A DNA stretch of 64,000 nucleotides from Streptomyces sp. NRRL S-646. GTDB taxonomy: Bacteria; Actinomycetota; Actinomycetes; Streptomycetales; Streptomycetaceae. Position numbers and translations under genes: made by a program. The stretch covers positions 434,001-498,000 of the forward strand of contig NZ_JODC01000011.1 in assembly GCF_000720765.1 (NCBI RefSeq). The letters are read 5' to 3'. How positions within the stretch are numbered: position 1 is the stretch's first letter; each line of letters starts with the position of its first letter. Below the pieces are notes generated by a model that did no database searches, was not told the origin of the DNA, and saw nothing but the letters and a program-made list of their open reading frames with translations. Positions 1 to 64,000 of the stretch are shown piece by piece.

Positions 1-226
1 GTTCCCGTTCCTCGCCGACCGTCACCCCGAGGCGAACCCGGTGCTCAGGCGCCTGGGCGAGGAGCACGAGCAGATCGCCGCCCTGGTGGCGGAGTTGCGC
101 CGCGCGATGACCGACGAGAACCCGACCGCGGCCGCCGCCGAGGTCGAGCGCCTCACCCTCGCCCTCGAAGCCCATCTGACGTACGAGGAGGATGAGCTGA
201 TCCCCCTCCTCGACGCCTCCGCCTGA
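1..226 (+). CDS. Hemerythrin-like HHE domain protein, 3' end only
   Basis: The reading frame is open from base 2, so the gene begins before the window and only about 74 residues are visible. The visible part is helical and charged and has EEHEQI and EAHLTYEEDELIPLL, which match the last two helices of the HHE cation-binding fold. The His and Glu residues there would bind a di-iron centre used for O2 or redox sensing. It stops at a TGA at 224-226. No neighbour on its strand follows, so the operon context is unknown. Assignment to the family is good; the substrate and role cannot be judged from a fragment. Confidence 0.8.
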   Translation, partial: FPFLADRHPEANPVLRRLGEEHEQIAALVAELRRAMTDENPTAAAAEVERLTLALEAHLTYEEDELIPLLDASA

Positions 227-401
227 CCGGCGGGCGGCCGCTGCCGCTTTCCGATTCCCGGTTTCGGTGCCCCGGCGCCCGAGGTCCGGGCCCCGGCTCC
301 GGGGCGCGAGCCGACGCCGACCGGGTGCCTCCTTTCTTGGGGGCGAAAGCCGCCCCGAAGACACGACTGCCCGCAGTTACGGCGGCGTCGGCGCCTGGTT
401 C

Positions 402-453
402 GGGCTTCGGCCTCGGGCTCCGGCTTCGGCTCCGGCTTCGGCTCCGGCTCCGG
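402..453. repeat. Hexanucleotide tandem repeat (GGCTTC/GGCTCC)
   Basis: About eight degenerate copies of a 6-bp unit, alternating GGCTTC and GGCTCC, abut the stop codon of the HelD-like gene (TAG on the minus strand at 454-456). Read on the minus strand past the stop it would encode a Ser-Arg run. It may be a slippage-prone array just outside the gene. No hairpin is apparent. Confidence 0.7.
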
Positions 454-2484
454 CTAGAACGGCAGCGGCCGCCCGTGCACCACCTCCAGCCGCGAGACGG
501 CCCGGGTCAGCACGACGTACAGCCGGTGCAGGCCGCGTGCCTCCGCCTCCGCGATCGCCGCGGGCTCGACGGCGACGACATGGTCGTACTCGAGTCCCTT
601 GACGAGCGCCGCCGGTACGACGGTCACGCGGGCGCCCAGCTCGTCCGGTCCCGCGGTCCTGATCCCGGCCGCGCGGAGCGCCCGTGTCACCCGGTCCATG
701 TCGGCGTCAGCAGCCACGACTCCGACCGATCCCTCATGACCGAGCGCATCGCGTACGGCGTCCACGACCGCACCCGGCAGATCGGCTCCCGCCTCCCGCA
801 CCCTCAACTCGCCGTCCCGGCGCAGGGACCGCCCCGCCGGGACGTCGACGTCCAGCCGCTCCAGCAGCCGGTTGGCGAGTGCGACGACGGCCCCGGGCAC
901 CCGGAACCCGGTCGTCAGCGGCACCACGGCCGCGTCCGGTTTCCCCAGGTGCCGCAGGACCGTGTCCCAGGACCGCGCCGCCCAGGGCGTGGTCCCCTGC
1001 GCCAGGTCGCCGAGCACGGTGAGCGACCCGAAGGGTGCGCGCCGCGCGATGGCCCGGCATTCCATCGGGGAGAGGTCCTGCGCCTCGTCGACGACGACAT
1101 GGCCGTACCCCTCGGGGTGCTCGACGAGCCCGGAGACCTCGTCGAGGAGCACCAGGTCGGCGGCCGACCAGCGAGCCGACTTCCACGACCGCGGGGGCTT
1201 GGCCCACAGCAGTGCCCGCTGCTCGTCGGCGTCCAGCAGCCCGTCGGCGGCGAATGCCAACATCCGTGCGTCTACGAGCAGTTGGGCAACGACCTCCTCG
1301 GGCCGCACCCGCGGCCACACGGCGTCGACATACGCCCCGACCGCCCGCGCCCGCGAGATCCTCTGCACCCAGGCGTTCGACTGCGGCCCGGCCCGCCGCT
1401 CGGCCTGCAGCTGGATACTCCGTACGACCCGCATCCGCACCCGTTCCCGCCCGATCCCGTACGGCGGCTCCTCGGCCAGCACACCCTCGACGATCCGTAC
1501 GAGCTCGCCGGCCCCGACCCGCCACCGGTACGAGCCGTCGTCCACGGAAAGGGGTTCGACCCCGTCGCCGGAGACATTCGCGTACAGCGCCCGGCGCAGC
1601 ACCTCCGCCATCCGGGCGTCGTGCTTGACGACGGCGGCCCGCTCGCTGTCGGTCCCCCTGACCGGGTGCGCGGCGATCTCCTCCTGGAGCGTCGACTGCC
1701 GTACGCCGGTCTCGCCGAGGGCGGGCAGAACCTGGGAGATGTAGGAGAGGAAGGTCCGGTTGGGGCCGAGGATGAGCAGTCCGCCGCGCTTGATGCGCTG
1801 CGGGTGGGTGTAGAGGAGGTAGGCGGCCCGGTGCAGCCCGACCGCGGTCTTGCCGGTGCCGGGAGCGCCCTGCACGCACACGGAAACGCCCAGGTCTCCT
1901 CGTACGAGATCGTCCTGCTCGGGCTGGATGGTCGCTGCGATGTCACGCATGGGGCCGACGCGGGGCCGTTCGATCTCCCGGGCGACGATGTCGCTCGCCC
2001 GGGACTCGCCCCGGTCGAGGTGCTCGTCCTCCAGACCGGTGAGGTCGGCGGAGTCGCCGCGGCTGCCGGGGGCCCAGCCGAACCGGCGCCGGACCGCGAC
2101 GCCCTGCGGGTCGCCGGCGCTCGCCTGGTAGAAGGCGCGGGAGACGGGCGCCCGCCAGTCGACGACCAGCGGCGGGGCGGCGACGTCCTCACTGATCCGC
2201 AGCCGGCCGATGTGCAGTGACTGCTCGGCGGTGTCCAGCCGCCCGAAGAACAACGGCCCTTCGGGCAGCTCCCGCATCTCCTTCGCCCGGCTTCGCAGCC
2301 GGTACCCGAGCACTTCGGCGTCGGCCCCGGAGGCCGAGACGTCCTCGCCGGTGACGACCTGCTCCTGAGCGCCGTCGACCATGGCGGCGAGGGCGGTGCG
2401 GCAGCGGTCGTGGTGGGCGCGTTCGCGGTGGAGGGACTCTTTGAGGGCCGGCGGGGCGGGCGGGGCGGGCTCGGCTGACGTCAT
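454..2484 (-). CDS. helD: HelD-like RNA polymerase recycling ATPase (UvrD/Rep superfamily 1)
   Basis: HelD-family motors bind RNA polymerase and strip it from DNA or from inhibitors using ATP. Residues 1-200 carry the family's N-terminal insert region, with VVDWRAPVSRAFY typical of HelD. A Walker A motif (GAPGTGKT) lies near residue 210, a VVVDEAQDLSP helicase motif in the middle and a LYVVLTRAV motif close to the C-terminus. The protein is 676 residues from the ATG at 2484, near the usual 700-750 of the actinobacterial class. An in-frame start at 2538 exists but would overlap the end of the TetR gene, so 2484 is preferred. The TetR gene lies 51 bp upstream on the same strand and probably co-regulates it. 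Some actinobacterial members (HelR) give rifamycin tolerance; whether this one does cannot be told from the sequence, and I could not confirm a rifamycin-associated element. Confidence 0.87.
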   Translation of the reverse strand: MTSAEPAPPAPPALKESLHRERAHHDRCRTALAAMVDGAQEQVVTGEDVSASGADAEVLGYRLRSRAKEMRELPEGPLFFGRLDTAEQSLHIGRLRISEDVAAPPLVVDWRAPVSRAFYQASAGDPQGVAVRRRFGWAPGSRGDSADLTGLEDEHLDRGESRASDIVAREIERPRVGPMRDIAATIQPEQDDLVRGDLGVSVCVQGAPGTGKTAVGLHRAAYLLYTHPQRIKRGGLLILGPNRTFLSYISQVLPALGETGVRQSTLQEEIAAHPVRGTDSERAAVVKHDARMAEVLRRALYANVSGDGVEPLSVDDGSYRWRVGAGELVRIVEGVLAEEPPYGIGRERVRMRVVRSIQLQAERRAGPQSNAWVQRISRARAVGAYVDAVWPRVRPEEVVAQLLVDARMLAFAADGLLDADEQRALLWAKPPRSWKSARWSAADLVLLDEVSGLVEHPEGYGHVVVDEAQDLSPMECRAIARRAPFGSLTVLGDLAQGTTPWAARSWDTVLRHLGKPDAAVVPLTTGFRVPGAVVALANRLLERLDVDVPAGRSLRRDGELRVREAGADLPGAVVDAVRDALGHEGSVGVVAADADMDRVTRALRAAGIRTAGPDELGARVTVVPAALVKGLEYDHVVAVEPAAIAEAEARGLHRLYVVLTRAVSRLEVVHGRPLPF

Positions 2485-2534
2485 GGGACCGAGGGTACCC
2501 AATTGCACAACCGAGTTAAATATTTTACCGCGTC

Positions 2535-3152
2535 TCACCCATTGGGCTGTGCGAGATGCGGCAGCCCGGCCGCCAGCACATCGAACGCCCGCTCCGCCGC
2601 GGCCACGGCATCCGCCCGTACGTCCTCCACGCGCTCCCCCTCGGCGATCCGCCGCCAGTTCTCCATCGCGAGAATCCGCTGCACGGCAACGATCTGCCCG
2701 GCGGCGAGCCGCGCCTCGAGCCCACCGCCGAGTGCCTCGGCGAGCGCGGCCTCGGACCGCTGCTGGTAGGCGTACACGCGGGCGACCAGGGCGGGAGTCC
2801 CGTAGAGGAGGGAGTGAAAGGCGAGAACCTGCGGATGGTCGTTCAGCCCGGTGACCGGATCACCCCGCTCCAGCCCGTCGAGAAAATGCCGCCGCAGCGC
2901 GGCGAGCGGCGCGAGCCCCCCGGCCGCGACCCGGGCGGCCTCCCCCTCGTGATCCGCGATCCGGTGCAGGACGAGATCCTCCTTCGCCGGGAAGTACCGG
3001 AAGAGGGTCGGCTTGGAGATCTCGGCAGCGGCGGCGATCTCGGCGACGGACACGGCGTCGAAGCCGCGCTCCAGGAACAGCCGGATGGCGATCTCGGAGA
3101 CCTCTTGGTACATCCGCTGCTTCTTGCGTTCACGCAGGCCGGGCTCGGTCAT
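2535..3152 (-). CDS. TetR/AcrR family transcriptional regulator
   Basis: A 205-residue TetR protein. The N-terminal helix-turn-helix is at about residues 25-58 (VAEIAAAAEISKPTLFRYFP), followed by a helical ligand-binding domain. It starts at an ATG 9 bp downstream of the phosphotransferase stop at 3162, so it could be the last-but-one gene of the minus-strand run, followed by the HelD-like gene after 51 bp. That gap is unusually AT-rich for this genome and could hold a promoter or operator. The ligand is unknown. In this position it most likely controls itself and the HelD-like gene. Confidence 0.9.
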   Translation of the reverse strand: MTEPGLRERKKQRMYQEVSEIAIRLFLERGFDAVSVAEIAAAAEISKPTLFRYFPAKEDLVLHRIADHEGEAARVAAGGLAPLAALRRHFLDGLERGDPVTGLNDHPQVLAFHSLLYGTPALVARVYAYQQRSEAALAEALGGGLEARLAAGQIVAVQRILAMENWRRIAEGERVEDVRADAVAAAERAFDVLAAGLPHLAQPNG

Positions 3153-3161
3153 GCTGTGAGC

Positions 3162-4190
3162 CTACGCACCACGGTGCCGGCGCATCAGGGCCGCCATGAT
3201 CTCCGAGTGGCTCGGCACCTCAGCGAGATCGAGCGGATGGGCCGCGGCAGTCAGGACTCTTTGGAGTTTCCGGGCGGCCCAAGGCAGAGCCGCCCATTTG
3301 AACCCCGTTCCATCGCTAAGCGACAACGACACCCGGATGACGTCGGTGAAGACCGACTGCGCTCTCTTGAAGTCGAGGAGCACGTCCAGGTCGTCCGCCA
3401 GGCCGTACGACCCGCCCGGGTTGGCCTTCTCGACGACCCGGCTCCATTCCGCGGCCATACGGCGTTGCTGATCCTCGGGGTATCGCATCAGATACAGATG
3501 GGTGGCGAGGTCGTAGAGGGGATCGCCCAGCATCGCCAACTCCCAGTCGATGGTCCAGAGTTGGCCCCGGGAGTCGACGACGAAGTTCTTACGGTGCAGA
3601 TCCGCGTGCAGCAGGCCGAAAGGGCGCCGCCGCAGCCCGGACATCTTCTTCTTCAGGCGGACGAACGATTCACCGCCCACACCGAGTCGGTCGAAGAGGT
3701 CCCCGAACTCCGCCAGGTTCTTCTCGTAGACCTGATCCTCCATGAAGACGATCAGACGCTCCAGGAAACCGTCCGTGTCACCGTCGTCGACACGGTCCTT
3801 CTGCAGGCAACGCCGCGGCACACTCTCGAGCAGGTCGGGGCTGATCTGCGCCATCTGCCGGAAGAGCTCGACGATCTGGTCGAAGACGGCGTCGGAGACG
3901 CTCCGACCCACCCCCCGCCGTGTGGGGAGGGTGCGCCCCTCGATGAACCCCTGGAACCCCATGCCCGCGACATCGAGGACATCGGGAAGCCGGTCGACCT
4001 TCCCCTTCAGGGTGCGCAGCAGCTTCTCCTCCGACTCGAAGCACCGCCGGTCGAACCAGAGGATCTCAGCACGCGGCTCACGGACCTTGACGAACTGCGT
4101 CCCACCGTCCAGTCGAAGCACATAGGTTTCGTGGTGGTACCCCCTGAGCGGGCCCTTGATCACCCCACTGTCCGACTCCGGATTCATCAC
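3162..4190 (-). CDS. APH-type phosphotransferase (aminoglycoside/choline kinase fold), member 1
   Basis: A 342-residue member of the aminoglycoside phosphotransferase fold, which transfers the gamma-phosphate of ATP to a small-molecule hydroxyl. The catalytic loop is LLHADLHRKNFVV (residues about 213-225) with the essential Asp and Asn, and the Mg-binding Asp follows in TIDWELA. It resembles the second phosphotransferase at 5309-6421 in the motif order, in an LYDLATHLYLMRYPED-like segment after the DFG-equivalent, and in the C-terminal region. It lies 35 bp downstream of the membrane sensor-like gene (4226-5182) on the same strand, so the two probably form one unit. The substrate is unknown; a resistance role is not implied by the fold. 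Only the paired context hints that its activity is tied to the shared sensor domain. Confidence 0.85.
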   Translation of the reverse strand: MMNPESDSGVIKGPLRGYHHETYVLRLDGGTQFVKVREPRAEILWFDRRCFESEEKLLRTLKGKVDRLPDVLDVAGMGFQGFIEGRTLPTRRGVGRSVSDAVFDQIVELFRQMAQISPDLLESVPRRCLQKDRVDDGDTDGFLERLIVFMEDQVYEKNLAEFGDLFDRLGVGGESFVRLKKKMSGLRRRPFGLLHADLHRKNFVVDSRGQLWTIDWELAMLGDPLYDLATHLYLMRYPEDQQRRMAAEWSRVVEKANPGGSYGLADDLDVLLDFKRAQSVFTDVIRVSLSLSDGTGFKWAALPWAARKLQRVLTAAAHPLDLAEVPSHSEIMAALMRRHRGA

Positions 4191-4225
4191 ACCCCGTTCA
4201 CGAAGGGTCCGGTCGTGCTGGGAGG

Positions 4226-5182
4226 CTACGTCGGCGTCAGTTCGTGCGCCACGTTCCAGAGCGTCTCGAAGAGCTCCCTGCGGCGACGGATGATCTCCCG
4301 GGCGTGGTCTCCGCCGTCCAGGGACCAGCGGGTCAGCAGGGAGTCGTAGCCGATGAGGTCCAGGAGATTCCCGTCACCGACCGCGGGGGTGGTGTTCGAC
4401 GGGTCGGGACGCAGGTCGAGCCTGTCGTAGATCCCCTCGTACACCACGTCGTTGTTGATGAAGTAGAGCTTGAGCGAGGGCGACATGTGCAGGATGCGGA
4501 ATTCGACCTTCAGCGTCCCCCGTCTGGCGACGGCCATCCGCCCTATCTGAGACCTCAGACTGCTCGCGTGCTCAGCGATCTGACGCCTCAGGTGTTCGCG
4601 GAAGTCCGGAGCATCGGAGATCTTGCCGCCCGAGCCAACCTGTCCGGGGACCTCGATCTCCTTGGTGAAGTCCGGTACCAGAACACGGAGGCTCACGGTG
4701 CGCAGCGGATCCGCGCCCAGGCTCTGCAGAATGTTCTTCAGGGGCACGGCGAACGTCTCTCCGGTGAATCCCATCGCTGTGAGTCGGACCTCTCCCCCGG
4801 CCTCGAGCGCCTCCTTGAATTCCCGCTCCAGCTCGCTCGGCGTGACCCCCGCTCCGCCTGTTGGGCGCAGCACCGTGTTCAGGCGCTGTACCTCGTCGTC
4901 GAGCCGCCGCACCACCTGGTCCAGGGCTTCCTCGTTCTCCCGCTGCGTCGCGTGCGCCGCGTTGAGGCGCTGCACCTCGGAGTAGAGCACGTAGCCCACC
5001 ACGGTGAGCAGGGCGCCGCCCAGGTAGACCTTGCCCTCCAGCGCGTCACCTATGGGCTTCACGAACTGTGCCAAAAGTCCGAGTGCGAAGACGGCGGCCA
5101 GAAAGAGCTTCGTGACCGTGGACTCCGCGCGTCCCCATCCGGCAGCCACTCTGGCGCTCCAGGACGGCCTTGTGTCCGACAC
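4226..5182 (-). CDS. Membrane protein with the sensor-like domain shared with the neighbouring GntR regulators
   Basis: This 318-residue protein has two probable membrane helices (about residues 24-41 and 52-68), a charged coiled-coil stretch (about 69-106) and a soluble C-terminal domain (about 125-318). The C-terminal domain clearly matches that of the GntR protein at 6601-7473. Shared elements are a beta strand ending RVLVP/RVLLP, VEFRI followed by KLYFIN (VEFEIR and KLYLVN in the regulator), a YEGIY/EGPYE strand, an IGYDSLLTRW-like segment and a final F-x-x-LW motif. So one ligand-binding or signalling domain is attached here to a membrane anchor instead of a DNA-binding domain. It lies directly upstream of a phosphotransferase gene. 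I do not recognise a named family for the full protein. The domain's predicted alternation of strands and the K-L-Y-x-x-N motif recall the phospholipase D-like fold of some regulators, without a full HKD motif; that is inference. Confidence 0.75.
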   Translation of the reverse strand: MSDTRPSWSARVAAGWGRAESTVTKLFLAAVFALGLLAQFVKPIGDALEGKVYLGGALLTVVGYVLYSEVQRLNAAHATQRENEEALDQVVRRLDDEVQRLNTVLRPTGGAGVTPSELEREFKEALEAGGEVRLTAMGFTGETFAVPLKNILQSLGADPLRTVSLRVLVPDFTKEIEVPGQVGSGGKISDAPDFREHLRRQIAEHASSLRSQIGRMAVARRGTLKVEFRILHMSPSLKLYFINNDVVYEGIYDRLDLRPDPSNTTPAVGDGNLLDLIGYDSLLTRWSLDGGDHAREIIRRRRELFETLWNVAHELTPT

Positions 5183-5308
5183 TGATTCCCCCTGCCAGCC
5201 CCCGACTTGAACCGAGCCTGCTCATGGTGCCCGGATGGACAGGCCGTCAGGAAGGGGCCGACGAAATCACCATGGAATCACCGCCGTTGGCCTGGCCCTG
5301 GCGTACCG

Positions 5309-6421
5309 TCAGGGCTTGGCGATCGGCGCCGGCGTCGCGTGCATGCTGTGCCACTTCCGCAGAGCTTCCACGATCTGCTCCGAGTCCGGTACTTGATCGA
5401 GTTCCAGAGGCTTCCGGGCTCGCTGCATGGCCCGGCTCACTCGATCCCCCGCCCCACGGAAGTGCAGTTCCCCGGCATCGGCCGGGAGAGCGAGCGCTGC
5501 CCGCATGATGTCCGGGAACACCGACTGCGCGTACTCGAAGTCCAAGTAGGTGCTGAGGTCGTCGTGCAGGCCCGCGGTCAGGGAGCCGAGGCCGGCCTCC
5601 TCCATGGCCTCGGCCCACAGGGCGATCATCCGCTGCTTTTCGTCTTCGCTGTAGCCCATGCGCACGACGTGCGTCGCCAGGTCGTGCAGGGGGTCTCCGT
5701 ATATCGCCAGCTCCCAGTCGATCACCGCGATCCCCTTGCGGTGGAGGACGACATTGGCGCGATGGACGTCGGTGTGCAGGAGGACAAAGGGGCGGCGGGC
5801 CAGCTCACGGTGGTTCTTCTTGAACGTCGTCATCGCGTCCAGGGGGATCCCCACGGCATCGAAGAGGTCACCGAATCGGTCGCGGTTGGGCAGGTGTACG
5901 CGGTTCTCGGTGAAGTCGACGAGCCAGTGCAGGAATTTCTCGCTCTCGCCGTCGGCCGGCCAGTCCACGGGGCACGCTGGGAGCTCCTTGGCCGGTACCT
6001 GAGCAGTCCGGACGAAGAACGCCGCGAACTCACGCATCAGCTCGTCGTCGATACGGCCGTCGGGATTCCGCTCACTGAGCGCCTTGCCCCTGAGATATCG
6101 GTGCAGGGACCGGTCGCCGGGTACAGCTAGCCCGCGCGGCACTTCACTCAGATGGCGGCAGACGACCTCAAGCACATCGACCTCACTGGGCCAGATACGC
6201 GGAACGACCTCCACCGTCTTCAACGGCACCCGATACTTGAACCGCACGAAGGGCGCGATGCCGAGCAGCAGGGCCAGCAACAGGCCCACACGCAGTACGT
6301 AGTTGGTGTTGTGATGGCCTGTGAGCACAGCAGCCGTGCCTCGGCGCCGGCGGGCCTCCAAGAGGCGATGCGCCAGGCGATGCGCAATCGATTGGCGCTT
6401 TTCGTGAGGCTGCGGGGACAT
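5309..6421 (-). CDS. APH-type phosphotransferase, member 2
   Basis: A 370-residue phosphotransferase of the aminoglycoside/choline kinase fold. It has GHHNTNYVLRV near residue 35 (nucleotide-side loop), the catalytic loop LLHTDVHRANVVL with Asp and Asn, and VIDWELAIYGDPLHDLATH for the metal-binding Asp. A hydrophobic stretch follows the N-terminal loop (LLLALLLGIAPF) and could be a buried strand or helix rather than a membrane span. It starts at an ATG 179 bp downstream of the GntR gene at 6601-7473, and that gap is relatively AT-rich. No good ribosome site is visible before the ATG, so either it is leaderless or the start is misplaced. It is a paralogue of the enzyme at 3162-4190. The phosphate acceptor is unknown. 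Confidence 0.83.
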   Translation of the reverse strand: MSPQPHEKRQSIAHRLAHRLLEARRRRGTAAVLTGHHNTNYVLRVGLLLALLLGIAPFVRFKYRVPLKTVEVVPRIWPSEVDVLEVVCRHLSEVPRGLAVPGDRSLHRYLRGKALSERNPDGRIDDELMREFAAFFVRTAQVPAKELPACPVDWPADGESEKFLHWLVDFTENRVHLPNRDRFGDLFDAVGIPLDAMTTFKKNHRELARRPFVLLHTDVHRANVVLHRKGIAVIDWELAIYGDPLHDLATHVVRMGYSEDEKQRMIALWAEAMEEAGLGSLTAGLHDDLSTYLDFEYAQSVFPDIMRAALALPADAGELHFRGAGDRVSRAMQRARKPLELDQVPDSEQIVEALRKWHSMHATPAPIAKP

Positions 6422-6600
6422 GATGGGGCGAGGTTAGCGGCTCCATCTGCGAGGCATGCTAAAGAGCTCATAACTTTGCATGTGCTGTGGCACGTTGCAC
6501 AAACCTATTCGTGCAGGTCCGGTAAGCGATCGCCGGTTTGCCCCAACCTGTTCGGCGGCGCACAACGACTCGTACGAGACAACCCGTTCGGAGCCGTATG

Positions 6601-7473
6601 CTAATGGCCGAACAGCTCCCATACTGACGCGAACCAGGCCTGCTGCTTCTCCACGAACTCCGTGCCCTGGGAAGAGGGGTCGTCGTCCTTGACGTAGTGC
6701 GTGAGACCGGCGCCCAGACCGATCACGTCGGGGACCTCGATCTCCAGGCCGTCGTCCAGTTCGAAGGTGCGCATGTAGACCTCGTACGGGCCCTCCAGAG
6801 CCTGCACCTTGTTGACGAGGTAGAGCTTGGAGTACGGAACCAGTCCAATGTGACGAATCTCGAACTCCACCGAGGGGACCAGTTTCATGGCCCGCAGATC
6901 GCTCACGAGGGTCCGCAGTGTGGCCGTGTGCCGGCGCCTGAGGTCCAGATAGCGTTCCTTGAGGACCTCGTCGTGAGTGGTGTCGCCGGTGCGCCAGTAC
7001 GGCATCTCGACCGACTCGGAGGGCAGTAGCACGCGCAGGGCTATCCCCTGCGGGGAAATGCGCCCCGCCTGGATCCGCTCCGCCTGCGTGCGGAGGTGTG
7101 CACCCAGGGACTCCGACGTCAGTGTGAAGACGTCCAGGGTCACTTCGGACTGCTCGAACGCTTCGGCGATGAGCTCCCCCAATGTGACCTGGTGGCCAGG
7201 CTCCTTCTCGCTTCTCGGCAAGTGGATACGCTGCTTCCAGATCACCCGGGATCCGCTGCCCTGACGCGACTCGATCCAGTGCTCGCTCTTGAGGTCCCTG
7301 AGCACCCGCTGCACGGTGTCGCGGGAGACGTCGAACTCGTCGGCCAGTTCACGCTGCGACGGCAGGCGTCCGTTCAGCGGATATTCGCCGCTGGTGATAC
7401 GAGCCCGCAGCGCTGCGGCGACGCGGTCGTACTCCTTGCCGCCCCGCTCGCCGGTTGAGGTGCCGCCAGTCAC
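6601..7473 (-). CDS. GntR-type regulator with shared sensor-like C-terminal domain, copy A
   Basis: A 290-residue regulator. Residues about 14-80 form a GntR winged helix (LPSQRELADEFDVSRDTVQRVLRDL). Residues about 100-290 form the same domain as the membrane protein at 4226-5182 and the two other GntR proteins at 8304-9179 and 9639-10556, but not the usual UTRA or FadR effector domains. The start is a GTG at 7473 about 20 bp from an inverted repeat (7493-7517) that may be its operator. Downstream on the same strand is the phosphotransferase at 5309-6421, so the likely role is to control that enzyme in response to a ligand. The ligand is unknown. Confidence 0.85.
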   Translation of the reverse strand: MTGGTSTGERGGKEYDRVAAALRARITSGEYPLNGRLPSQRELADEFDVSRDTVQRVLRDLKSEHWIESRQGSGSRVIWKQRIHLPRSEKEPGHQVTLGELIAEAFEQSEVTLDVFTLTSESLGAHLRTQAERIQAGRISPQGIALRVLLPSESVEMPYWRTGDTTHDEVLKERYLDLRRRHTATLRTLVSDLRAMKLVPSVEFEIRHIGLVPYSKLYLVNKVQALEGPYEVYMRTFELDDGLEIEVPDVIGLGAGLTHYVKDDDPSSQGTEFVEKQQAWFASVWELFGH

Positions 7474-7492
7474 GCCGCGACCGTACCTCAGC

Positions 7493-7517
7493 TTGACTGC
7501 CGCTAGGAATCAGTCAA
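7493..7517. promoter_or_regulatory. Inverted repeat TTGACTG-N11-CAGTCAA, probable GntR operator
   Basis: Perfect 7-bp arms at 7493-7499 and 7511-7517 lie 20 bp upstream of the GntR gene start at 7473 and downstream of nothing else, in the 99-bp gap before the HAD gene end. The arm on the minus strand also reads as a -35-like TTGACT. Position and symmetry suggest autoregulation. Confidence 0.5.
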
Positions 7518-7572
7518 ACAGCCTAACCAGGCCGAGAGTTGACCACTCGACAGGAAGGGGCGATCGACGGAG

Positions 7573-8304
7573 TCACCTCCTCACCGCCTCCAACAACGGC
7601 TCCAACGACCCCACGATGTCGGTCGCCCCGGCGACCTGGAGCAGCTTCTCCTTGTGCTCGTTACGCGCGTAGCCGAGGAAGGGAACTCCGGCCTGGCGGG
7701 CCGCCTCGCAGTCGGTGGGGGTGTCGCCGATGAACAGGGCGCCGGTGGGGGCCACACCCATGGCTGTCAGGGCGCGGTTGAGGTAGTGGGGGTGGGGCTT
7801 GAGGTACTGCAGGTCGTGGGTGCGGCCGTAGATGTGGGGCAGGAAGCAGTCGAGCAGGCCGCGGCCGGCCAGGTAGGCGTGGACGACCTTCGGGGAGTTG
7901 TTCGTGGCTATCGCCAAGCGTGCGCCGACCGCCTTCCAGGTGCGGATCAGCGGGTCGGCGTACGGGGTCGGCTGGGCCTTGGGGACCGCCCGCAGTTCTT
8001 CCTGGGTGAGACGTTCCTCCACTTCCACCACCAGGTCGCTGGCGGGGTGCCGGCGGTCCACCGCGCGCAGCACCGCATGAGGGTCCTCGGTGTCCCGCTC
8101 GTCCTCCGTGAGGAGATCGTGCAGCCCCCGGCCTTCGAGCCAGCCCACCAGGTCGGTCGCCACCCCTTCCGCCGAGTGCCCGGCGAACAGCCGGCAGATC
8201 GGTCCGTCGAAGTCCCAGAGCACGACGCGGGCGTGCCCGATCAGCTCCTGCAGTCTCTCGGTCTGTGCCGCCATCGGATCAGTCTGCGTCGTATCACTAG
8301 TCAC
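7573..8304 (-). CDS. HAD-superfamily hydrolase (phosphoglycolate phosphatase-like, subfamily IA)
   Basis: A HAD phosphatase of about 243 residues. Motif I is VLWDFDGPICRLF with the nucleophile Asp and acid/base Asp; motif II is IATNNS; a Lys follows in YLKPHPHYL; motif IV is GALFIGDTPTDCEAARQAG. These are all the residues needed for phosphate-ester hydrolysis. A GTG start at 8304 overlaps the TAG stop of the upstream GntR gene by one base, which suggests translational coupling; an ATG at 8274 is an alternative. The arrangement regulator-then-phosphatase mirrors regulator-then-phosphotransferase in the genes further along the strand. The substrate is unknown. Confidence 0.88.
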   Translation of the reverse strand: MTSDTTQTDPMAAQTERLQELIGHARVVLWDFDGPICRLFAGHSAEGVATDLVGWLEGRGLHDLLTEDERDTEDPHAVLRAVDRRHPASDLVVEVEERLTQEELRAVPKAQPTPYADPLIRTWKAVGARLAIATNNSPKVVHAYLAGRGLLDCFLPHIYGRTHDLQYLKPHPHYLNRALTAMGVAPTGALFIGDTPTDCEAARQAGVPFLGYARNEHKEKLLQVAGATDIVGSLEPLLEAVRR

Positions 8305-9179
8305 TAGGAGAGTGTCAGGTCCGTCGTGATGGTTTCCCAGAGGGCGTCGAACCACTTCTGGGATTCCTCCACGAACGCGGCGTCCCGGTAGCCGGCCCGC
8401 TTCAGGAAGGAGAAGAGGAGCGACTGGGAGCCGAGGGCGTCGTACATCTCCAGGGTCTGGCTCTGCCACTCCTCCTCCCGCTTGGTGGGGATGTAGTACC
8501 CGATCAGCGCTTCCTCTCCGTTGAACAGGTACAGCTTGACCGGCGGTGTGAAGGGCAGAGCACGGAAGGTGACTTGTACGTCGATGCCGTGCGTGGACCG
8601 GATGGCCTGCAGGTTGTGCTGGAGCACCCGCGCCTGCGCGTCGCGCATCTGCAACCACCGTTTATGGACCGTGTCGTCGTCGCCGCTGCCCTCGACCAGC
8701 ACCGGGAACGCGAGGTTGATGTCGCGGCTCGGCAGCAGGACGCGGAAGGCTATCGAGTCGGGACGGATGCTGCCGTCGTGGATCCGGCGCAGCGGCTCGC
8801 CAAGGGCGAGCATCAGGGTCTCGGACGTGTGGCACACGACGTCGACGCGCACGCGCGGCGTCGCGAACGCCTCCGTCAGCCGCGGTGCCAGCCCCACTGT
8901 CGTCGGCTGCGGCTCGTCCCTGCCGAGGGCCGGCGGCTCCGCGATCCGTGGGGGGCTTCCCTTGCTGACGTTGGTGAGCAACCCGTCTTGCTGGAGGGCG
9001 CGCAGGGCCTGGCGGACGGCGCCGCGTTCCACGCCGAACTCGTCTGCCAGCTCGGCCTGAGTGGGCAGGCGGTCTCCGGCCTTGAGGTCGCCGCTGTTGA
9101 TCCGTTCCCGCAGGACGTCGGCGATCTCCTGGGGCGAGAGCCTTCTGCTGCCGTTCACTGCCACGTTCTCCTGAGTCAC
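8304..9179 (-). CDS. GntR-type regulator with shared sensor-like C-terminal domain, copy B
   Basis: A GntR winged helix (residues about 15-80; LPTQAELADEFGVERGAVRQ) is followed by the shared domain: AFRVLLPSRDINLAFP, VTFRALPFTPPVKLYLFN, a GYY strand and a final F-x-x-LWE motif. It is closest to the copy at 9639-10556, with near-identical stretches such as LPFTPPVKLYL, so these two arose by duplication. The GTG at 9179 is chosen because a -10-like TAGCGT (minus strand, 9186-9191) sits exactly 6 bp before it, as in leaderless Streptomyces transcripts; a TTG at 9185 lies inside that interval. It is stop-to-start coupled to the HAD gene and divergent from the small membrane protein at 9396. Confidence 0.87.
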   Translation of the reverse strand: MTQENVAVNGSRRLSPQEIADVLRERINSGDLKAGDRLPTQAELADEFGVERGAVRQALRALQQDGLLTNVSKGSPPRIAEPPALGRDEPQPTTVGLAPRLTEAFATPRVRVDVVCHTSETLMLALGEPLRRIHDGSIRPDSIAFRVLLPSRDINLAFPVLVEGSGDDDTVHKRWLQMRDAQARVLQHNLQAIRSTHGIDVQVTFRALPFTPPVKLYLFNGEEALIGYYIPTKREEEWQSQTLEMYDALGSQSLLFSFLKRAGYRDAAFVEESQKWFDALWETITTDLTLS

Positions 9180-9236
9180 GACCAAACGCTACAACTCGGA
9201 TCCATCTACGGGGAGTTGTTTCTGACTTGTTTATGA
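9180..9236 (-). promoter_or_regulatory. Conserved leaderless promoter region of GntR copy B
   Basis: On the minus strand, AACTCCCC, AGATGG and AGTTGTAGCGTTTGGTCGTG occur in the same order and spacing as upstream of GntR copy C (10557-10600). The -10-like TAGCGT ends 6 bp before the GTG. Conservation outside the coding part suggests a shared promoter and operator. Confidence 0.5.
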
Positions 9237-9266
9237 GTGGCTGCCAAGTGGGGATAACTTAGTTGG

Positions 9267-9281
9267 AGTTGGTTGCCAACT
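9267..9281. promoter_or_regulatory. Palindrome AGTTGG-TTG-CCAACT upstream of small membrane protein 1
   Basis: Six-base arms with a 3-base spacer. Further AGTTGG half-sites occur at 9261-9266 and 9288-9293. The same palindrome with spacer TCA is at 10644-10658 before the second small membrane protein. It is probably the binding site of one of the paralogous GntR regulators. Confidence 0.6.
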
Positions 9282-9395
9282 TAGCTCAGTTGGCGGAAGT
9301 TTTGCTTCCTTGGACTTCCTTGGACTTGGACTTCCTCGGATCCGCCTCACCCCCCACGCACCGTCCCGCCCGCGAAGCCCGAAGGGGGAACCACC

Positions 9396-9584
9396 ATGCC
9401 CGTCCTCGCCCTCCTCTCCGCCGTCTTCGTCGTCGGCATCGAGCAGACCGTTCAGTGGAAGTACGGCGTCACCGGCATCATCGGTCTGCTGCTGCTCACC
9501 ATAGGCATCAAGGCGAAAAACCCGGCCGTCAGCTCCATCGGGGCCGTCGTGCTCGCCCTGCTGGTCGCGGGGCCCGCTCTATGA
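9396..9584 (+). CDS. Small two-helix membrane protein 1 (QWKYG motif)
   Basis: A 62-residue protein with two hydrophobic segments (about residues 2-14 and 26-37, with a third weaker one at the C-terminus) around a conserved IEQTVQWKYGVTGIIG loop. The ATG is preceded by a GAAGGGGGA ribosome site. It is a paralogue of the protein at 10735-10920; both keep QWKYG-x-x-GII, I-G-x-K-A and S-x-IGAV. Each is divergent from a GntR regulator and has the same palindrome in its promoter. The function is unknown. Its size, paralogy and tight regulation suggest an accessory or effector role in this island. Confidence 0.75.
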   Translation: MPVLALLSAVFVVGIEQTVQWKYGVTGIIGLLLLTIGIKAKNPAVSSIGAVVLALLVAGPAL

Positions 9585-9638
9585 GCGGAAGGCGACCCGC
9601 GGCCCGGTCGGCCGCCGGCTCAGTCGCTGTGGGAGACA

Positions 9639-10556
9639 TCAGCTCGTGAGCACAAGCTCCGAACTGATCGTCTCCCACAGTGCGTTGAACCACAGGTGCG
9701 ACTGCTCGACAAAGGTGGTGTCGCGCAGGCCGGGGCCCTGTTCGAAGGCGAACAGCATCGACTGGGTGCCCTCGGCGTCGTACATCTCCAGGTACTCGTG
9801 GTCGATCTCCTCCTCGCGCCGCGTGAGCGTGTAGTACGCGAAGAGCGCCTCCATGCCGTTGAGCAGGTACAGCTTCACGGGCGGCGTGAAGGGCAGGGCG
9901 CGGAAGGTGACGTTCACGTCGATGCCGTGGGTGGCGCGCAGGGCCAGCAGGTTGTGCTGGAGCACCTGGCCCTGGGCATTGCGATTGGCCAGCCAGCGGC
10001 GCTGCAGCCGGCCGTCGGCGGACGGGTCCACCGGGATCGGGAAGGCCAGGTCGATGTCGCGGCTCGGCAGCAGTACGCGGACGTCCAGCTTGGCCGGTTT
10101 CAGCTGTCCGGCGTGGATCCGGCGCAGCGGTTCGCCGATCGCGAGGGTCAGCGAGACAGCGGTCAGACAGAGAGCGTCTATCTCCACGTGATGCGCTGCG
10201 AAGGCGTCCGCTATGCGCGGGGCCAGGGCCACCGTGGTCGGCAGCGGCGGCGCTCCGGGGCCGGTCAGGGCCTTGCTCAGGCCCAGGTCGGGGGCGACGG
10301 TCGCGGGGGCGCCCTTCGACACGTTGGTCAGCAGGTGCTCCGACTGCAGGATGCGCAGGGCCTGGCGTACCGCGCCGCGTTCGACGCCGAACTCGTCGGC
10401 CAGTTTCGCCTGCGTGGGCATGCGTTGACCCGGTTTGAGCTCGCCCGACCTGATGCGGGCGCGCAGCTCGTCTGCCACGTCTCGGTGCGACGTCTGTGAC
10501 GTCTGTGGCCGCTGCGACCTCTTCCGCCCATTGACGGAGGCGTGTTTCGGGTCCAC
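9639..10556 (-). CDS. GntR-type regulator with shared sensor-like C-terminal domain, copy C
   Basis: About 305 residues: a GntR winged helix (MPTQAKLADEFGVERGAVRQ) then the shared domain with VRVLLPSRDIDLAFPIP, VTFRALPFTPPVKLYLLN and a final LWFNALWETI. It is the closest paralogue of copy B. GTG 10556 is preferred because TAGTGT (minus strand, 10563-10568) ends 6 bp before it; a TTG at 10562 is the alternative. Unlike copies A and B it has no enzyme gene directly downstream: the next feature is the convergent small membrane protein gene at 9396-9584. It is divergent from the second small membrane protein at 10735. Confidence 0.87.
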   Translation of the reverse strand: MDPKHASVNGRKRSQRPQTSQTSHRDVADELRARIRSGELKPGQRMPTQAKLADEFGVERGAVRQALRILQSEHLLTNVSKGAPATVAPDLGLSKALTGPGAPPLPTTVALAPRIADAFAAHHVEIDALCLTAVSLTLAIGEPLRRIHAGQLKPAKLDVRVLLPSRDIDLAFPIPVDPSADGRLQRRWLANRNAQGQVLQHNLLALRATHGIDVNVTFRALPFTPPVKLYLLNGMEALFAYYTLTRREEEIDHEYLEMYDAEGTQSMLFAFEQGPGLRDTTFVEQSHLWFNALWETISSELVLTS

Positions 10557-10603
10557 GACCAAACACTACAACTTCCCGCCATCTTTGGGCAGTTCCAGGG
10601 AAG
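10557..10603 (-). promoter_or_regulatory. Conserved leaderless promoter region of GntR copy C
   Basis: Minus-strand AACTGCCC, AGATGG and AAGTTGTAGTGTTTGGTCGTG match the copy B promoter (9180-9236). TAGTGT at 10563-10568 ends 6 bp before the GTG start, as expected for leaderless transcription. Confidence 0.5.
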
Positions 10604-10641
10604 GTGGTTATAAGCCGCTTCCAAGCGGAGATAAGTACAGA

Positions 10642-10660
10642 GAAGTTGGTCACCAACTTC
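10642..10660. promoter_or_regulatory. Perfect palindrome GAAGTTGGT-C-ACCAACTTC upstream of small membrane protein 2
   Basis: Nine-base arms about one central base. The core AGTTGG-N3-CCAACT matches the palindrome at 9267-9281. It lies 75 bp before the ATG at 10735 and about 85 bp before the divergent GntR start, so it could control both directions. Confidence 0.65.
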
Positions 10661-10734
10661 AACAACATGGTCAAACTTCACGAGGGTTGGCCGCAACCAG
10701 GGGCCCGCCTCCCCGTCCCGAAGGAGGGACCGTC

Positions 10735-10920
10735 ATGCCGCTCATCGCCCTCGCCGTCGCCGCCCTCGCCATCGGATTCGAGAACCTCGTCCAGTGGAAG
10801 TACGGGCCGATGGGCATCATCGCCTTCGCCGCCCTGTCCATCGGACTCAAGGCCAGGAACACCACGATCAGCGGCATCGGAGCGGTCATCCTCGTGATGC
10901 TGCTCGCCCAGTCCGGCTGA
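10735..10920 (+). CDS. Small two-helix membrane protein 2 (QWKYG motif)
   Basis: A 61-residue hydrophobic protein with FENLVQWKYGPMGII in the centre, closely similar to the protein at 9396-9584. The ATG at 10735 follows an AAGGAGGGA ribosome site. A longer open frame upstream reaches into the regulator promoter and is not supported. A strong hairpin follows at 10969-11003. Together with GntR copy C it repeats the regulator/small-protein arrangement seen 1.2 kb away, which points to tandem duplication of the whole module. Confidence 0.78.
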   Translation: MPLIALAVAALAIGFENLVQWKYGPMGIIAFAALSIGLKARNTTISGIGAVILVMLLAQSG

Positions 10921-10968
10921 CTCCGGCCCGGCGAGCCCGACGGGTTCGCCGACCCAGGATCCGGCTGG

Positions 10969-11003
10969 CCGAGCTCCCCTCCGGAGGGGAGCCGGGAGCT
11001 CGG
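10969..11003 (+). terminator. Hairpin after small membrane protein 2
   Basis: Ten-bp arms CCGAGCTCCC (10969-10978) and GGGAGCTCGG (10994-11003) enclose an internal CTCC/GGAG stem. There is no long T-run, as usual for Streptomyces terminators. Confidence 0.6.
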
Positions 11004-11027
11004 TCAGTCTGCACCAAACGCACAGCC

Positions 11028-11106
11028 ACAACTGAACACCGACAACTGAACAGCTCCATCAGTACAGCCACAACTGAACAGCTCCATCAGCACGGTCACA
11101 ACTGAA
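11028..11106. repeat. 28-bp tandem repeat with ACAACTGAA core
   Basis: ACAACTGAA occurs at 11028, 11042, 11070 and 11098, spaced 14, 28 and 28 bp. The two full 28-bp units (11043-11070, 11071-11098) share CAACTGAACAGCTCCATCAG. The array lies between the small-protein terminator and the acetyltransferase 3' end and contains no gene. Confidence 0.75.
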
Positions 11107-11158
11107 GAGCACAGCTACGGATGAGTCATCAGTCAGTCGTTGTCGGAAGGAAGGAGGC

Positions 11159-12415
11159 TCAGAACATGTCCGGGCACCAAGGCCGCCTGGACGTACGCAG
11201 CAGGGCGTCGGCCACTCGGGCGGCGCCCGCTCGTTCTTCCTGCACCCGGCCCAGCGCCGCCAGCCGCACGACCGACTCGTCACCCAGCCACAGTCGCCCC
11301 AACTCGGCGATGTCCAGGGTGAGTTCGGCGCTGTCCGTGGTCGGCGTGCAGGACGCGCCCTGCGCCGACGCCTCCAGCCGGTAGCGGCCGCCCGCCAGAC
11401 CGGCGCGGTCGGCGACCTCCAGCACCAGGGAGCCCGAACCCTCGTACGTCCGCGACTCCAGCGCCCGTACGACATCCAGGATCCGCACCCACAGCCAGTC
11501 CGCGGCGCTGGTGATGCGGGCGGCCCTCGGGTCGGGGAGGAGGAGGGGGAGCAGGTCGTCGGGGGCCCGATGGCCGCTCTTGACCTGGGTGACCCAGTCG
11601 ATGGAGCACAGGTAGCTCCACAGGGCGCGCTCGGCGGCCGGGGTCGCCGCGATCAGGCTCCGTACGGTCGCCGTGTCCAGCGGCTGCTTGGCGTCGCCCC
11701 ACTTGTCGTCGACCTCGTAGGCGACCAGGCCCTCGACCTCGCCGTCCGCTGCGCGGTAGACCGCGAAGAAAGGCTCGGTCCACTTCGGGTCGACCCGCAC
11801 CTCGCCCGTGTGCTGCTGCCACCAGCGGTCGCCTCGGGTGACGGCGCCGGGGGTGGTGCGGCGGACGCGGTCGTGGAGTTCGGGGCCGAGTTTGCGTACG
11901 TCCTCGGGGTCCACGAGGTCGATACGGCCGCCGTCGGCCGGGCCGGACCAGCGGGGGTCGAGGCCTGAGCGCGGGACGTCCACGGTCCACTCGGCGGCGG
12001 TGGTGGCGGGGCCGAAGCCGTAGCGGCCGTAGATCGGGTACTCGGCGGCGATGAGCGTGGCCACGATGTCGCCGCGCTCCTTGGCGGTGGTGAGGTCCTG
12101 GCTCATCATGCGGGTGAGCAGGCCGCGGCGGCGGTGGGTGGCGGTGACGGTGACGGCGGAGATGGCGTCGGCGGGGACGGGGGTGCCGCCTACTGCGGTG
12201 ACCTGCTGCTCGAAGGAGCGGAAGGTTGCTACGCAGCGGGTGCCGTCGAAGGCGCCGATGTACCGGTTCGGCTCGAACTGGGGGCGGCGGGCTTCGAGTT
12301 CGGGTTCCCAGACGTGGGGCTGCTGTACGAATCCCACTTTCACGGCGCGGAGCCACTCGGGGAACTCGGGCTCGGTGATCGGGCGGACGTCGATGTCGGG
12401 GTGCGCCTGGGTCAT
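11159..12415 (-). CDS. Eis-family GNAT N-acetyltransferase
   Basis: A 418-residue protein with the three-part Eis layout: an N-terminal GNAT domain (residues about 8-150) with [20 protein letters not shown] for acetyl-CoA binding, a second degenerate GNAT domain, and a C-terminal sterol-carrier-like domain. The protein ends in Phe; in mycobacterial Eis the terminal carboxylate acts in catalysis, and this end is kept here. Eis enzymes acetylate amines on aminoglycosides, peptides or proteins. The ATG at 12415 ([18 protein letters not shown]) is chosen; the longer frame upstream is repeat-rich intergenic DNA. The substrate is not predictable. Confidence 0.87.
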
Positions 12416-12831
12416 GGGATCACGGTAGGTCGGGCGTGGGGTGGTGTCGCGCGGATTTTCCTCGCCCCCGCCGCCCCTACCCGTCCCGTCCCCAGGGGCT
12501 GCCGCCCCTTCGACCCCACCAGGGGCTCCGCGCCCGCACCCCGTTTCGGGGCTCCGCCCCGGACCCCGATCGGCCTGAACGGCCACGTCCTCAAACGCCG
12601 GACGGGCTGAAGGGCACGCACCGGCGCTACGACGGCTACGCCCCGCGGGTGGGTGGGGGATCGGGACGGCAACCCCGACACCGGACGCCGGACGAGCTGA
12701 AGGGCACGCACCGGCGCTACGGCTGACACGCCTCACGGCGGCCCCTGCCGAAACGCCGCACCGGTCGGAGTGCACAAAGGGGTGCTACGGCGGGGGCCTG
12801 GGACGGCAATCCCGGCCCCGCCCTCCGGGGC
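12416..12831. repeat. Repeat-rich intergenic region with 36-bp direct repeat and Streptomyces palindromic element
   Basis: No gene is supported in these 416 bp. A 36-bp direct repeat with one mismatch lies at 12595-12630 and 12685-12720 (ACGCCGGACGGGCTGAAGGG...). The segment 12490-12600 has several short GGGGCT/AGCCCC palindromes and ends TCAAACGCCGGACGGGCTGA, a motif that recurs at about 36640-36655 and 52433-52489 in this window. This is an interspersed intergenic element. Confidence 0.7.
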
Positions 12832-13479
12832 TCAGGTCAGCAGGTCGTCGACCTGCGCCTCCCCCTCGCGGTAGCGGCGGGTGATTTCGCCGCTGCAGTT
12901 GTCCGTTGTCCGTTGGAGGCGTTGGCGCCTGAGGGACACCTGTTGCTCGTAGCGGACCAGTCGGCCCATTGCCGTGTTCAGTTCCAGGTCCGTGCGCGCG
13001 GCCAGGTCGGAGAGTTCGACCTCGGCGAGCATGTCCGCGGCCAGCTGCCCGTACTCCTCGTTGTACGGCGTGCCCAGCGTCACATGGCGGGCGGAGGAGC
13101 GATGGCGGGCCGGGGCGTCCGTGAGGATCTCCGAGAGCCGTTCGACCACGGAGCCCGCACCTGCCGGGGAGCGGCGGGCCAGTTCCGCCCGCAGGATGTC
13201 GATACGGCCCTGCAGCAGCCGCCGTACATAACTGAGGTCTGCCTCCTCGCGCTGGGCGTCCCGGCGCAGGGTGCGCAGTTCGGGCAGGCTCAGCACGGCC
13301 AGGTCGTGCTCGGGCGGCCCCGCGGGCAGCTGCGGGCGGTCCGGGCCCTCACCGCTGTCCCCGCCGGTCGCGCTGTCCGGGCTGTCCGTGCGCTGAGTGG
13401 GCGGACGCGGAGGCGTCCGCTCTCGTGTACGAATCAGTGAGACTGCCCCAGGAGGCTGCCCCATACTCGGTGTGCTCAT
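12832..13479 (-). CDS. rsiG: RsiG, c-di-GMP-dependent anti-sigma factor for WhiG
   Basis: RsiG holds the sporulation sigma factor WhiG inactive when it has bound two c-di-GMP molecules in a coiled coil. The c-di-GMP signature E-x3-S-x2-R-x3-Q-x3-D is present twice: in [16 protein letters not shown] (around residues 78-93) and in [16 protein letters not shown] (around residues 175-190). Both copies are complete. The N-terminal 50 residues are Pro-rich and probably disordered. The start is the ATG at 13479 ([14 protein letters not shown]), giving 215 residues, typical of the family; a longer frame adds 17 poorly coding residues. It is monocistronic here, divergent from dtd. Confidence 0.88.
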
Positions 13480-13646
13480 GTGCCTCAACCGTCCCCTCGA
13501 CCGGCGTGTGGAAGCATCGTGCCACCCCAAGTGGCCGCTATGTGACCGAGTGCCCCCGATCGGCCCCAGATGGGGGGTTAAGGATCAAAAAGAAGCCCTC
13601 CAAGGCCCCCTCGGACCTGATTCCGAGCAGACGGCATGATGGGTTC

Positions 13647-14072
13647 ATGCGTGCAGTGGTGCAGAGAGTGGACGGCGCGAGTGTCGTCGTCGACGGTGAG
13701 ACGGTCGGGGAGATCATCGGCGAGGGGCTTTGCGTCCTTGTCGGGGTGACGCATGAGGACACCAAGGAGAAGGCCGCCCAACTCGCGCGCAAACTCTGGT
13801 CGATCCGCATGCTGCAGGACGAGAAGTCCTGCAGTGATGTGGATGCGCCGCTGCTGGTGATCAGTCAGTTCACCCTGTACGGGGATGCCCGCAAGGGGCG
13901 GCGGCCCACCTGGAACGCCGCCGCCCCAGGCGATGTCGCCGAACCCCTCGTCGACGAGGTCGTCGCCCAGCTTCGGGCCCTCGGCGCGACGGTGGCGACA
14001 GGCCGTTTCGGCGCGCAGATGCGGGTGTCGTTGACCAACGACGGGCCCTTCACCGTGCTCGTGGAGATCTAG
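13647..14072 (+). CDS. dtd: D-aminoacyl-tRNA deacylase (Dtd)
   Basis: Dtd removes D-amino acids (and glycine) wrongly attached to tRNA. The 141-residue protein has the two family signatures: [15 protein letters not shown] in the middle and a C-terminal N-x-GP motif ([13 protein letters not shown]), where Pro is kept and Val of GPVT is replaced by Phe. The ATG at 13647 starts [13 protein letters not shown], matching the family N-terminus. The dimeric cytosolic enzyme acts alone; neighbours are unrelated. Confidence 0.95.
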
Positions 14073-14106
14073 GGTCCGGACAGCCCGGACGGCCCGGACA
14101 CAGCGC

Positions 14107-15072
14107 CTACGGTTCTACGACCGTCTCCTGCGCCGCCGCCGTGTCCCCCGCCACCAGCCGCGCGTCCACCGGCACGTTCCGCTTCACCAGGGCCAGCGCG
14201 ACCGGGCCCAGCTCGTGGTGGCGTACGGAGGTCGTGATGAAGCCGATCTTGCGGCCGTCGGGGTCCTCGTCGGCGAGGCGGATCTCCGTGCCGGGGGTGG
14301 GGAGGTGGACCTCGCTGCCGTCGAGGTGGAGGAAGACCAGGCGGCGGGGGGGCTTGCCGAGGTTCTGCACCCGCGCCACCGTCTCCTGGCCGCGGTAGCA
14401 GCCCTTCTGCAGGTGCACCGCCGTGCCGATCCAGCCCAGCTCGTGCGGGATGGTGCGGTGGTCGGTCTCGAAGCCCAGGCGCGGGCGGTGGTGTTCGACG
14501 CGGAGCGCCTCGTAGGCCAGGATCCCGGCCGGAGGGCCGGCCTTCTCCGCGTACGACTCAAGGTCCGCGCGCGGGAGGAACAGGTCGCGGCCGTACGGCG
14601 TCTCGCGTACGGCGACGCCATCCGGCACCTCCGCGATCGAACCGGCCGGCAGGTGCACGACCGCGAACTCGGCCGTCCGGTCGGCGACTTCGACCTTGTA
14701 GAAGAACTTCATCGACTCCAGGTAGGCGATGAGTGCGTCCTGGGTGCCCGGCTCGACGTGCGCCCAGACCGTCTCGCCGTCGTCGACCAGATACAGCGCA
14801 TGCTCGATGTGGCCGTGCGCGGAGAGGATCAGCGCCTCGGTGGACTGGCCGGCCGGGAGGTCGCTGACGTGCTGGGTGAGGAGCAGGTGCAGCCAGCTCA
14901 GGCGGTCCTCGCCGGTCACGGTGACCACCCCGCGGTGCGAGAGGTCGACGAAGCCGGTGCCGTCGGCGAGGGCGCGCTGCTCGCGGAACAGTTCGCCGTA
15001 GTGGGCGGCGACGCCTTCGTCCACGCCCTCGGCGGGGACGGCGCCGGGCAGGGACAGGAGGGGGCTCTTCAT
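14107..15072 (-). CDS. ygfZ: YgfZ/GcvT-domain folate-binding protein
   Basis: YgfZ-type proteins bind tetrahydrofolate and help assemble or repair some iron-sulfur clusters. The 321-residue protein has the diagnostic KGCYRGQE motif (about residues 225-232) with its conserved Cys, an N-terminal DLSHRGVVTVTGEDRLSWLH typical of the aminomethyltransferase-like fold, and a C-terminal barrel. ATG 15072 is preferred over a GTG two codons upstream. It lies 10 bp downstream of the nur stop, so it is probably co-transcribed with nur. Confidence 0.92.
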   Translation of the reverse strand: MKSPLLSLPGAVPAEGVDEGVAAHYGELFREQRALADGTGFVDLSHRGVVTVTGEDRLSWLHLLLTQHVSDLPAGQSTEALILSAHGHIEHALYLVDDGETVWAHVEPGTQDALIAYLESMKFFYKVEVADRTAEFAVVHLPAGSIAEVPDGVAVRETPYGRDLFLPRADLESYAEKAGPPAGILAYEALRVEHHRPRLGFETDHRTIPHELGWIGTAVHLQKGCYRGQETVARVQNLGKPPRRLVFLHLDGSEVHLPTPGTEIRLADEDPDGRKIGFITTSVRHHELGPVALALVKRNVPVDARLVAGDTAAAQETVVEP

Positions 15073-15082
15073 ATGCACAAGC

Positions 15083-15520
15083 CTACGACTCGGTAGTTGA
15101 ACTCTTCAGCGAACAGTCCTGGCATCTGCCGAAGATCGCGAAGTGCTTCATGTCCGTCTCGAAGCCGAACTCCCGGCGCAGCTTCGCGGTGAACTCGGCG
15201 GCCACCGACACATCGGCCTCGATCACGTTCTGGCAGTCCCGGCAGACCAGGTGGATGTGGTGGTGGCGGTCCGCGAGGTGGTACGTCGGCGCGCCGTGCC
15301 CGAGGTGGGCGTGGCTCACCAGTCCCAGCTCCTCCAGCAGCTCCAGCGTCCGGTAGACGGTGGAAATGTTGACCCCCGACGCCGTCTTCTTCACTTCCGT
15401 GAGGATGTCGTCGGGGGTCGCGTGCTCAAGGGCGTCCACGGCTTCGAGCACGAGTTGCCGCTGCGGCGTCAGCCGGTAGCCGCGCTGCCTGAGGTCGCTC
15501 TTCCAGTCGGTGCTCACCAC
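15083..15520 (-). CDS. nur: Nur, nickel-responsive Fur-family regulator
   Basis: Nur represses nickel uptake genes and nickel-free superoxide dismutase when nickel is abundant. The sequence begins (V)VSTDWKSDLRQRGYRLTPQRQ and includes TVYRTLELLEELGLVSHAHLGHGAPTYHLADRHHHIHLVCRDC, which matches my recollection of S. coelicolor Nur almost residue for residue. Metal ligands are visible: the HHHIH cluster, CRDC, and C-x2-C near the C-terminus (GRCQDC). The start is one of two adjacent GTG codons (15520 or 15517); no ATG is available without running into the upstream gene. It is transcribed with the nitrobindin-like gene upstream (59-bp gap) and YgfZ downstream. Confidence 0.93.
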   Translation of the reverse strand: MVSTDWKSDLRQRGYRLTPQRQLVLEAVDALEHATPDDILTEVKKTASGVNISTVYRTLELLEELGLVSHAHLGHGAPTYHLADRHHHIHLVCRDCQNVIEADVSVAAEFTAKLRREFGFETDMKHFAIFGRCQDCSLKSSTTES

Positions 15521-15579
15521 ACCGAAGAGTCTAGAACTAGTTGTACTTGTCGGAACTACTTGAAAAACGCGGTGCCGTA

Positions 15580-16155
15580 CTACTTGAAGAACGCGATGCC
15601 GTCGTCGGGCATGTCGTCCGGCAGGGCCTTGGCCCAGCGCTCGACGTCCTCCGGGGTGACGACCTTCTTCAGGTGCGCCGACATGTAGGGGCGCAGCTCG
15701 ACCTCGGGGGTCTGCTTCTCGCCGACCCACATGAGGTCGCTCTTCACGTAGCCGTACAGGCGCTTGCCGCCGCTGTACGGGCCGGAGGCGGCCGTCCGGG
15801 CGACCGCGTCCGTGACCAGGTCGATCTGCGGCTTCTTGTCGGCCATCTCGCCGTACCAGACCTCGACGACGCCGTCGTCGCGGACCATCGTCACCTCGAC
15901 CTTGCGGTCGGCGTCGATGCGCCAGAAGCCATGCTCGGTCTCCAGCGGCCGTACCTTGTTGCCGTCGTTGTCGAGCACCCAGGTGCGGGACTGGTACTCC
16001 AGGAAGTCCCGGCCGTCATGGCTGAAGGTGACCTCCTGCCCGAAGTTGCACTTCTCGGCACCGGGGAAGTCGTGCACGCCCGCGCCCGCCCAGTTGCCGA
16101 GCAGGAAGGCGAGGGGGACGAGGTCCTTGTGGAGGTCGGACGGGATCTCGATCAT
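15580..16155 (-). CDS. Nitrobindin-like heme-binding beta-barrel protein (FABP/DUF1794 family)
   Basis: A 191-residue protein of the bacterial nitrobindin-like family. It has the signature LLGNWAGAGVHDFP (G-x-W-x-G-x-G) at residues about 18-31 and ends in a strand-rich barrel. Nitrobindins bind ferric heme and scavenge or isomerise peroxynitrite. The conserved proximal His cannot be fixed with certainty, though several His residues lie near the C-terminus. ATG 16155 follows a GAACTGCC region without a strong ribosome site. It lies 36 bp after a 33-residue membrane peptide and before nur. Confidence 0.85.
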   Translation of the reverse strand: MIEIPSDLHKDLVPLAFLLGNWAGAGVHDFPGAEKCNFGQEVTFSHDGRDFLEYQSRTWVLDNDGNKVRPLETEHGFWRIDADRKVEVTMVRDDGVVEVWYGEMADKKPQIDLVTDAVARTAASGPYSGGKRLYGYVKSDLMWVGEKQTPEVELRPYMSAHLKKVVTPEDVERWAKALPDDMPDDGIAFFK

Positions 16156-16190
16156 GGGTCGGCAGTTCCTTGATGGGACCTTGATGGGGG

Positions 16191-16292
16191 TCAGCGCTGG
16201 CCCTGGTACAGCTTCTTCACGGTCAGCCCGGCGAAGGCGAGGACGCCGACGCAGACCAGGACCAGCAGGGCTTCGAAGAATGCCTCAAGCAC
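16191..16292 (-). CDS. 33-residue single-span membrane peptide
   Basis: A GTG start at 16292 follows AAGGAG with 6-bp spacing. The peptide VLEAFFEALLVLVCVG... is one hydrophobic helix (residues about 5-24) followed by a basic tail KKLYQGQR, ending in TGA. This is a positive-inside single-span topology. It lies 35 bp upstream of the nitrobindin-like gene on the same strand. No family is recognised. The strong ribosome site and clean architecture make it a real gene in my judgement. Confidence 0.65.
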   Translation of the reverse strand: MLEAFFEALLVLVCVGVLAFAGLTVKKLYQGQR

Positions 16293-16395
16293 GGGGTGCT
16301 CCTTGATGAGCTGAGGATGGGCGGTACACAAAGGCCGGGCCCCAGCTTACGCGGCCGGGGCCCGGCACTCCTTGTGAGGTACGCCCAAGCGGGAC

Positions 16396-16542
16396 TCAGC
16401 CGAGCAGCTCCCTCTGCAGGGCCACCGTCTGCCGGAAAGGTACGGCCTTCGCCGCGCCCTTCCTGGACTGCACGATCACCGCGAGGACCTCACCGGCGGA
16501 CAGGTACCCCTGCCGGGTCTGCTCGGCGCGAGTTTCAGTTGA
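16396..16542 (-). pseudogene. Possible 3' gene remnant without a start
   Basis: An open frame of 48 codons ends at a TGA (16396-16398) and has coding-like composition (…GYLSAGEVLAVIVQSRKG…PFRQTVALQRELLG), but no start codon follows its upstream stop until codon 22. It overlaps the promoter of the DsrE-like gene. It may be the tail of a lost gene. I do not recognise the family. Confidence 0.35.
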
Positions 16543-16543
16543 T

Positions 16544-16549
16544 TACGAT
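16544..16549 (+). promoter_or_regulatory. -10-like TACGAT of leaderless DsrE-family gene
   Basis: TACGAT ends 6 bp before the ATG at 16556, and no ribosome site lies between them. This spacing fits a leaderless transcript starting at the A of the ATG. Confidence 0.5.
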
Positions 16550-16555
16550 TCGGCC

Positions 16556-16918
16556 ATGGCGAAGAAGCTCGTGATCAAGGTGACGGCGGGGGCCGATGCG
16601 CCCGAGCGGTGCTCGCAGGCGTTCACGGTGGCGGCGGTGGCCGTGGCCAGCGGTGTCGACGTCTCGCTGTGGCTGACCGGCGAGTCCGCATGGTTCGCCC
16701 TGCCGGGCCGCGCCGCCGAGTTCGAACTCCCGCACGCGGCCCCGCTGCCCGACCTGCTCGACGCGATCCTCGCCGCCGGGCACGTCACCCTGTGCACCCA
16801 GTGCGCGGCCCGCCGGGACATCACGGAGAAGGACGTCATCGAGGGCGTACGGATCGCGGGGGCTCAGGTGTTCGTCCAGGAGGCACTCGGCGACGAAACG
16901 CAGGCGCTGGTCTACTGA
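16556..16918 (+). CDS. DsrE-family protein
   Basis: A 120-residue protein with the DsrE/DsrF-like sulfur-relay fold: MAKKLVIKVTAG at the start, alternating strands and helices, and a TLCTQCAARRDI segment with two Cys residues at the position where DsrE-type proteins carry their reactive Cys. Such proteins handle persulfide sulfur, or are just structural relatives. Only one protein is present, without DsrF or DsrH partners. A leaderless promoter is likely. Confidence 0.75.
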   Translation: MAKKLVIKVTAGADAPERCSQAFTVAAVAVASGVDVSLWLTGESAWFALPGRAAEFELPHAAPLPDLLDAILAAGHVTLCTQCAARRDITEKDVIEGVRIAGAQVFVQEALGDETQALVY

Positions 16919-16948
16919 GACGGTCCACTGAGCCGGTCGACCGGGACG

Positions 16949-17212
16949 CTAGGGCCTCGGGCGCTTCTTGCCGTCCAGTTCGTCCCACCACTCGTCGGAC
17001 TTCGGGTCGCCTGACGGGTCGTCCCACCAGCGGTCGTCCGGACCCCTGCGGTTGGCGACCATCGCGGCGACCGGGGGGATCAGCATCGCGACCACGCACA
17101 TCCCGACCGCGACCGGGACAGACCAGATCCGTACGACTCCCCAGGCCAGGACGAACAGCCCGACGCAGGTGCCCATCATGGCGAAATACACGTGACGGCG
17201 ACGTGCCAGCAT
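16949..17212 (-). CDS. DUF3099 small membrane protein
   Basis: An 87-residue protein conserved in Streptomyces. It begins MLARRRHVYFAMMG, has two membrane helices (about residues 7-27 and 32-50), and ends in an acidic, Trp-rich tail (DDRWWDDP, DEWWDELDGKKRPRP). The ATG at 17212 follows CTGGAGGC, a good ribosome site. The function is unknown. Oddly, its start region is duplicated 179 bp upstream (17368-17407) without a gene. Confidence 0.75.
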   Translation of the reverse strand: MLARRRHVYFAMMGTCVGLFVLAWGVVRIWSVPVAVGMCVVAMLIPPVAAMVANRRGPDDRWWDDPSGDPKSDEWWDELDGKKRPRP

Positions 17213-17407
17213 GCCTCCAGGGTAGGCCTGGGCACGCCCATCGGGCGCGAGCAGCCCGGGCGGGAACGTCCACCCCAGGACCGGCCCACCGCCGAAGGCC
17301 GCCGGACGGAGTCCGGCGCAGCGCTCCGAAACTGCGAAGCAGTGCGAGGCGCGCATCAAAGAGGGGCCACGTGACGGCGACGTGCCAGCATGCCTCCAGA
17401 GTAGGCC
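17189..17407. repeat. 40-bp direct repeat covering the DUF3099 start codon
   Basis: Bases 17189-17228 and 17368-17407 match over 40 bp with one difference. The first copy spans the ribosome site and first eight codons of the DUF3099 gene; the second contains only this piece. The 139 bp between them look non-coding. Confidence 0.8.
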
Positions 17408-17418
17408 CGTACATGCCG

Positions 17419-17448
17419 AGGGGCCGCACCCCGGAGGGTGCGGCCCCT
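17419..17448 (-). terminator. Strong hairpin terminator after the DUF1416 gene
   Basis: A perfect 13-bp stem AGGGGCCGCACCC / GGGTGCGGCCCCT with a CGGA tetraloop, 15 bp beyond the DUF1416 stop (minus strand). The symmetric stem could serve both strands. Confidence 0.8.
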
Positions 17449-17462
17449 GGTCGGGCAGGTCG

Positions 17463-17750
17463 TCAGACCGCGATCGCGACCTCCGCGAGGCCGCCCTGCT
17501 CGGCGACGACCGTGCGGTCCGCGGTGGCGCCGGGGACGAGGGCGCGGACGGTCCAGGTGCCCTGGGCGGCGTAGAAGCGGAACTGCCCGGTGGCGGAGGT
17601 CGGGACCTCCGCGGTGAACTCACCGGTCGAGTCCAGGAGGCGGACGTAGCCGACGACGGGCTCGCCGTCCTTCGTCACCTGGCCCTGGATGGTGGTCTCA
17701 CCGGGCTTGATCGTCGAGGCGTCCGGGCCGCCGGCCTTCGCTCCACACAT
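17463..17750 (-). CDS. DUF1416 domain protein (SseC-like, rhodanese-associated)
   Basis: A 95-residue protein beginning MCGAKAGGPDASTIKPGET. It has a compact Ig-like beta fold (GQVTKDGEPVVGYVRLLDSTGEF). In actinobacteria this family is found next to thiosulfate sulfurtransferase genes, as here: it lies 85 bp downstream of the rhodanese on the same strand. The Cys at position 2 is conserved. It may accept or carry sulfur with the rhodanese; this is inferred from context only. A strong terminator follows. Confidence 0.85.
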   Translation of the reverse strand: MCGAKAGGPDASTIKPGETTIQGQVTKDGEPVVGYVRLLDSTGEFTAEVPTSATGQFRFYAAQGTWTVRALVPGATADRTVVAEQGGLAEVAIAV

Positions 17751-17835
17751 GTCTTTCTCCAAGAGGGGTCTGACCGGAGGAAGGCCGGTCGGGATTTGCG
17801 GGTCTGTTCGCTTGCTGCTGTGCCTGCGGCAGTTC

Positions 17836-18675
17836 TTACTTGTTGGCGCCGAGCTCGATCGGGACGCCGACGAGGCTGCCGTACTCGGTCCACGAGCCGT
17901 CGTAGTTCTTGACGTTCTCGACACCGAGCAGCTCGTGCAGGACGAACCAGGTCAGGGCAGAGCGCTCACCGATGCGGCAGTAGGCGATCGTGTCCTTGGC
18001 CAGGTCCACCTGCTCCTCGGCGTAGAGCTCCTTGAGCTCGTCGTCCGACTTGAAGGTGCCGTCGTCGTTGGCGTTCTTCGACCACGGGATGTTGCGCGCG
18101 GACGGGACGTGACCCGGACGCTGCGACTGCTCCTGCGGCAGGTGCGCGGGAGCGAGCAGCTTGCCGGAGAACTCGTCGGGCGAACGGACGTCGACCAGGT
18201 TCTGCGAACCGATGGCCGCGACCACGTCGTCGCGGAAGGCGCGGATCGCCTTGTTCTGCGGCTTGGCGGTGTAGGTGGTCTCGGGACGCTCCGGGACCTC
18301 CTCGACCAGCTCGCGGGCGTCCAGCTCCCACTTCTTGCGGCCGCCGTCGAGCAGCTTGACGCTCTCGTGGCCGTACAGCTTGAAGTACCAGTAGGCGTAC
18401 GACGCGAACCAGTTGTTGTTGCCGCCGTAGAGGATCACCAGCGTGTCGTTGGCGATGCCCTTGGCCGACAGGAGCTTCTCGAAGCCCTCCTGGTCGATGA
18501 AGTCGCGGCGGACCGGGTCCTGCAGGTCCTTGGTCCAGTCGATGCGGATCGCGTTCTTGATGTGGTTCTTCTCGTAGGCGGACGTGTCCTCGTCCACCTC
18601 CACGATCGCGATGTTCGGGTTGTCGAGGTTGGCCTCGACCCAGTCGGCGTCGACCAGGACGTCGCTGCGGCTCAT
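17836..18675 (-). CDS. sseA: Thiosulfate sulfurtransferase (rhodanese), SseA/CysA type
   Basis: A two-domain rhodanese of 279 residues: an inactive N-terminal domain (about 1-140) and a catalytic C-terminal domain with the active-site loop CRIGERS (Cys near residue 235). It transfers sulfur from thiosulfate to cyanide or a thiol acceptor. The ATG at 18675 follows GGAGGAG. Upstream, on the same strand, a 26-residue leader peptide with two Cys residues (18808-18888) probably controls expression by attenuation according to cysteine supply. The DUF1416 gene is downstream. Confidence 0.93.
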   Translation of the reverse strand: MSRSDVLVDADWVEANLDNPNIAIVEVDEDTSAYEKNHIKNAIRIDWTKDLQDPVRRDFIDQEGFEKLLSAKGIANDTLVILYGGNNNWFASYAYWYFKLYGHESVKLLDGGRKKWELDARELVEEVPERPETTYTAKPQNKAIRAFRDDVVAAIGSQNLVDVRSPDEFSGKLLAPAHLPQEQSQRPGHVPSARNIPWSKNANDDGTFKSDDELKELYAEEQVDLAKDTIAYCRIGERSALTWFVLHELLGVENVKNYDGSWTEYGSLVGVPIELGANK

Positions 18676-18807
18676 GCTCTTTCTCCTCCGGGGCAGTTGC
18701 GGCGGGGCGTGCGAGTGCAGGGGGTGCGGGGGGCCTCCGACGGTGGGCCGGGGCGCGCACGGGTGCCCTGAGCAGGGCGGGGGGATGCGGAGGTCTGGGC
18801 CTTCCGC

Positions 18808-18888
18808 TCAGAAGGGGCGACAGAGCATGGCGGCGACGCGGCACAGGTCGACTGCCCGCCGCTTCGTAAGGTCCGCCTGTCGCTTCAT
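18808..18888 (-). CDS. Cysteine-containing leader peptide upstream of the rhodanese gene
   Basis: A 26-residue open frame starting ATG 18888 and ending TGA 18808. The C-terminal part VDLCRVAAMLCRPF places two Cys codons (TGC, TGT) within 8 codons just before the stop, like the short leader peptides upstream of sulfur-metabolism genes in actinomycetes. It is 132 bp before the rhodanese ATG, enough room for alternative RNA structures. Ribosome stalling at Cys codons when cysteine is low would be the mechanism; I see no clear T-run terminator in between. Confidence 0.65.
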   Translation of the reverse strand: MKRQADLTKRRAVDLCRVAAMLCRPF

Positions 18889-19086
18889 GGCCTCGATCGT
18901 AGGGACGTACGGCGGGGCGTGTCACCGCCATGTCGTATCCTGAGACGCGATCGTCCGGGATGTGAGAAACGATCACAGCCCGGGCCGCATCGGCGCAGCC
19001 TCCGGGCGTACGAATCGGTCATCACATCTACGGCGCGGACGCGAGCGTCTCGCCTTTCGGACACCTTGCGTCCACCGCCCGTGGTA

Positions 19087-19833
19087 CTACCCCGCGAGCT
19101 TGACGTTCGAACCCTTCACCGTGATCTCCACACCGTTCTGCGCAGCCTGCACACTGTCCAGCTTCACGCCACCCGGCAGCTGGTGGATCGCCTGCTGGAA
19201 GTCGGTGATCGACCGGATGCGGGAGTCGGCGAGGTCGACGACCAGCTTGGGCAGGTTGTCCGCGTGCACCTTGACGGTGTCGCCGTCCACGGTCACCGAG
19301 CTGAGCACGGGATATGTCTGCGCGGCGCCCGCGGCGGTGACCTTGATGTCCACCTTGATCTTGCCGTTGCCGCCGTCGGAGAGGCCGACGACCTGGGCGT
19401 TGACGCCGGGGATGATCTGCGTCGGCTCGGACTTGGCCGCCTTGAGGAGTTCGTCGTAGGCGATCGTCGCGGTGCCCGTCGCGGTGGCCGCGGTGGCGGA
19501 GCTGTAGTCGCCGGAGAAGCTGACGCCCTTCATGTCGGCCTTCAGGTCGTCGATACGGATCGTCTTCGGGCCGCCGTTGCCGCCGGCGGCGGTGCCGGTG
19601 TCGGCCTCGTAGTCCTTGATGCCGATCTCGACGTCGTCCAGCTCGCCGGAGGCGACCTGGGTGAGGAAGGGGAAGCCCTTGATGGACACGTCCGGAGTGG
19701 TGGCGAGGTTCTCGGTGGTCCTCACCTTGTCCGCCGCCTCGTTCTCGGCGAAGTGGACCGCGACGCGGTCCGCGATGACGAAGAGGCCGCCCAGGACCAC
19801 GACGACGATCAGAAGTATTCGCAGGGCGCGCAT
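19087..19833 (-). CDS. LmeA-like DUF2993 lipid-binding envelope protein 1
   Basis: A 248-residue protein with one N-terminal membrane anchor (about residues 4-22) followed by an exported domain. GFPFLTQVASGELDDVEIGIKD is the typical DUF2993 core. The family (mycobacterial LmeA) binds phospholipids in the periplasmic space. The last residues VKLAG are compact, as in family members. A second, longer member is at 32371-33576. There is no obvious operon partner; the neighbouring rhodanese promoter is about 200 bp away. Confidence 0.85.
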   Translation of the reverse strand: MRALRILLIVVVVLGGLFVIADRVAVHFAENEAADKVRTTENLATTPDVSIKGFPFLTQVASGELDDVEIGIKDYEADTGTAAGGNGGPKTIRIDDLKADMKGVSFSGDYSSATAATATGTATIAYDELLKAAKSEPTQIIPGVNAQVVGLSDGGNGKIKVDIKVTAAGAAQTYPVLSSVTVDGDTVKVHADNLPKLVVDLADSRIRSITDFQQAIHQLPGGVKLDSVQAAQNGVEITVKGSNVKLAG

Positions 19834-20006
19834 TCGGTGTTTCCCCCACCTGGCCGGACGACAATGACGGTCACGACGGCCGGGTGGCCGTCCAGCGCGA
19901 GACTAACCCTGCACCGGGGTTTGATCGGGGAGTTGTCGATCAGCTGTGACAGTTGTTGCCGGGGTTGGTCCGGCCGTGAGCCGGGGGCTGCCGCCCCAGG
20001 CCGGCC

Positions 20007-21134
20007 CTACGCCAGCGCCCGGCCCAGCACGAACACCACCGGTGCCGCCGCCGTCAGTGGCAGGGCCACGCCCGCTGTGAAGTGGACGAACCTCGACGGG
20101 TAGTCGTAGCTCGCCACCCGGTGGCCGATCAGGGCGCAGGCCGCCGCGCCCGCGCCGAGCAGGGCGCCCTTCGCGCCGAAGCCGGTCATCCCGCCGACCG
20201 CGATGCCCGCCCCCGCCGCGGCGAGCAGCGAGACCACGACCGACGCCGGGGTGGGCAGCGGCAGGGCGCGGGCCAGGACGGCCACCGCCACGGCGGCCGC
20301 GCCGACGGTCACCGCGTCCGGCTCGGCCGCGAGGTATCCGGCCGCGACGATGGACAGCGCCGCCGAGGCGACGGTCGCCATCAGGCCGTACATCCGCTCG
20401 TCCGGGTCCGCGTGCGAGCGCAGCTGGAGGACCAGGGAGAGCAGGACCCAGACGCCGAGGGTGCCCAGGATCGCCGCGGGGGCGTTCTCCCGGCCCGCCA
20501 CCAGCAGCGCGACGTCCGCGGCCAGCGCGCCCAGGAACGCCAGCGCGATGCCCTGCCGGGCCGGCCACATGCCGTTCAGCCGGAACCAGCCCGCCGCGGT
20601 GACCGCCTGCAGGGCGATGAGCGGGACGAGCAGGGCGTACGAGCCGACCGCCGCCGCACCGGACACGAGCAGGCCCAGCAGCGCCGTGAGCCCGGCCGGC
20701 TGCATTCCCGGCTCGATGATCGGGGAACGTCCCTCCTCACGGGCGCGCTGGGCGTCCGTGATCCGGGAGTTGCCGGCGAGGGTCGCGGGGCCGTAGTCGG
20801 AGTCCTCCTCAGGCTCCGCACCGCCTTGGGCGAGGCCCGCACCGCCGGGTGCGTCGTACCCGGGCTCAGCTGCAGCGCCGGCGTACCCCTGCTGCGCGAG
20901 GTACGCCGTCTCCGCGGCCGACACCGGCACCTGCGGCTGTGCCTCCCAGGTCTGCCCCTGCCACTGCTGCGTGTACTGCTGGTACTGCTGAGCCTGGGCG
21001 GCGTGCGGGTCGTCGTACCCCTGGTAGCCCTGGTACGGCTGCTGCCCCTGCTCGCCGGTCCACGCCTGCTGCTGGGGCTGCTGCTGATACGGGTCGTACG
21101 CGTCGTACGGACCCTCGTACGGCTGGTTGGTCAT
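20007..21134 (-). CDS. Multi-span membrane protein with Gln/Tyr-rich N-terminus
   Basis: About 375 residues. The first ~110 are Gln-, Tyr- and Gly-rich (repeats such as YQGYQGYDDP, QQYQQYTQQW), low in complexity and probably cytoplasmic and disordered. The rest has about eight to ten hydrophobic spans (residues about 145-375). Start ATG 21134 is chosen because GGAGGG ends 7 bp upstream; an in-frame GTG at 21140 overlaps that site. The MoaD-like gene stops 2 bp before it, so translation is probably coupled. I do not recognise a family and propose no function. Confidence 0.75.
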   Translation of the reverse strand: MTNQPYEGPYDAYDPYQQQPQQQAWTGEQGQQPYQGYQGYDDPHAAQAQQYQQYTQQWQGQTWEAQPQVPVSAAETAYLAQQGYAGAAAEPGYDAPGGAGLAQGGAEPEEDSDYGPATLAGNSRITDAQRAREEGRSPIIEPGMQPAGLTALLGLLVSGAAAVGSYALLVPLIALQAVTAAGWFRLNGMWPARQGIALAFLGALAADVALLVAGRENAPAAILGTLGVWVLLSLVLQLRSHADPDERMYGLMATVASAALSIVAAGYLAAEPDAVTVGAAAVAVAVLARALPLPTPASVVVSLLAAAGAGIAVGGMTGFGAKGALLGAGAAACALIGHRVASYDYPSRFVHFTAGVALPLTAAAPVVFVLGRALA

Positions 21135-21136
21135 CG

Positions 21137-21391
21137 TCACCCTCCTGCGAACGGCGGGAGCACCTCGACCGTGCCGCCGTCGGCCAGCCGTACCGTCTCA
21201 TGTCCGCGGGTGCCCACGGGGTCACCGTCGATGAGGAACGAGCATCGCTGCAGGACGCGCGTGAGTTCTCCGGGGTGTCGCCCGCGCACGGCGTCGAGCG
21301 CCTCGGCGAGGGTGGCCGCGTCGTACGGCTCCTCGGCGACCCCGGCCGCGGCCTTCGCGGCAGCCCAGTAGCGCACCGTGACCTTCGGCAT
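21137..21391 (-). CDS. MoaD/ThiS-type ubiquitin-like sulfur carrier
   Basis: An 84-residue beta-grasp protein ending in the required Gly-Gly (VEVLPPFAGG). The C-terminal Gly is adenylated and turned into a thiocarboxylate to donate sulfur, for example in molybdopterin synthesis. It begins MPKVTVRYWAAAKAAAG as in MoaD proteins. No MoaE or MoeB gene is nearby; instead it is coupled to a membrane protein gene. The carrier could therefore serve another pathway. Confidence 0.87.
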   Translation of the reverse strand: MPKVTVRYWAAAKAAAGVAEEPYDAATLAEALDAVRGRHPGELTRVLQRCSFLIDGDPVGTRGHETVRLADGGTVEVLPPFAGG

Positions 21392-21432
21392 CCGGTTCCT
21401 CTGGTAGTGGATCGGCGGTGTACACGGTCAGG

Positions 21433-22296
21433 CTAGCCCGCCTGCGCGGCACCCCAGGTCCCGATACGGGCCAGCAGAGCGTCGGTGGCCGCGTGTTCCG
21501 CGTGGCCCATGCCGGGCTCCAGCCACAGTTCGCCCCGGTCACCGGCGGCGTCGGCCAGCATGCGGGGGTGGTCGACCGGGAAGTACCCGTCCCGGTCGCC
21601 GTGCACGATCAGCAACGGCGTGGGAGCGATCCGCGGTACGGCCTCCACGGGGGACAGCGGCACCGGGTCCCACTCCCGGTGGTGGATCCGGGTACGGAAT
21701 CCGTAGCGGCCCACCAGCCGGCCCTCCGGCCGCGTTACCAGCCAGTGCAGCTTCCGCATAGGGGCCGTGCCCCGGTAGTACCAGCGGGCGGGTGCACTCA
21801 CCGAAACCACGGCGTCCGTCGCCGCTTCGGTGCGCCCCTCGCGCCCCTTTCCGTACAGCGCCGCATGGCGCAGCACCACGGAGCCGCCCATCGAGAAGCC
21901 GACGGTCACCACGCGCGCGTGCCCGAAGCCCCGCGCCCACTCCACCGCGGCCGCCAGGTCGAGGACCTCACGGTCGCCGACCGTCGAGCGGCCGCCGGAG
22001 GCGCCGTGGCCGCGGAAGGAGAACGTGACCACGGCCCCGTACTGCGCGAACGCCTCCGCCACCCGCCGAACATGTGGCCGGTCCACGTCGCCGGTGAATC
22101 CGTGGGCGACGACGAACACCGGAACAACGGAAGGTGGCGTCGAGGCGTCGTATACGACGACACCCGGGTCGTATACGGAATCGATCGCAACCTCGTCGTC
22201 GGTGCGCAGAAACGTACGGAAAGGCCCCCGTCTGCCCGTCTCACGATTCGGACGAACGGTGGATCGCGCCACATGACCTGCCGGAGTGATGCTCAT
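21433..22296 (-). CDS. Alpha/beta hydrolase
   Basis: A 287-residue hydrolase. The nucleophile elbow is GFSMGGS (Ser), the oxyanion region is VVAHGFTGD, the acid is likely Asp in VHGDRDGYFP and the base His in GMGHAE near the C-terminus. The ATG at 22296 (MSITPAGHVARS) is chosen; the frame upstream is a shadow of glnR. It is divergent from glnR across about 180 bp. The substrate is unknown; many relatives are lipases, esterases or peptidases. Confidence 0.87.
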   Translation of the reverse strand: MSITPAGHVARSTVRPNRETGRRGPFRTFLRTDDEVAIDSVYDPGVVVYDASTPPSVVPVFVVAHGFTGDVDRPHVRRVAEAFAQYGAVVTFSFRGHGASGGRSTVGDREVLDLAAAVEWARGFGHARVVTVGFSMGGSVVLRHAALYGKGREGRTEAATDAVVSVSAPARWYYRGTAPMRKLHWLVTRPEGRLVGRYGFRTRIHHREWDPVPLSPVEAVPRIAPTPLLIVHGDRDGYFPVDHPRMLADAAGDRGELWLEPGMGHAEHAATDALLARIGTWGAAQAG

Positions 22297-22318
22297 GTGG
22301 GCTATTCTGCTGGGCAGA

Positions 22319-22350
22319 GGACTCGGGCAGCGTAGCCCCCGGGTCCTTTT
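22319..22350 (+). terminator. Terminator-like hairpin with T-run in the glnR leader region
   Basis: GGACTCGGG (22319-22327) pairs with CCCGGGTCC (22338-22346) with one G-T pair, followed by TTTT. It lies 130 bp before the glnR start on its strand. Whether it is inside the glnR transcript is not known. Confidence 0.4.
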
Positions 22351-22479
22351 GTGCTTTCGGAAGCGTTGTATACGAAGCGGGAAACTCCAGTTGACCGCAG
22401 GTGTACGGGGCCTTTCGGGATCGCAGAGCAGGTGATGCACCACACACGTCCTCGCAGGGACCGAGGAGGAACCAGACGT

Positions 22480-23259
22480 ATGAGTTCTCTGCTGCTCCTG
22501 ACCAATGCCCTCCAGCCGTCGACGGAGGTGCTCCCCGCCCTCGGTCTGCTCCTGCACACCGTGCGAGTGGCTCCGGCGGAGGGCCCCGCCCTCGTCGACA
22601 CCCCCGGTGCCGACGTCATCCTCGTCGACGGCCGCCGTGATCTGCCCCAGGTCCGCAGCCTCTGCCAGCTGCTGCGCTCCACGGGCCCCGGCTGTCCGCT
22701 CGTCCTCGTCGTCACCGAGGGCGGCCTCGCGGCCGTCACCGCCGACTGGGGCATCGACGACGTGCTCCTCGACACCGCCGGCCCGGCGGAGGTCGAGGCG
22801 CGACTGCGGCTGGCCATGGGCCGGCAGCAGATCGTCAACGACGACTCCCCCATGGAGATCCGCAACGGCGACCTGTCGGTCGACGAGGCGACGTACTCCG
22901 CGAAGCTCAAGGGGCGGGTTCTCGACCTCACCTTCAAGGAGTTCGAGCTCCTCAAGTACCTCGCACAGCACCCGGGCCGCGTCTTCACGCGTGCGCAGCT
23001 GCTGCAGGAGGTCTGGGGCTACGACTACTTCGGCGGCACCCGGACGGTCGACGTCCATGTACGACGCCTGCGCGCCAAGCTCGGCCCCGAGCACGAGTCG
23101 CTGATCGGGACCGTCAGGAACGTCGGTTATCGATTCGTTACTCCCGAGAAGGCCGATCGCGTCTCCGACGAGGCCAAGGCCAAGGCAGACCGGGCAAAGC
23201 CGGAGGATGCGGACGAGACCGCCGCTCTGGACAGCACCGAGGTGGCGGCCGAGGCATAG
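22480..23259 (+). CDS. glnR: GlnR, global nitrogen regulator (OmpR-type)
   Basis: GlnR switches ammonium-assimilation genes on and off in actinomycetes. The 259-residue protein ([23 protein letters not shown]…) has an atypical receiver domain (residues 1-120) and an OmpR winged helix (about 130-225; [35 protein letters not shown]). As in known GlnR the receiver keeps an Asp in VILVDG but lacks the full phosphorylation pocket. An acidic, Lys/Asp/Ala-rich C-terminal tail of ~35 residues follows. The ATG at 22480 follows GAGGAGG. It is divergent from the alpha/beta hydrolase; a hairpin lies upstream. Confidence 0.93.
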
Positions 23260-23356
23260 CGGACCGCCGGAAGGGGCATTGCTTCCGCACAGAGAGCGTG
23301 GAGGCAAGCTCCTTCTCGCCCTGCCCAGGGCCGGTATATCCGCGTAGACTCCGCGC

Positions 23357-24379
23357 GTGGCCAAGGTGACTCGGGATGATGTGGCGCGACTGGCGGGGAC
23401 TTCGACCGCGGTCGTCAGTTACGTCATCAACAACGGACCCCGGCCGGTCGCCCCGGCCACGCGCGAGCGTGTCCTCGCCGCCATCAAGGAGCTGGGGTAC
23501 CGGCCGGACCGGGTCGCCCAGGCGATGGCGTCCCGGCGCACCGACCTCATAGGCCTGATCATCCCGGACGCGCGCCAGCCCTTCTTCGGGGAGATGGCGC
23601 ACGCGGTCGAACAGGCCGCCTCCGAGCGCGGAAAGATGGTGCTCGTCGGCAACACCGACTACGTCAGCGAGCGCGAGGTCCACTACCTGCGCGCTTTCCT
23701 GGGGATGCGGGTCTCCGGGCTCATCCTCGTCTCGCACGCCCTCAACGACCAGGCCGCCGCGGAGATCGAGGCCTGGGACGCCCGGGTGGTCCTGCTGCAC
23801 GAGCGGCCCGAGGCCATCGACGACGTCGCCGTCGTCACCGACGACCTGGGCGGCGCCCAGCTCGCCGTACGCCACCTCATCGAGCACGGCTACGACTACG
23901 TCGCCTGTATGGGCGGCACCGCCGAGACCCCGGCGGTCGGCGACCCCGTCTCCGACCACGTCGAGGGCTGGCGGCGCGCGATGGACGAGGCCGGGATCTC
24001 GACCGAGGGGCGGCTCTTCGAGGCGCCGTACAACCGCTACGACGCCTACCGCGTGGCGCTGGAGATCCTCTCCGGGCCGCAGCGACCGCCCGCGATCTTC
24101 TGCTCCACCGACGACCAGGCGATCGGCGTGCTGCGGGCCGCCCGCGAGCTGCGCATCGACGTGCCGGGCCGGCTGGCGGTGGCCGGCTTCGACGACATCA
24201 AGGAGGCGGCGCTGGCGGATCCTCCGTTGACCACGATTGCGTCGGACCGCAGCGCCATGGCTCGGGCCGCGGTGGATCTTGTGCTTGATGATGGGTTGCG
24301 GGTGGCCGGGGCTCGGCGGGAGCGGTTGAAGACGTTTCCTTCGCGACTGGTGGCCCGGGGTTCCTGCGGATGCTCGTAG
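23357..24379 (+). CDS. LacI-family transcriptional regulator
   Basis: A 340-residue regulator. The LacI helix-turn-helix is at the N-terminus ([28 protein letters not shown]) with a hinge, followed by a periplasmic-binding-protein-like sugar or nucleoside sensing domain ([41 protein letters not shown]). The GTG at 23357 lies 6 bp after TAGACT, so the message may be leaderless. It follows glnR by 97 bp on the same strand but has its own promoter-like sequence. No sugar operon is adjacent, so the target is unknown. Confidence 0.9.
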
Positions 24380-24416
24380 GCGTTCGGCTTGCGGTTTGTT
24401 CGTTGTGGCTGGTCGC

Positions 24417-24452
24417 TCCCCCACTCTCGACTTCGCTCGAGCGGGGGGACCC
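24417..24452. repeat. Palindromic intergenic element after the LacI gene
   Basis: CCCCC…TCGA-CTTCGC-TCGA…GGGGG forms a hairpin, followed by GCGGCGGAGCCGC (24459-24472), another small palindrome. This is a common type of Streptomyces intergenic hairpin and may end the LacI transcript. The rest of the 255-bp gap holds only the protease promoter region. Confidence 0.6.
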
Positions 24453-24634
24453 CCATCGCGGCGGAGCCGCATATCAGCACAGCCCCGCGCCCCTGATGGG
24501 GCGCCTGCATGAGGTCCGGCTGAGAAGCTGACCGAAGGCGCGAGAACGCTCTTTATATCGGGCAAACAAGGTTCTGCCGGGCTTCTCAGCCGGCACTCAG
24601 GAAGCTCTCATGGTCACGGTTCAAGCTCGTTGTC

Positions 24635-25693
24635 ATGACCGAGAGCTTCCGCCGCAGCGGCGAGTACGAGAGCTATGACAGCTACGGGAACCCGCAGCAG
24701 GGCACCCCGCAGCACGCCTCCTCCCCTGTGAACCCCGAGTGGCCGCCCCCGCCGGCGCAGCCACCGGTGCAGCAGGTCATGGTCGAGCCCGCCGCTCCGG
24801 CACCGAAGAAGCGGGCCCGGGGCCCCATGGCCCTGCTGGCAGCCGTGGCGATCGTCGCCGCGGCGATCGGCGGCGGCACCGCGTACGGCTTCCAGGAGCT
24901 GACCGGCAACGACACCGTCGCCACCAGCAGCACCAGCACCAATGTGGTGCCGGCCGGCAAGAAGGGTGACGTCGCCACCATCGCCGCGGCGGTCAGCCCG
25001 AGCGTGGTCGAGATCAGCGCCACGCTGAGCAACGGCTCGTCGACCGGCTCCGGCGTGATCATCACCAGCGGCGGCGAGGTCGTCACCAACAACCACGTCA
25101 TCTCCGGCGCCCAGTCGATCAAGGTGACGACCAGCAGCGGGAAGTCGTACACCGCGAAGGTCGTCGGCACCGACAGCAAGAAGGACCTCGCCCTGATCAA
25201 GCTGGAGGGCGCCTCCGGTCTCAGGCCGGCCACGCTCGGCAACTCCTCCGGCGTCCAGGTCGGCGACACGGTCGTGGCGATCGGCTCCCCCGAGGGCCTG
25301 AGCGGCACGGTCACCAGTGGCATCGTCTCGGCCCTGAACCGCGACGTGACCGTCTCGACCGACGAGGGCCAGAGCCAGGGACAGGGCCAGGGCGGCGGTG
25401 ACGGCCGGTGGCCGTTCTCCTTCGGCGGCCAGCAGTTCAACGGCGACACGGGGTCCTCGACGACGACGTACAAGGCGATCCAGACCGACGCCTCCCTCAA
25501 CCCGGGCAACTCCGGCGGCGCGCTGATCGACGCCGCGGGCAACATCATCGGCATCAACTCCGCGATGTACTCGGCCAGTTCGCAGTCGTCCTCGGGTTCG
25601 TCGGACGCCGGCAGCGTCGGCCTCGGCTTCGCCATCCCGATCAACACCGTCAAGTCCGACCTGGCCACGCTGCGGTCCGGTTCCACCAGCTGA
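24635..25693 (+). CDS. HtrA/DegP-like trypsin-fold serine protease without PDZ
   Basis: A 352-residue membrane-anchored protease. A Pro/Gly/Gln-rich cytoplasmic head (1-60), one membrane helix (about 64-84) and an extracellular trypsin-like domain follow. The triad is His in TNNHVI, Asp in DLALIKL and Ser in NPGNSGGAL. A Gln/Gly-rich insert (SQGQGQGGGDGRWPFSFGG) sits in the domain. The protein ends soon after GFAIPIN, so the usual PDZ domain of HtrA is absent. It probably degrades or senses misfolded exported proteins. The gene is followed by a 66-residue ORF and a two-component system on the same strand. Confidence 0.88.
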   Translation: MTESFRRSGEYESYDSYGNPQQGTPQHASSPVNPEWPPPPAQPPVQQVMVEPAAPAPKKRARGPMALLAAVAIVAAAIGGGTAYGFQELTGNDTVATSSTSTNVVPAGKKGDVATIAAAVSPSVVEISATLSNGSSTGSGVIITSGGEVVTNNHVISGAQSIKVTTSSGKSYTAKVVGTDSKKDLALIKLEGASGLRPATLGNSSGVQVGDTVVAIGSPEGLSGTVTSGIVSALNRDVTVSTDEGQSQGQGQGGGDGRWPFSFGGQQFNGDTGSSTTTYKAIQTDASLNPGNSGGALIDAAGNIIGINSAMYSASSQSSSGSSDAGSVGLGFAIPINTVKSDLATLRSGSTS

Positions 25694-25726
25694 TCCAGGG
25701 GCCCCCGGTCCAGTAGGGAGTACGTC

Positions 25727-25927
25727 ATGTTCCAGCAGGTTTCCCACACCGCCGCCGGCACCGACCCGGCCGGTCTCGCCCTGGCCCTCGAGGTGGCGTA
25801 CGAACTGCACGCACCGACGACCCGGGCGCCCGAGGTGGCCCCGCAGCTGATGGGCCTGCACACCACGGCCGCCCGCCCGCACCGCCGCAAGGTGCCGCTG
25901 AACCGGCTCGCGACGATGCACGGCTGA
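25727..25927 (+). CDS. Small hypothetical protein (66 residues)
   Basis: ATG 25727 follows TAGGGAG, a plausible ribosome site, 31 bp after the protease stop, so it is likely co-transcribed. The protein (MFQQVSHTAAGTDPAGLALALEVAYELHA…) is helical at first and basic at the end (RPHRRKVPLNRLATMHG). No membrane segment and no family recognised. Codon composition is normal for the genome. Confidence 0.6.
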   Translation: MFQQVSHTAAGTDPAGLALALEVAYELHAPTTRAPEVAPQLMGLHTTAARPHRRKVPLNRLATMHG

Positions 25928-26046
25928 TCCCCGCCGCTGCTCCTGTCTTCACGTGCCCGCAGGGAAACATGCGACGCTGAGGGCGTTCAGCAGTGCCGGC
26001 CCCCTGAGCTCCTGTCGTCCCACCGCACCCGAGGAATCCGAATCCC

Positions 26047-26784
26047 ATGAGCCCCGCCGATGGCGACCGTGACCCGCAGCGCATCCTGATCGTCGACGAC
26101 GAGCCGGCCGTACGCGAAGCGCTCCAGCGCAGCCTCGCCTTCGAGGGCTACGAGACGGAGGTCGCGGTCGACGGTGCGGACGCCCTGGAGAAGGCGACGG
26201 CGTACCAGCCCGACCTGGTCGTCCTCGACATCCAGATGCCGCGCATGGACGGCCTGACCGCGGCACGCCGCATGCGGGGGGCGGGCACGACAACGCCGAT
26301 CCTGATGCTGACGGCGCGCGACACCGTCGGCGACCGCGTGACGGGCCTGGACGCCGGCGCCGACGACTACCTGGTCAAGCCCTTCGAGCTGGACGAGCTG
26401 TTCGCGCGCGTCCGTGCCCTGCTGCGGCGCAGCTCGTACGCGGCCGCGGCGGCTGCCGGGGCCCTCCAGGAGGACGAGGCACTGACCTTCGCCGACCTGC
26501 GGATGGATCTGGCGACCCGGGAGGTGACGCGGGGCGGGCGCCCGGTGGAGCTGACCCGCACGGAGTTCACCCTCCTGGAGATGTTCATGGCCCACCCGCG
26601 TCAGGTGCTCACGCGTGAGCAGATCCTGAAGGCGGTGTGGGGCTTCGACTTCGAGCCGAGCTCCAATTCTCTGGACGTGTATGTGATGTACCTGCGCCGC
26701 AAGACGGAGGCGGGCGGGGAGCCGCGCCTCGTGCACACCGTGCGGGGCGTCGGGTACGTACTGCGGCAGGGCGGCGCGGAGTGA
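26047..26784 (+). CDS. OmpR-family response regulator
   Basis: A 245-residue response regulator. The receiver (about 10-125) has acidic residues in IVDDEPAV, the phospho-acceptor Asp in [13 protein letters not shown] and Lys in YLVKPFE. The C-terminal winged helix (about 150-242) ends [11 protein letters not shown]. It overlaps the downstream histidine kinase by 4 bp (GTGA), so the pair is a standard two-component system. It follows the HtrA-like protease by ~350 bp, and an envelope-stress role is plausible from this neighbourhood, but not shown. Confidence 0.93.
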
Positions 26785-28214
26785 GGAAGGTTCTGCGCCG
26801 CTTCCAGACGCTGCCGATCCGCTCGCGGCTGGCGATGCTCGTCGCTGCCGCTGTGGCGTTTGCGGTGGCGGCGGTGTCGGTGACCTGTTGGTTCATTGTG
26901 CAGGGGAAGCTGTACGACCAGGTCAACGACGATCTCAACCAGATGGCGGGCAGGCCCGGCACGGTCAACCAGCTGCTGCAGAGGTGCACGCAGAACCCGC
27001 AGGAGAACACCCAGAACTATCCGGGCCGGAACAACTACGTTCAAGCGATCAAGGAGAGCGGCGCACCCTGCGTCGACCCGAGCTCCCCTGGCACGGTCCA
27101 GGTCACCGGCTCCGACAAGGACGTGATCAAGGCGGGGAAGTTCCTCCGGGGTACTTTCCGCAACGGCACCGACGACCACGGCAACGCCGTCCGCGTGCTG
27201 ACCCTGTACCTGGGCGTCGACCAGAACGACTCACAGGGGGTCGCGCTGCAACTCGCGGTCCCGCTCAAGGGCACGCAGTCCACCCTCAACGAACTCGCCC
27301 TGATCCTCCTCCTCGTCTCCGGCGTCGGAGTCCTCGGCGCCGGCGCCGCAGGCCTCGCGGTCGCCCGCGCGGGACTGCGCCCAGTCGACAAACTCACCGA
27401 GGCCGTCGAACACGTGGCCCGGACCGAGGACCTGGGCATCCGCATCCCGGTGGAGGACGACGCCGAGGACGAGGTGGCCCGGCTGTCCCGCTCCTTCAAC
27501 TCGATGACCGCGTCCCTCGCCAGCTCCCGCGACCTGCAGCAACAGCTCATCGCCGACGCCGGCCACGAACTCCGCACCCCCCTCACCTCCCTCCGCACCA
27601 ACATCGAACTCCTCACCCGCAGCGAGGAGACCGGCCGCCCCCTCCCCCCGGCCGACCGCAAGGCGCTGCTCGCCTCTGTGAAGGCGCAGATGACCGAACT
27701 GGCCGCGCTGATCGGCGACTTGCAGGAGCTGTCGCGGTCGGCGGGCCAGCGGGGCGAGCGGGTGCAGGTGATCTCGCTGGAGGACACGGTGGAAGCGGCG
27801 CTGCGCCGGGCACGGCTGCGCGGGCCGGAGCTGACGATCACGGCGGACCTGCATCCCTGGTACGTACGGGCGGAGCCCTCCGCCCTGGAGCGGGCGGTCG
27901 TCAACATCCTCGACAACGCGGTGAAGTTCAGCCCCGAGGGCGGCACCATCGAGGTGGAGCTCGGCAGCGGCATCCTGACCGTCCGCGACCACGGCCCCGG
28001 CATCCCCGCCGAGGAACTCCCCTACGTCTTCGACCGCTTCTGGCGCTCACCGAGCGCACGGGCGCTGCCGGGCTCGGGCCTGGGTCTGTCGATAGTCGCG
28101 CGGACGGTGGAGCAGGCGGGCGGCGAGGTCACCCTGGCCCGCGCGGAGGGCGGCGGCACGGTGGCGACGGTACGGCTGCCGGGGGCGCCGACGCCGCCGC
28201 CGGAAGGGCCGTAG
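26781..28214 (+). CDS. Sensor histidine kinase
   Basis: A 477-residue kinase starting at a GTG within the regulator's stop. It has a first membrane helix (about 18-40), an extracytoplasmic sensor of ~125 residues, a second helix near 175-195, a HAMP domain, and the phospho-acceptor His in [17 protein letters not shown]. The ATPase has the N box [10 protein letters not shown]1 DHGPGIP and G2 GSGLGLSIV. It should phosphorylate the regulator encoded just upstream. The signal is unknown; the sensor has two Cys residues that could form a disulfide. Confidence 0.92.
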
Positions 28215-28225
28215 TCCGGCCGGCC

Positions 28226-28454
28226 TCAGCCGCGCTTCGGGCCGGTGATCGTCTCCCCGATCACGAATCCTTCGAGGGGCCTTCGGGAATGGTGACCTCG
28301 GTGCCGTAGGGGACGCGGTGGATGTCCTCCCAGTCGGAACACCGGTGCGGGGTCGGGTGCGGCGAGCAGTGACCGGCCGCAGCTGACCGACGCGCAGGCC
28401 GCGGACCAGGAGGTCGCGGACTGGCTGGCCGGCTGGACGCCGACCGCCTCCTGA
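28226..28454. pseudogene. Decayed remnants of two genes
   Basis: On the minus strand DWEDIHRVPYGTEVTIPEG continues, after a one-base frame change, as LEGFVIGETITGPKRG and a stop at 28226. On the plus strand, an open piece RPQLTDAQAADQEVADWLAG…TAS ends at TGA 28454. Neither has a start. Both look coding in composition, so the gap between the kinase and the PH-domain gene seems to hold broken genes. Families are not identifiable; the first faintly recalls a Uma2-type C-terminus. Confidence 0.35.
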
Positions 28455-28509
28455 CTCCCTCAGCTCCCCGCTCTACGATCACCTCGGACATGGATGCCGG
28501 GGAGGGCGT

Positions 28510-29259
28510 ATGGGCGGGGACACGGGCGGGATCGAGCGGGTGTACCGAAGACGGCGCGGGCTGCCGTGGCTGCAGCTGGGCCTTATGGCGGTGATCGGCG
28601 CGAACGCCCTCATCCAGGCGACCCGATTCGACGATCCGTACGCCTATCGCGACGGGCCGCCCGGATGGGCGCCGTTGGCGGTGTCACTGCTCATGGTGGC
28701 GACCTTCGTCCGTATCGCACTGGAGCAAGTGCGGGCGCACACCCGCGTCACGGCTTCCGGCATCACCGTTCAGGGGCGCCTGCGCTCTCGCTCCTGGACC
28801 TGGCACGAGGTGTACGACATCCGGGTCGAGCACGCTCCACGCGGAATGGGCTCGATGGGCCCCCGCTGGCTCAGCTTCCTCTACGACGAGGAGGGCCGCC
28901 GTCACCTGCTCTGGCATCTCGACGACTGGCAGCTGGCCGACCCGTATGCCGAGGTCTCGGAGCTGTGCCTGACGGCCGCCCCGTACCGCAGCCTGGCCTG
29001 GGAGCCACGTCCTGAGGTCGAGGCGCGGATCCTGCGCGGGGCGGCACGGCGCAAGGCGTGGACGTGGGCTGCATACGGGGCGCTCGCGGTGCTGATCGCC
29101 ATGTCCGTGGTCGACTTCTGGGAGGCCGTCGACGGGCGGCCCGAGCATGCGTTCCTGCTGCTCGTCTGCGTACCGCTGGTCTCCTTCGGCGTCCTGGGCG
29201 CCGCACTCGACCGGTACTGGGGCGGTCGTCCGCCGGTCTCCCCCGTACCGCGGCCGTAG
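28510..29259 (+). CDS. PH-like domain membrane protein
   Basis: A 249-residue membrane protein. Two spans (about residues 19-35 and 58-72) are followed by a PH-like (bacterial PH) soluble section of ~100 residues (HTRVTASGITVQGRLRSRSWTWHEVYDIRVE…), then two further spans (about 185-205 and 215-235). The ATG at 28510 lacks a strong ribosome site. Such proteins are common in actinobacteria and of unknown function. Confidence 0.7.
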   Translation: MGGDTGGIERVYRRRRGLPWLQLGLMAVIGANALIQATRFDDPYAYRDGPPGWAPLAVSLLMVATFVRIALEQVRAHTRVTASGITVQGRLRSRSWTWHEVYDIRVEHAPRGMGSMGPRWLSFLYDEEGRRHLLWHLDDWQLADPYAEVSELCLTAAPYRSLAWEPRPEVEARILRGAARRKAWTWAAYGALAVLIAMSVVDFWEAVDGRPEHAFLLLVCVPLVSFGVLGAALDRYWGGRPPVSPVPRP

Positions 29260-29266
29260 CGTCCGG

Positions 29267-29665
29267 TCAGTAGTTGCCGAGCATGCCTGGGGAGTCGATG
29301 TCGACGGTGAGGATGCCGGGCGGGTAGTCGCTGTCCCGGCCGGTCAGGATGATCGACATACCGCCGGACTCGTGGTGCGGAGTGGCGACGTAGAGCGCGT
29401 GACAGATGTCGGGACCGCCCCACCCGTCCCGGATCATCCCGCCGACCGTGGCCGCCGCAGTCTGGCCGAGCGGGTCGATCATGACCCCGGGGAGTGCGAG
29501 AACGTCGCTCGCCACCCCTTTCTCGGTCGACTCCGCGTACATCAGACACAGTGCCGGGATGTGCAGCCAGTCCCCCGGCGTGTGGGCGACGTTGTCGGCG
29601 AGGTGGTGCAGAGCGCGGTGCCCCTGGGACAGGGCGACAACCGCGCTCGTGTCGAGAATGATCAC
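29267..29665 (-). CDS. PIN-domain protein, VapC-like toxin
   Basis: A 132-residue PIN-type protein. MIILDTSAVVAL has the first acidic residue; a Glu in MYAES and an Asp in GPDICHALYVA would complete a metal site. VapC toxins are Mg-dependent RNases. The spacing of the acidic residues is looser than in classical VapC, so activity is uncertain. It overlaps the upstream small gene by 4 bp (ATGA), the usual toxin-antitoxin arrangement. Confidence 0.72.
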   Translation of the reverse strand: MIILDTSAVVALSQGHRALHHLADNVAHTPGDWLHIPALCLMYAESTEKGVASDVLALPGVMIDPLGQTAAATVGGMIRDGWGGPDICHALYVATPHHESGGMSIILTGRDSDYPPGILTVDIDSPGMLGNY

Positions 29666-29949
29666 GCGGCCCCGCCCCGCAGGCCGTGCATCTTCTCGGC
29701 AGCCATCGCATAGATGTTGGCCAGGACATCCGGCCCTTGATCGAACTCCTCGTCGGTCAGCGTGCAGCCCATGCGCTCACGCAGCACCTTGCGGGTCGCG
29801 GCGACGCGCTCCGCGATCTGCTCCGCCGTGAGCTGCTCCGAGGCCAACTGCTCGACAAGCTGCCCCAAAGTCATCCCCCGCTCCTTGGCCACCTGGGCGA
29901 GATGGTCGCGGGCCTGCCGGGACACCTGAATGGTCGTGTGCTCTGCCAT
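29662..29949 (-). CDS. Antitoxin-like protein paired with the PIN protein
   Basis: A 95-residue protein with an N-terminal ribbon-helix-helix-like segment (TTIQVSRQARDHLAQVAKERGMTLGQLVEQLA) and an acidic helical C-terminus that would wrap the toxin. It overlaps the PIN gene by 4 bp. VapB-type antitoxins repress their own operon; the region upstream is a short 60-bp gap before the ABC exporter's 3' end. Confidence 0.75.
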   Translation of the reverse strand: MAEHTTIQVSRQARDHLAQVAKERGMTLGQLVEQLASEQLTAEQIAERVAATRKVLRERMGCTLTDEEFDQGPDVLANIYAMAAEKMHGLRGGAA

Positions 29950-30017
29950 GGCTCCACCATAGGGCCGCTACTGCACCCCGGTGCCCATTCCGCACCCACA
30001 TCACCCGAACATGTGGG

Positions 30018-31802
30018 CTACCACCTGAGGATCATCGTCTCGTCCTGCGTCGGCGGTACGTCGGCCACGGCGTCCGGCAGCGGCTCGGCGAGCCGGGCGT
30101 AGGCGCCCAAGCGGGCGAGGAGTTCCTGGTGGGTGCCCGCCTCCACCAGGCGGCCCCGGTCGACGACGAGGATCCGGTCCGCGTCCGGTGCGAGGCTCAG
30201 GTCGTGCGTGATCATGATCGTCGTACGGCCCGCCATCAGCTTGCGCAGCGGTGTCACCACCTGGCGGGCGGCCACCGCGTCCAGGCCCGCGGTCGGTTCG
30301 TCCAGGACCAGGACCGGTGCGGCGCGGAGCATCGCGCGGGCGATGGCGACGCGCTGCAGCTGGCCGCCGGAGAGGGCGGCCGTGCCGGGCGCGATGTGGG
30401 TGTCGTACCCCTCGGGCAGGGCGGTGATGAAGTTGTGCGCCGCCGCCTCGCGGGCCGCCTGCTCGATCTCCTCGTCGCTCGCGCCGGGCCGCCCGCAGGC
30501 GATGTTCTCCCGGATGGTGCCGCTGAGGACGAGGGTCTCCTGGGGCAGCAGCGCCACGTTCTCGCGCAGGAACTCCAGCGGTACGTCCGTGAGCGGGACG
30601 CCGTCCAGGGTGATCGTGCCCTGCGCGGGGTCGTAGAAGCGGGTGAGGAGCTTCGAGAGGGTCGACTTGCCTGCGCCGCTCGAACCGGTGACGATCACCA
30701 GCTCGCCGGGCCCCGCGGTGAAGGTCACGTCGCGCAGGGAGGCGCGGCGGGACTCGGGGTAGCGGAAGGACACGTCGTGGAAGGCGACCCAGCCGCGCAC
30801 CGGCCATTCGGCGACCGGTTGGGCGGGGTCGGCCACGGCGGGCTTCGCGTCCAGGATCTCGTTCAGGCGCTGGGCGCCCGCGGTGGCCGCGGTGAGGGTG
30901 AGGCCGAGCCGGCCGAGGTTGCGGACCGGCGGGTAGAGGTAGCCCAGGAAGGCGGCGAAGGCGAGGAGCTGGCCGAGGGTCATACGGCCGGCCGAGATCT
31001 CCCAGACGCCCAGGCCGATGACGGCCAGCACGCAGAGGGTCTCCACGACCTCGACGAACTGCTCGTACATCTCGCTGAGGCGGGCCCCGCGGACCGATGC
31101 CGTCATCCAGGCGCGCGCCTCGCGGTCGAGGCGCTGCTCCTCGTCCCGGCGGCGGTTGTAGGCCTGGGTGAGGACGATGTTGCCGAGCGACTCCTCCACG
31201 ACGGAGGTGATCGCGCCGTCGGCGACCCGTTCGTCCTGCGAGGCCGTCCTGATACGGCCGGAGAAGCGGCGGGCGGCGAGGAGGAAGAGGGGCGCGAGGA
31301 CGAACGTGGCCAGGGCCAGGTCCCAGCGCAGGTAGAGGGCGGCGCAGGAGTAGAAGACCGCCGAGAAGGCGGCCGACGCCGTGCCGACGACGCCCGAGAC
31401 GACCATCTGCTCGATGGCCTCGACGTCACCGGTCAGCCGCTCGACCAGGTCGCCCTGGCGGTGCTTCTGGAAGAAGTGCGGTGGCAGGCCCTGGACATGC
31501 CGGAAGACGCCCGCCCGTAGCCGCAGCACGAATCTCTCCGCGGTCCAGGTGGCAAGGGAGTTGCCGAGGTAGCCGACGAGCGCGCCGAGCGCGGCGACGG
31601 CCAGCCAGGCACCGGCCGGGCCCCAGAAGGCGGAGAGCGAGCCGGCCTTCAGGGCGTTGTCGGTGAGCTCCGCGAACAGCAGGATCGAGGCGGTCTCGGC
31701 GAGCGCGGACACCACCACGCACGCGACGATCGCCACGAGCCACTTGCGGTCGCCGCGGGTCAGCGGCCAGAAACGGCGGAAGGCCGCACGGACCTCGCTC
31801 AT
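30018..31802 (-). CDS. ABC exporter, fused permease and ATPase
   Basis: A 594-residue half transporter with an N-terminal six-span permease (about residues 20-310) and a C-terminal ATPase (about 340-575). The ATPase has Walker [11 protein letters not shown], signature [14 protein letters not shown], Walker [11 protein letters not shown] and the H-loop ITHDLS. It would work as a homodimer. It has no peptidase domain. It starts 113 bp downstream of the first of two small Lys/Pro-rich peptide genes on the same strand, with a long hairpin between them. The arrangement suggests export of these peptides or protection against them; the evidence is context only. Confidence 0.9.
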
Positions 31803-31849
31803 GGTCGACTCCCTTCGGGCACACGGCCCTTGATACGGCCATCGGACAT

Positions 31850-31911
31850 GGCCGAGGCGGGGCCCCGGTGCGAGCAGGATGCTCGCCGACCGGTGACCCC
31901 GCCTCGTGGCC
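31850..31911 (-). terminator. Long hairpin between peptide genes and ABC exporter
   Basis: The outer stem is GGCCGAGGCGGGG (31850-31862) with CCCCGCCTC-GT-GGCC (31897-31911; 2-base bulge). An inner stem GCGAGCA / TGCTCGC lies at 31870-31886. Placed between the peptides and the exporter, it could partly end transcription so that peptides are made in excess. Confidence 0.6.
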
Positions 31912-31915
31912 TGGC

Positions 31916-32044
31916 TCAGCCCTGGTGGCCGACGGGGCGGCGCTTCGGGGCCGGGGCGGGCTTCTTCGGCGCCTTCTTGCGGGGGGCCGGGGCACCCTTC
32001 TTGCAGTCGTTCTTCTTCACCGGGGCAATCTTGTGGAAGCTCAT
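31916..32044 (-). CDS. Lys/Pro/Ala-rich small peptide 1 (42 residues)
   Basis: ATG 32044 to TGA 31916. The peptide starts MSFHKIAPVKKND, has one Cys in KNDCKK, a middle made of A-P-x-K/R repeats (APAPRKKAPKKPAPAPKRR) and ends PVGHQG. It shares the first 11 residues and the PVGH tail with peptide 2, so they are paralogues. An AGAAAGG ribosome site lies upstream. Conserved ends around a variable middle recall a leader/core design of a ribosomal peptide, but the high Lys/Pro content also recalls histone H1-like tails. No modifying enzyme is adjacent. Confidence 0.7.
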   Translation of the reverse strand: MSFHKIAPVKKNDCKKGAPAPRKKAPKKPAPAPKRRPVGHQG

Positions 32045-32099
32045 GGGATTCTGCCTTTCTGGCTGTGAATTGCTTTGATTTACCGAGCTAAATTCTGTG

Positions 32100-32213
32100 T
32101 CAGCACTTGTGGCCGACGGGGCGCTTCGGCGCGGGCTTCTTCGGGGCCTTCTTCTTGGGGGCCGGCGCGGGCTTGTGGGCCTTCTTGACCGGGGCGATCT
32201 TATGGAAGCTCAT
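32100..32213 (-). CDS. Lys/Pro/Ala-rich small peptide 2 (37 residues)
   Basis: ATG 32213 follows GAAGGAGAACATA, a strong ribosome site, and the frame ends at TGA 32100. The peptide starts MSFHKIAPVKKAHK, continues with APAPKKKAPKKPAPK and ends RPVGHKC, with a C-terminal Cys. Peptide 1 follows after 55 bp, then the ABC exporter. The upstream region (32214-32370) is markedly AT-rich for this genome, which fits a regulated or acquired promoter. Confidence 0.7.
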   Translation of the reverse strand: MSFHKIAPVKKAHKPAPAPKKKAPKKPAPKRPVGHKC

Positions 32214-32370
32214 TATGTTCTCCTTCGTTTCGCGTCGTTCGCTTTCGACATGGAAAACATTACGGCATTCCCGAAGCAGGAAAAGTCCAATACCGCTTAG
32301 AGGTTCCTGAGTTGATGCTGTGAGAGATTCTTATGTAAATTGCGGAACCGAATCCGCACTCACACAGCTT

Positions 32371-33576
32371 TTATGGGGCGCCGGGGGTGCTGCCGACCGC
32401 AAGGCCCGAGCCCTCGATCCGCACCCGAATCCCGTCCTTCTCCACCCGCACATCCCGAAGCCGCAGCTCACCGCGGTGCGGTGTGGGCAGGCGGAAGCCC
32501 AGGGACAGGCGGTCGACCAGCACCGGGCGGGTGAGCCGGGGCAGGGCGTCCAGGAGGGACGGGTCGAAGCCGAGGCGCTTGAGCAGGGCCGGGTGTTCCA
32601 GTGCCAGGTCGATGAGGTTGAGCCGCATGGCCCGGTGGATGAAGCGCGGTGAGCCCGTCACGCGCGCCAGCTCGGTGTCGGAGCGCAGGGCCGTGCGTAC
32701 GACGGAGTCGGGTACGCCGAGCCGCCGTATCACCGCCGGAACCGCGAACAGCGCCTTCGCCTTCTTCGTCTCGTGCGCGAGGCGTGCGGCGGAGGTGCGG
32801 GTCAGGTGCAGGCCCTCGGAGGCGCGGGTGCCGGGCCGGTAGGTGGCCAAGTCCCCGATGTCCAGGCGCATTCCGCCGATCTGGGTGGCGATGCCGTGCT
32901 CGCCGTCCCGGCCGATACGGGCGTCGGCCCGCAGCCGGAGGTCGTGGCCGGCCACCGGGAGCGTGCCGCGCGCCAGCACCCGGTCGTGGCCTTCTCCCGT
33001 GAACGTCACCTGGGACGCGCCGAGTTCGCGGTTCAGGTCGTCGAAGGAAAGCAGTACGTCGCCGTCGAGCCGGGGAATCCCCGCGCCACGTACGGAGGTC
33101 GGTCCGTCGGGCGCGTCCAGCCGTACGTCGTGTGCGGTCGCCGTCACCGTGGCCAGCGTGACCCGGTCGGCGGCGACGTCCGGCACGGTGACCTTCACCG
33201 ACTTCACTCTGCCGTTGGCGAGTTGGGTGAGGAAGGGGAAGCCGTCGATGTCCACTTCGGGCGCCGCGCTCAGGTGCATCCGGGCCTTGAGCTCATCGGC
33301 CGCCCGGCGCTCGGCGTACAGGAGCGCCCAGCGGTCGGCGAGGGTGAGGAAGGCGGCGAGGACGACGACGCCCACCACCGCCTTCAGCGCGAGCGGCAGG
33401 CCCGCGAAGCGTTTTCGCCTGCGGCGGCCGCGGCGACGGTGGTTGGGCGGAGCCCAGGGCTCGTCCTCCTCTTCCTCGCTCGCGACGAACTCGACCTCGC
33501 TTGCGGCAGAGGCACCCTCGAAAAAGTCGTTGATGTTTGTACCAGGATGCGTCGTTATGTGGTGGGGGGCACGCAT
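32371..33576 (-). CDS. LmeA-like DUF2993 lipid-binding envelope protein 2
   Basis: A 401-residue relative of the protein at 19087-19833. It has an acidic then very basic cytoplasmic head (EFVASEEEEDEPW…RRRGRRRRKRFAG), one membrane helix (about 62-80), and a DUF2993 domain with GFPFLTQLANGRVKSVKVTV. It is longer at the C-terminus, with added charged segments. The ATG at 33576 is not supported by a strong ribosome site; a later start cannot be excluded. The peptide locus follows on the same strand after 157 bp. Confidence 0.82.
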   Translation of the reverse strand: MRAPHHITTHPGTNINDFFEGASAASEVEFVASEEEEDEPWAPPNHRRRGRRRRKRFAGLPLALKAVVGVVVLAAFLTLADRWALLYAERRAADELKARMHLSAAPEVDIDGFPFLTQLANGRVKSVKVTVPDVAADRVTLATVTATAHDVRLDAPDGPTSVRGAGIPRLDGDVLLSFDDLNRELGASQVTFTGEGHDRVLARGTLPVAGHDLRLRADARIGRDGEHGIATQIGGMRLDIGDLATYRPGTRASEGLHLTRTSAARLAHETKKAKALFAVPAVIRRLGVPDSVVRTALRSDTELARVTGSPRFIHRAMRLNLIDLALEHPALLKRLGFDPSLLDALPRLTRPVLVDRLSLGFRLPTPHRGELRLRDVRVEKDGIRVRIEGSGLAVGSTPGAP

Positions 33577-33634
33577 CGATCCATCCGACCATGCGAACGC
33601 CCCCCACCCGCAACCTCTACCTCAGGTATGCGAT

Positions 33635-35434
33635 CTAGCTCACGATCGTGATCCGGTCGGCCGCCGGGGGCGAAATCGGGCCGCCGGCCGAGGAGTTGGC
33701 CGTCAGGTACTTCTCCAGCGCGGCCAGGTCGTCGGTGCCCACCAGGTCACCGGTGCCCTGCCCGAGCGTCGGGAAGCCGTCACCGCCGCCCGCGAGGAAG
33801 CTGTTGGTGGCGACACGGTAGGTGGCGGCCGGGTCGATCGCGGACCCGTTGAGCTTGATGGAGTCCGTCACCACCCGGTCCGCGCCCGTCTTCGTCAGGT
33901 CCAGCGTGTACGTCAGGCCCGACGAGGGCTGCAGGATCTTCGGCGCGGCGGCGTTCGTGCCGCTCACCTGCTCCTTCAGGACCTGGATCAACTGGGCGCC
34001 GGTGAAGTTCTGCAGATTCACGGTGTTGGAGAAGGGCTGGACGGTGAAGCCCTCGGCGTAGGTGACCACCCCGTCGCCCTCGCTGCCCTTGGCCGCGTAG
34101 GTCAGCCCGGCCCGCACCCCGCCCGGGTTCATCAGCGCGAGGTCGGTCTCCGGGTCGAGCTCCTTGCCGTACGCGAGCTGCGCGTCGGCGATCAGGTCGC
34201 CCATCGGGGACTCGGTGCCGGTGTTGGGGACGTCGGCGGAGATGTAGCCGATCGTACGGTTGCCGATGGGCGCGGCCAGGGTGTTCCACTTGCCGATCAG
34301 CTCGGTCATGTCCGGCGCCTTGGCGACGGTCCGGGTGACCACGTGGTTCGCCGACTTGACCGCGGTACGGGCGATGTCACCGGTGAAGCGGTCGTACGTC
34401 AGCGTGGTGTCCGTGTAGAGACGGCCGAAGGACGCGGCCGAGGTGACCATGCGTGGCCTGCCCGCCGGGTCGGGGATCGTGCAGACGTAGGCCGCGTGCG
34501 TGTGGCCCGTGACCAGAGCGTCCACCGACGGCGTGATGTTCTTCGCGATGTCGACGATCGGGCCGGAGATGCCGCTGCCCGCGCCCGCGGAGTCGCAGTT
34601 GTAGTTGTACGAGCCGGAGGCGGGCAGGCCGCCCTCGTGGATCAGCGCGACGATCGACTTCACGCCCTGTGCCTGGAGCACACGCGCGTACTTGTTGATC
34701 GTCTCGACCTCGTCCTTGAACTTGAGGCCCTTGACTCCTTCGGCGGAGACGACTCCCGGGGTGTCCTCCAGCGTGACGCCGATGAAGCCGATCTTGACGT
34801 CCTTCTTCTTCCACACCCAGTAGGGCTTGAGGATCGGCTTGTTCGTCTTCTCGTCGAGGACGTTCGCCGCCAGGTAGGGGAAGTCGGCGCCCTCGAACTC
34901 CTGGTCCGTGTAGCAGCCGGCCGTGGGGTGGCATCCGCCGTTCTGCAGCCGGGCCAGTTCCCTGGCGCCCTCGTCGAACTCGTGGTTGCCGACGGAGGTG
35001 ACGTCCAGGTCGAGCTTGTTCAGCGCCTCGATGGTGGGCTCGTCGTGGAAGAGGCCCGAGATCAGCGGGGAGGCGCCGACCATGTCGCCGCCGGCCGCCG
35101 TGATGGAGTACGCCTTGCCCTTGCGGGCCTCGCGCAGATGGGTCGCGAGGTACTCGACACCACCGGCGTCGATGGTCTTCGTCGTACCGTCGGCCTGCAG
35201 CTCGGTGACCCGGCCGGACGAGCCCGACGGCGGCTCCAGGTTGCCGTGCAGGTCGTTGAAGGACAGCAGCTGTACGTCCTGGTAGCGGCTCGGGTGGTGA
35301 CCGCCGCCCTTCGTCTCGTGCGCGTCCGCCGGAAGCGCGGCGGCAAGGGCGCCGGCGGTGGCGAGTCCGGCGGCTGCGGCGACGAGACGGAACGCCCGTC
35401 TGCGGCGCGGGTACGGCTGGGAAGTGGCTGGCAT
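33635..35434 (-). CDS. Secreted 5'-nucleotidase/metallophosphatase
   Basis: About 599 residues. An exported signal (RRRRAFRLVAAAAGLATAGALAAALPADAHE) is followed by the metallophosphatase domain with FNDLHGN, GNHEFD and TGHTHAAY, which bind two metal ions, and then the 5'-nucleotidase C-terminal domain (NPGGVRAGL, LQNFTGAQL). It dephosphorylates extracellular nucleotides to supply phosphate and nucleosides. The ATG at 35434 is chosen since the signal peptide begins directly after it. There is no LPXTG anchor. It is divergent from mshD. Confidence 0.93.
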   Translation of the reverse strand: MPATSQPYPRRRRAFRLVAAAAGLATAGALAAALPADAHETKGGGHHPSRYQDVQLLSFNDLHGNLEPPSGSSGRVTELQADGTTKTIDAGGVEYLATHLREARKGKAYSITAAGGDMVGASPLISGLFHDEPTIEALNKLDLDVTSVGNHEFDEGARELARLQNGGCHPTAGCYTDQEFEGADFPYLAANVLDEKTNKPILKPYWVWKKKDVKIGFIGVTLEDTPGVVSAEGVKGLKFKDEVETINKYARVLQAQGVKSIVALIHEGGLPASGSYNYNCDSAGAGSGISGPIVDIAKNITPSVDALVTGHTHAAYVCTIPDPAGRPRMVTSAASFGRLYTDTTLTYDRFTGDIARTAVKSANHVVTRTVAKAPDMTELIGKWNTLAAPIGNRTIGYISADVPNTGTESPMGDLIADAQLAYGKELDPETDLALMNPGGVRAGLTYAAKGSEGDGVVTYAEGFTVQPFSNTVNLQNFTGAQLIQVLKEQVSGTNAAAPKILQPSSGLTYTLDLTKTGADRVVTDSIKLNGSAIDPAATYRVATNSFLAGGGDGFPTLGQGTGDLVGTDDLAALEKYLTANSSAGGPISPPAADRITIVS

Positions 35435-35609
35435 GCGCCCCCCTGAGGGTCCATTGAGGCCTGCGGGTCTGCTGAATGTCATGGCCTCGTCCGGCGCAGC
35501 CTAGAGTCAACGCGCGTAGCACGAAAAGGGATTCGTGGTTACATCCTGGTTTCCCTTTGCCCTTCCGTTGACCCCCACTTTGCGGGGCGCTCCGCTTACC
35601 CTCGTACGC

Positions 35610-36536
35610 ATGACCAGCGACGACACCGCCCGGCCCGGCCGGACCCGCTCCATCGAGACCTACTCGGCGCTCTCCCCGGAGCAGACCGAGGCCGTGCTCT
35701 CCCTGCTCGCCGCGGCCGCCGAGGACGACGGCCAGCAGGCGGTGTCCGAACAGGGGCGGCTGCAGCTGCGCGGCGGCGAACGCGAGGGCGTGTCCCATCT
35801 GCTGCTCAGCGTCGGCGACGAGCTCGTGGGTTACGCGCAGCTGGAGGACACCGACCCGGTGGAGGCGCCGGCCGCCGAGCTGGTCGTGCACCCCGCGCAC
35901 CGCGGGCACGGGCACGGGCGGGCGCTCGGCTCGGCACTGCTCGCGGCCTCCGGCAAGCGGCTGCGGGTGTGGGCGCACGGCGGGCACTCCGCGGCCCGGC
36001 ATCTCGCGCAGGTCCTGGGGCTCACGCTCTTCCGCGAACTGCGGCAGATGCGGCGGCCGTTGACCGACCTGAACCTGCCCGAGCCGGTGCTGCCGTCGGC
36101 CGTGACGGTCCGTACCTTCGTCCCCGGCGAGGACGACGCCGCCTGGCTCGCGGTGAACGCCGCCGCCTTCGCCCACCACCCCGAGCAGGGCTCCCTCACC
36201 CAGCGCGGCCTCGACGACCGCAAGGCCGAGCCGTGGTTCGACCCCGCGGGCTTCTTCCTCGCCTTCCAGGGCGGCGAACTCATCGGCTTCCACTGGACGA
36301 AGGTGCATGCGGCCGACCGGCTGGGTGAGGTGTACGTCCTCGGGGTGCGTCCCGGGGCGCAGGGCGGGGGGCTGGGCAAGGCCCTGACGACGATCGGGCT
36401 GCGCCATCTGGAGGCGCAGGGGCTGCCGACCGCGATGCTGTACGTCGACGGGGACAACAAGGCGGCGGTGTCGGTGTACGAGCGGCTGGGGTTCACGACG
36501 TACGAGACGGATCTGATGTACCGCACGGAGACGTGA
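35610..36536 (+). CDS. mshD: Mycothiol synthase (MshD)
   Basis: MshD does the last step of mycothiol synthesis, acetylating Cys-GlcN-Ins with acetyl-CoA. The 308-residue protein has two GNAT domains: the first with HPAHRGHGHGRALGSALL and the second, active one with VYVLGVRPGAQGGGLGKALTTIGL and YVDGDNKAAVSVYERLGF. ATG 35610 follows TACCCT by 9 bp with no ribosome site, so it may be leaderless. The frame upstream to 35535 is not supported. It stands alone, divergent from the 5'-nucleotidase gene. Confidence 0.93.
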   Translation: MTSDDTARPGRTRSIETYSALSPEQTEAVLSLLAAAAEDDGQQAVSEQGRLQLRGGEREGVSHLLLSVGDELVGYAQLEDTDPVEAPAAELVVHPAHRGHGHGRALGSALLAASGKRLRVWAHGGHSAARHLAQVLGLTLFRELRQMRRPLTDLNLPEPVLPSAVTVRTFVPGEDDAAWLAVNAAAFAHHPEQGSLTQRGLDDRKAEPWFDPAGFFLAFQGGELIGFHWTKVHAADRLGEVYVLGVRPGAQGGGLGKALTTIGLRHLEAQGLPTAMLYVDGDNKAAVSVYERLGFTTYETDLMYRTET

Positions 36537-36587
36537 GCCAGCCTCCGGCGGTCGGGCGGAGTGTTGTGCGGGCCAGTCGGGGTGCGC

Positions 36588-36660
36588 GTCCCTGGGGGCT
36601 ACGCCCCCAGACCCCCATCGGCCTCCGGCCTCGTCCTCAAACGCCGGACGGGCTGAAAGT
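36588..36660. repeat. Streptomyces intergenic palindromic element
   Basis: CTGGGGGC-TA-CGCCCCCAG forms a hairpin at about 36592-36611, followed by TCGGCCTCCGGCCTCGTCCTCAAACGCCGGACGGGCTGA. The same module occurs at 12490-12620 and 52433-52545. Here it also forms the 3' coding end of the minus-strand membrane protein gene. Confidence 0.7.
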
Positions 36661-37318
36661 GCCGCACCGGCTCCGGCAGACAGATCCCCAACGCCACCGC
36701 CGCAATCCCCAGCAGCACCCCCCACCGCTCATGCGCATCCCCCCAGCGGGGATCACCGGCGGTGGCGAGCAGGGTCCAGCGGCTGGGGATCAGCAGGGCC
36801 CCCAGCGTCGCCGCGGTCAGGACGGCGGCCGCCACCGACGGGCCCGGTTCGGGCTCGTCCGTGAGGCGTACGGCGATGGCCGCCGCGGCCAGGGCGAGGG
36901 CGGCGGTTGCGCCGGCCTCCAGGGTGACGGCGCCGACCGGGGGACGTACGCCGTGCGGGACGAGGGCCAGTGCGGCCGTCCACCACAGCGCGGCCACCGG
37001 CGCGACCAGCAGCACCCGCAGGCCCGTGCGCACCCAACGCGGGGTGGTGACGGGTGTGGTGAGGTGCCGGGCCGGGTCGTCCAGCAGGAACGTCAGGCCC
37101 AGCGCGAAGGCGAGGGCGGCGGCCCGCAGCAGGGTGAGCGCGAGCCAGGCACCCGGCGGGCCGTCGGACAGCCGTGGCAGGGTGACGAGCAGCAGCCCCA
37201 CGGCCGCACCCGCCCCGAGCGCCCGCCACGGCACCGTGCGTGCCACGGCCGCCACCAGCGCCCCGCTCACCGGCACGGTTTTGCGCTCACTTCTCACACT
37301 CGTCCGCTCACCGCCCAC
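36599..37318 (-). CDS. Membrane protein of the ECF-sigma ABC operon
   Basis: A 239-residue protein with about six membrane spans and no recognisable domain. Its GTG start at 37318 overlaps the end of the permease gene by 11 bp, so it is the last gene of the operon and translationally coupled. The last ~20 residues ([22 protein letters not shown]) are encoded by an intergenic palindromic repeat, so the natural end of the gene was probably replaced by the element. Its role is presumably as a permease accessory. Confidence 0.65.
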   Translation of the reverse strand: MGGERTSVRSERKTVPVSGALVAAVARTVPWRALGAGAAVGLLLVTLPRLSDGPPGAWLALTLLRAAALAFALGLTFLLDDPARHLTTPVTTPRWVRTGLRVLLVAPVAALWWTAALALVPHGVRPPVGAVTLEAGATAALALAAAAIAVRLTDEPEPGPSVAAAVLTAATLGALLIPSRWTLLATAGDPRWGDAHERWGVLLGIAAVALGICLPEPVRHFQPVRRLRTRPEADGGLGA

Positions 37319-38840
37319 ACTCGTCCGCCCCCTTCGGCACCTTGGTCCCGAGCACCCGCGCCACCTCGGCCGTGGTCACCTTGGGAGCCGTCAGCTGCGA
37401 CCAGTGGGCCTTGACCGCGGACGTCACCTCACCGCGCGGGCGGGAGAGCAACTCCCGTACGACATCGGTCTGTCCGGCCGACATCGACACCGGGTTGGTC
37501 GGTGTCAGAGCGATCGCCGGGCCGCTCAGGCTGTCGTCGAGGCGGACGTGCTTGAGGTCGGCGAACGGGTCCGCGTCGCGGCCCAGTGCCAGCCACATCA
37601 CCGTCACCACGCGGCCGTCGCAGAGCTCGCTGCCCTTCTTCTCGTCGCCGCCGACCAGCACGGAGGCGACGCCGACCGCGAACTCGGGCACCCTGTTGCC
37701 GCCCCAGCGCGTGCCGACCGTCACCTGGCCGGGTGTGGTGGACGGTTCGATCGCCGCGTCGCCGTCGAGGCCGTAGCGGGCGTCGATCCGCTGCCGTACG
37801 AGCAGGGGCCGGCTCGCGGCCGTGCCACCGGCGAGGGCCTGGACGCGGTCGACGACCCCGGCCCAGGTACCGGTCCGGGCGTTCCACTCGTCGAAGGCGC
37901 AGTACTGCGAGGCGCCGTGACGTACGCACGACTGCTCCTTCTCCGGGGAGACCGTGGCCCGCTCCCGGGCCGCCGCCAGCTCCGGCGAGACGCCTCCGGA
38001 CTGCCCGACCGCGCCGGTCAGCGCGAGGGCCAGCGCACCCGCGAGACCCGCCTTCAGCGGCCAGGACCGGCCGCCGGCCGCCACCACCGCGGCCATGGCC
38101 GCCAGCAGAACCAGCCCGGCGAGGTACAGGGCGTGCCAGGCCGCGGGGCGGCCGAGCAGGTCGGACGGCAGGGTCGAGCTGCTGGTCTCGCTCACGACCG
38201 GTGACAGCCAGCGGCTCCACTGCGCATCACCCGTCCCCGTGGAGACGAAGAGCAGGGCGGTGAAGAGACCGATCACCACGATCGGGGCGGCGAACGCGGA
38301 CGGGATCAGCCGGGCGACCAGCAGGCCGAGGGCCCCGAAGAGCAGCACGTACAGCGGAGCCACGGCCAGTTCGGCCACCGACCCGTGGCCCACCGCGCCC
38401 GACCGCAGCGCCTGCCAGGTGAACTGGGTCAGCACGACAAGTGCGGTGAGCACGGCGAACGGCACCACGGACAGGACGTGCCCGACCGTGCGCCGCCACG
38501 GCTCCATGACCAGCACGTCGAAGTGGCGGTCGGTACCGCGCCGGCGGGAGCGCAGCGCGGCCCGGTTGACGCAGACGAACAGGGCGATGCCGAGCAGGAT
38601 CGGCGTGGCCTGGGTCGCACGGTCGACGTCCTGGAGCGCCGGGTAGGCGGCCATGCCGTCCGAGGGGGACACCAGCTTCCAGCCGGTGTAGCCGACGTAG
38701 AACAGCAGGGTCGCCGCCACCGGGATGTACTGGAGCAGATCGCGTGCCTCGAAGCGGGCGAGGGCGAACACGGCCGCCCAGCTGCGGCGCTGTTCGCCGT
38801 CTACGACGGGCGGGGCCGTCGCCTCCATGAGCGTGCTCAT
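37308..38840 (-). CDS. ABC-2 type transporter permease
   Basis: A 510-residue permease. About six to eight hydrophobic spans occur from residue 25 to 290, followed by a ~200-residue extracellular or soluble C-terminal section with two Cys (SCVRHGASQYCAF). The ATG at 38840 overlaps the ATPase gene by 4 bp (ATGA). The permease works with the ATPase encoded just upstream. The large C-terminal domain is unusual for ABC-2 permeases and might bind a substrate. Substrate unknown. Confidence 0.83.
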   Translation of the reverse strand: MSTLMEATAPPVVDGEQRRSWAAVFALARFEARDLLQYIPVAATLLFYVGYTGWKLVSPSDGMAAYPALQDVDRATQATPILLGIALFVCVNRAALRSRRRGTDRHFDVLVMEPWRRTVGHVLSVVPFAVLTALVVLTQFTWQALRSGAVGHGSVAELAVAPLYVLLFGALGLLVARLIPSAFAAPIVVIGLFTALLFVSTGTGDAQWSRWLSPVVSETSSSTLPSDLLGRPAAWHALYLAGLVLLAAMAAVVAAGGRSWPLKAGLAGALALALTGAVGQSGGVSPELAAARERATVSPEKEQSCVRHGASQYCAFDEWNARTGTWAGVVDRVQALAGGTAASRPLLVRQRIDARYGLDGDAAIEPSTTPGQVTVGTRWGGNRVPEFAVGVASVLVGGDEKKGSELCDGRVVTVMWLALGRDADPFADLKHVRLDDSLSGPAIALTPTNPVSMSAGQTDVVRELLSRPRGEVTSAVKAHWSQLTAPKVTTAEVARVLGTKVPKGADECGR

Positions 38841-39700
38841 GCGGCCGCCACCTCCGCGCCCGCGCCGTCCAGGGTGAGCAAGTAGCCGTCCTCCAGGGTG
38901 GGTTCGAGCAGGTCGGCGCCGACGGGCGGACTGCCGACGTTGCGGAAGGTGCCCGTGCCGGTGCGCCAGCCCGCCTTCGCGCCGGGGTCGCGTTCCGTAC
39001 TGCTCCACACCCGTCCGGCCGCCCGTGCGGTCAGTTCGGCGGGCGTGCCGTCGAAGCGGATGCTGCCGCCCGCCATCACCAGCACACGGTGGCAGAGCAT
39101 CGCCACGTCCTCGGTCTGGTGGGTGGAGAGGAGGACGGTGCGACCCTCCCCAGCCTGTGCGATCAACTCCCGGAAGCGCATGCGCTGTTCGGGGTCGAGC
39201 CCGACGGTCGGCTCGTCGAGCACGAGGAAACCGGGGTCGCCGACCAGCGCGGCGGCCAGCGCGACCCGCTGCCGCATCCCGCCGGACAGCTTCTTGATGC
39301 GCTTGGCACGTACGTCGCCGAGGTCGACCTCGTCCAGCACGCGCCGCACCTCCCGGTGCCGGGCACCCCGGTCCGTCACCTCCTTGAGGATCGCCACATA
39401 GTCGACGAACTCGAAGGCCGTGAAGTCCGGGTGGAAGCCGGGCGTCTGCGGCAGATAGCCGAGCCTGCGCCGCACCTCCTGCCGGCCGGCCGCCGTCGCC
39501 GGGTCGTGCCCGAGCACGGTGAAGGCACCCCGGTCCGGGGGCACGGCGGTGGCCAGCACACGCAACAGGGTGGTCTTTCCTGCCCCGTTGGGCCCGAGCA
39601 GCCCGGTGACGCCCGAGGTCAGCCGCAGCGACACCTCGTCGAGGGCCTGTGTCCCGCCGAAGCGGAGACTGAGCCCGGAAGCGGAAACGGTCGGTGTCAT
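38837..39700 (-). CDS. ABC transporter ATP-binding protein
   Basis: A 287-residue ABC ATPase: Walker A LLGPNGAGKTTLL, signature LSGGMRQRVALA, Walker B FLVLDEPTVGLD, and the H-loop STHQTED. It overlaps the anti-sigma gene upstream and the permease gene downstream by 4 bp each, so the three proteins are translated together. This type is typical of drug- or lipid-export ABC-2 systems. Confidence 0.93.
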   Translation of the reverse strand: MTPTVSASGLSLRFGGTQALDEVSLRLTSGVTGLLGPNGAGKTTLLRVLATAVPPDRGAFTVLGHDPATAAGRQEVRRRLGYLPQTPGFHPDFTAFEFVDYVAILKEVTDRGARHREVRRVLDEVDLGDVRAKRIKKLSGGMRQRVALAAALVGDPGFLVLDEPTVGLDPEQRMRFRELIAQAGEGRTVLLSTHQTEDVAMLCHRVLVMAGGSIRFDGTPAELTARAAGRVWSSTERDPGAKAGWRTGTGTFRNVGSPPVGADLLEPTLEDGYLLTLDGAGAEVAAA

Positions 39701-40527
39701 ACGGCATCCCCCTGGAAGCGGTCGAAACGGTCACGTACGAAGAAGAGCAGCCCGCCGGCGAGCGCGGCGACCGCCGCCGCCACCCCCTGGCCGGCCGCGG
39801 TGAACGGCACGGGCGTGGCGCCCGCGTCGTAGGCGCGGGCCGCCAGGAGCAGCGCCACCCACACCCCGCCGACCAGCGACGGCGCGAGCACCGGGCCGAG
39901 CCGGGCGGTGAGGACCAGGCCGGTCGAGGTCAGGGCCAGCGCGGGCAGCAGCCAGGCGAGGGCGCCCAGTCCGTAGCCCGGCAGCGCGAGCGTCGCCAGG
40001 CCGCTGAGGCCGAGCACGGCGGTGAGCACGGCCACCGTCCGCACCATCAGCAGCCTGAACCCGTGCATCGGCGCGACCACCGCCATCTCGTACGTCGGGT
40101 CCAGCGCGGGTCCGTACGACAGCGCGACCCCGCCGAGGGGCAGCAGCGGCGCAAGGGCGAGGAAGAGCGTGGGCGAGGCGGCCGCCGTACCCGCGTGGGC
40201 CGCGACGACGCTCATCACCAGCACGGCGACGACCGCACCCAGCCAGGAACGGCGCAGCACGGGCGTGGCCGCGAGCAGCCGCGCGGTGTGATCGGCGACC
40301 CCCAGCCGCATCAGCAGCCCCTCGAACACCCCCGGCCGGGGCGCATCCAGCTCGGCGTCCAGCCGCTCCCAGCCGGCGTCGACCCGGTCCGGGTCACCGA
40401 CCTCGGCGAGAACGCCACGGCACTGCGCGCACGCGACGAGATGGGTGTCGGCGGACCACAGCGCGGGTGGCGCCAACTCGCCCCGGGCGTAGGCCCGTAG
40501 GTCCTCTGCATCCACATGCCAGGTCAT
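39697..40527 (-). CDS. Membrane anti-sigma factor with zinc-finger N-terminus
   Basis: A 276-residue protein. The N-terminus has a ZAS-type zinc motif with HLVACAQCRGVL (His and two Cys), which binds the ECF sigma factor. Several membrane spans follow (about residues 75-270), so it looks like an anti-sigma fused to a permease-like membrane domain. The ATG at 40527 follows GGAGGTGA. It lies 127 bp after the sigma gene and overlaps the ATPase gene by 4 bp, which suggests that its release of sigma reports transporter state or the transported compound. Confidence 0.83.
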   Translation of the reverse strand: MTWHVDAEDLRAYARGELAPPALWSADTHLVACAQCRGVLAEVGDPDRVDAGWERLDAELDAPRPGVFEGLLMRLGVADHTARLLAATPVLRRSWLGAVVAVLVMSVVAAHAGTAAASPTLFLALAPLLPLGGVALSYGPALDPTYEMAVVAPMHGFRLLMVRTVAVLTAVLGLSGLATLALPGYGLGALAWLLPALALTSTGLVLTARLGPVLAPSLVGGVWVALLLAARAYDAGATPVPFTAAGQGVAAAVAALAGGLLFFVRDRFDRFQGDAV

Positions 40528-40654
40528 GCCGTCACCTCCAGCACCGGCACGCGGCCCGGCAGAGCCCGGTCGCGCACCTGCCTGCCCATGCCGCCGCTTC
40601 CCTGCCCGTGCGGCCGGCGCGCGGCCCGCCAGACCCGATTGCACATCCGCCCGC

Positions 40655-41194
40655 TCATGTCAGCGCCTCCCGCAGTTGCTTACGGGCCCGCATCGCCCGT
40701 GTCTTGACCGTCCCCGGCGGTATCCCGAGCAGGACGGCGGCCTCCCGGGTGGTCAGGCCGTCGATGACGGTGGCCTGGAGCACCGCGCGCAGCTCCGGTG
40801 AGAGCCGGACCAGGGCACCCGCGAGATCCCCGTGCTCCACCCCCGCGAGCACGCGTTCCTCCGCGGACGCCTCGTCCCGGTGCCGCAGCCTGGACAGTGC
40901 CTGCCTGAGGCGCCCCCGGGCCCCGTCGCTCCGCAGCGCGTCGATCAGCCGCCGGGAGCCGATCCGCCACAGCCATCCGGCGACGTCGCCGTCCTCCCGG
41001 TAGCGGGCCTTGCCCCGCCAGATCGCGAGGAACGTCTCCTGTACGACGTCGTCGACCACGCCCGCGTCGGCGCACCGGCCGCGCAGCCGGGCGGTCAGCC
41101 ACGGCGCGTACCGCCGGTACAGCTCCTCGAAGGCGCGCCGGTCCCCGTCCGCGGCGGCCCGCAGCAGCTCACCGTCGCTTCTCGTTTCGCTCAC
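40655..41194 (-). CDS. ECF sigma factor
   Basis: A 179-residue ECF sigma factor. Region 2 (about 20-85; FEELYRRYAPWLTARLRGRC, VVDDVVQETFLAIWRG) contacts the -10 element and region 4 (about 125-178; LSPELRAVLQATVIDGLTTREAAVLLGIPPGTVKTRAMRARKQL) the -35 element. It is first in the minus-strand operon with the anti-sigma, ATPase and permease. It is divergent from the YtrA-like GntR gene. Confidence 0.93.
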   Translation of the reverse strand: MSETRSDGELLRAAADGDRRAFEELYRRYAPWLTARLRGRCADAGVVDDVVQETFLAIWRGKARYREDGDVAGWLWRIGSRRLIDALRSDGARGRLRQALSRLRHRDEASAEERVLAGVEHGDLAGALVRLSPELRAVLQATVIDGLTTREAAVLLGIPPGTVKTRAMRARKQLREALT

Positions 41195-41281
41195 GTCCCC
41201 TCATCGGACCGGCCCCGCGGATCGGTTCACACGGTTTCCCTCGACTTTCTCAGGCGGCTTGACTTTCACAGGCCACTTCAA

Positions 41282-41315
41282 CCACCCTTTCACTACTCAA
41301 TTAGTGAAAGGGTGG
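41282..41315. promoter_or_regulatory. Perfect 12-bp-arm palindrome at the start of the YtrA-like regulator
   Basis: CCACCCTTTCAC (41282-41293) and GTGAAAGGGTGG (41304-41315) are exact inverse complements with a 10-bp spacer. The site lies just before the GTG start at 41324. A YtrA-type GntR binding its own palindrome as a repressor is the simplest reading. Confidence 0.7.
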
Positions 41316-41323
41316 TTGTCCGC

Positions 41324-41749
41324 GTGGTCGAGTACCGCATCGACCGGCGCTCCGGCGTCGCCACCTACGTCCAGATCGTCCAGCAGACCAAGCAGGCCCT
41401 CCGTCTGGGCCTCCTGGAACCGGGGGACAAGCTGCCCACAGCCCGCGAGGTGGTCGAGGCCACCGCCATCAACCCGAACACGGTCCTGAAGGCCTACCGC
41501 GAGCTGGAACGCGAGGGCCTGGTCGAGGCCCGCCGGGGCCTGGGGACCTTCGTACGGCGGTCACTGGGCACCGCACCGGCCGAGTCCCCCCTGCACGGGG
41601 AGCTGGACGTCTGGGCCGCGAAGGCCCGCGCGGCCGGCCTGGACCGGGACGACGTGGCCGCGCTCTTCACCGCCGTACTCGAGAAGCACTTCGCCGACTT
41701 CCCGGCCCAGCACAGTTCGGACCAGCACAGCCAGGGGGACCTTTCATGA
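41324..41749 (+). CDS. YtrA-subfamily GntR regulator
   Basis: A short GntR protein of 141 residues: winged helix (VEYRIDRRSGVATYVQIVQQTKQALRLGLLEPGDKLPTAREVVEATAINPNTVLKAYRELEREGLVEAR) plus a short C-terminal helical tail. YtrA-type regulators control ABC transporters encoded next to them, and here ATPase and permease genes follow with a 4-bp overlap. GTG 41324 is chosen over GTG 41312, as the family begins V-E-Y-R-I-D. The palindrome 41282-41315 is the likely operator. Confidence 0.9.
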   Translation: MVEYRIDRRSGVATYVQIVQQTKQALRLGLLEPGDKLPTAREVVEATAINPNTVLKAYRELEREGLVEARRGLGTFVRRSLGTAPAESPLHGELDVWAAKARAAGLDRDDVAALFTAVLEKHFADFPAQHSSDQHSQGDLS

Positions 41750-42660
41750 CCGACACCACCGGCTTCGCCCTGGAGGCGGCCGCTGTGGGCAAGCGCTTCG
41801 GCAGGCGCCGGGGGGCCGGGGGCTGGGCGCTGCGCGACTGCGGCTTCCGGCTGCCCGCGGGCCGCGTGTGCGCCGTCGTCGGCCCGAACGGGGCGGGCAA
41901 GTCCACGCTCCTGGCGCTCGCCGCCGGGCTGCTGGTCCCTACCGAGGGCAGGGTCACCGTCCTCGGCACGGACCCGGCCTCGGCCCGCGCCCGCGTGGGC
42001 TTCGTCGCGCAGGACAAGCCGCTCTACCCGCACCTCACGGTCGCCGAGACGCTGCGCATGGGCGCCGACCTCAACCCCGACCGGTGGGACGCACCGACCG
42101 CCGAGCGGATCGTCGCCGACGGCGACCTCGACCCGAAGACGAAGATCCGCGCGCTCTCCGGCGGCCAGCGCACCCGCGTCGCGCTCGCCCTCGCCCTCGC
42201 CAAGCGGCCCGAACTGCTGCTCCTGGACGAGCCGATGGCCGACCTCGACCCGCTGGCCCGGCACGAACTGATGGGGGTGCTGATGGCGCAGGCCGCGCAG
42301 TACGGCACCACGATCGTGATGTCCTCGCACGTGGTCGCCGAACTGGAGGGCTCCTGCGACCACCTGCTGCTCATAGGCGGCGGCCGCGTCCGCCTCGCCG
42401 GGGAGATCGACGAGCTGCTGGAGGCGCATGTGCGCGTGTCCGGCCTCGCGACCTCCCTCGACCCGCACACCGTCGTCGAGTCCCGTACGACGGGCCGCCA
42501 GCTCAGCGCGCTGATCCGCCCGGCGGGCCCGCTCCCGGAGGGCCTGCGCACGAGCGCGCCCTCCCTGGAGGAGCTCGTCCTCTCCTACCTGCGCAACCCC
42601 CAGGCCCCGGGTACGACACCGGCCGAAGCCGCGTCCGAGTCCGAGAAGGCCGCGCTGTGA
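41746..42660 (+). CDS. ABC transporter ATP-binding protein (YtrA operon)
   Basis: A 304-residue ATPase with Walker A VVGPNGAGKSTLL, signature ALSGGQRTRVALALALA, Walker B ELLLLDEPMADLD and a SSHVVAELE H-loop. The C-terminal ~70 residues probably bind the permeases. The ATG overlaps the regulator's stop by 4 bp, and its own stop overlaps the next GTG. It should serve both permeases downstream. Confidence 0.93.
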   Translation: MTDTTGFALEAAAVGKRFGRRRGAGGWALRDCGFRLPAGRVCAVVGPNGAGKSTLLALAAGLLVPTEGRVTVLGTDPASARARVGFVAQDKPLYPHLTVAETLRMGADLNPDRWDAPTAERIVADGDLDPKTKIRALSGGQRTRVALALALAKRPELLLLDEPMADLDPLARHELMGVLMAQAAQYGTTIVMSSHVVAELEGSCDHLLLIGGGRVRLAGEIDELLEAHVRVSGLATSLDPHTVVESRTTGRQLSALIRPAGPLPEGLRTSAPSLEELVLSYLRNPQAPGTTPAEAASESEKAAL

Positions 42661-43622
42661 GCGCGCTCCGGGTGCCGGGACTGCCCCGGACGGTCCTGCG
42701 GCTGCACCGCCCGGCGCTGATCGTGTGGGGTGCCTTCGTGGCCGCCCTGATCGGCTGGCTGGTCTGGCTGAACACGGTGACGTCGAGCGCGGGCGAGCGG
42801 GAGCGGGCCTACTGCGACCATCACGGGACCTGCAACATCCTGGACCAGCTGAACTACGGCCAGCGGACCGTCTGGGGCGCGACGCTCGTCTGCTACAGCT
42901 CCCTGGCCGTGGCCGCCTGGGCGGGCGCCTCCCTGATCGGCCGCGAACTGGAGTCCGGTACCGCGCAGTTGGCGTGGACACAGGGCGTCTCCCCGGCCCG
43001 CTGGCTGGCCGCCAAGCTCGCCGTGCCCGCACTGCTGCTCACGCTCGGCTGCACGGCGCTGGTCCTGGCGTACCGCCACGCCTGGAACGCCCACCCCGGC
43101 CTGCGCGACGGCGCCTGGTTCTCCGTCGTCACCTTCGTGGCCCGCGGCCCGGCGACGGTCGCCTACGCCCTGTGCGCGCTCGCCGTCGGCACGCTCACCG
43201 CCCTGCTGCTGCGCCGCACACTGCCTGCCCTCGGCGCCTCCCTCGCCGTGACCTGGGCGCTGCACTTCGTCCTGGAACGCTTCCGCGAACACCTATGGCC
43301 GCCGGTGACCCGCGTCACGGCGACCGAGGCCCTGACGACCCGGCACGCCTGGCAGCTGGAGGACGGAGCCATCGAGCACGGCCACCGCGTCGCGTACACC
43401 GGCACCACGCCATGCGACGGCACCCCCGCCCAGGTCAAGCAGTGCGCCGCAGACCTGCACATCACCGGCTACTACCAGGTCTTCCACCCCCAGTCCCACT
43501 ACTGGCCCCTGCACCTCGTGGAGACCGGCATCGTCCTGACCGTCGCCGCCCTCGCGACCTTCCTCGCCTTCCGTCTCCTGCCCGCCCCTGCTCGGGCCGC
43601 CCGCAAGGAAACCCTCGTATGA
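42657..43622 (+). CDS. ABC-2 type permease 1 (YtrA operon)
   Basis: A 321-residue permease with six predicted spans (about residues 20-40, 70-90, 110-130, 145-175, 180-195, 285-305). A large extracellular loop at residues ~195-280 carries three Cys, and before the last span HPQSHYWPLHLVETGI. That motif also occurs in the second permease. The GTG overlaps the ATPase stop (GTGA). The two permeases probably form a heterodimer with the ATPase. Substrate unknown. Confidence 0.85.
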   Translation: MSALRVPGLPRTVLRLHRPALIVWGAFVAALIGWLVWLNTVTSSAGERERAYCDHHGTCNILDQLNYGQRTVWGATLVCYSSLAVAAWAGASLIGRELESGTAQLAWTQGVSPARWLAAKLAVPALLLTLGCTALVLAYRHAWNAHPGLRDGAWFSVVTFVARGPATVAYALCALAVGTLTALLLRRTLPALGASLAVTWALHFVLERFREHLWPPVTRVTATEALTTRHAWQLEDGAIEHGHRVAYTGTTPCDGTPAQVKQCAADLHITGYYQVFHPQSHYWPLHLVETGIVLTVAALATFLAFRLLPAPARAARKETLV

Positions 43623-44602
43623 CCGCCCTGACCACCGGCGCCGCTCGCGCCGTCATACGAGTGCACCGCACGACGCTGATCGTGTGGGCCGTGTTCATCG
43701 TGGGCGCCGTCGCGTGTCTGGTGTGGCTGAACGAGGTCACCGCACCTTCCGCCCGCCGGACGATCGCCGCCTGCAGCCGCATCGGGCACTGCGACACCCC
43801 TTTCACCGCCCTCGGCTTCACCGAGCTGATGGGCTGGGTCGTCACCCTGGCCTACTACACCTTCTGGGCCGTCGCCGCCTGGGCGGCCACCTCGTTGATC
43901 GGCCGCGAACTGGAGCACGGCACCGCGCAGCTCGCCTGGACGCAGGGCGTGAGCCCCGCCCGCTGGCTCGCCACCAAGCTCGCCCTGCCCGCGCTGGCGA
44001 TCGTCCTCGGCGGCACGCTCTTCTCCCTCGTCTACGGCTGGGCCCGGTCGGCGAACCACGCCCTGTTGGGCGACGACTGGACCTTCCCCGAGGTGTTCGC
44101 CGACCGCGGCCCCACCCTGGCGGCGTGGAGCCTCGCCGCCCTCGCCGTCGGCACGCTCAGCGCGCTCGTGCTGCGCCGCTCGCTGCCCGCGCTGGGCGTC
44201 GCGGTCACCGTGATGATCGTGCTCAACCGCTGCCTGGAGCAGTACCGCGTGGACCTGTGGCCGACGGTGACACGCACCTTCGCGAGGCCGCTTCCGATGG
44301 GCAACGGCGTCTGGCAGGTCGAGCAGGCGGGCAAGGGCACATGGGGGGTCGAGACCGGCGTCCTCGTCCACGGGCAGCGGAACCCGAACATCGACGCCTA
44401 CGGCCTCTGCGACGGCACCGCCGCAGAGGCCAGGCGCTGCCTCGACAGACTGGGCATCGACGGCTACTACACCGTCTACCACCCCCAGTCCCACTACTGG
44501 CCCATGAACCTCGTCGAGACCGGCATCCTCCTCACGATCGCCGCCCTCGCGACCGCCGCCGCCTTCCTCGTCCTCCGCCGCCGCACCGCTCGCACCGTGT
44601 GA
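43619..44602 (+). CDS. ABC-2 type permease 2 (YtrA operon)
   Basis: A 327-residue paralogue of permease 1 with the same plan: a first span after VHRTTLIVWAVFIVG, TSLIGRELEHGTAQLAWTQGVSPARW in the second loop, and HPQSHYWPMNLVETGI before the last span. It overlaps permease 1 by 4 bp (ATGA). The conserved loop motif suggests a role in substrate or partner binding. It ends the operon; a long inverted repeat (44655-44716) follows. Confidence 0.85.
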   Translation: MTALTTGAARAVIRVHRTTLIVWAVFIVGAVACLVWLNEVTAPSARRTIAACSRIGHCDTPFTALGFTELMGWVVTLAYYTFWAVAAWAATSLIGRELEHGTAQLAWTQGVSPARWLATKLALPALAIVLGGTLFSLVYGWARSANHALLGDDWTFPEVFADRGPTLAAWSLAALAVGTLSALVLRRSLPALGVAVTVMIVLNRCLEQYRVDLWPTVTRTFARPLPMGNGVWQVEQAGKGTWGVETGVLVHGQRNPNIDAYGLCDGTAAEARRCLDRLGIDGYYTVYHPQSHYWPMNLVETGILLTIAALATAAAFLVLRRRTARTV

Positions 44603-44654
44603 GGCATCCGATGCGCGTACGTCCTTCCACGGGGGGATGGACGTACGTATTCTC

Positions 44655-44716
44655 GGGGCGGCTCCCAGCAGGCTCGTACGCCGGTCCCGCCGACGTAGAC
44701 GTCTGGGAGCCGCCCC
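44655..44716. terminator. Long inverted repeat after the YtrA operon
   Basis: Fourteen-bp exact arms GGGGCGGCTCCCAG (44655-44668) and CTGGGAGCCGCCCC (44703-44716) with a 34-bp spacer. It may act as a terminator between the ABC operon and ppk. The rest of the 315-bp gap before the ppk start carries the ppk promoter region and a non-coding-looking open frame. Confidence 0.6.
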
Positions 44717-44917
44717 CAGATATCCCGCACGCCATGTCGCCGTAACCAACGGTTCAGACAGGCTTGCGACGCTCAGCCAATGACGCCCTCCGTGCCGAAG
44801 CCTTCGCCGCCCCCCGAGGGGCCCGCGGGGAACGGGGACGCCCTCCGCTCCGCAAAAGCACTCCCACCCGCGCTTTCCGACGCGCCCGTTTCGCTGGGAA
44901 CGCGGAAGAATGGGTTC

Positions 44918-47152
44918 ATGAGTCAGCCAGACACCGCCCAGGCACAGGTCCAGCACGCGCAGCCCTCCGTGGGCTCCATCGCCGCGCACCGCCCGCACAC
45001 GGTGGCCGCCGCGGTCTCCGACCTGGAACCCGACATCGATGCCGATCTCGATGCCTACGAGGAGTCGCCGTACGACGGCCCTCAGTTGCCGCAGGGTCGT
45101 TTCCTCGACCGGGAGCGCAGCTGGCTGGCGTTCAACGAGCGGGTCCTCGAACTCGCCGAGGACCCCAACACCCCGCTGCTGGAGCGCGCCAACTTCCTCG
45201 CGATCTTCGCGAGCAACCTGGACGAGTTCTTCATGGTCCGGGTGGCCGGTCTGAAGCGCCGTATCGCGACCGGTGTCGCCACCCGCTCCGCCTCCGGCCT
45301 CCAGCCCCGCGAAGTCCTCGAGATGATCTGGGCCCGCTCGCGCGAACTCATGGCCCGGCACGCCGCCTGCTACCACGAGGACGTCGCCCCCGCGCTCGCG
45401 GAGGAGGGCATCCACCTGGTCCGCTGGAGCGAGCTGACGGAAAAGGAGCAGGCCCGCCTGTTCACTCTGTTCCGCCACCAGATCTTCCCGGTGCTCACCC
45501 CCCTCGCGGTCGACCCGGCGCACCCCTTCCCCTACATCTCGGGCCTCTCCCTGAACCTGGCCGTGGTCGTACGCAACCCGGTCACCGGCCACAAGCACTT
45601 CGCCCGCGTCAAGGTCCCGCCGCTGCTGTCCCGCTTCCTGGAGAGCTCCCCCGGCCGCTACGTCCCCATAGAGGACGTCATCGCCGCCCACCTGGAGGAG
45701 CTGTTCCCGGGCATGGAGGTGCTGGAGAGCCATGCCTTCCGGCTCACCCGCAACGAGGACCTGGAGGTCGAGGAGGACGACGCCGAGAACCTCCTGCAGG
45801 CCCTGGAGAAGGAGCTCATGCGGCGCCGCTTCGGGCCACCGGTGCGCCTGGAGGTCGAGGAGTCCATCGACCGCGAGGTCCTGGACCTGCTGGTCCGCGA
45901 GCTGAAGATCAGCGAGGCCGAGGTGTACCCGCTGCCGGGTCCGCTGGACCTCACGGGCCTCTTCCGTGTCGCCGGCCTCGACCGTCCCGAGCTGAAGTAC
46001 CGGAAGTTCGTCGCCGGCGTCCACCGCGACCTCGCGGAGGTCGAGTCGGCGTCCGCGCCCGACATATTCGCCGCGCTGCGCAGCCGGGACGTGCTGCTGC
46101 ACCACCCGTACGACTCCTTCTCCACGTCGGTGCAGGCGTTCCTGGAGCAGGCGGCCGAGGACGAGGACGTCCTCGCGATCAAGCAGACCCTGTACCGGAC
46201 CTCCGGCGACTCCCCCATAGTCAACGCGCTCATCGACGCGGCCGAGGCCGGCAAGCAGGTCCTGGTCCTGGTCGAGATCAAGGCCCGCTTCGACGAGCAC
46301 GCCAACATCAAGTGGGCGCGCAAGCTGGAGGAGGCCGGCTGCCATGTGGTCTACGGCCTGGTCGGCCTGAAGACCCACTGCAAGCTGTCCCTGGTGGTCC
46401 GCCAGGAGGGCGACACGCTACGGCGTTACAGCCATGTCGGCACGGGCAACTACCACCCGAAGACCGCGAGGTTGTACGAGGACCTCGGCCTGCTGACCGC
46501 CGACCCGCAGGTCGGCGCGGACCTCTCCGACCTCTTCAACCGCCTCTCCGGCTACTCGCGCCGCGAGACGTACCGCCGTCTCCTCGTCGCCCCCAAGTCC
46601 CTGCGCGACGGCCTGATCGCGCGGATCAACAAGGAGGCCCAGCACCACCGTGCGGGCCGCCCGGCCTTCATCCGCATCAAGGTCAACTCGATGGTCGACG
46701 AGGCCCTCATCGACGCCCTCTACCGAGCGTCCCAGGCCGGCGTACCGGTCGACATCTGGGTGCGCGGCATCTGCGCGATCCGCCCCGGCGTCACGGGCCT
46801 GTCGGAGAACATCCGGGTCCGCTCGATCCTCGGCCGCTTCCTCGAACACTCCCGGGTCTTCGCCTTCGGCAACGGCGGCGAACCCGAGGTGTGGATCGGC
46901 AGCGCCGACATGATGCACCGCAACCTCGACCGCCGTATCGAGGCCCTGGTCAGGGTTACCGACCCGGCCCACCGCGCAGCCCTGAACCGGCTGTTGGAGA
47001 CCGGCATGTCCGACACCACCTCGTCCTGGCACCTCGGCCCGGACGGCGAGTGGATCCGGCACGCCACCGACGCGGACGGCGGGCCCCTGCGAAACATCCA
47101 GGAGATGCTCATAGACGCCCGGAGGCGCCGGCGTGGCACAGCAACACCTTGA
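44918..47152 (+). CDS. ppk: Polyphosphate kinase (Ppk1)
   Basis: Ppk makes inorganic polyphosphate from ATP, reversibly. The 744-residue protein has the N-terminal domain ([44 protein letters not shown]), the two PLD-like catalytic domains with the phospho-accepting His in [21 protein letters not shown] and a second His in MMHRNLDRR. Start ATG 44918 ([10 protein letters not shown]) follows the known actinomycete N-terminus; an earlier ATG at 44780 adds a Pro-rich, unconvincing extension. The CHAD and nudix genes follow in the same operon. In Streptomyces ppk is under PhoP control; a GTTCA-like element lies near 44751, but it is not a clear PHO box. Confidence 0.96.
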
Positions 47153-48272
47153 CCCGACGGTCCCCACAGGCGAAGCCCTCGCGGGCTACCTGAGGGCCCA
47201 GGCCACGGAGTTCCTCCGCGCCCTGCGGCTGCACCGGGAAACCGGCGGTGCGAGCGGCAACGGCACGGAGGACTCCGTCGACGCGGCCCGCGCCCTGCGC
47301 CGCTCGGTCCGCCGCATCAGCGGCAGCCTGCACACGTTCCGCCCCCTCCTGGAAACGGAATGGTCGGAGTCCCTCCAGCCCGAACTGGCCTGGCTGTCCG
47401 GCACCTTGGCCATGGAACACGCCTACGCGGCAAGGCAGGAACGGCTGTTGCTGGCGCTGCACAGGTTGTCGGGGGCGACGGCATTCCCGGCCCAGACGGC
47501 TGCTGCAACGCCGGCTGTCTCTGCGTCACCGGCCGCCGTTGTGGGCAGCCGTGCCGACGTAGCTGCGGGCAGTCGTGCCGCTGGGGCGGCACCCGTCCCA
47601 CTGAAAGCGGCACCGTCCCACGCGGGCCCCCCACCCCCCACGCCCACAACAGACCGCGGGAACTTGACAGTTGGCGCCGCCAAAGCAGGCGCCCTACTGG
47701 AGCGCCAGCTGACCCTGGCCCGCACCCGAGCCCACAGCACCGCCCTCCAGGCCCTGGGTTCCTCCCGCTTCCACGCCGTAGCAGACAAGATCGCAGTCCT
47801 CGCCAGCGAAGTCCCCCTCACCCCCACCACCCCCCTCCACCCCCTCGCCACCGCAGCCGAGGAGCGCCTGACCGACGCCATCACCGCGCTCCCCCTCGTC
47901 ACCGCAGGCAGCCCCTACAACGCGGAGGCCCTGATCCACGGCCTCTCCCCGGACCCGTCCCCGCACCCCCAGGACGCCCCCTGGCACCAGGTCCGCCTGC
48001 TGCTGCGCCTGCACCGCTATGCCCGCGAGGCCCTCCACGGCACCGGCGGCCCCATCGACGTCCGCCTGCTGACCGCGGGCCAGGCCCTGGACCGGCACCG
48101 CGACGCCTCGGAGGCGGCGGCGGCCGCGGCCTCGGCGGCCCGTACCCCCCGGATCGCCCCGGCGACGGCGTACGCGCTCGGGGTGCTCCACGCGGACCAG
48201 CGGCACGAGGTGGAGGCAGCCCGCTTCGCCTTCCAGCAGTGCTGGCAGAAGCAGGCGGTGAGCACGCCCTGA
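47133..48272 (+). CDS. CHAD-domain protein
   Basis: A 379-residue protein with a CHAD (conserved histidine alpha-helical) domain, which binds polyphosphate. The N-terminal helices are basic and His-rich, and an Ala/Gly/Pro-rich linker (about residues 115-165) divides it. The GTG start overlaps ppk by 20 bp and follows CCGGAGG. Position next to ppk fits a polyphosphate-binding role. Confidence 0.85.
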
Positions 48273-48324
48273 GCCGGTGACCCCGGCGCCCTCAACCCCT
48301 GTCGAAGGAGGCGGTGACCCACCC

Positions 48325-48747
48325 GTGACCCACACCAACGACACCATCGTCCAGGCAGCCGGCTGCGTCCTGTGGCGACGCTCACCGGTCGACGGCGAGC
48401 TGGAGATCTGCCTCGTCCACCGGCCGAAGTACGACGACTGGTCCCACCCCAAGGGCAAGCTGAAGCGGGGCGAGGACCACCTGACGGGCGCCCTGCGCGA
48501 AGTCGCCGAGGAGTCGGGCTACATTGCGGAGCCGGGCGCCGAGCTGTCCACCCTGCGCTACTTCGCCAACGGACGCCCCAAACAGGTCCGTTACTGGGCG
48601 GCCGAGGCGGTCTCGGGCGGCTTCACCCCCACCACGGAGGTGGACCGCATCCTGTGGCTCTCCCCCGCCGCGGCCCGCAGCCGGCTGACCCAGTACCGCG
48701 ACCGCACCCTCGTCGACGAACTGCTGACGACGCTGCGTCACGCCTGA
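48325..48747 (+). CDS. Nudix hydrolase (MutT-like)
   Basis: A 140-residue nudix enzyme. The nudix box is complete: GKLKRGEDHLTGALREVAEESGY. These enzymes cleave nucleoside diphosphates linked to other groups, including oxidised dNTPs or diadenosine polyphosphates. The start is GTG 48325 (VTHTNDTIVQAAG). GAAGGAGG lies 13 bp upstream. It follows the CHAD gene by about 50 bp, in the ppk operon, suggesting it handles phosphate-rich nucleotides. Confidence 0.92.
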   Translation: MTHTNDTIVQAAGCVLWRRSPVDGELEICLVHRPKYDDWSHPKGKLKRGEDHLTGALREVAEESGYIAEPGAELSTLRYFANGRPKQVRYWAAEAVSGGFTPTTEVDRILWLSPAAARSRLTQYRDRTLVDELLTTLRHA

Positions 48748-48997
48748 AGGCTCACGTGCCCTTCGGCGTCCGTCCGGGCCTGGCTGCGCGCTCTGCGGGC
48801 CGGTCCGCGCCATCCGCAGCTGCACCTGGCAAAACAGAAGCGACCCTGCTCGACGGTCGTCGTCCGATGTTCGTGCTGCGCCACACTGACAACGTTACCC
48901 ACCCCACGGCTGCATTCATCAGCTGCCTCCGGCAGCGGAGCCGGTATGCGCGTGACGAGCCCACCCACCCGTCGTTATCCGGAACGACAGGGGGCCC

Positions 48998-49861
48998 GTG
49001 ACGGACGTACCGGCTGGGGGTAGGCAGGCGATGGCGGAGCGGCAGCACAGGGGGACGGTCGTCACGGCAGGACTCATGGTCTGTGTCTGCCTGGGAGCCG
49101 GCGGATGCTCCGGCACCGGGTCCGCCGCCGAGGACCCCCGCGCCTCCGATCCCGTCGAGACCCTGCACCGCGCCGCCGAAACCCTGGTGGAAGCAGGCAG
49201 TTCAAGGGCGACCACGTCGATGGAGATGGCCATCGGCGGCACCCGCGTCACCATCCGCGGCGAGGGCGACTACGACTACCGCCGGCAGCTCGGCAGGCTG
49301 AAGGTGCAGCTCCCGCAGAACCCGTCCGGCACCGCCGACCACCGCCCGATCACCGAACTCCTCGCGCCCGGCGCCCTGTTCATGAAGAACCGGGGCGCAG
49401 GAGTGCCCGCCGACAAGTGGGTGCGCGTCGACACGGCCACCCTCTCCGACGGCAACCTGGTGACCGGCGGCGCCACCGACCCGTATGCCGCGGCCGAGTT
49501 GCTGCGCGGGACGCGCAGGGCGACGTATCTCGGCCGGACCGAGTTCGCCGGTGTCGAGGTGCGGCACTACCGCGGCACCGCCGACCTCACCACAGCGGCG
49601 CGGCACGCCTCGAAAGGCGTCCGGGAGGCCCTCGCCGCGGCGGCGAAAGGGTTCGCCACGGCCGAGGTCCCGTTCGATGTCTACCTCGACGACCAGGGCC
49701 GCATCCGCAAGATCCGGCACCGGTTCCGCTTCGTCAACGGCCTCCAGAAGGGCACCGTCGCGGTCGCCTCGACGACGCTGCTGTACGACTTCGGGGCCCC
49801 CGTCGACGTACGTCTTCCGGCCTCGAAGGACATCTACGCAGGGAAGATCGCCGAGCAGTAG
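48998..49861 (+). CDS. Lipoprotein (LppX/LprG-like fold possible)
   Basis: A 287-residue secreted lipoprotein. The lipobox is in VCVCLGAGGC, with Cys about residue 37 from GTG 48998; a start at ATG 49031 gives a more usual signal length and is a reasonable alternative. The rest is a beta-rich domain of ~230 residues (VTIRGEGDYDYRRQLGRLKVQLP…) with the look of the LppX_LprAFG family, which carries lipids across the envelope. It stands alone, 250 bp after the nudix gene. Its family assignment is moderate. Confidence 0.75.
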   Translation: MTDVPAGGRQAMAERQHRGTVVTAGLMVCVCLGAGGCSGTGSAAEDPRASDPVETLHRAAETLVEAGSSRATTSMEMAIGGTRVTIRGEGDYDYRRQLGRLKVQLPQNPSGTADHRPITELLAPGALFMKNRGAGVPADKWVRVDTATLSDGNLVTGGATDPYAAAELLRGTRRATYLGRTEFAGVEVRHYRGTADLTTAARHASKGVREALAAAAKGFATAEVPFDVYLDDQGRIRKIRHRFRFVNGLQKGTVAVASTTLLYDFGAPVDVRLPASKDIYAGKIAEQ

Positions 49862-49970
49862 CCCGTACTGGAGGATGACTGACGGGCGTCAAGAACTAGC
49901 CCGTCCGTGCCATGCGCGGCGTGTAGGCCGCTCCCTACTCTAGGAAGTCGGTAACGGCAGAGATGAGGTG

Positions 49971-50144
49971 ATGCACGTGGCTCCGGTCGGCGGTACGGCA
50001 GTTCAGGACCACGTGGCCCTCGCCGAGATCGAGCTGTGCGGAGAGCTGATCATCGCGGCCTCGGCCGCGGAGGACCGGCTCAGCCTGGAGAGCATCGACG
50101 AGGTGCTGAAAGTGGCCGAAGAGCGCGACGCCTCCGGCGACTAG
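49971..50144 (+). CDS. Small conserved-looking hypothetical protein (57 residues)
   Basis: ATG 49971 follows GAGATGAGGTG, a fair ribosome site. The protein is acidic and helical (VALAEIELCGELIIAASAAEDRLSLESIDEVLKVAEERD). It looks like a small helical protein of actinomycetes; the function is not known to me. It ends 24 bp before the convergent csoR stop. Confidence 0.65.
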   Translation: MHVAPVGGTAVQDHVALAEIELCGELIIAASAAEDRLSLESIDEVLKVAEERDASGD

Positions 50145-50167
50145 CCGGAGGCCCTGCACCGGCGGGT

Positions 50168-50515
50168 TCAGGTGCGCAGCAGCCGGGCGATCGCCTTCGT
50201 CGCCTCGTCCACCTTGGCATCGATCTCCTCACCGCCGCGGACCGCGGCATCGGCGACGCAGTGCCGCAGGTGTTCCTCCAGGAGCTGCAGCGCGAAGGAC
50301 TGCAGGGCTTTGGTGGAGGCGGACACCTGGGTGAGTATGTCGATGCAGTAGACGTCCTCGTCGACCATCCGCTGCAGGCCGCGGATCTGGCCCTCGATCC
50401 GGCGCAGGCGCTTGAGGTGCTCGTCCTTCTGCTTGTGGTAGCCGTGCGTCGTGTTCGTCACGTTCTGCGTGCTGTCGTCGGAGGGCGCCGTCGCGCCGGC
50501 CTCGGTGGTCGTCAT
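50168..50515 (-). CDS. csoR: CsoR-family copper-sensing repressor
   Basis: A 115-residue CsoR protein. The Cu(I) ligands are Cys in VYCIDILTQ and His-x2-Cys in EHLRHC, in the family's C-H-C order. The DNA-binding helices are basic (KRLRRIEGQIRGLQRMV). Copper binding releases the repressor from the operator at 50542-50564, just upstream. S. lividans CsoR controls a global copper response; here no copper chaperone or ATPase gene is adjacent, so it may act in trans. Confidence 0.94.
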   Translation of the reverse strand: MTTTEAGATAPSDDSTQNVTNTTHGYHKQKDEHLKRLRRIEGQIRGLQRMVDEDVYCIDILTQVSASTKALQSFALQLLEEHLRHCVADAAVRGGEEIDAKVDEATKAIARLLRT

Positions 50516-50541
50516 CGCGTCCTCCCGTAAGACATGCGGAC

Positions 50542-50564
50542 ATATACCCCTGGTGGGTATATGG
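50542..50564. promoter_or_regulatory. CsoR operator palindrome
   Basis: CATATACCC-CTGGT-GGGTATATG has nine-base arms (50542-50550, 50556-50564) and matches the ATACCC…GGGTAT core typical of CsoR sites. It lies 27 bp before the csoR start, so csoR represses itself. Confidence 0.85.
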
Positions 50565-50739
50565 TATCGAACTTTGCTGGGTATACGGCCCTTGGTCCTT
50601 GCCTGGACCGGGCCTCCGTACGGCCCCCGTGCCGACCACTCTGCCCGATGGGCGACACTGGGGGACGGCCCATTAGCCGTGGCCGGATGATGCGCCTAGC
50701 ATCAGCCTGACCGAAACCGAAGCATCCCGAGGACCCCAC

Positions 50740-51360
50740 GTGCGCTTTCGTCTGACCCCCAGGGAGACGAGCTTCTACGACATGTTCGCCGCCTCCGCGG
50801 ACAACATCGTCACGGGCTCGAAGCTCCTGATGGAACTGCTCGGGGCGGACGCACCTGCCCGGGCCGAGATCGCAGAGCGTATGCGGGCCGCGGAACACGC
50901 GGGTGACGACGCCACACATGCGATCTTCCACCAGCTGAACTCCTCGTTCATCACGCCCTTCGACCGCGAGGACATCTACTCCCTCGCCTCGTCCCTCGAC
51001 GACATCATGGACTTCATGGAGGAGGCCGTCGACCTGGTCGTCCTCTACAACGTCGAGGAACTCCCCAAGGGCGTCGAGCAGCAGATCGAGGTCCTTGCGC
51101 GGGCTGCCGAGCTGACGGCGGAAGCCATGCCGAACCTCCGCACTCTGGACAATCTGACCGAGTACTGGATCGAGGTCAACCGCCTCGAGAACCAGGCCGA
51201 CCAGATCCACCGCAAGCTGCTCGCGCATCTCTTCAACGGCAAGTACGACGCGATCGAGGTGCTCAAGCTCAAGCAGATCGTGGACGTACTGGAGGAAGCG
51301 GCGGACGCGTTCGAGCACGTGGCGAACACGGTGGAGACCATCGCCGTCAAGGAGTCCTGA
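50740..51360 (+). CDS. PhoU-like (DUF47) phosphate transport regulator
   Basis: A 206-residue all-helical protein with the DUF47 features VRFRLTPRETSFYDMFAASADNIVTG… and D-x-x-D-Motifs (FDREDIYSLASSLDDIMDFMEEA) that bind metal. DUF47 proteins pair with Pit and limit phosphate uptake. It is 7 bp before pit, on the same strand. The start is a GTG at 50740. Confidence 0.9.
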   Translation: MRFRLTPRETSFYDMFAASADNIVTGSKLLMELLGADAPARAEIAERMRAAEHAGDDATHAIFHQLNSSFITPFDREDIYSLASSLDDIMDFMEEAVDLVVLYNVEELPKGVEQQIEVLARAAELTAEAMPNLRTLDNLTEYWIEVNRLENQADQIHRKLLAHLFNGKYDAIEVLKLKQIVDVLEEAADAFEHVANTVETIAVKES

Positions 51361-51367
51361 CCCCTCC

Positions 51368-52366
51368 ATGGACACCTTCGCTCTGGTCGTGACCATCGCG
51401 GTCGCGCTCTTCTTCACGTACACGAACGGCTTCCACGACTCGGCGAACGCGATCGCGACGTCGGTCTCGACCCGGGCGCTGACGCCGCGGGCGGCGCTGG
51501 CGATGGCCGCGGCGATGAACCTGCTGGGTGCGTTCCTGGGCAACGGAGTGGCCAAGACGGTCAGTGAGGGGCTGATCGAGACCCCGGCCGGATCGAAGGG
51601 GATGGGCATCCTCTTCGCGGCACTGGTCGGTGCCATCGTATGGAACCTGATCACCTGGTACTTCGGCCTGCCCTCCTCGTCCTCCCACGCGCTCTTCGGC
51701 GGCCTGGTCGGCGCGGCGCTGGCGGGCGGCACGGACGTCCTGTGGAACGGCGTGCTCGACAAGGTCGTCATCCCGATGTTCGCCTCGCCCGTCGTTGGCC
51801 TGATCGCCGGCTACCTGGTGATGACGGCCATCATGTGGCTGTTCCGCCGCTCCAACCCGCACAAGGCCAAGCGCGGCTTCCGTATCGCCCAGACCGTCTC
51901 CGCGGCCGGCATGGCGCTCGGCCACGGTCTCCAGGACGCCCAGAAGACCATGGGTGTCGTGGTGATGGCCCTGGTGATTTCCGGCCACCAGACGTACAGC
52001 GACCCGATCCCGGTCTGGGTCAAGATCGTCTGTGCGGTCATGCTCTCCCTGGGTACCTACGCGGGCGGCTGGCGCATCATGCGCACCCTCGGCCGCAAGA
52101 TCATCGAACTGGACCCGCCGCAGGGCTTCGCCGCCGAGACGACCGGCGCCTCGATCATGTTCACCACCGCGTACCTCTTCAAGGCCCCCATCTCCACGAC
52201 CCACGTCATCACGTCGGCCATCATGGGCGTCGGTGCGACGAAGCGGGTGAACGCGGTGCGCTGGGGCGTCGCCAAGAACATCATCCTGGGCTGGTTCATC
52301 ACCATGCCGGCGGCGGCACTGGTCGCAGCGGGCGCCTTCGGCGTGGTCAACCTGGCATTCCTGTAG
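51368..52366 (+). CDS. pit: Low-affinity inorganic phosphate transporter Pit
   Basis: A 332-residue membrane protein of the PiT family. The two signature repeats GFHDSANAIATSVSTRALTPRAAL and STTHVITSAIMGVG are present, and it has about nine to ten spans. It imports phosphate with protons. The DUF47 gene upstream is its partner. A large hairpin (52433-52489) and a G/C-rich terminator (52558-52588) follow. Confidence 0.94.
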   Translation: MDTFALVVTIAVALFFTYTNGFHDSANAIATSVSTRALTPRAALAMAAAMNLLGAFLGNGVAKTVSEGLIETPAGSKGMGILFAALVGAIVWNLITWYFGLPSSSSHALFGGLVGAALAGGTDVLWNGVLDKVVIPMFASPVVGLIAGYLVMTAIMWLFRRSNPHKAKRGFRIAQTVSAAGMALGHGLQDAQKTMGVVVMALVISGHQTYSDPIPVWVKIVCAVMLSLGTYAGGWRIMRTLGRKIIELDPPQGFAAETTGASIMFTTAYLFKAPISTTHVITSAIMGVGATKRVNAVRWGVAKNIILGWFITMPAAALVAAGAFGVVNLAFL

Positions 52367-52432
52367 GGCGTTTCCTCGCCCCCGCCGCCCCTACCCGTCC
52401 CGTACCGGGGGCCGGCCCCCGGACCCCCGCTC

Positions 52433-52545
52433 CTCAAACGCCGGAGGGGCTGGATTGGCCCAGCCATCTCAGCCCGTCCGGCGTTTGAGGACAAGGCCGT
52501 TCAGGCCGATCGGGGGTCTGGGGGCGGAGCCCCCAGGGGACGTGC
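52433..52545. repeat. Inverted pair of intergenic palindromic elements
   Basis: CTCAAACGCCGGAGGGGC (52433-52450) and GCCCGTCCGGCGTTTGAG (52472-52489) form a long near-perfect hairpin. Next comes the CTGGGGGC-GGA-GCCCCCAG module (about 52519-52537). These are two copies of the element seen near 12.6 kb and 36.6 kb, here head to head. Confidence 0.75.
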
Positions 52546-52557
52546 CGAACGACGACG

Positions 52558-52588
52558 GGCCCGCCCCCGGGAGCCAGGGGCGGGCCCT
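52558..52588. terminator. Bidirectional terminator between pit and pstB
   Basis: An 11-bp perfect stem GGGCCCGCCCC / GGGGCGGGCCC with a 9-base loop. It lies between two converging genes and can serve both. Confidence 0.7.
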
Positions 52589-52642
52589 TCATCGTCCTCG
52601 CGGTGGCACCGCCATGCAGCACCGCGAGGGGTTCGTGGCGGC

Positions 52643-53419
52643 CTAGCCGAAGCGGCCGGAGATGTAGTCCTCCGTCGCCTGGACCGACGGGTTGGAGAAG
52701 ATCCGCTCCGTGTCGTCGATCTCGATCAGCTTGCCGGGCTGCCCGACCGCCGCCAGGTTGAAGAAGGCCGTACGGTCCGAGACACGCGCCGCCTGCTGCA
52801 TGTTGTGCGTCACGATGACGATCGTGAACCGCTCCTTCAGCTCACCGATCAGGTCCTCGATGGCGAGCGTCGAGATCGGGTCGAGCGCCGAGCAGGGCTC
52901 GTCCATGAGCAGGACCTTCGGCTCGACCGCGATCGCCCGCGCGATGCACAGACGCTGCTGCTGACCACCGGACAGACCCGAACCGGGCTTGTTGAGGCGG
53001 TCCTTCACCTCGTTCCAGAGGTTCGCGCCCTTGAGCGACTTCTCGACGACGTCCGCGAGCTCGGACTTCTTGTACGAGCCGTTCAGCCGCAGCCCCGCCG
53101 CCACGTTGTCGAAGATCGACATCGTCGGGAACGGGTTCGGCCGCTGGAACACCATGCCGACCTCGCGGCGCACGGACACCGGGTCTATGCCCTGTCCGTA
53201 CAGGTCCTCGTCGTCCAGCAGCACCTTGCCCTCGACCCGGCCGCCGGGCGTGACCTCGTGCATACGGTTCAGCGTGCGCAGGAACGTCGACTTGCCGCAG
53301 CCGGAGGGGCCGATGAACGCCGTCACCGAACGCGGCTCGACGGTCATCGAGATGTCTTCGATCGCCTTGTGGGCGCTGTAGTAGGCGGTGAGCCCGCTTA
53401 CGTCGATTCGCTTGGCCAT
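52643..53419 (-). CDS. pstB: Phosphate ABC transporter ATPase PstB
   Basis: A 258-residue ATPase. Walker A is [17 protein letters not shown], signature [16 protein letters not shown], Walker [15 protein letters not shown]-loop VTHNMQQA. It powers high-affinity phosphate uptake through PstC and PstA. It is the last gene of the minus-strand pst operon, 45 bp after pstA. Confidence 0.97.
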
Positions 53420-53464
53420 GATTGCTTCACTTCCAGAAAGTCTTGATCGGTCGCTGTCGGCCGG

Positions 53465-54526
53465 TCAGCGACCGGTCTTCGGGGCCTTCCAGCGCGCAAT
53501 GGCGCGGGCCACCAGGTTCAGGATCATCACGAAGGCGATCAGGGTGAGCGAGGCCGCCCACGCCCGGTCGAACGCCGCGTTCGCGCCTGCGCTGTTCGCG
53601 TACTGCTGGTAGATGTACAGCGGCAGCGACTGCTGCGCACCCTCGAAGGGGTTGTTGTTGATGAACCGGTTTCCGAACACCAACAGCAGCACCGGAGCGG
53701 TCTCACCGGCGATACGGGCGACCGCCAGCATGATGCCGGTCGTGATGCCGCCGATCGAGGTCGGCAGGACCACCTTCAGGATGGTGCGCCACTTGGGGAC
53801 ACCGAGCGCGAGAGACGCCTCACGCAGCTCGTTCGGGACGAGCTTGAGCATCTCCTCCGTGGAGCGCACGACCACCGGCATCATCAGGATGGCCAGGGCC
53901 ATCGAACCGGCGAAGCCGAACGGCTCCATGTCGAAGATCAGCATCAGCGACAGGATGAACAGACCCGCGACGATCGACGGGACACCCGTCATCACGTCGA
54001 CGAAGAAGGTGACGGACCGGGCGAGGCCGCCACGGCCGTACTCCACGAGGTAGATCGCCGTGAGCACGCCGATCGGCGCGGCGATGATCGTGGCAAGGCC
54101 GACCTGCTCGATGCTGCCGATGATGGCGTGGTAGATGCCACCGCCCGGCTGGGAGTCGGCGACGATGCCCATCGAGTGGGTCAGGAAGTAGATGTTGAGG
54201 ACCTTCACACCGCGTGCGATGGTCGTCCAGACCAGGGAGACCAGCGGTACGACGGCGATCAGGAAGGCGACCCAGACCAGCGCGGTCGCGATGCGGTCCT
54301 TGGCCTGTCGGCGGCCCTCGACGCGCGCGGCGATGCCGTACGTGGCGAGGAGGAAGATCAGCCCGGCGAGCAGGCCCCACTGGACCTTGCTGTCGAGGCC
54401 GGCGCCCAGGCCGATGGCGACCGCGACGGCGATCGAGCCGACAGCGATCACCCAGGGCGACCACTTGGGCAGACGGGCGCCGCGCAGGGTGCTGGCGGGC
54501 TTTTCGGCGATGGCGGCGTGGCTCAT
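53465..54526 (-). CDS. pstA: Phosphate ABC transporter permease PstA
   Basis: A 353-residue permease with about seven spans. The binding-protein-dependent transport motif is ELREASLALGVPKWRTILKVVLP. The start overlaps the pstC stop by 4 bp. It forms the channel with PstC. Confidence 0.95.
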   Translation of the reverse strand: MSHAAIAEKPASTLRGARLPKWSPWVIAVGSIAVAVAIGLGAGLDSKVQWGLLAGLIFLLATYGIAARVEGRRQAKDRIATALVWVAFLIAVVPLVSLVWTTIARGVKVLNIYFLTHSMGIVADSQPGGGIYHAIIGSIEQVGLATIIAAPIGVLTAIYLVEYGRGGLARSVTFFVDVMTGVPSIVAGLFILSLMLIFDMEPFGFAGSMALAILMMPVVVRSTEEMLKLVPNELREASLALGVPKWRTILKVVLPTSIGGITTGIMLAVARIAGETAPVLLLVFGNRFINNNPFEGAQQSLPLYIYQQYANSAGANAAFDRAWAASLTLIAFVMILNLVARAIARWKAPKTGR

Positions 54527-55527
54527 GCGTTGGCCCCCGAGTACTCCTTGCGGCGGGCGATGATCATGCGGGCCGCGCCGTTGACCAGCAGGGTGATGAC
54601 GAACAGGACCAGACCGGAGGCGATCAGCGCGTCACGGCCGAACTCGTCCGCCTCGCCGAACTTGCTGGCGATGTTCTGGGCGAAGGTGCCGCCACCCGGG
54701 TTGAGCAGGCTGCCGTGGATGAGGAAGTCCGGGGAGAGCACGGTGGCCACGGCCATCGTCTCGCCGAGCGCACGGCCGAGGCCGAGCATCGAGGCGGAGA
54801 TCACACCGGAGCGGCCGAAGGGGATCACCGCCATGCGGATGACCTCCCAGCGCGTGGCACCGAGGGCGAGAGCCGCCTCCTCGTGCATCTGCGGGACCTG
54901 GCGGAAGACCTCGCGGCTCACGTTGGTGATGATCGGCAGGATCATGATCGCGAGCAGGATGCCGACGGTGAGCAGCGAACGCGCCGGGCCCTCGTCCCAG
55001 GAGAAGAGGCCGGTCCAGCTGAAGTAGTCGTTCAGCCAGCCGAAGAGGCCGTTCATGTGCGGTACGAGGATCAGCGCGCCCCAGAGGCCGTAGACGATCG
55101 ACGGCACGGCGGCGAGCAGGTCGATCACATAGGCGATCGGGCCGGCCAGCTTGCGCGGGGCGTAGTGCGTGAGGAACAGCGCGATGGCCACCGCGACCGG
55201 GACCGCCAGGGCCATGGCGATGATCGAGGAGACCACCGTGCCGTAGGCCAGAACCGCGATGCCGAAGCTCGGCGGCTGGATGCTGGTGTTCCACTCGAAG
55301 GTGGTGAGGAAGTTGCCGTGGTCCTTGCTGATGGCGAGGGACGCACGGTAGGTGAGGAAGACCGCGATCGCGGCCATGATCACCAACAGGAAGATGCCCG
55401 ACCCGCGGGAAAGACCGAGGAAGATCCGGTCACCGGGTCGGGTGGCGCCGCGAGCCGCGCGCTTCTGCTCGGCGGTGGGCTGCGGGGTGGGGGGTGGCGT
55501 GTCAGATATCTCTGTAGATGTGTCCAT
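54523..55527 (-). CDS. pstC: Phosphate ABC transporter permease PstC
   Basis: A 334-residue permease with an N-terminal cytoplasmic Pro-rich stretch, then about six spans. EEAALALGATRWEVIRMAVIPFG is the ABC permease loop. Start ATG 55527 (MDTSTEISDTPPP) follows GGAGAACC; a longer start adds nine residues without a ribosome site. It is separated from pstS by a long hairpin. Confidence 0.95.
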   Translation of the reverse strand: MDTSTEISDTPPPTPQPTAEQKRAARGATRPGDRIFLGLSRGSGIFLLVIMAAIAVFLTYRASLAISKDHGNFLTTFEWNTSIQPPSFGIAVLAYGTVVSSIIAMALAVPVAVAIALFLTHYAPRKLAGPIAYVIDLLAAVPSIVYGLWGALILVPHMNGLFGWLNDYFSWTGLFSWDEGPARSLLTVGILLAIMILPIITNVSREVFRQVPQMHEEAALALGATRWEVIRMAVIPFGRSGVISASMLGLGRALGETMAVATVLSPDFLIHGSLLNPGGGTFAQNIASKFGEADEFGRDALIASGLVLFVITLLVNGAARMIIARRKEYSGANA

Positions 55528-55618
55528 CGGGTTCTCCGGTCTGCGGAACCTCACGCGAGGTGCGGTTCTGCGAAGCCGTACGGGACGTACGGCTCGTGGC
55601 GGCGGTGCACCGGACGAT

Positions 55619-55658
55619 GCGGTCCGGTCCCGGGTTTTCAGGCCCGGGACCGGACCGC
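55619..55658 (-). terminator. 16-bp hairpin between pstS and pstC
   Basis: GCGGTCCGGTCCCGGG (55619-55634) and CCCGGGACCGGACCGC (55643-55658) are exact complements with an 8-base loop TTTTCAGG. It lies 8 bp after the pstS stop and 92 bp before pstC. Such partial terminators yield more PstS than PstCAB. Confidence 0.8.
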
Positions 55659-55665
55659 ACTCAGA

Positions 55666-56790
55666 TCAGCTCAGGCCCTCGATGGTGGTGCGGACCTTGG
55701 CGTTGATGTCGGCGGGGATGGGGGCGTACTTCAGGTTGGGCAGCAGGCCCTGGCCGTCCTCGGAGGCGATGTAGCGCAGGAACGCCTTGGTCGCCGGGAG
55801 GGTGTCGGCCTTGTTGCCCTTGTCGCAGACGATCTCGTAGGTGACCAGGGTGATCGGGTAGGCGCCGTCGGCCTTGGTCGCGTAGTTCAGCTTGAGCGAC
55901 AGGTCCTTGCCCACGCCCACGACCTTCGCGTCGGCGATGGCCTTGGTGGCGCTGTCGCTGCTCGGGGCGACCGGGGCGCTGGCACCGGTGTTGATGCTGA
56001 CGGCCTTCACGCCGTCGGCGACGTAGGACAGCTCGAAGTAGCCGATGGCGCCGTTGGTCTGCTTGACCTGGGCGGCCACACCGGAGGACTGCGCGGCGGA
56101 CTGGCCGCCCTTGGCCTGCCAGGCCTTACCACCGGAGTACGTCCAGTTGGTGGGCGTCGCGGCCTTGAGGTACTTGGTGAAGTTGTCCGTGGAGCCGGAC
56201 TCGTCCGAGCGGTGGAACGCCTGGATCTTGAGGTCGGGCAGCTTGACGCCCTTGTTCAGCGCGGCGATCGCCGGGTCGTTCCACTTCGTGATCTTGCTGT
56301 CGAAGATCTTCGCAATGGTCGGAGCGTCCAGGACCAGGTTGTCCACGCCGGAGAGGTTGTAGCCGAGCGCGATCGGGCCGCCGACCATCGGGAGGTCGAT
56401 GCCCTGGCCGCCAGTGCAGACCTTCTTGGAGGCGGTGACCTCTTCGGGCTTCAGCGCCGAGTCGGAACCGGCGAAGGCGAGCTGGCCCTGGGTGAAGGAG
56501 GTGACACCCGCACCGGAACCGCCGGCCTTGTAGTTGATCTGCACGCCGCAGGCCTTGGAGAACTGCGCCACCCACGCGTCGATCGCGTTCTTCTGCGCAG
56601 ACGAGCCGTCGGACAGCAGCTGGCCCTTGGCGTTGTCGCACTTGATCGAGCTGGCGTTGCCCGTCGAGGACGCGCTGGCGCCGCCGCCGCTGCTGGTGTC
56701 GTCCGAGCCGCACGCCGTGAGGACCAGGGCGCTCGACGCGGCGATGGCACCGAGGGCGATGGCCCGCCGATTCATGCGCTGAAGCTTCAC
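55666..56790 (-). CDS. pstS: Phosphate-binding lipoprotein PstS
   Basis: A 374-residue periplasmic-type phosphate binder and the substrate-specificity protein of the Pst system. The signal with lipobox LVLTACGSD places the lipid Cys about residue 25. The mature protein starts Ser/Gly-rich; phosphate-contact motifs include GAGVTSF, GSDSALK and DESGSTDNF. Start GTG 56790 follows GGAAGGAACT; an ATG five codons later (56775) is an alternative. PHO-box-like repeats lie at 56915-56958. Confidence 0.96.
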   Translation of the reverse strand: MKLQRMNRRAIALGAIAASSALVLTACGSDDTSSGGGASASSTGNASSIKCDNAKGQLLSDGSSAQKNAIDAWVAQFSKACGVQINYKAGGSGAGVTSFTQGQLAFAGSDSALKPEEVTASKKVCTGGQGIDLPMVGGPIALGYNLSGVDNLVLDAPTIAKIFDSKITKWNDPAIAALNKGVKLPDLKIQAFHRSDESGSTDNFTKYLKAATPTNWTYSGGKAWQAKGGQSAAQSSGVAAQVKQTNGAIGYFELSYVADGVKAVSINTGASAPVAPSSDSATKAIADAKVVGVGKDLSLKLNYATKADGAYPITLVTYEIVCDKGNKADTLPATKAFLRYIASEDGQGLLPNLKYAPIPADINAKVRTTIEGLS

Positions 56791-56914
56791 TTGAAAGAGT
56801 TCCTTCCAGGAGCCGCCGTCCTGAATTCGGCGGCGTGCAGGTTGAAGTCCTGGCGACGGAGGACGCACCTTCCCCAAGGCACGGCCCACATCGCGTAAGG
56901 CCGAAATTAGGCAG

Positions 56915-56958
56915 ACCAGGTGAAGGCGCCTACGGCCGGAAATGAACGGCAGGTGAAC
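56915..56958 (-). promoter_or_regulatory. PHO-box-like direct repeats upstream of pstS
   Basis: Read on the minus strand, 11-bp units begin GTTCACCTGCC (56958-56948) and GTTCATTTCCG (56947-56937); after one weak unit follows CTTCACCTGGT (56925-56915). GTTCACC repeats every 11 bp are the PhoP-binding pattern in Streptomyces. About 125 bp lie between these units and the pstS start. The 334-bp intergenic region holds no other feature I could support. Confidence 0.75.
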
Positions 56959-57124
56959 CCCTGCCGACGGTGTGGTTAGGTCACGGAACGCTTACGGGGA
57001 GAGCACACGAAGGTTCCGGCCCAGCGGGTGTCTCCCTCCACGGTGACACAGGAGTGACACTTCCGCCGGAACCCATGTGGTCGGCGAGCCGTCTCGTTCC
57101 CCGAGAGCTATCGGGAGGCGCAAC

Positions 57125-58684
57125 ATGGAACGTCGTACGTTCATGGGAGGCGGCGCGGCCGCACTGGCGGCGGTCGCCACGGCCGCGTGCAGGGGCGGGT
57201 CCGCCGACGCGGACGCCAGCACCTCGTCGTCGTCCTCGTCCTCCTCCGGTACGGCGATCAGGTCCCAGTCCGCCGCGGCAGCCCCCGCGAACTGGACCGC
57301 GCTCTCCCGCGACCTCGACGGCGCCCTGATACGCCCGGGCGAGGCGACCTGGACCACGGCCCACCAGCTGTACAACACCCGCTTCGACGGCCTGAAGCCG
57401 GCGGCCGTGGCCTACGTCGCCCACGCCGACGACATACGCACGACCCTCGCCTACGCCCGCGCCCACAACATCAAGGTCGCGATCCGCAACGGCGGCCACT
57501 CCTACGCGGGATGGTCCTCCGGCAACGGCAAGCTGATCGTCGACGTCTCGAAGCTGAAGCAGATACGGGTGGGCGGCGGCCAGGCGGTGGTCGGCGCCGG
57601 CTCCAAGCTGATCGACGTCTACCGGGCGCTGACCGCGAAGGGCGTGACGATCCCCGCGGGCTCCTGCCCCTCGGTCGGTGTCTCGGGCCTGGTCCTGGGC
57701 GGCGGCCACGGCGTGGTCTCCCGGGCGTACGGCCTCACTTGCGACAGCCTCACCCAGGCAACCCTGATCACGGCCGACGGCAAGCAGCTCGTGGCCAACG
57801 CGACCGAGAACAAGGACCTGTTCTGGGCCCTGCGCGGCGCGGGCAACGGCAACTTCGGCGTCGTGACGGAACTGCACTTCAAGACCCACCCGGCACCGCA
57901 GGCCGTCTCCGCGTATCTGACCTGGCCCTGGTCGAAGGCCGCCGCCGTGCTGAAGGCCTGGCAGGAGTGGGGCCCCGACCAGCCCGACGAGATCTGGTCC
58001 TCCTGCCACCTGGAGAACGGCGGCTCGCCCACCGTCTCGGTGGCGGCGTTCTCCATCGGTACATACGGAGAACTGCAGAACGCCCTCGACCGCCTGGTCT
58101 CCGCGGTCGGCTCACCGGCCCGCAGCGAAACGCTCAAGCGGCACACCTACGAGGGCGCGATGGAGGCATACGCGGGCTGCTCGTCCTTCCGCACCGAGGC
58201 CCAGTGCCACCTCCCCGGCTCCACCCCGAACCGCAACCCGCAGGGCGCCCTGGGCCGGGAGACCTACACGGCCCGCTCGGACTTCTTCGACCGGTCGATC
58301 TCCTCGGCGGGCATCCAGACCCTGCTGCGGAACGTCAGCTCGGTCCCGGGCGGCGCGGGCAGCATCGCGCTGACGGCCCTGGGCGGCGCGGTCAACCGCG
58401 TCTCCCCCACCGCCACGGCCTTCGTCCACCGCCGCTCCCGGATGCTGGCCCAGTACCTGGCGTCCTGGCGCGCGGGCACCACAGGCTCAGCAGCCCAGAC
58501 CTGGCTGACCAACACCCACAAGGCAATGCGCCCGTACGCCTCGGGAGCGGCCTACCAGAACTACACGGACCCGACGCTGACGGACTGGCGGAAGGCGTAC
58601 TACGGGGATGCGGCGACCCGCCTGTCCCAGGTGAAGAACCAGTACGACCCGAACCGCTTCTTCACGTACCCGCAGGCGCTGTAG
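57125..58684 (+). CDS. Tat-exported BBE-type FAD oxidoreductase
   Basis: A 519-residue flavoprotein. RRTFMGGGAAALAAVATAAC is a twin-arginine signal ending in a Cys; Ser-rich sequence follows. The FAD domain has RNGGHSYAG with the His that carries FAD and GSCPSVGVSGLVLGGGHG with the Cys that can form a second covalent link, so FAD is probably bicovalent. The C-terminal BBE segment ends YDPNRFFTYPQAL. Relatives oxidise sugars or alkaloid-like substrates with O2. The ATG at 57125 follows GGAGGC. Divergent from pstS. Confidence 0.88.
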   Translation: MERRTFMGGGAAALAAVATAACRGGSADADASTSSSSSSSSGTAIRSQSAAAAPANWTALSRDLDGALIRPGEATWTTAHQLYNTRFDGLKPAAVAYVAHADDIRTTLAYARAHNIKVAIRNGGHSYAGWSSGNGKLIVDVSKLKQIRVGGGQAVVGAGSKLIDVYRALTAKGVTIPAGSCPSVGVSGLVLGGGHGVVSRAYGLTCDSLTQATLITADGKQLVANATENKDLFWALRGAGNGNFGVVTELHFKTHPAPQAVSAYLTWPWSKAAAVLKAWQEWGPDQPDEIWSSCHLENGGSPTVSVAAFSIGTYGELQNALDRLVSAVGSPARSETLKRHTYEGAMEAYAGCSSFRTEAQCHLPGSTPNRNPQGALGRETYTARSDFFDRSISSAGIQTLLRNVSSVPGGAGSIALTALGGAVNRVSPTATAFVHRRSRMLAQYLASWRAGTTGSAAQTWLTNTHKAMRPYASGAAYQNYTDPTLTDWRKAYYGDAATRLSQVKNQYDPNRFFTYPQAL

Positions 58685-58804
58685 CCGCCCCGCCCGCCTT
58701 GGATGCGGGCGTCAGTGCCGCTAAGGGCGGCACCCGTCCCTAAGAGAGCGGCACCCCGCGCGCGGGCAAGCAACGCCCCCGTACGCCGGCCCACCCCGGG
58801 TCAC

Positions 58805-59512
58805 CTATGCAGCGAGGTCCCGCTCATCCGCCCCCAGGGCCTCATTCCGCGCCCCGGGGATCAACGCGCCCTGCCCTACGGCCGCCCGCCCAGGCTTCCG
58901 CACGAACCACCCACCCCAAGCCGACCCCTCAACGGCCTTCACCACAGGCGTAAGCAGCAGCATGGCAACCGGCGACAACAGCAACGCCACAGCCGTCCCG
59001 AGCGCAAACCCCCCGACCACATCAGTCGGATAGTGCACACCCATATAAACCCGGCAAAACCCTTCGAGCAGCGCCAACCCGATCCCGACAGCCCCGAACT
59101 TCCGATTGGCGACAAACACCCCCACCGCCACAGCCATGGTGATGGTCGCGTGATCGCTCACAAACGAGTAGTCGGTCTTCCCGGACACCAGAACATCAAG
59201 CCCGTCATGGGTACGAAACGGCCGAGGCCGCTCGACAAACCCCCGTATCGGCACATTCACCAGCACCGCCAACGCCGCAGCAACCGGCGCCCATACCAAC
59301 GCGGCCACGGACGAAGCAGCGTCCTCGTCCCCCCGCCGCCGCACGGACGACCAGCACCACACCACCAGCAGCACCATGGCCAGCAGCAGCCCGTACTCAC
59401 CGACGAAGGAGACGACCCGGTCGAGCCAGTGCGGCGCGTCCTTGGCCAGGCCATTGATGTCGTAGAGCAGGTCGACGTCGGGGTTCGACCCGGATTCGGC
59501 GAGTCCAGCCAT
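58805..59512 (-). CDS. PAP2-family membrane phosphatase
   Basis: A 235-residue membrane phosphatase of the PAP2 superfamily. The three motifs are RPRPF (after GFVERP), SDHATITMAVAVGVF and YPTDVVGG, with the catalytic His in each of the last two (H in SDHA and H in GVHYPTD). About six spans. It would dephosphorylate lipid phosphates or undecaprenyl diphosphate. The ATG at 59512 (MAGLAESG) is preferred to an upstream start that lies in a basic stretch. Confidence 0.88.
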   Translation of the reverse strand: MAGLAESGSNPDVDLLYDINGLAKDAPHWLDRVVSFVGEYGLLLAMVLLVVWCWSSVRRRGDEDAASSVAALVWAPVAAALAVLVNVPIRGFVERPRPFRTHDGLDVLVSGKTDYSFVSDHATITMAVAVGVFVANRKFGAVGIGLALLEGFCRVYMGVHYPTDVVGGFALGTAVALLLSPVAMLLLTPVVKAVEGSAWGGWFVRKPGRAAVGQGALIPGARNEALGADERDLAA

Positions 59513-59744
59513 GGTGCTGCGGCCCCTTCGTCGTCTGCTGCCGGACGTACTCGCGCACGCCCGCTTACCCACCCCCGTGGTTGTAGGTCATGTCGTGGAC
59601 AGCCACCGGGATGACTGTCGGATGACTACGAGAACAGGAACGCACGGTCCCAGTCACTACGTTCCACACTCCACCGAATGATCACGCAGACGTTATCGAA
59701 GAGAGACTCATCTCTGCAGCTCAGGGGGTGGGTTCACGCTCGGT

Positions 59745-60746
59745 TCACACCGTGGTGGGCAGTGCTTTCGCGCCATCTTCGGTGACTCGCGTGGCTCCGA
59801 AGTACTCGGAGGTGTCGATGGGGTCGAACCGGATCACCGCGCCCGTCCTCGGCGCGTCGATCATGTACCCGCCACCCACATAGATCCCCACGTGGTGGAT
59901 GGCCCGGGAGTCGGTGGGGTCCTGGGAGAAGAACACGAGATCGCCGGGCAGTAGCTCGTCCCGCTTCGGGTGCGGTCCGGCGTTGTACTGGTCGTTGGCC
60001 ACCCGCGGCAGCGTGATCCCGACACTCTCGTACGCGGCCTTGGTCAGCCCCGAGCAGTCAAAACGCCCGTTGTCCTCGGCGGTCCCGTTGCCGCCCCACA
60101 GATAGGGCGTGCCGAGCTTCTTCTGCGCGTAGTAGATGGCCCCCGCGGCCTGCTTGCTGGGATCCACCCGGCTGACGGGCGCGGCGAAGCTCTCCTCGAG
60201 CGTAGTGATCGTCTTGACGTAGTTCTGGGTCTCCTTGTACGGCGGCACGCCGCCGTACTTGATCACCGCGTAGGACCCCGCGTTGTACGAGGCGAGCATG
60301 TTTTCAGTCAGATTCCCGGGCACGTCCTTGACGTACGAGGCGAGCTGGCAGTCGTAGGAGGCGGCGGACGGAATGGCATCCGCCGGGTCCCAGACGTTCT
60401 TGACCCCGTCCCCGTTGCCGTCGACACCGTGCGTGGCCCAGGTGCCGGGGATGAACTGCGCTATCCCTTCCGCGGCCGCCGCACTCCTGGCGTTCGGATT
60501 GAACCCGCTCTCCTGGTAGAGCTGGGCGGCGAGCAGCGCGGGGTTGAGGGCGGGGCAGAGGTTGCCCCACCTCTGCACGATGGCCGAGTACGCGGCGGGC
60601 ACGGCCCCCTTGGCCAACGCCTTGGTCCCGCCGCCCACCCCGTTGACGAGGTTCCCGGCGACGACGTACACCCCGACGACGAGCAGCATGACGAAGGACA
60701 GGGCAGAGCCGACGGAAACGCCGGCAATGATCCACGCCTTACGCAC
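59745..60746 (-). CDS. Transglycosylase/NlpC-P60 cell-wall hydrolase
   Basis: A 333-residue membrane-anchored hydrolase with two enzyme domains. After a membrane helix (about 8-30) comes a lytic transglycosylase-like (SLT) domain with the catalytic Glu in YQESGFNPNA, followed by an NlpC/P60 domain with the catalytic Cys in FDCSGL, His in HHVGIYVGGG and a third residue in IDAP. It could cleave both glycan strands and peptide cross-links of peptidoglycan. The ATG at 60746 starts MRKAWIIAGVS. Confidence 0.9.
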   Translation of the reverse strand: MRKAWIIAGVSVGSALSFVMLLVVGVYVVAGNLVNGVGGGTKALAKGAVPAAYSAIVQRWGNLCPALNPALLAAQLYQESGFNPNARSAAAAEGIAQFIPGTWATHGVDGNGDGVKNVWDPADAIPSAASYDCQLASYVKDVPGNLTENMLASYNAGSYAVIKYGGVPPYKETQNYVKTITTLEESFAAPVSRVDPSKQAAGAIYYAQKKLGTPYLWGGNGTAEDNGRFDCSGLTKAAYESVGITLPRVANDQYNAGPHPKRDELLPGDLVFFSQDPTDSRAIHHVGIYVGGGYMIDAPRTGAVIRFDPIDTSEYFGATRVTEDGAKALPTTV

Positions 60747-60958
60747 CGTCAGCCGCCCCTCACCGCCCGGTAGTCCGATAGCCCACGTCAGTCTAGGGGC
60801 GCGTCCGGTGTTTCCGGGTGATCACACAGAAGGAGAAACAGACGGAGAAACTGCACGCGGAAAGGCCATACCCATCCCCTGCCAACAGGCATGCACCGCA
60901 AGGTGGTTACGCGCCAAATGGCGCCCGATATCCGCCTTGTGGCGCGCCCCGCCGGCCG

Positions 60959-61732
60959 TCAGCCGGTCGCGTCCCGATACAGCTCGGCCACTTCCGCTCC
61001 GAACACCACGCTGTACGAGATGTCGTCCGTGCTCCCGCCCTTCTCGTGCCCGCCCAGGATCCCGACGACCGCCTTGTCCCCGTTGACCCAGGGACTGCCG
61101 CTGGTTCCTCCCGCAAGGCCGGGACAGTAGATCCGCTGCTGGGTACGGCTGTGCACGGTCGGTCTGTTGGTACAGCTGACGGGCACTTCCCGGGAGTTGG
61201 GATACCCGGTGATGGTGACGGCGGTGGCCCCGGTCGCCATACCGGCCACGAAGGGGTTCCCGCCGACGGCGTCCTCGACGCCCTTCCCGCCCTTGTTTTC
61301 GACGACGGCAAAGGCGACGTCACTGTCCTCGTGCTGCCCCTTGGCCCACCCGTCAGGCAGGAACACCTTCCGCACCGTCCACACCCCGTACGGCGCCCGG
61401 CCCGCCCGGTACCCGGGCACGAAGACGAGGTCCCCGTCCTTGCTCCCGCCCAGACAGTGGGCCGCGGTGACGATGAGATTGCGGCGCGGGCTGTACACGA
61501 CGGAGGCGGTGCAGAAGTGCCCGCCGGCCAGTGAGGATCTTCGGTCGGCGTCGAAGAGGGCCCCGACCTTCCTGGACTGCGCGTTGTCCGACGCGACGGC
61601 GGTGACCCCGAGGGGTCCCGGCCCGTCATCCGCATTGGCGAGGGAAGCGGAGGTGAGCGCCGGCACAAGGAGCACGACGGCCGCGCACAGGGGACTGGTG
61701 ACACGCCTGCTGATGCGTGGGATGCGCTTCAT
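60959..61732 (-). CDS. Secreted trypsin-like serine protease
   Basis: A 257-residue protease. A signal peptide (MKRIPRISRRVTSPLCAAVVLLVPALTSASLA) is followed by a trypsin-fold domain: His in VTAAHCLGG, Asp in DSDVAFAVV and Ser in GGTSGSPWV. The ATG at 61732 (MKRIPR) directly precedes the signal and is favoured over an upstream ATG. It lies 213 bp from the NlpC gene start. Confidence 0.85.
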   Translation of the reverse strand: MKRIPRISRRVTSPLCAAVVLLVPALTSASLANADDGPGPLGVTAVASDNAQSRKVGALFDADRRSSLAGGHFCTASVVYSPRRNLIVTAAHCLGGSKDGDLVFVPGYRAGRAPYGVWTVRKVFLPDGWAKGQHEDSDVAFAVVENKGGKGVEDAVGGNPFVAGMATGATAVTITGYPNSREVPVSCTNRPTVHSRTQQRIYCPGLAGGTSGSPWVNGDKAVVGILGGHEKGGSTDDISYSVVFGAEVAELYRDATG

Positions 61733-61776
61733 CGGCACCCACTGTGGCCGACGAAGGTGAGAAAAAGGTCTGCCGT

Positions 61777-62028
61777 TCACTTGGATCTCTCCGTGAACGA
61801 TCCTTCCTGCGGCCGCGCCCTCAGGTACATGGAAGCCTCGGACGATACGGACATCGCTCGCTGCCTCCGTCCCTCCTCCTCGCCGGCTGCACGAGCGGGG
61901 TCACTGGGAGGTCCGAGATCCCGCTCAGCGTCGAATCCACCGTACTGTGCGACCTGCTCCCCCGCCTCCGCGTCACGCTCCGCACACGCGCCCGCAGCCC
62001 TCCTGCCCCACGACTCCACCTTTGCCAC
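61777..62028 (-). CDS. Hypothetical protein (83 residues), uncertain
   Basis: GTG 62028 follows GGAGGG at 4 bp, and the frame ends TGA 61777. The protein is charged, Glu/Ala/Arg-rich (EAGEQVAQYGGFDAERDLGPPSDP…MYLRARPQEGSFTER) with weaker third-position GC than neighbours. No family is recognised. It lies between a protease gene and a pseudogene, so it may be a remnant. Confidence 0.35.
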   Translation of the reverse strand: MAKVESWGRRAAGACAERDAEAGEQVAQYGGFDAERDLGPPSDPARAAGEEEGRRQRAMSVSSEASMYLRARPQEGSFTERSK

Positions 62029-62061
62029 AACACCCTCCCATCACTCTCCGAACCCACACCA

Positions 62062-62345
62062 TCACGTTAGGCCACCGGACTGACATTCGGCCCACAGCAG
62101 CTTCCCGCCCCTCGACGCGGCGAGCTCCCGCAGCACGGAAACCCCGACCGAGTCCGCAAAGGCCGCACGAGCTGCAGCCCACGCCCACCTTCGGCGCCTT
62201 CTGCGGCTACGGCGGGTTCAGCCCGGAACCCGTACGGGACGCGGAGGTCCGTGTCCCGTACGGCCACCCGGAGCCGCCCGGATTCCATGAGCACGACACG
62301 GAGGGCGTACGGGCCCCGGGTATGACACGGCGCGAACGCTAGGGA
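62062..62345 (-). pseudogene. Frameshifted ATP-binding anti-sigma-like (HATPase, RsbW-type) gene
   Basis: On the minus strand one frame reads MESGRLRVAVRDTDLRV…AEGGRGLQLVR, and after a shift of frame another reads DSVGVSVLRELAASRGGKLLWAECQSGG to a TGA at 62062. The order VRDTD, GGRGL-x-LV, GGK-x-x-W is that of the small HATPase anti-sigma/anti-anti-sigma kinases of Streptomyces. No start with full N-terminal part remains. It looks like a recently broken copy. Confidence 0.55.
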
Positions 62346-62349
62346 TCAC

Positions 62350-62925
62350 TCAGAAAACCGATTTCCCCCCGGCCGGAGTGACCGCATACCACTCCCCGTC
62401 CTTCCCCTGCCCGTTCAGCTGCCCCGCCCCCGTATCCCCCACATACCGGTACAACGGCCACCCCCCGAGGGTGAGTTGCTTCCTGCCGTCACGGTGGACC
62501 GTGCCGAGAAGACTCTTCTCCACACCCACCGTCTGCACGGAGTCAGGCACGATGACCGGAATCCACGTCTTCACGCATGCACCCGCACACGTCCACCTGG
62601 ACGGATTCGGCCTGTCCTTGTCGTAGCGGTAGAGGGTCGCCCCGGTGCCGTCGGTGACCACGCTGCCCCCGCCCTTGACGGCCTCGGCCCTCACCGTGGC
62701 CGTCTGCCCGCTCCCGGAGTCCCCGCCACCGGCCGGCGCCGAGGTCGCCGGCGCCGACGCCGCCGACGTGACCGGCGCGACGCCGGCAGCGCTCGTACCG
62801 GAGGCGTCACTGTTCGACGAGTCGCACGCCGCCAGCAGGAAGGCGCAGACGAGGCCGGCGGCCGACGCGAGGACGATGCGGTGCTGGATCACAGGATTGC
62901 TCTTCTTCGGAGTCGCCATCCACAT
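62350..62925 (-). CDS. Lipoprotein with two secreted-repeat (DUF COG4315-like) units
   Basis: A 191-residue lipoprotein. The signal ends in the lipobox FLLAACDSS. After an Ala/Ser/Thr/Pro-rich linker come two repeats containing LYRYDKDRPNPSRWTCAGACVKTWIPV and WPLYRYVGDTGAGQLNGQG, the secreted repeat family of unknown function. C-x3-C in the first unit is conserved. The ATG at 62925 or 62919 starts the protein. Confidence 0.8.
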   Translation of the reverse strand: MWMATPKKSNPVIQHRIVLASAAGLVCAFLLAACDSSNSDASGTSAAGVAPVTSAASAPATSAPAGGGDSGSGQTATVRAEAVKGGGSVVTDGTGATLYRYDKDRPNPSRWTCAGACVKTWIPVIVPDSVQTVGVEKSLLGTVHRDGRKQLTLGGWPLYRYVGDTGAGQLNGQGKDGEWYAVTPAGGKSVF

Positions 62926-63288
62926 GCCAACTACATACGTAGGCCAACTCCCGCCCTCTCAGACGCCGATGCCACATGACACAGACTTGACCCCCGCCCT
63001 TCCCAAGCAGAGCCGACCACAGCCGGGGACGTGACGCGCGTAAACCTGTCCCCCACCTGTCCGAATGCTGTGCGCGAAGTCAAGCCACCCCCAACCCCCC
63101 TCCATCGCACCGCCATTGAGCAGCAATCCGCCAACCCCCTTCAGTAATGCGGAAGTCAGTATTCCGAAACTGCCTTGTTTGTCGCGTACTCAACAAGCGA
63201 TGGTCTACGCGGGTCGCCGCCCCTGCCGGACACCCCCGGCAGTCCCCCCACCGCAGGCCTCTGCCCACCACTCCCAGGAGGCTGTACG
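62926..63288. other. Intergenic region between divergent secreted-protein genes
   Basis: No gene and no clear hairpin were found in these 363 bp. It must hold both promoters. The segment 63120-63180 is AT-richer than the average here. Short open frames on either strand have poor coding composition. Confidence 0.5.
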
Positions 63289-64000
63289 TTGCGTACGACC
63301 ACCCCCAACTCCCCCCACATATCCGACAGATGGCGCCGGATCGGCTCGGCCGCCGCGGCCACCGCAGCGCTGGTCCTCGCCGGATTCGGCACCGCGGTCC
63401 AGGCGAACGCCGCCACCACGACCACGACGGCCGCCCACAAGGTGAGCACCAAGGCGATCGCCGCGCAGGTCGCCAAGGCCCACGTGCAGTACACGAAGGC
63501 CTGTGGCGCGACCCCGAAGAAGGGCTACGCCGCGTGCAACGCCCTGCGCGTCACCGGCGGCACCACGGCCTTCATGGAGAAGCAGGCCGCGCTCAAGGGC
63601 GTCGCCCCCAAGACCATCAAGCCGAACGCCGCCACCGACGACCCGACGGGTTACGGCCCGAGCGACATCCAGTCGGCGTACGGCCTGACGGACGCGGCCT
63701 CCTCCAACGGCTCCGGCGAGACCGTCGCCATCGTCGACGCCTACGACGACCCGAACGCCGAGGCAGACCTGGCCACTTACCGTTCGTACTACGGCCTGTC
63801 GGACTGCACGACCGACAACGGCTGCTTCAGCAAGGTCTCCCAGACCGGCTCCACGACCTCCCTCCCCTCCGCCGACAGCGGCTGGGCCGGTGAGATCTCC
63901 CTCGACCTCGACATGGTCAGCGCGACCTGCCCGAACTGCAACATCCTCCTCGTCGAGGCCAAGTCGGCGTCCGACGCCAACCTGGGTACGGCCGTGAACG
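63289..64000 (+). CDS. S53 (sedolisin) peptidase, 5' part
   Basis: The gene starts at TTG 63289 behind CCAGGAGG and runs past the window end; 237 residues are visible. A signal region (residues about 15-42, WRRIGSAAATAALVLAGFGTAVQANA) is followed by a short prosegment and the start of the sedolisin domain (SDIQSAYGLTDAASSNGSGETVAIVDAYDDPNAEADLATYRSYYGL). The Glu and Asp of the Ser-Glu-Asp triad are seen in WAGEISLDLDMV. The catalytic Ser lies beyond 64000. Sedolisins are acid-active secreted endopeptidases. Confidence 0.88.
   Translation, partial: MRTTTPNSPHISDRWRRIGSAAAATAALVLAGFGTAVQANAATTTTTAAHKVSTKAIAAQVAKAHVQYTKACGATPKKGYAACNALRVTGGTTAFMEKQAALKGVAPKTIKPNAATDDPTGYGPSDIQSAYGLTDAASSNGSGETVAIVDAYDDPNAEADLATYRSYYGLSDCTTDNGCFSKVSQTGSTTSLPSADSGWAGEISLDLDMVSATCPNCNILLVEAKSASDANLGTAVN

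Follow-up and report, generated by a model that had tools for sequence, protein, structure and literature searches.

Tiny, mostly basic peptides encoded just before their own pump suggest an unrecognised secretion route for short charged peptides

A 64,000-nucleotide stretch of a 10.7-Mb Streptomyces genome (hereafter the window) carries a unit on its minus strand in which a promoter block is followed by a pair of paralogous micropeptides rich in Lys, Pro and Ala, then by a strong hairpin, and finally by a 594-residue MsbA-like ABC exporter (Table 1). We found that this unit is one member of a family much larger and more varied than the original prediction had seen, in which tiny, mostly basic peptides are each encoded just before their own pump. 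This arrangement suggests an unrecognised secretion route for short charged peptides. The explanation that we favour, and regard as fairly probable, is a two-part secretion unit in which the micropeptide is the substrate of the exporter, its N-terminus is the address and its tail is the secreted, usually basic chain. What was observed or computed comprises the genes and how they are linked, the promoter block and hairpin, the distribution of constraint, and the match between peptide type and exporter clade.

Table 1. Features of the micropeptide-exporter unit, in window coordinates
Feature	Position	Strand	Details
Promoter-like region	32247..32285	-	conserved block TAATGTTTTCCATGTC at 32262-32247
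T-rich -35-like box	32285-32280	-	about 17 nt upstream of the block TAATGTTTTCCATGTC
Micropeptide 1, MSFHKIAPVKKAHKPAPAPKKKAPKKPAPKRPVGHKC, 37 aa	32213-32100	-	MSFHKIAPVKK...KRPVGHKC; AAGGAG ahead
Micropeptide 2, MSFHKIAPVKKNDCKKGAPAPRKKAPKKPAPAPKRRPVGHQG, 42 aa	32044-31916	-	MSFHKIAPVKK...KRRPVGHQG; weaker Shine-Dalgarno (SD) sequence (GAAAGG) ahead
Strong hairpin	31853..31906	-	lies about 10 nt past the stop codon of micropeptide 2; no U tract
B-type ABC half-exporter, 594 aa	31802-30018	-	6 transmembrane helices and a nucleotide-binding domain, without a peptidase domain

The two paralogous peptides, 37 and 42 residues long, lie before the ABC exporter at the place and on the strand where they had been predicted. 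Neither had a Pfam or NCBIfam match at E<=0.1 or a PADLOC match at E<=0.001, and their PHROGs matches were at chance level only (best E 0.058); Rfam gave no match at gathering score within the window. The exporter contains the domains PF00664 and PF00005, and its other Pfam matches were weak, generic ATPase matches, as its PADLOC matches also appear to be. A C39-type peptidase domain is absent from its N-terminus, where the first helix begins at residue 2 (Pfam and structural model), and for each of the 25 NCBIfam families listed, out of 195, it scored under the curated threshold. An AlphaFold2 model built with 59 relatives (pLDDT 89.2, pTM 0.80; pLDDT 41.4 without relatives) showed six long helices and one nucleotide-binding domain, and its nearest solved folds include MsbA, TmrAB and TM287/288. 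The entry for TmrAB describes it as homologous to TAP, a peptide transporter. With an MsbA/Sav1866 fold of six transmembrane helices and one nucleotide-binding domain in the model, the protein is predicted to be a B-type (type IV) ABC exporter, presumably homodimeric. The closest named genome was Streptomyces guryensis (exporter 98% identity), in a comparison that possibly did not include the window's own genome.

Next, we examined the linkage between peptide and exporter. Among 79 named loci with a close exporter, one of which (L201) is of another type at 67% identity, peptides were present in all 77 that have enough upstream DNA, the remaining two (L178 and L206) lying at contig ends outside the copy-number count. 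The number of copies was one in 32 loci, two in 31, three in seven, four in four and five in three, so that the suggested 'bacteriocin pair' is not the general state; each tandem copy has its own SD sequence, and a single promoter block serves all. The original prediction had called for a search for MSFHKIAPVKK-like ORFs near ABC exporters and had named homologues without the exporter in most genomes as the outcome that would speak against it. A peptide profile gave 36 matches at E<=1e-4 in at least 21 of 150 congeneric genomes, and all 36, with coordinates compared by eye, were within about 1.03 kb of a family exporter, so that outcome did not occur. In the window's own genome, both family exporters are preceded by a micropeptide, and under the strict rule given below none of the eight other B-type exporters is.

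The surroundings of the unit contain little else in common. Within about 3 kb, no third gene common to several peptide types was found in the 38 longer loci. Two gene clusters did span several types, and both are antisense frames within the exporter; the remaining clusters belong entirely or almost entirely to one type. Together with the 77 of 77 loci and the 36 of 36 matches, this strongly supports the predicted pairing of a peptide with a dedicated exporter and with no adjacent modification enzyme or peptidase. In type 1, the kind of peptide found in the window, the chromosomal location of the unit is constant, with a 5'-nucleotidase gene close by in 69 of 79 loci and a GNAT gene in 71, some of these loci being short. 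Type-1 loci occur, for example, in S. guryensis, S. canus and S. griseoviridis. For the window's own immediate neighbours, the Pfam check covered part.

We then asked how far the micropeptides behave as genes, using 146 peptide ORFs from the 77 named loci (145 of type 1 and the one from L201). Their median GC3 is 0.95, the Lys codons AAG and AAA occur in a ratio of 1420:1, and an SD-like sequence lies ahead of 145 of the 146. The type-1 peptides (n=145, without L201) are 34-49 residues long with a median charge of +12, and consist mainly of Lys, Pro and Ala (median fraction 0.60). An MSF start was found in 142 of the 145, and in 143 the C-terminus is RP[VI] plus a few residues. The single Cys per peptide that had been pointed out is indeed present in both window peptides, but it is not a feature of the family, with Cys in only 25 of the 145. 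For 85 locus pairs, pN/pS of the last-copy peptide was 0.41, with 0.23 for the first 11 codons and 0.48 for the remainder, compared with 0.20 for the exporter; the pairs were picked by exporter identity of at least 90%, as picking by peptide identity was biased (it gave 0.25). Within the peptide, purifying selection is strongest at the N-terminus. Among 5.8 billion proteins, peptide 2 had 122 relatives at E<=1, and wherever one of the 120 listed has a name in its source, that name is hypothetical or uncharacterized protein.

Furthermore, we compared exporter loci with control genes under a strict rule, which requires an ATG ORF of 30-70 aa led by an SD sequence, with an entropy of no more than 3.3 bits, within 600 nt upstream. 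The rule was satisfied at 65 of 84 exporter loci, drawn from searches of congeneric, same-family and same-class genomes and related to one another, hence non-independent, versus 1 of 127 control genes. Up to 14 loci that were duplicates or truncated were omitted from this analysis, as well as from the loose-rule, start-pattern and exporter-tree analyses described below. Under loose rules, which allow GTG starts, weak SD sequences, antisense frames and nested starts, low entropy was frequent (801 of 2,181 control ORFs); low entropy by itself therefore fails as a criterion in this DNA, and only the strict rule and conservation carry weight. The codon and selection evidence supports the view that the micropeptide ORFs are genes and are translated.

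The family extends well beyond the type found in the window. Exporters about 43-77% identical, from Streptomycetaceae, another order (f17), Rubrobacteraceae and two further families, are mostly preceded by a micro-ORF whose start is short and often shared, whereas its low-complexity tail differs greatly from kind to kind (Lys-Pro, poly-Pro/Lys, His-Gly-Asp, Trp/Cys/Arg or poly-Arg). A type-2 peptide starting MSLKKLAPLPPKSKNKQLPPPPPPKPKKK... is encoded in the same genome as the window, at C11:231534. Further kinds start with MSFRKVFPRRRRDGW... and MNIFGPFGRRRGGF..., others read MAIFSSLLPAK...HGHRHGHRH... and MSFAKITLAKK...HHKKHHH..., and order f17 has MTFTKLFPTGRDWGWGWGGGCGW...WWW. For the type-4 peptide, only three relatives were found in a large protein set. 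By eye, and after the fact, a micropeptide could be recognized at 81 of the 84 loci; no clear one was seen at L096, where the exporter is truncated, or at L110 and L122, which share a non-basic ORF of 31-32 aa. In order f17, a micropeptide was seen by eye at all 30 loci, and an exporter match is present in at least 31 of 150 genomes. In the Rubrobacteraceae-type clade, peptides were found by eye in 10 of 14 genomes, with none in three (G760, G884 and G961) and a doubtful one in G940; one exporter of this clade, the same as in Rubrobacter radiotolerans, has the micropeptide upstream in two tandem copies. At about 40-42% exporter identity (L280-L282), no acceptable peptide was present upstream.

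At E<=1e-100, we found an exporter of the family in at least 41 of 150 congeneric genomes, at least 13 of these 41 having two or more distinct ones. A larger exporter set, at the same threshold, comprises 3,362 of 7,999 scored proteins. In addition, the exporter occurs in at least 20 of 61 genomes of the same family, representing at least 9 of 17 genera, in at least 7 of 296 genomes of the class (E<=1e-145), and in at least 11 of 246 and at least 20 of 396 genomes of the phylum, samples that overlap with genomes already counted.

The way in which starts and tails vary across this family bears on what the peptide does. A start pattern, M-x(1,2)-hydrophobic-x-x-hydrophobic-x-P, matched 61 of 118 automatically picked upstream ORFs versus 32 of 2,181 control ORFs, a comparison that is descriptive because the pattern was derived from these very peptides. 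Outside type 1, 58 of 93 peptides chosen by hand also show it (the 93 are the loci where such a peptide was chosen, and misses lie outside these figures), and it is missing in part of the order-f17 and MxIFG groups. Within one exporter clade, Streptomyces peptides have MAIFxxLxPA starts with His/Gly/Asp tails, and Rubrobacteraceae-type peptides have MAxFSxxxPA-like starts with poly-Arg tails. The start is kept and the tail replaced, which fits an export address with free cargo. A FastTree phylogeny of 117 exporters required 15 changes, the fewest possible, for 16 peptide labels, compared with 79 on average for shuffled labels; since the labels were set by the analyst, partly along taxa, this agreement indicates consistency more than independent proof. 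Net charge was +5 or more in 78 of the 93 non-type-1 peptides and went down to -8 in His/Gly/Asp tails, and because these tails are not net basic, the term 'polycation' does not cover the family.

The same observations weigh on the alternative that the peptide stays inside the cell, as a regulator or plug of the exporter or as a binder of nucleic acids or metals, with the exporter carrying something else. Basic tails would bind nucleic acids and His-rich tails metals, and tight linkage would suit a regulator too. However, one would expect a pump regulator to be conserved over its full length, whereas here the tail is replaced between clades and the start is kept, and a copy number varying from one to five also argues against such a role. 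We therefore consider an intracellular partner unlikely.

We also analysed the non-coding parts of the unit. In 73 of 77 named loci, the motif TARTGTTTTCCRTGTC lies ahead of the first copy, and it precedes none of 69 later copies; it occurs 73 times in total in 2.1 Mb of strand, once in the window and once in the window's 10.7-Mb genome even when one mismatch is allowed. These results suggest that the conserved block is a promoter. The motif also precedes one relative outside type 1 (L106). A promoter of the ECF sigma-E type (GGAA[CTA]-N16-18-GTC) fitted only 11 of 146 copies, all of them among the 77 first copies, and this assignment was dropped because TARTGTTTTCCRTGTC fits 73 of the 77. At the other end of the peptide genes, the hairpin, folded as 31914-31848, had a free energy of -53.5 kcal/mol (z -7.05), and none of 200 shuffles was as good. 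With L200 left out because its exporter start was not resolved, 72 of 76 named loci have the stem GAGGCGGG..CCCGCCTC past the last peptide, at a distance of 10-13 nt in 65 of the 72, and none of 69 gaps between copies contains it. Among the four loci that lack the strict stem, a variant of it can be seen in three, and the remaining one, L201, has its own hairpin. On the plus strand of 1.05 Mb of named-locus DNA, the strict stem occurs 72 times, and it sits in the peptide-exporter gap of 71 loci. The hairpin may be a partial terminator or a processing site, and we infer that the peptide genes share one polycistronic message, part of which reads through into the exporter.

This layout resembles that of amino-acid attenuation leaders, in which a small ORF with runs of a residue is followed by a hairpin and then a gene. 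The micropeptide ORFs could accordingly be regulatory leader peptides, with ribosome stalling on Lys/Pro, Arg, His or Trp runs switching the hairpin and controlling exporter transcription, either as amino-acid attenuation or as drug sensing. The hairpin about 10 nt past the stop is classical for such a leader, and good folding was seen outside type 1 too, where the 65 nt past the peptide stop fold at -25 kcal/mol or below in 85 of 93 loci versus 432 of 930 random windows. However, the mutually exclusive antiterminator pairing of a leader was not found in 71 loci: across about 150 nt upstream, alternative pairing of the hairpin's 5' arm did not exceed chance, the longest helix being 7.27 bp compared with 7.12 bp in mononucleotide shuffles. 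Up to five tandem copies share a single hairpin past the last one, and both ends of the peptide are constrained at the protein level. A regulatory leader is thus quite unlikely.

A third alternative is a modified peptide (RiPP) whose enzymes are encoded elsewhere in the genome, a possibility that suits the Trp/Cys/Arg type of order f17 best. A short N-terminus followed by a variable tail resembles a leader and core, and one Cys or more is present in 48 of the 93 non-type-1 peptides. Against this, the 38 longer loci revealed no modification enzyme encoded with the precursor, in that no third gene is common to the types there, and the type-1 peptides, rich in Lys, Pro and Ala, seldom contain Cys. 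We regard a RiPP as improbable. Finally, the suggestion that the ORFs are chance basic low-complexity frames of GC-rich DNA gains something from the frequency of such frames under loose rules, but it is extremely improbable given the strict-rule contrast with control genes, the codon bias, the SD sequences, pN/pS below 1 and the 122 homologous proteins.

How, then, does the favoured secretion unit compare with known export systems? PMC11580447, in passages on leaderless bacteriocins in Actinomycetota, describes those of the aureocin A53/lacticin Q type as small and often basic, free of a leader peptidase, with a transporter alongside and sometimes several core peptides per operon. The window unit is similar in that a transporter is encoded alongside and no leader peptidase is encoded, as judged from the exporter domains and the absence of a third gene common to types. 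Aureocin A53, by the same account, has 51 residues with five Trp, whereas type-1 peptides have 34-49 residues, mainly Lys, Pro and Ala. Because neither window peptide matched a described family at the Pfam and NCBIfam threshold given above, and because antibacterial activity is putative, we did not file the unit as a leaderless bacteriocin; it is possibly a leaderless-peptide-plus-exporter type in a class of its own. Double-glycine bacteriocins likewise pair a peptide with a B-type ABC exporter, but the window exporter lacks the peptidase domain and scores 266 bits with TIGR01193, against a cut-off of 524, and no double-Gly site is common to the type-1 peptides.

Phenol-soluble modulins are short peptides that form amphipathic helices and are exported without a cleaved leader via a dedicated, multi-protein ABC exporter (Pmt). 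They share with the window unit the combination of short peptides and a dedicated exporter, export here being the proposed step, and they differ from it in that the window family has low-complexity tails and a single half-exporter. Apidaecin and Bac7 are short, basic, proline-rich antimicrobial peptides made by animals; types 1 and 2 resemble them in composition, whereas other types of the family lack Pro. Among open-access papers, we found no description of a micropeptide-exporter unit and none matching the peptide letters.

Taken together, the reading of the micropeptide as substrate accounts for the linkage, the copy number, the hairpin, the constraint gradient and the tail replacement, and we judge it quite likely that the peptide is exported by its exporter. 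One promoter would drive one to five micropeptide genes, and the hairpin past the last of them would let part of the transcripts reach the exporter, yielding much peptide and little pump. A homodimeric B-type pump without a peptidase would recognize the short N-terminal part (MSFHKIAPVKK in the window) as the address and move the peptide outside, probably uncleaved. Outside the cell, the low-complexity tail would be the working part, disordered, usually strongly basic and able to bind anionic surfaces. Its most likely activity would be antimicrobial or directed at the cell envelope, which is the weakest step of the scheme and one that we put forward tentatively; metal binding by the His-type tails is possible. 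In its boldest form, the scheme would have an N-terminal address of about 9-11 residues that by itself directs the dedicated exporter, with a freely evolving disordered polyelectrolyte as cargo, and would define a secretion class of the phylum Actinomycetota, a proposal that we find plausible and stop just short of favouring.

If the peptides are exported, genera in which antibiotics have long been sought would hold a further, widespread source of short basic peptides that has had no name until now, encoded by genes that are easily missed because they are low-complexity, only about 30-70 codons long and without modification enzymes. Export would also provide a minimal system, one short address and one pump, for peptide recognition by ABC exporters, as well as a natural set of tails (poly-Arg, Lys-Pro and Trp-Arg among them), so that what bacteria use them for becomes testable. 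Should the address model be true, the N-terminus would be a natural export tag, and protamine-like or cell-penetrating-like chains would be a routine product of these bacteria.

The genome of the window holds a second micropeptide-exporter unit (L085, at G000:C11:231534-233270), in which the micropeptide MSLKKLAPLPPKSKNKQLPPPPPPKPKKKHPKPPVPKPIPGDDN lies upstream of an exporter with 70% identity. At two other exporter loci, L110 and L122 (~50% identity), we found that the place of the micropeptide is taken by a conserved, non-basic ORF of 31-32 aa, which starts MV[IN]PFLFPSGFGG and lies ~600 nt 5' of the exporter.

Beside the exporter in the window are two overlapping small ORFs, which we take to resemble a toxin-antitoxin pair made up of a PIN-type toxin and its ribbon-helix-helix partner. 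In the Pfam search no family matched the 132-aa ORF, and the 95-aa ORF gave MatP_C at 22.8 bits, under the cut-off of 24. These ORFs were present in just 9 and 10, respectively, of the 79 type-1-type loci (named loci whose exporter is close to that of the window), indicating that they are not part of the micropeptide-exporter unit.

Further features of the window
Feature	Position	Strand	Basis
Two overlapping small ORFs, 132 aa and 95 aa	29267-29949	(-)	Pfam search
Selenocysteine tRNA gene, anticodon tca	57331-57431	(-)	ARAGORN prediction

P0241, a protein of 935 aa related to the Rubrobacter exporter, is additionally annotated with PF00069 and PF07714, which denote a protein kinase.

At locus L103 (G141:C2:4694455-4696234) the exporter is split over two overlapping frames, yet is preceded by three peptide genes; the split reflects either a sequencing error or a pseudogene. 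At locus L209, a micropeptide copy 962 nt upstream of the exporter has a tail that diverged from the usual sequence (MSFHKIVPVKKAAKPAPAPSAARSATSNRPARPR). This copy is apparently in decay, as birth and death of tandem copies would predict.
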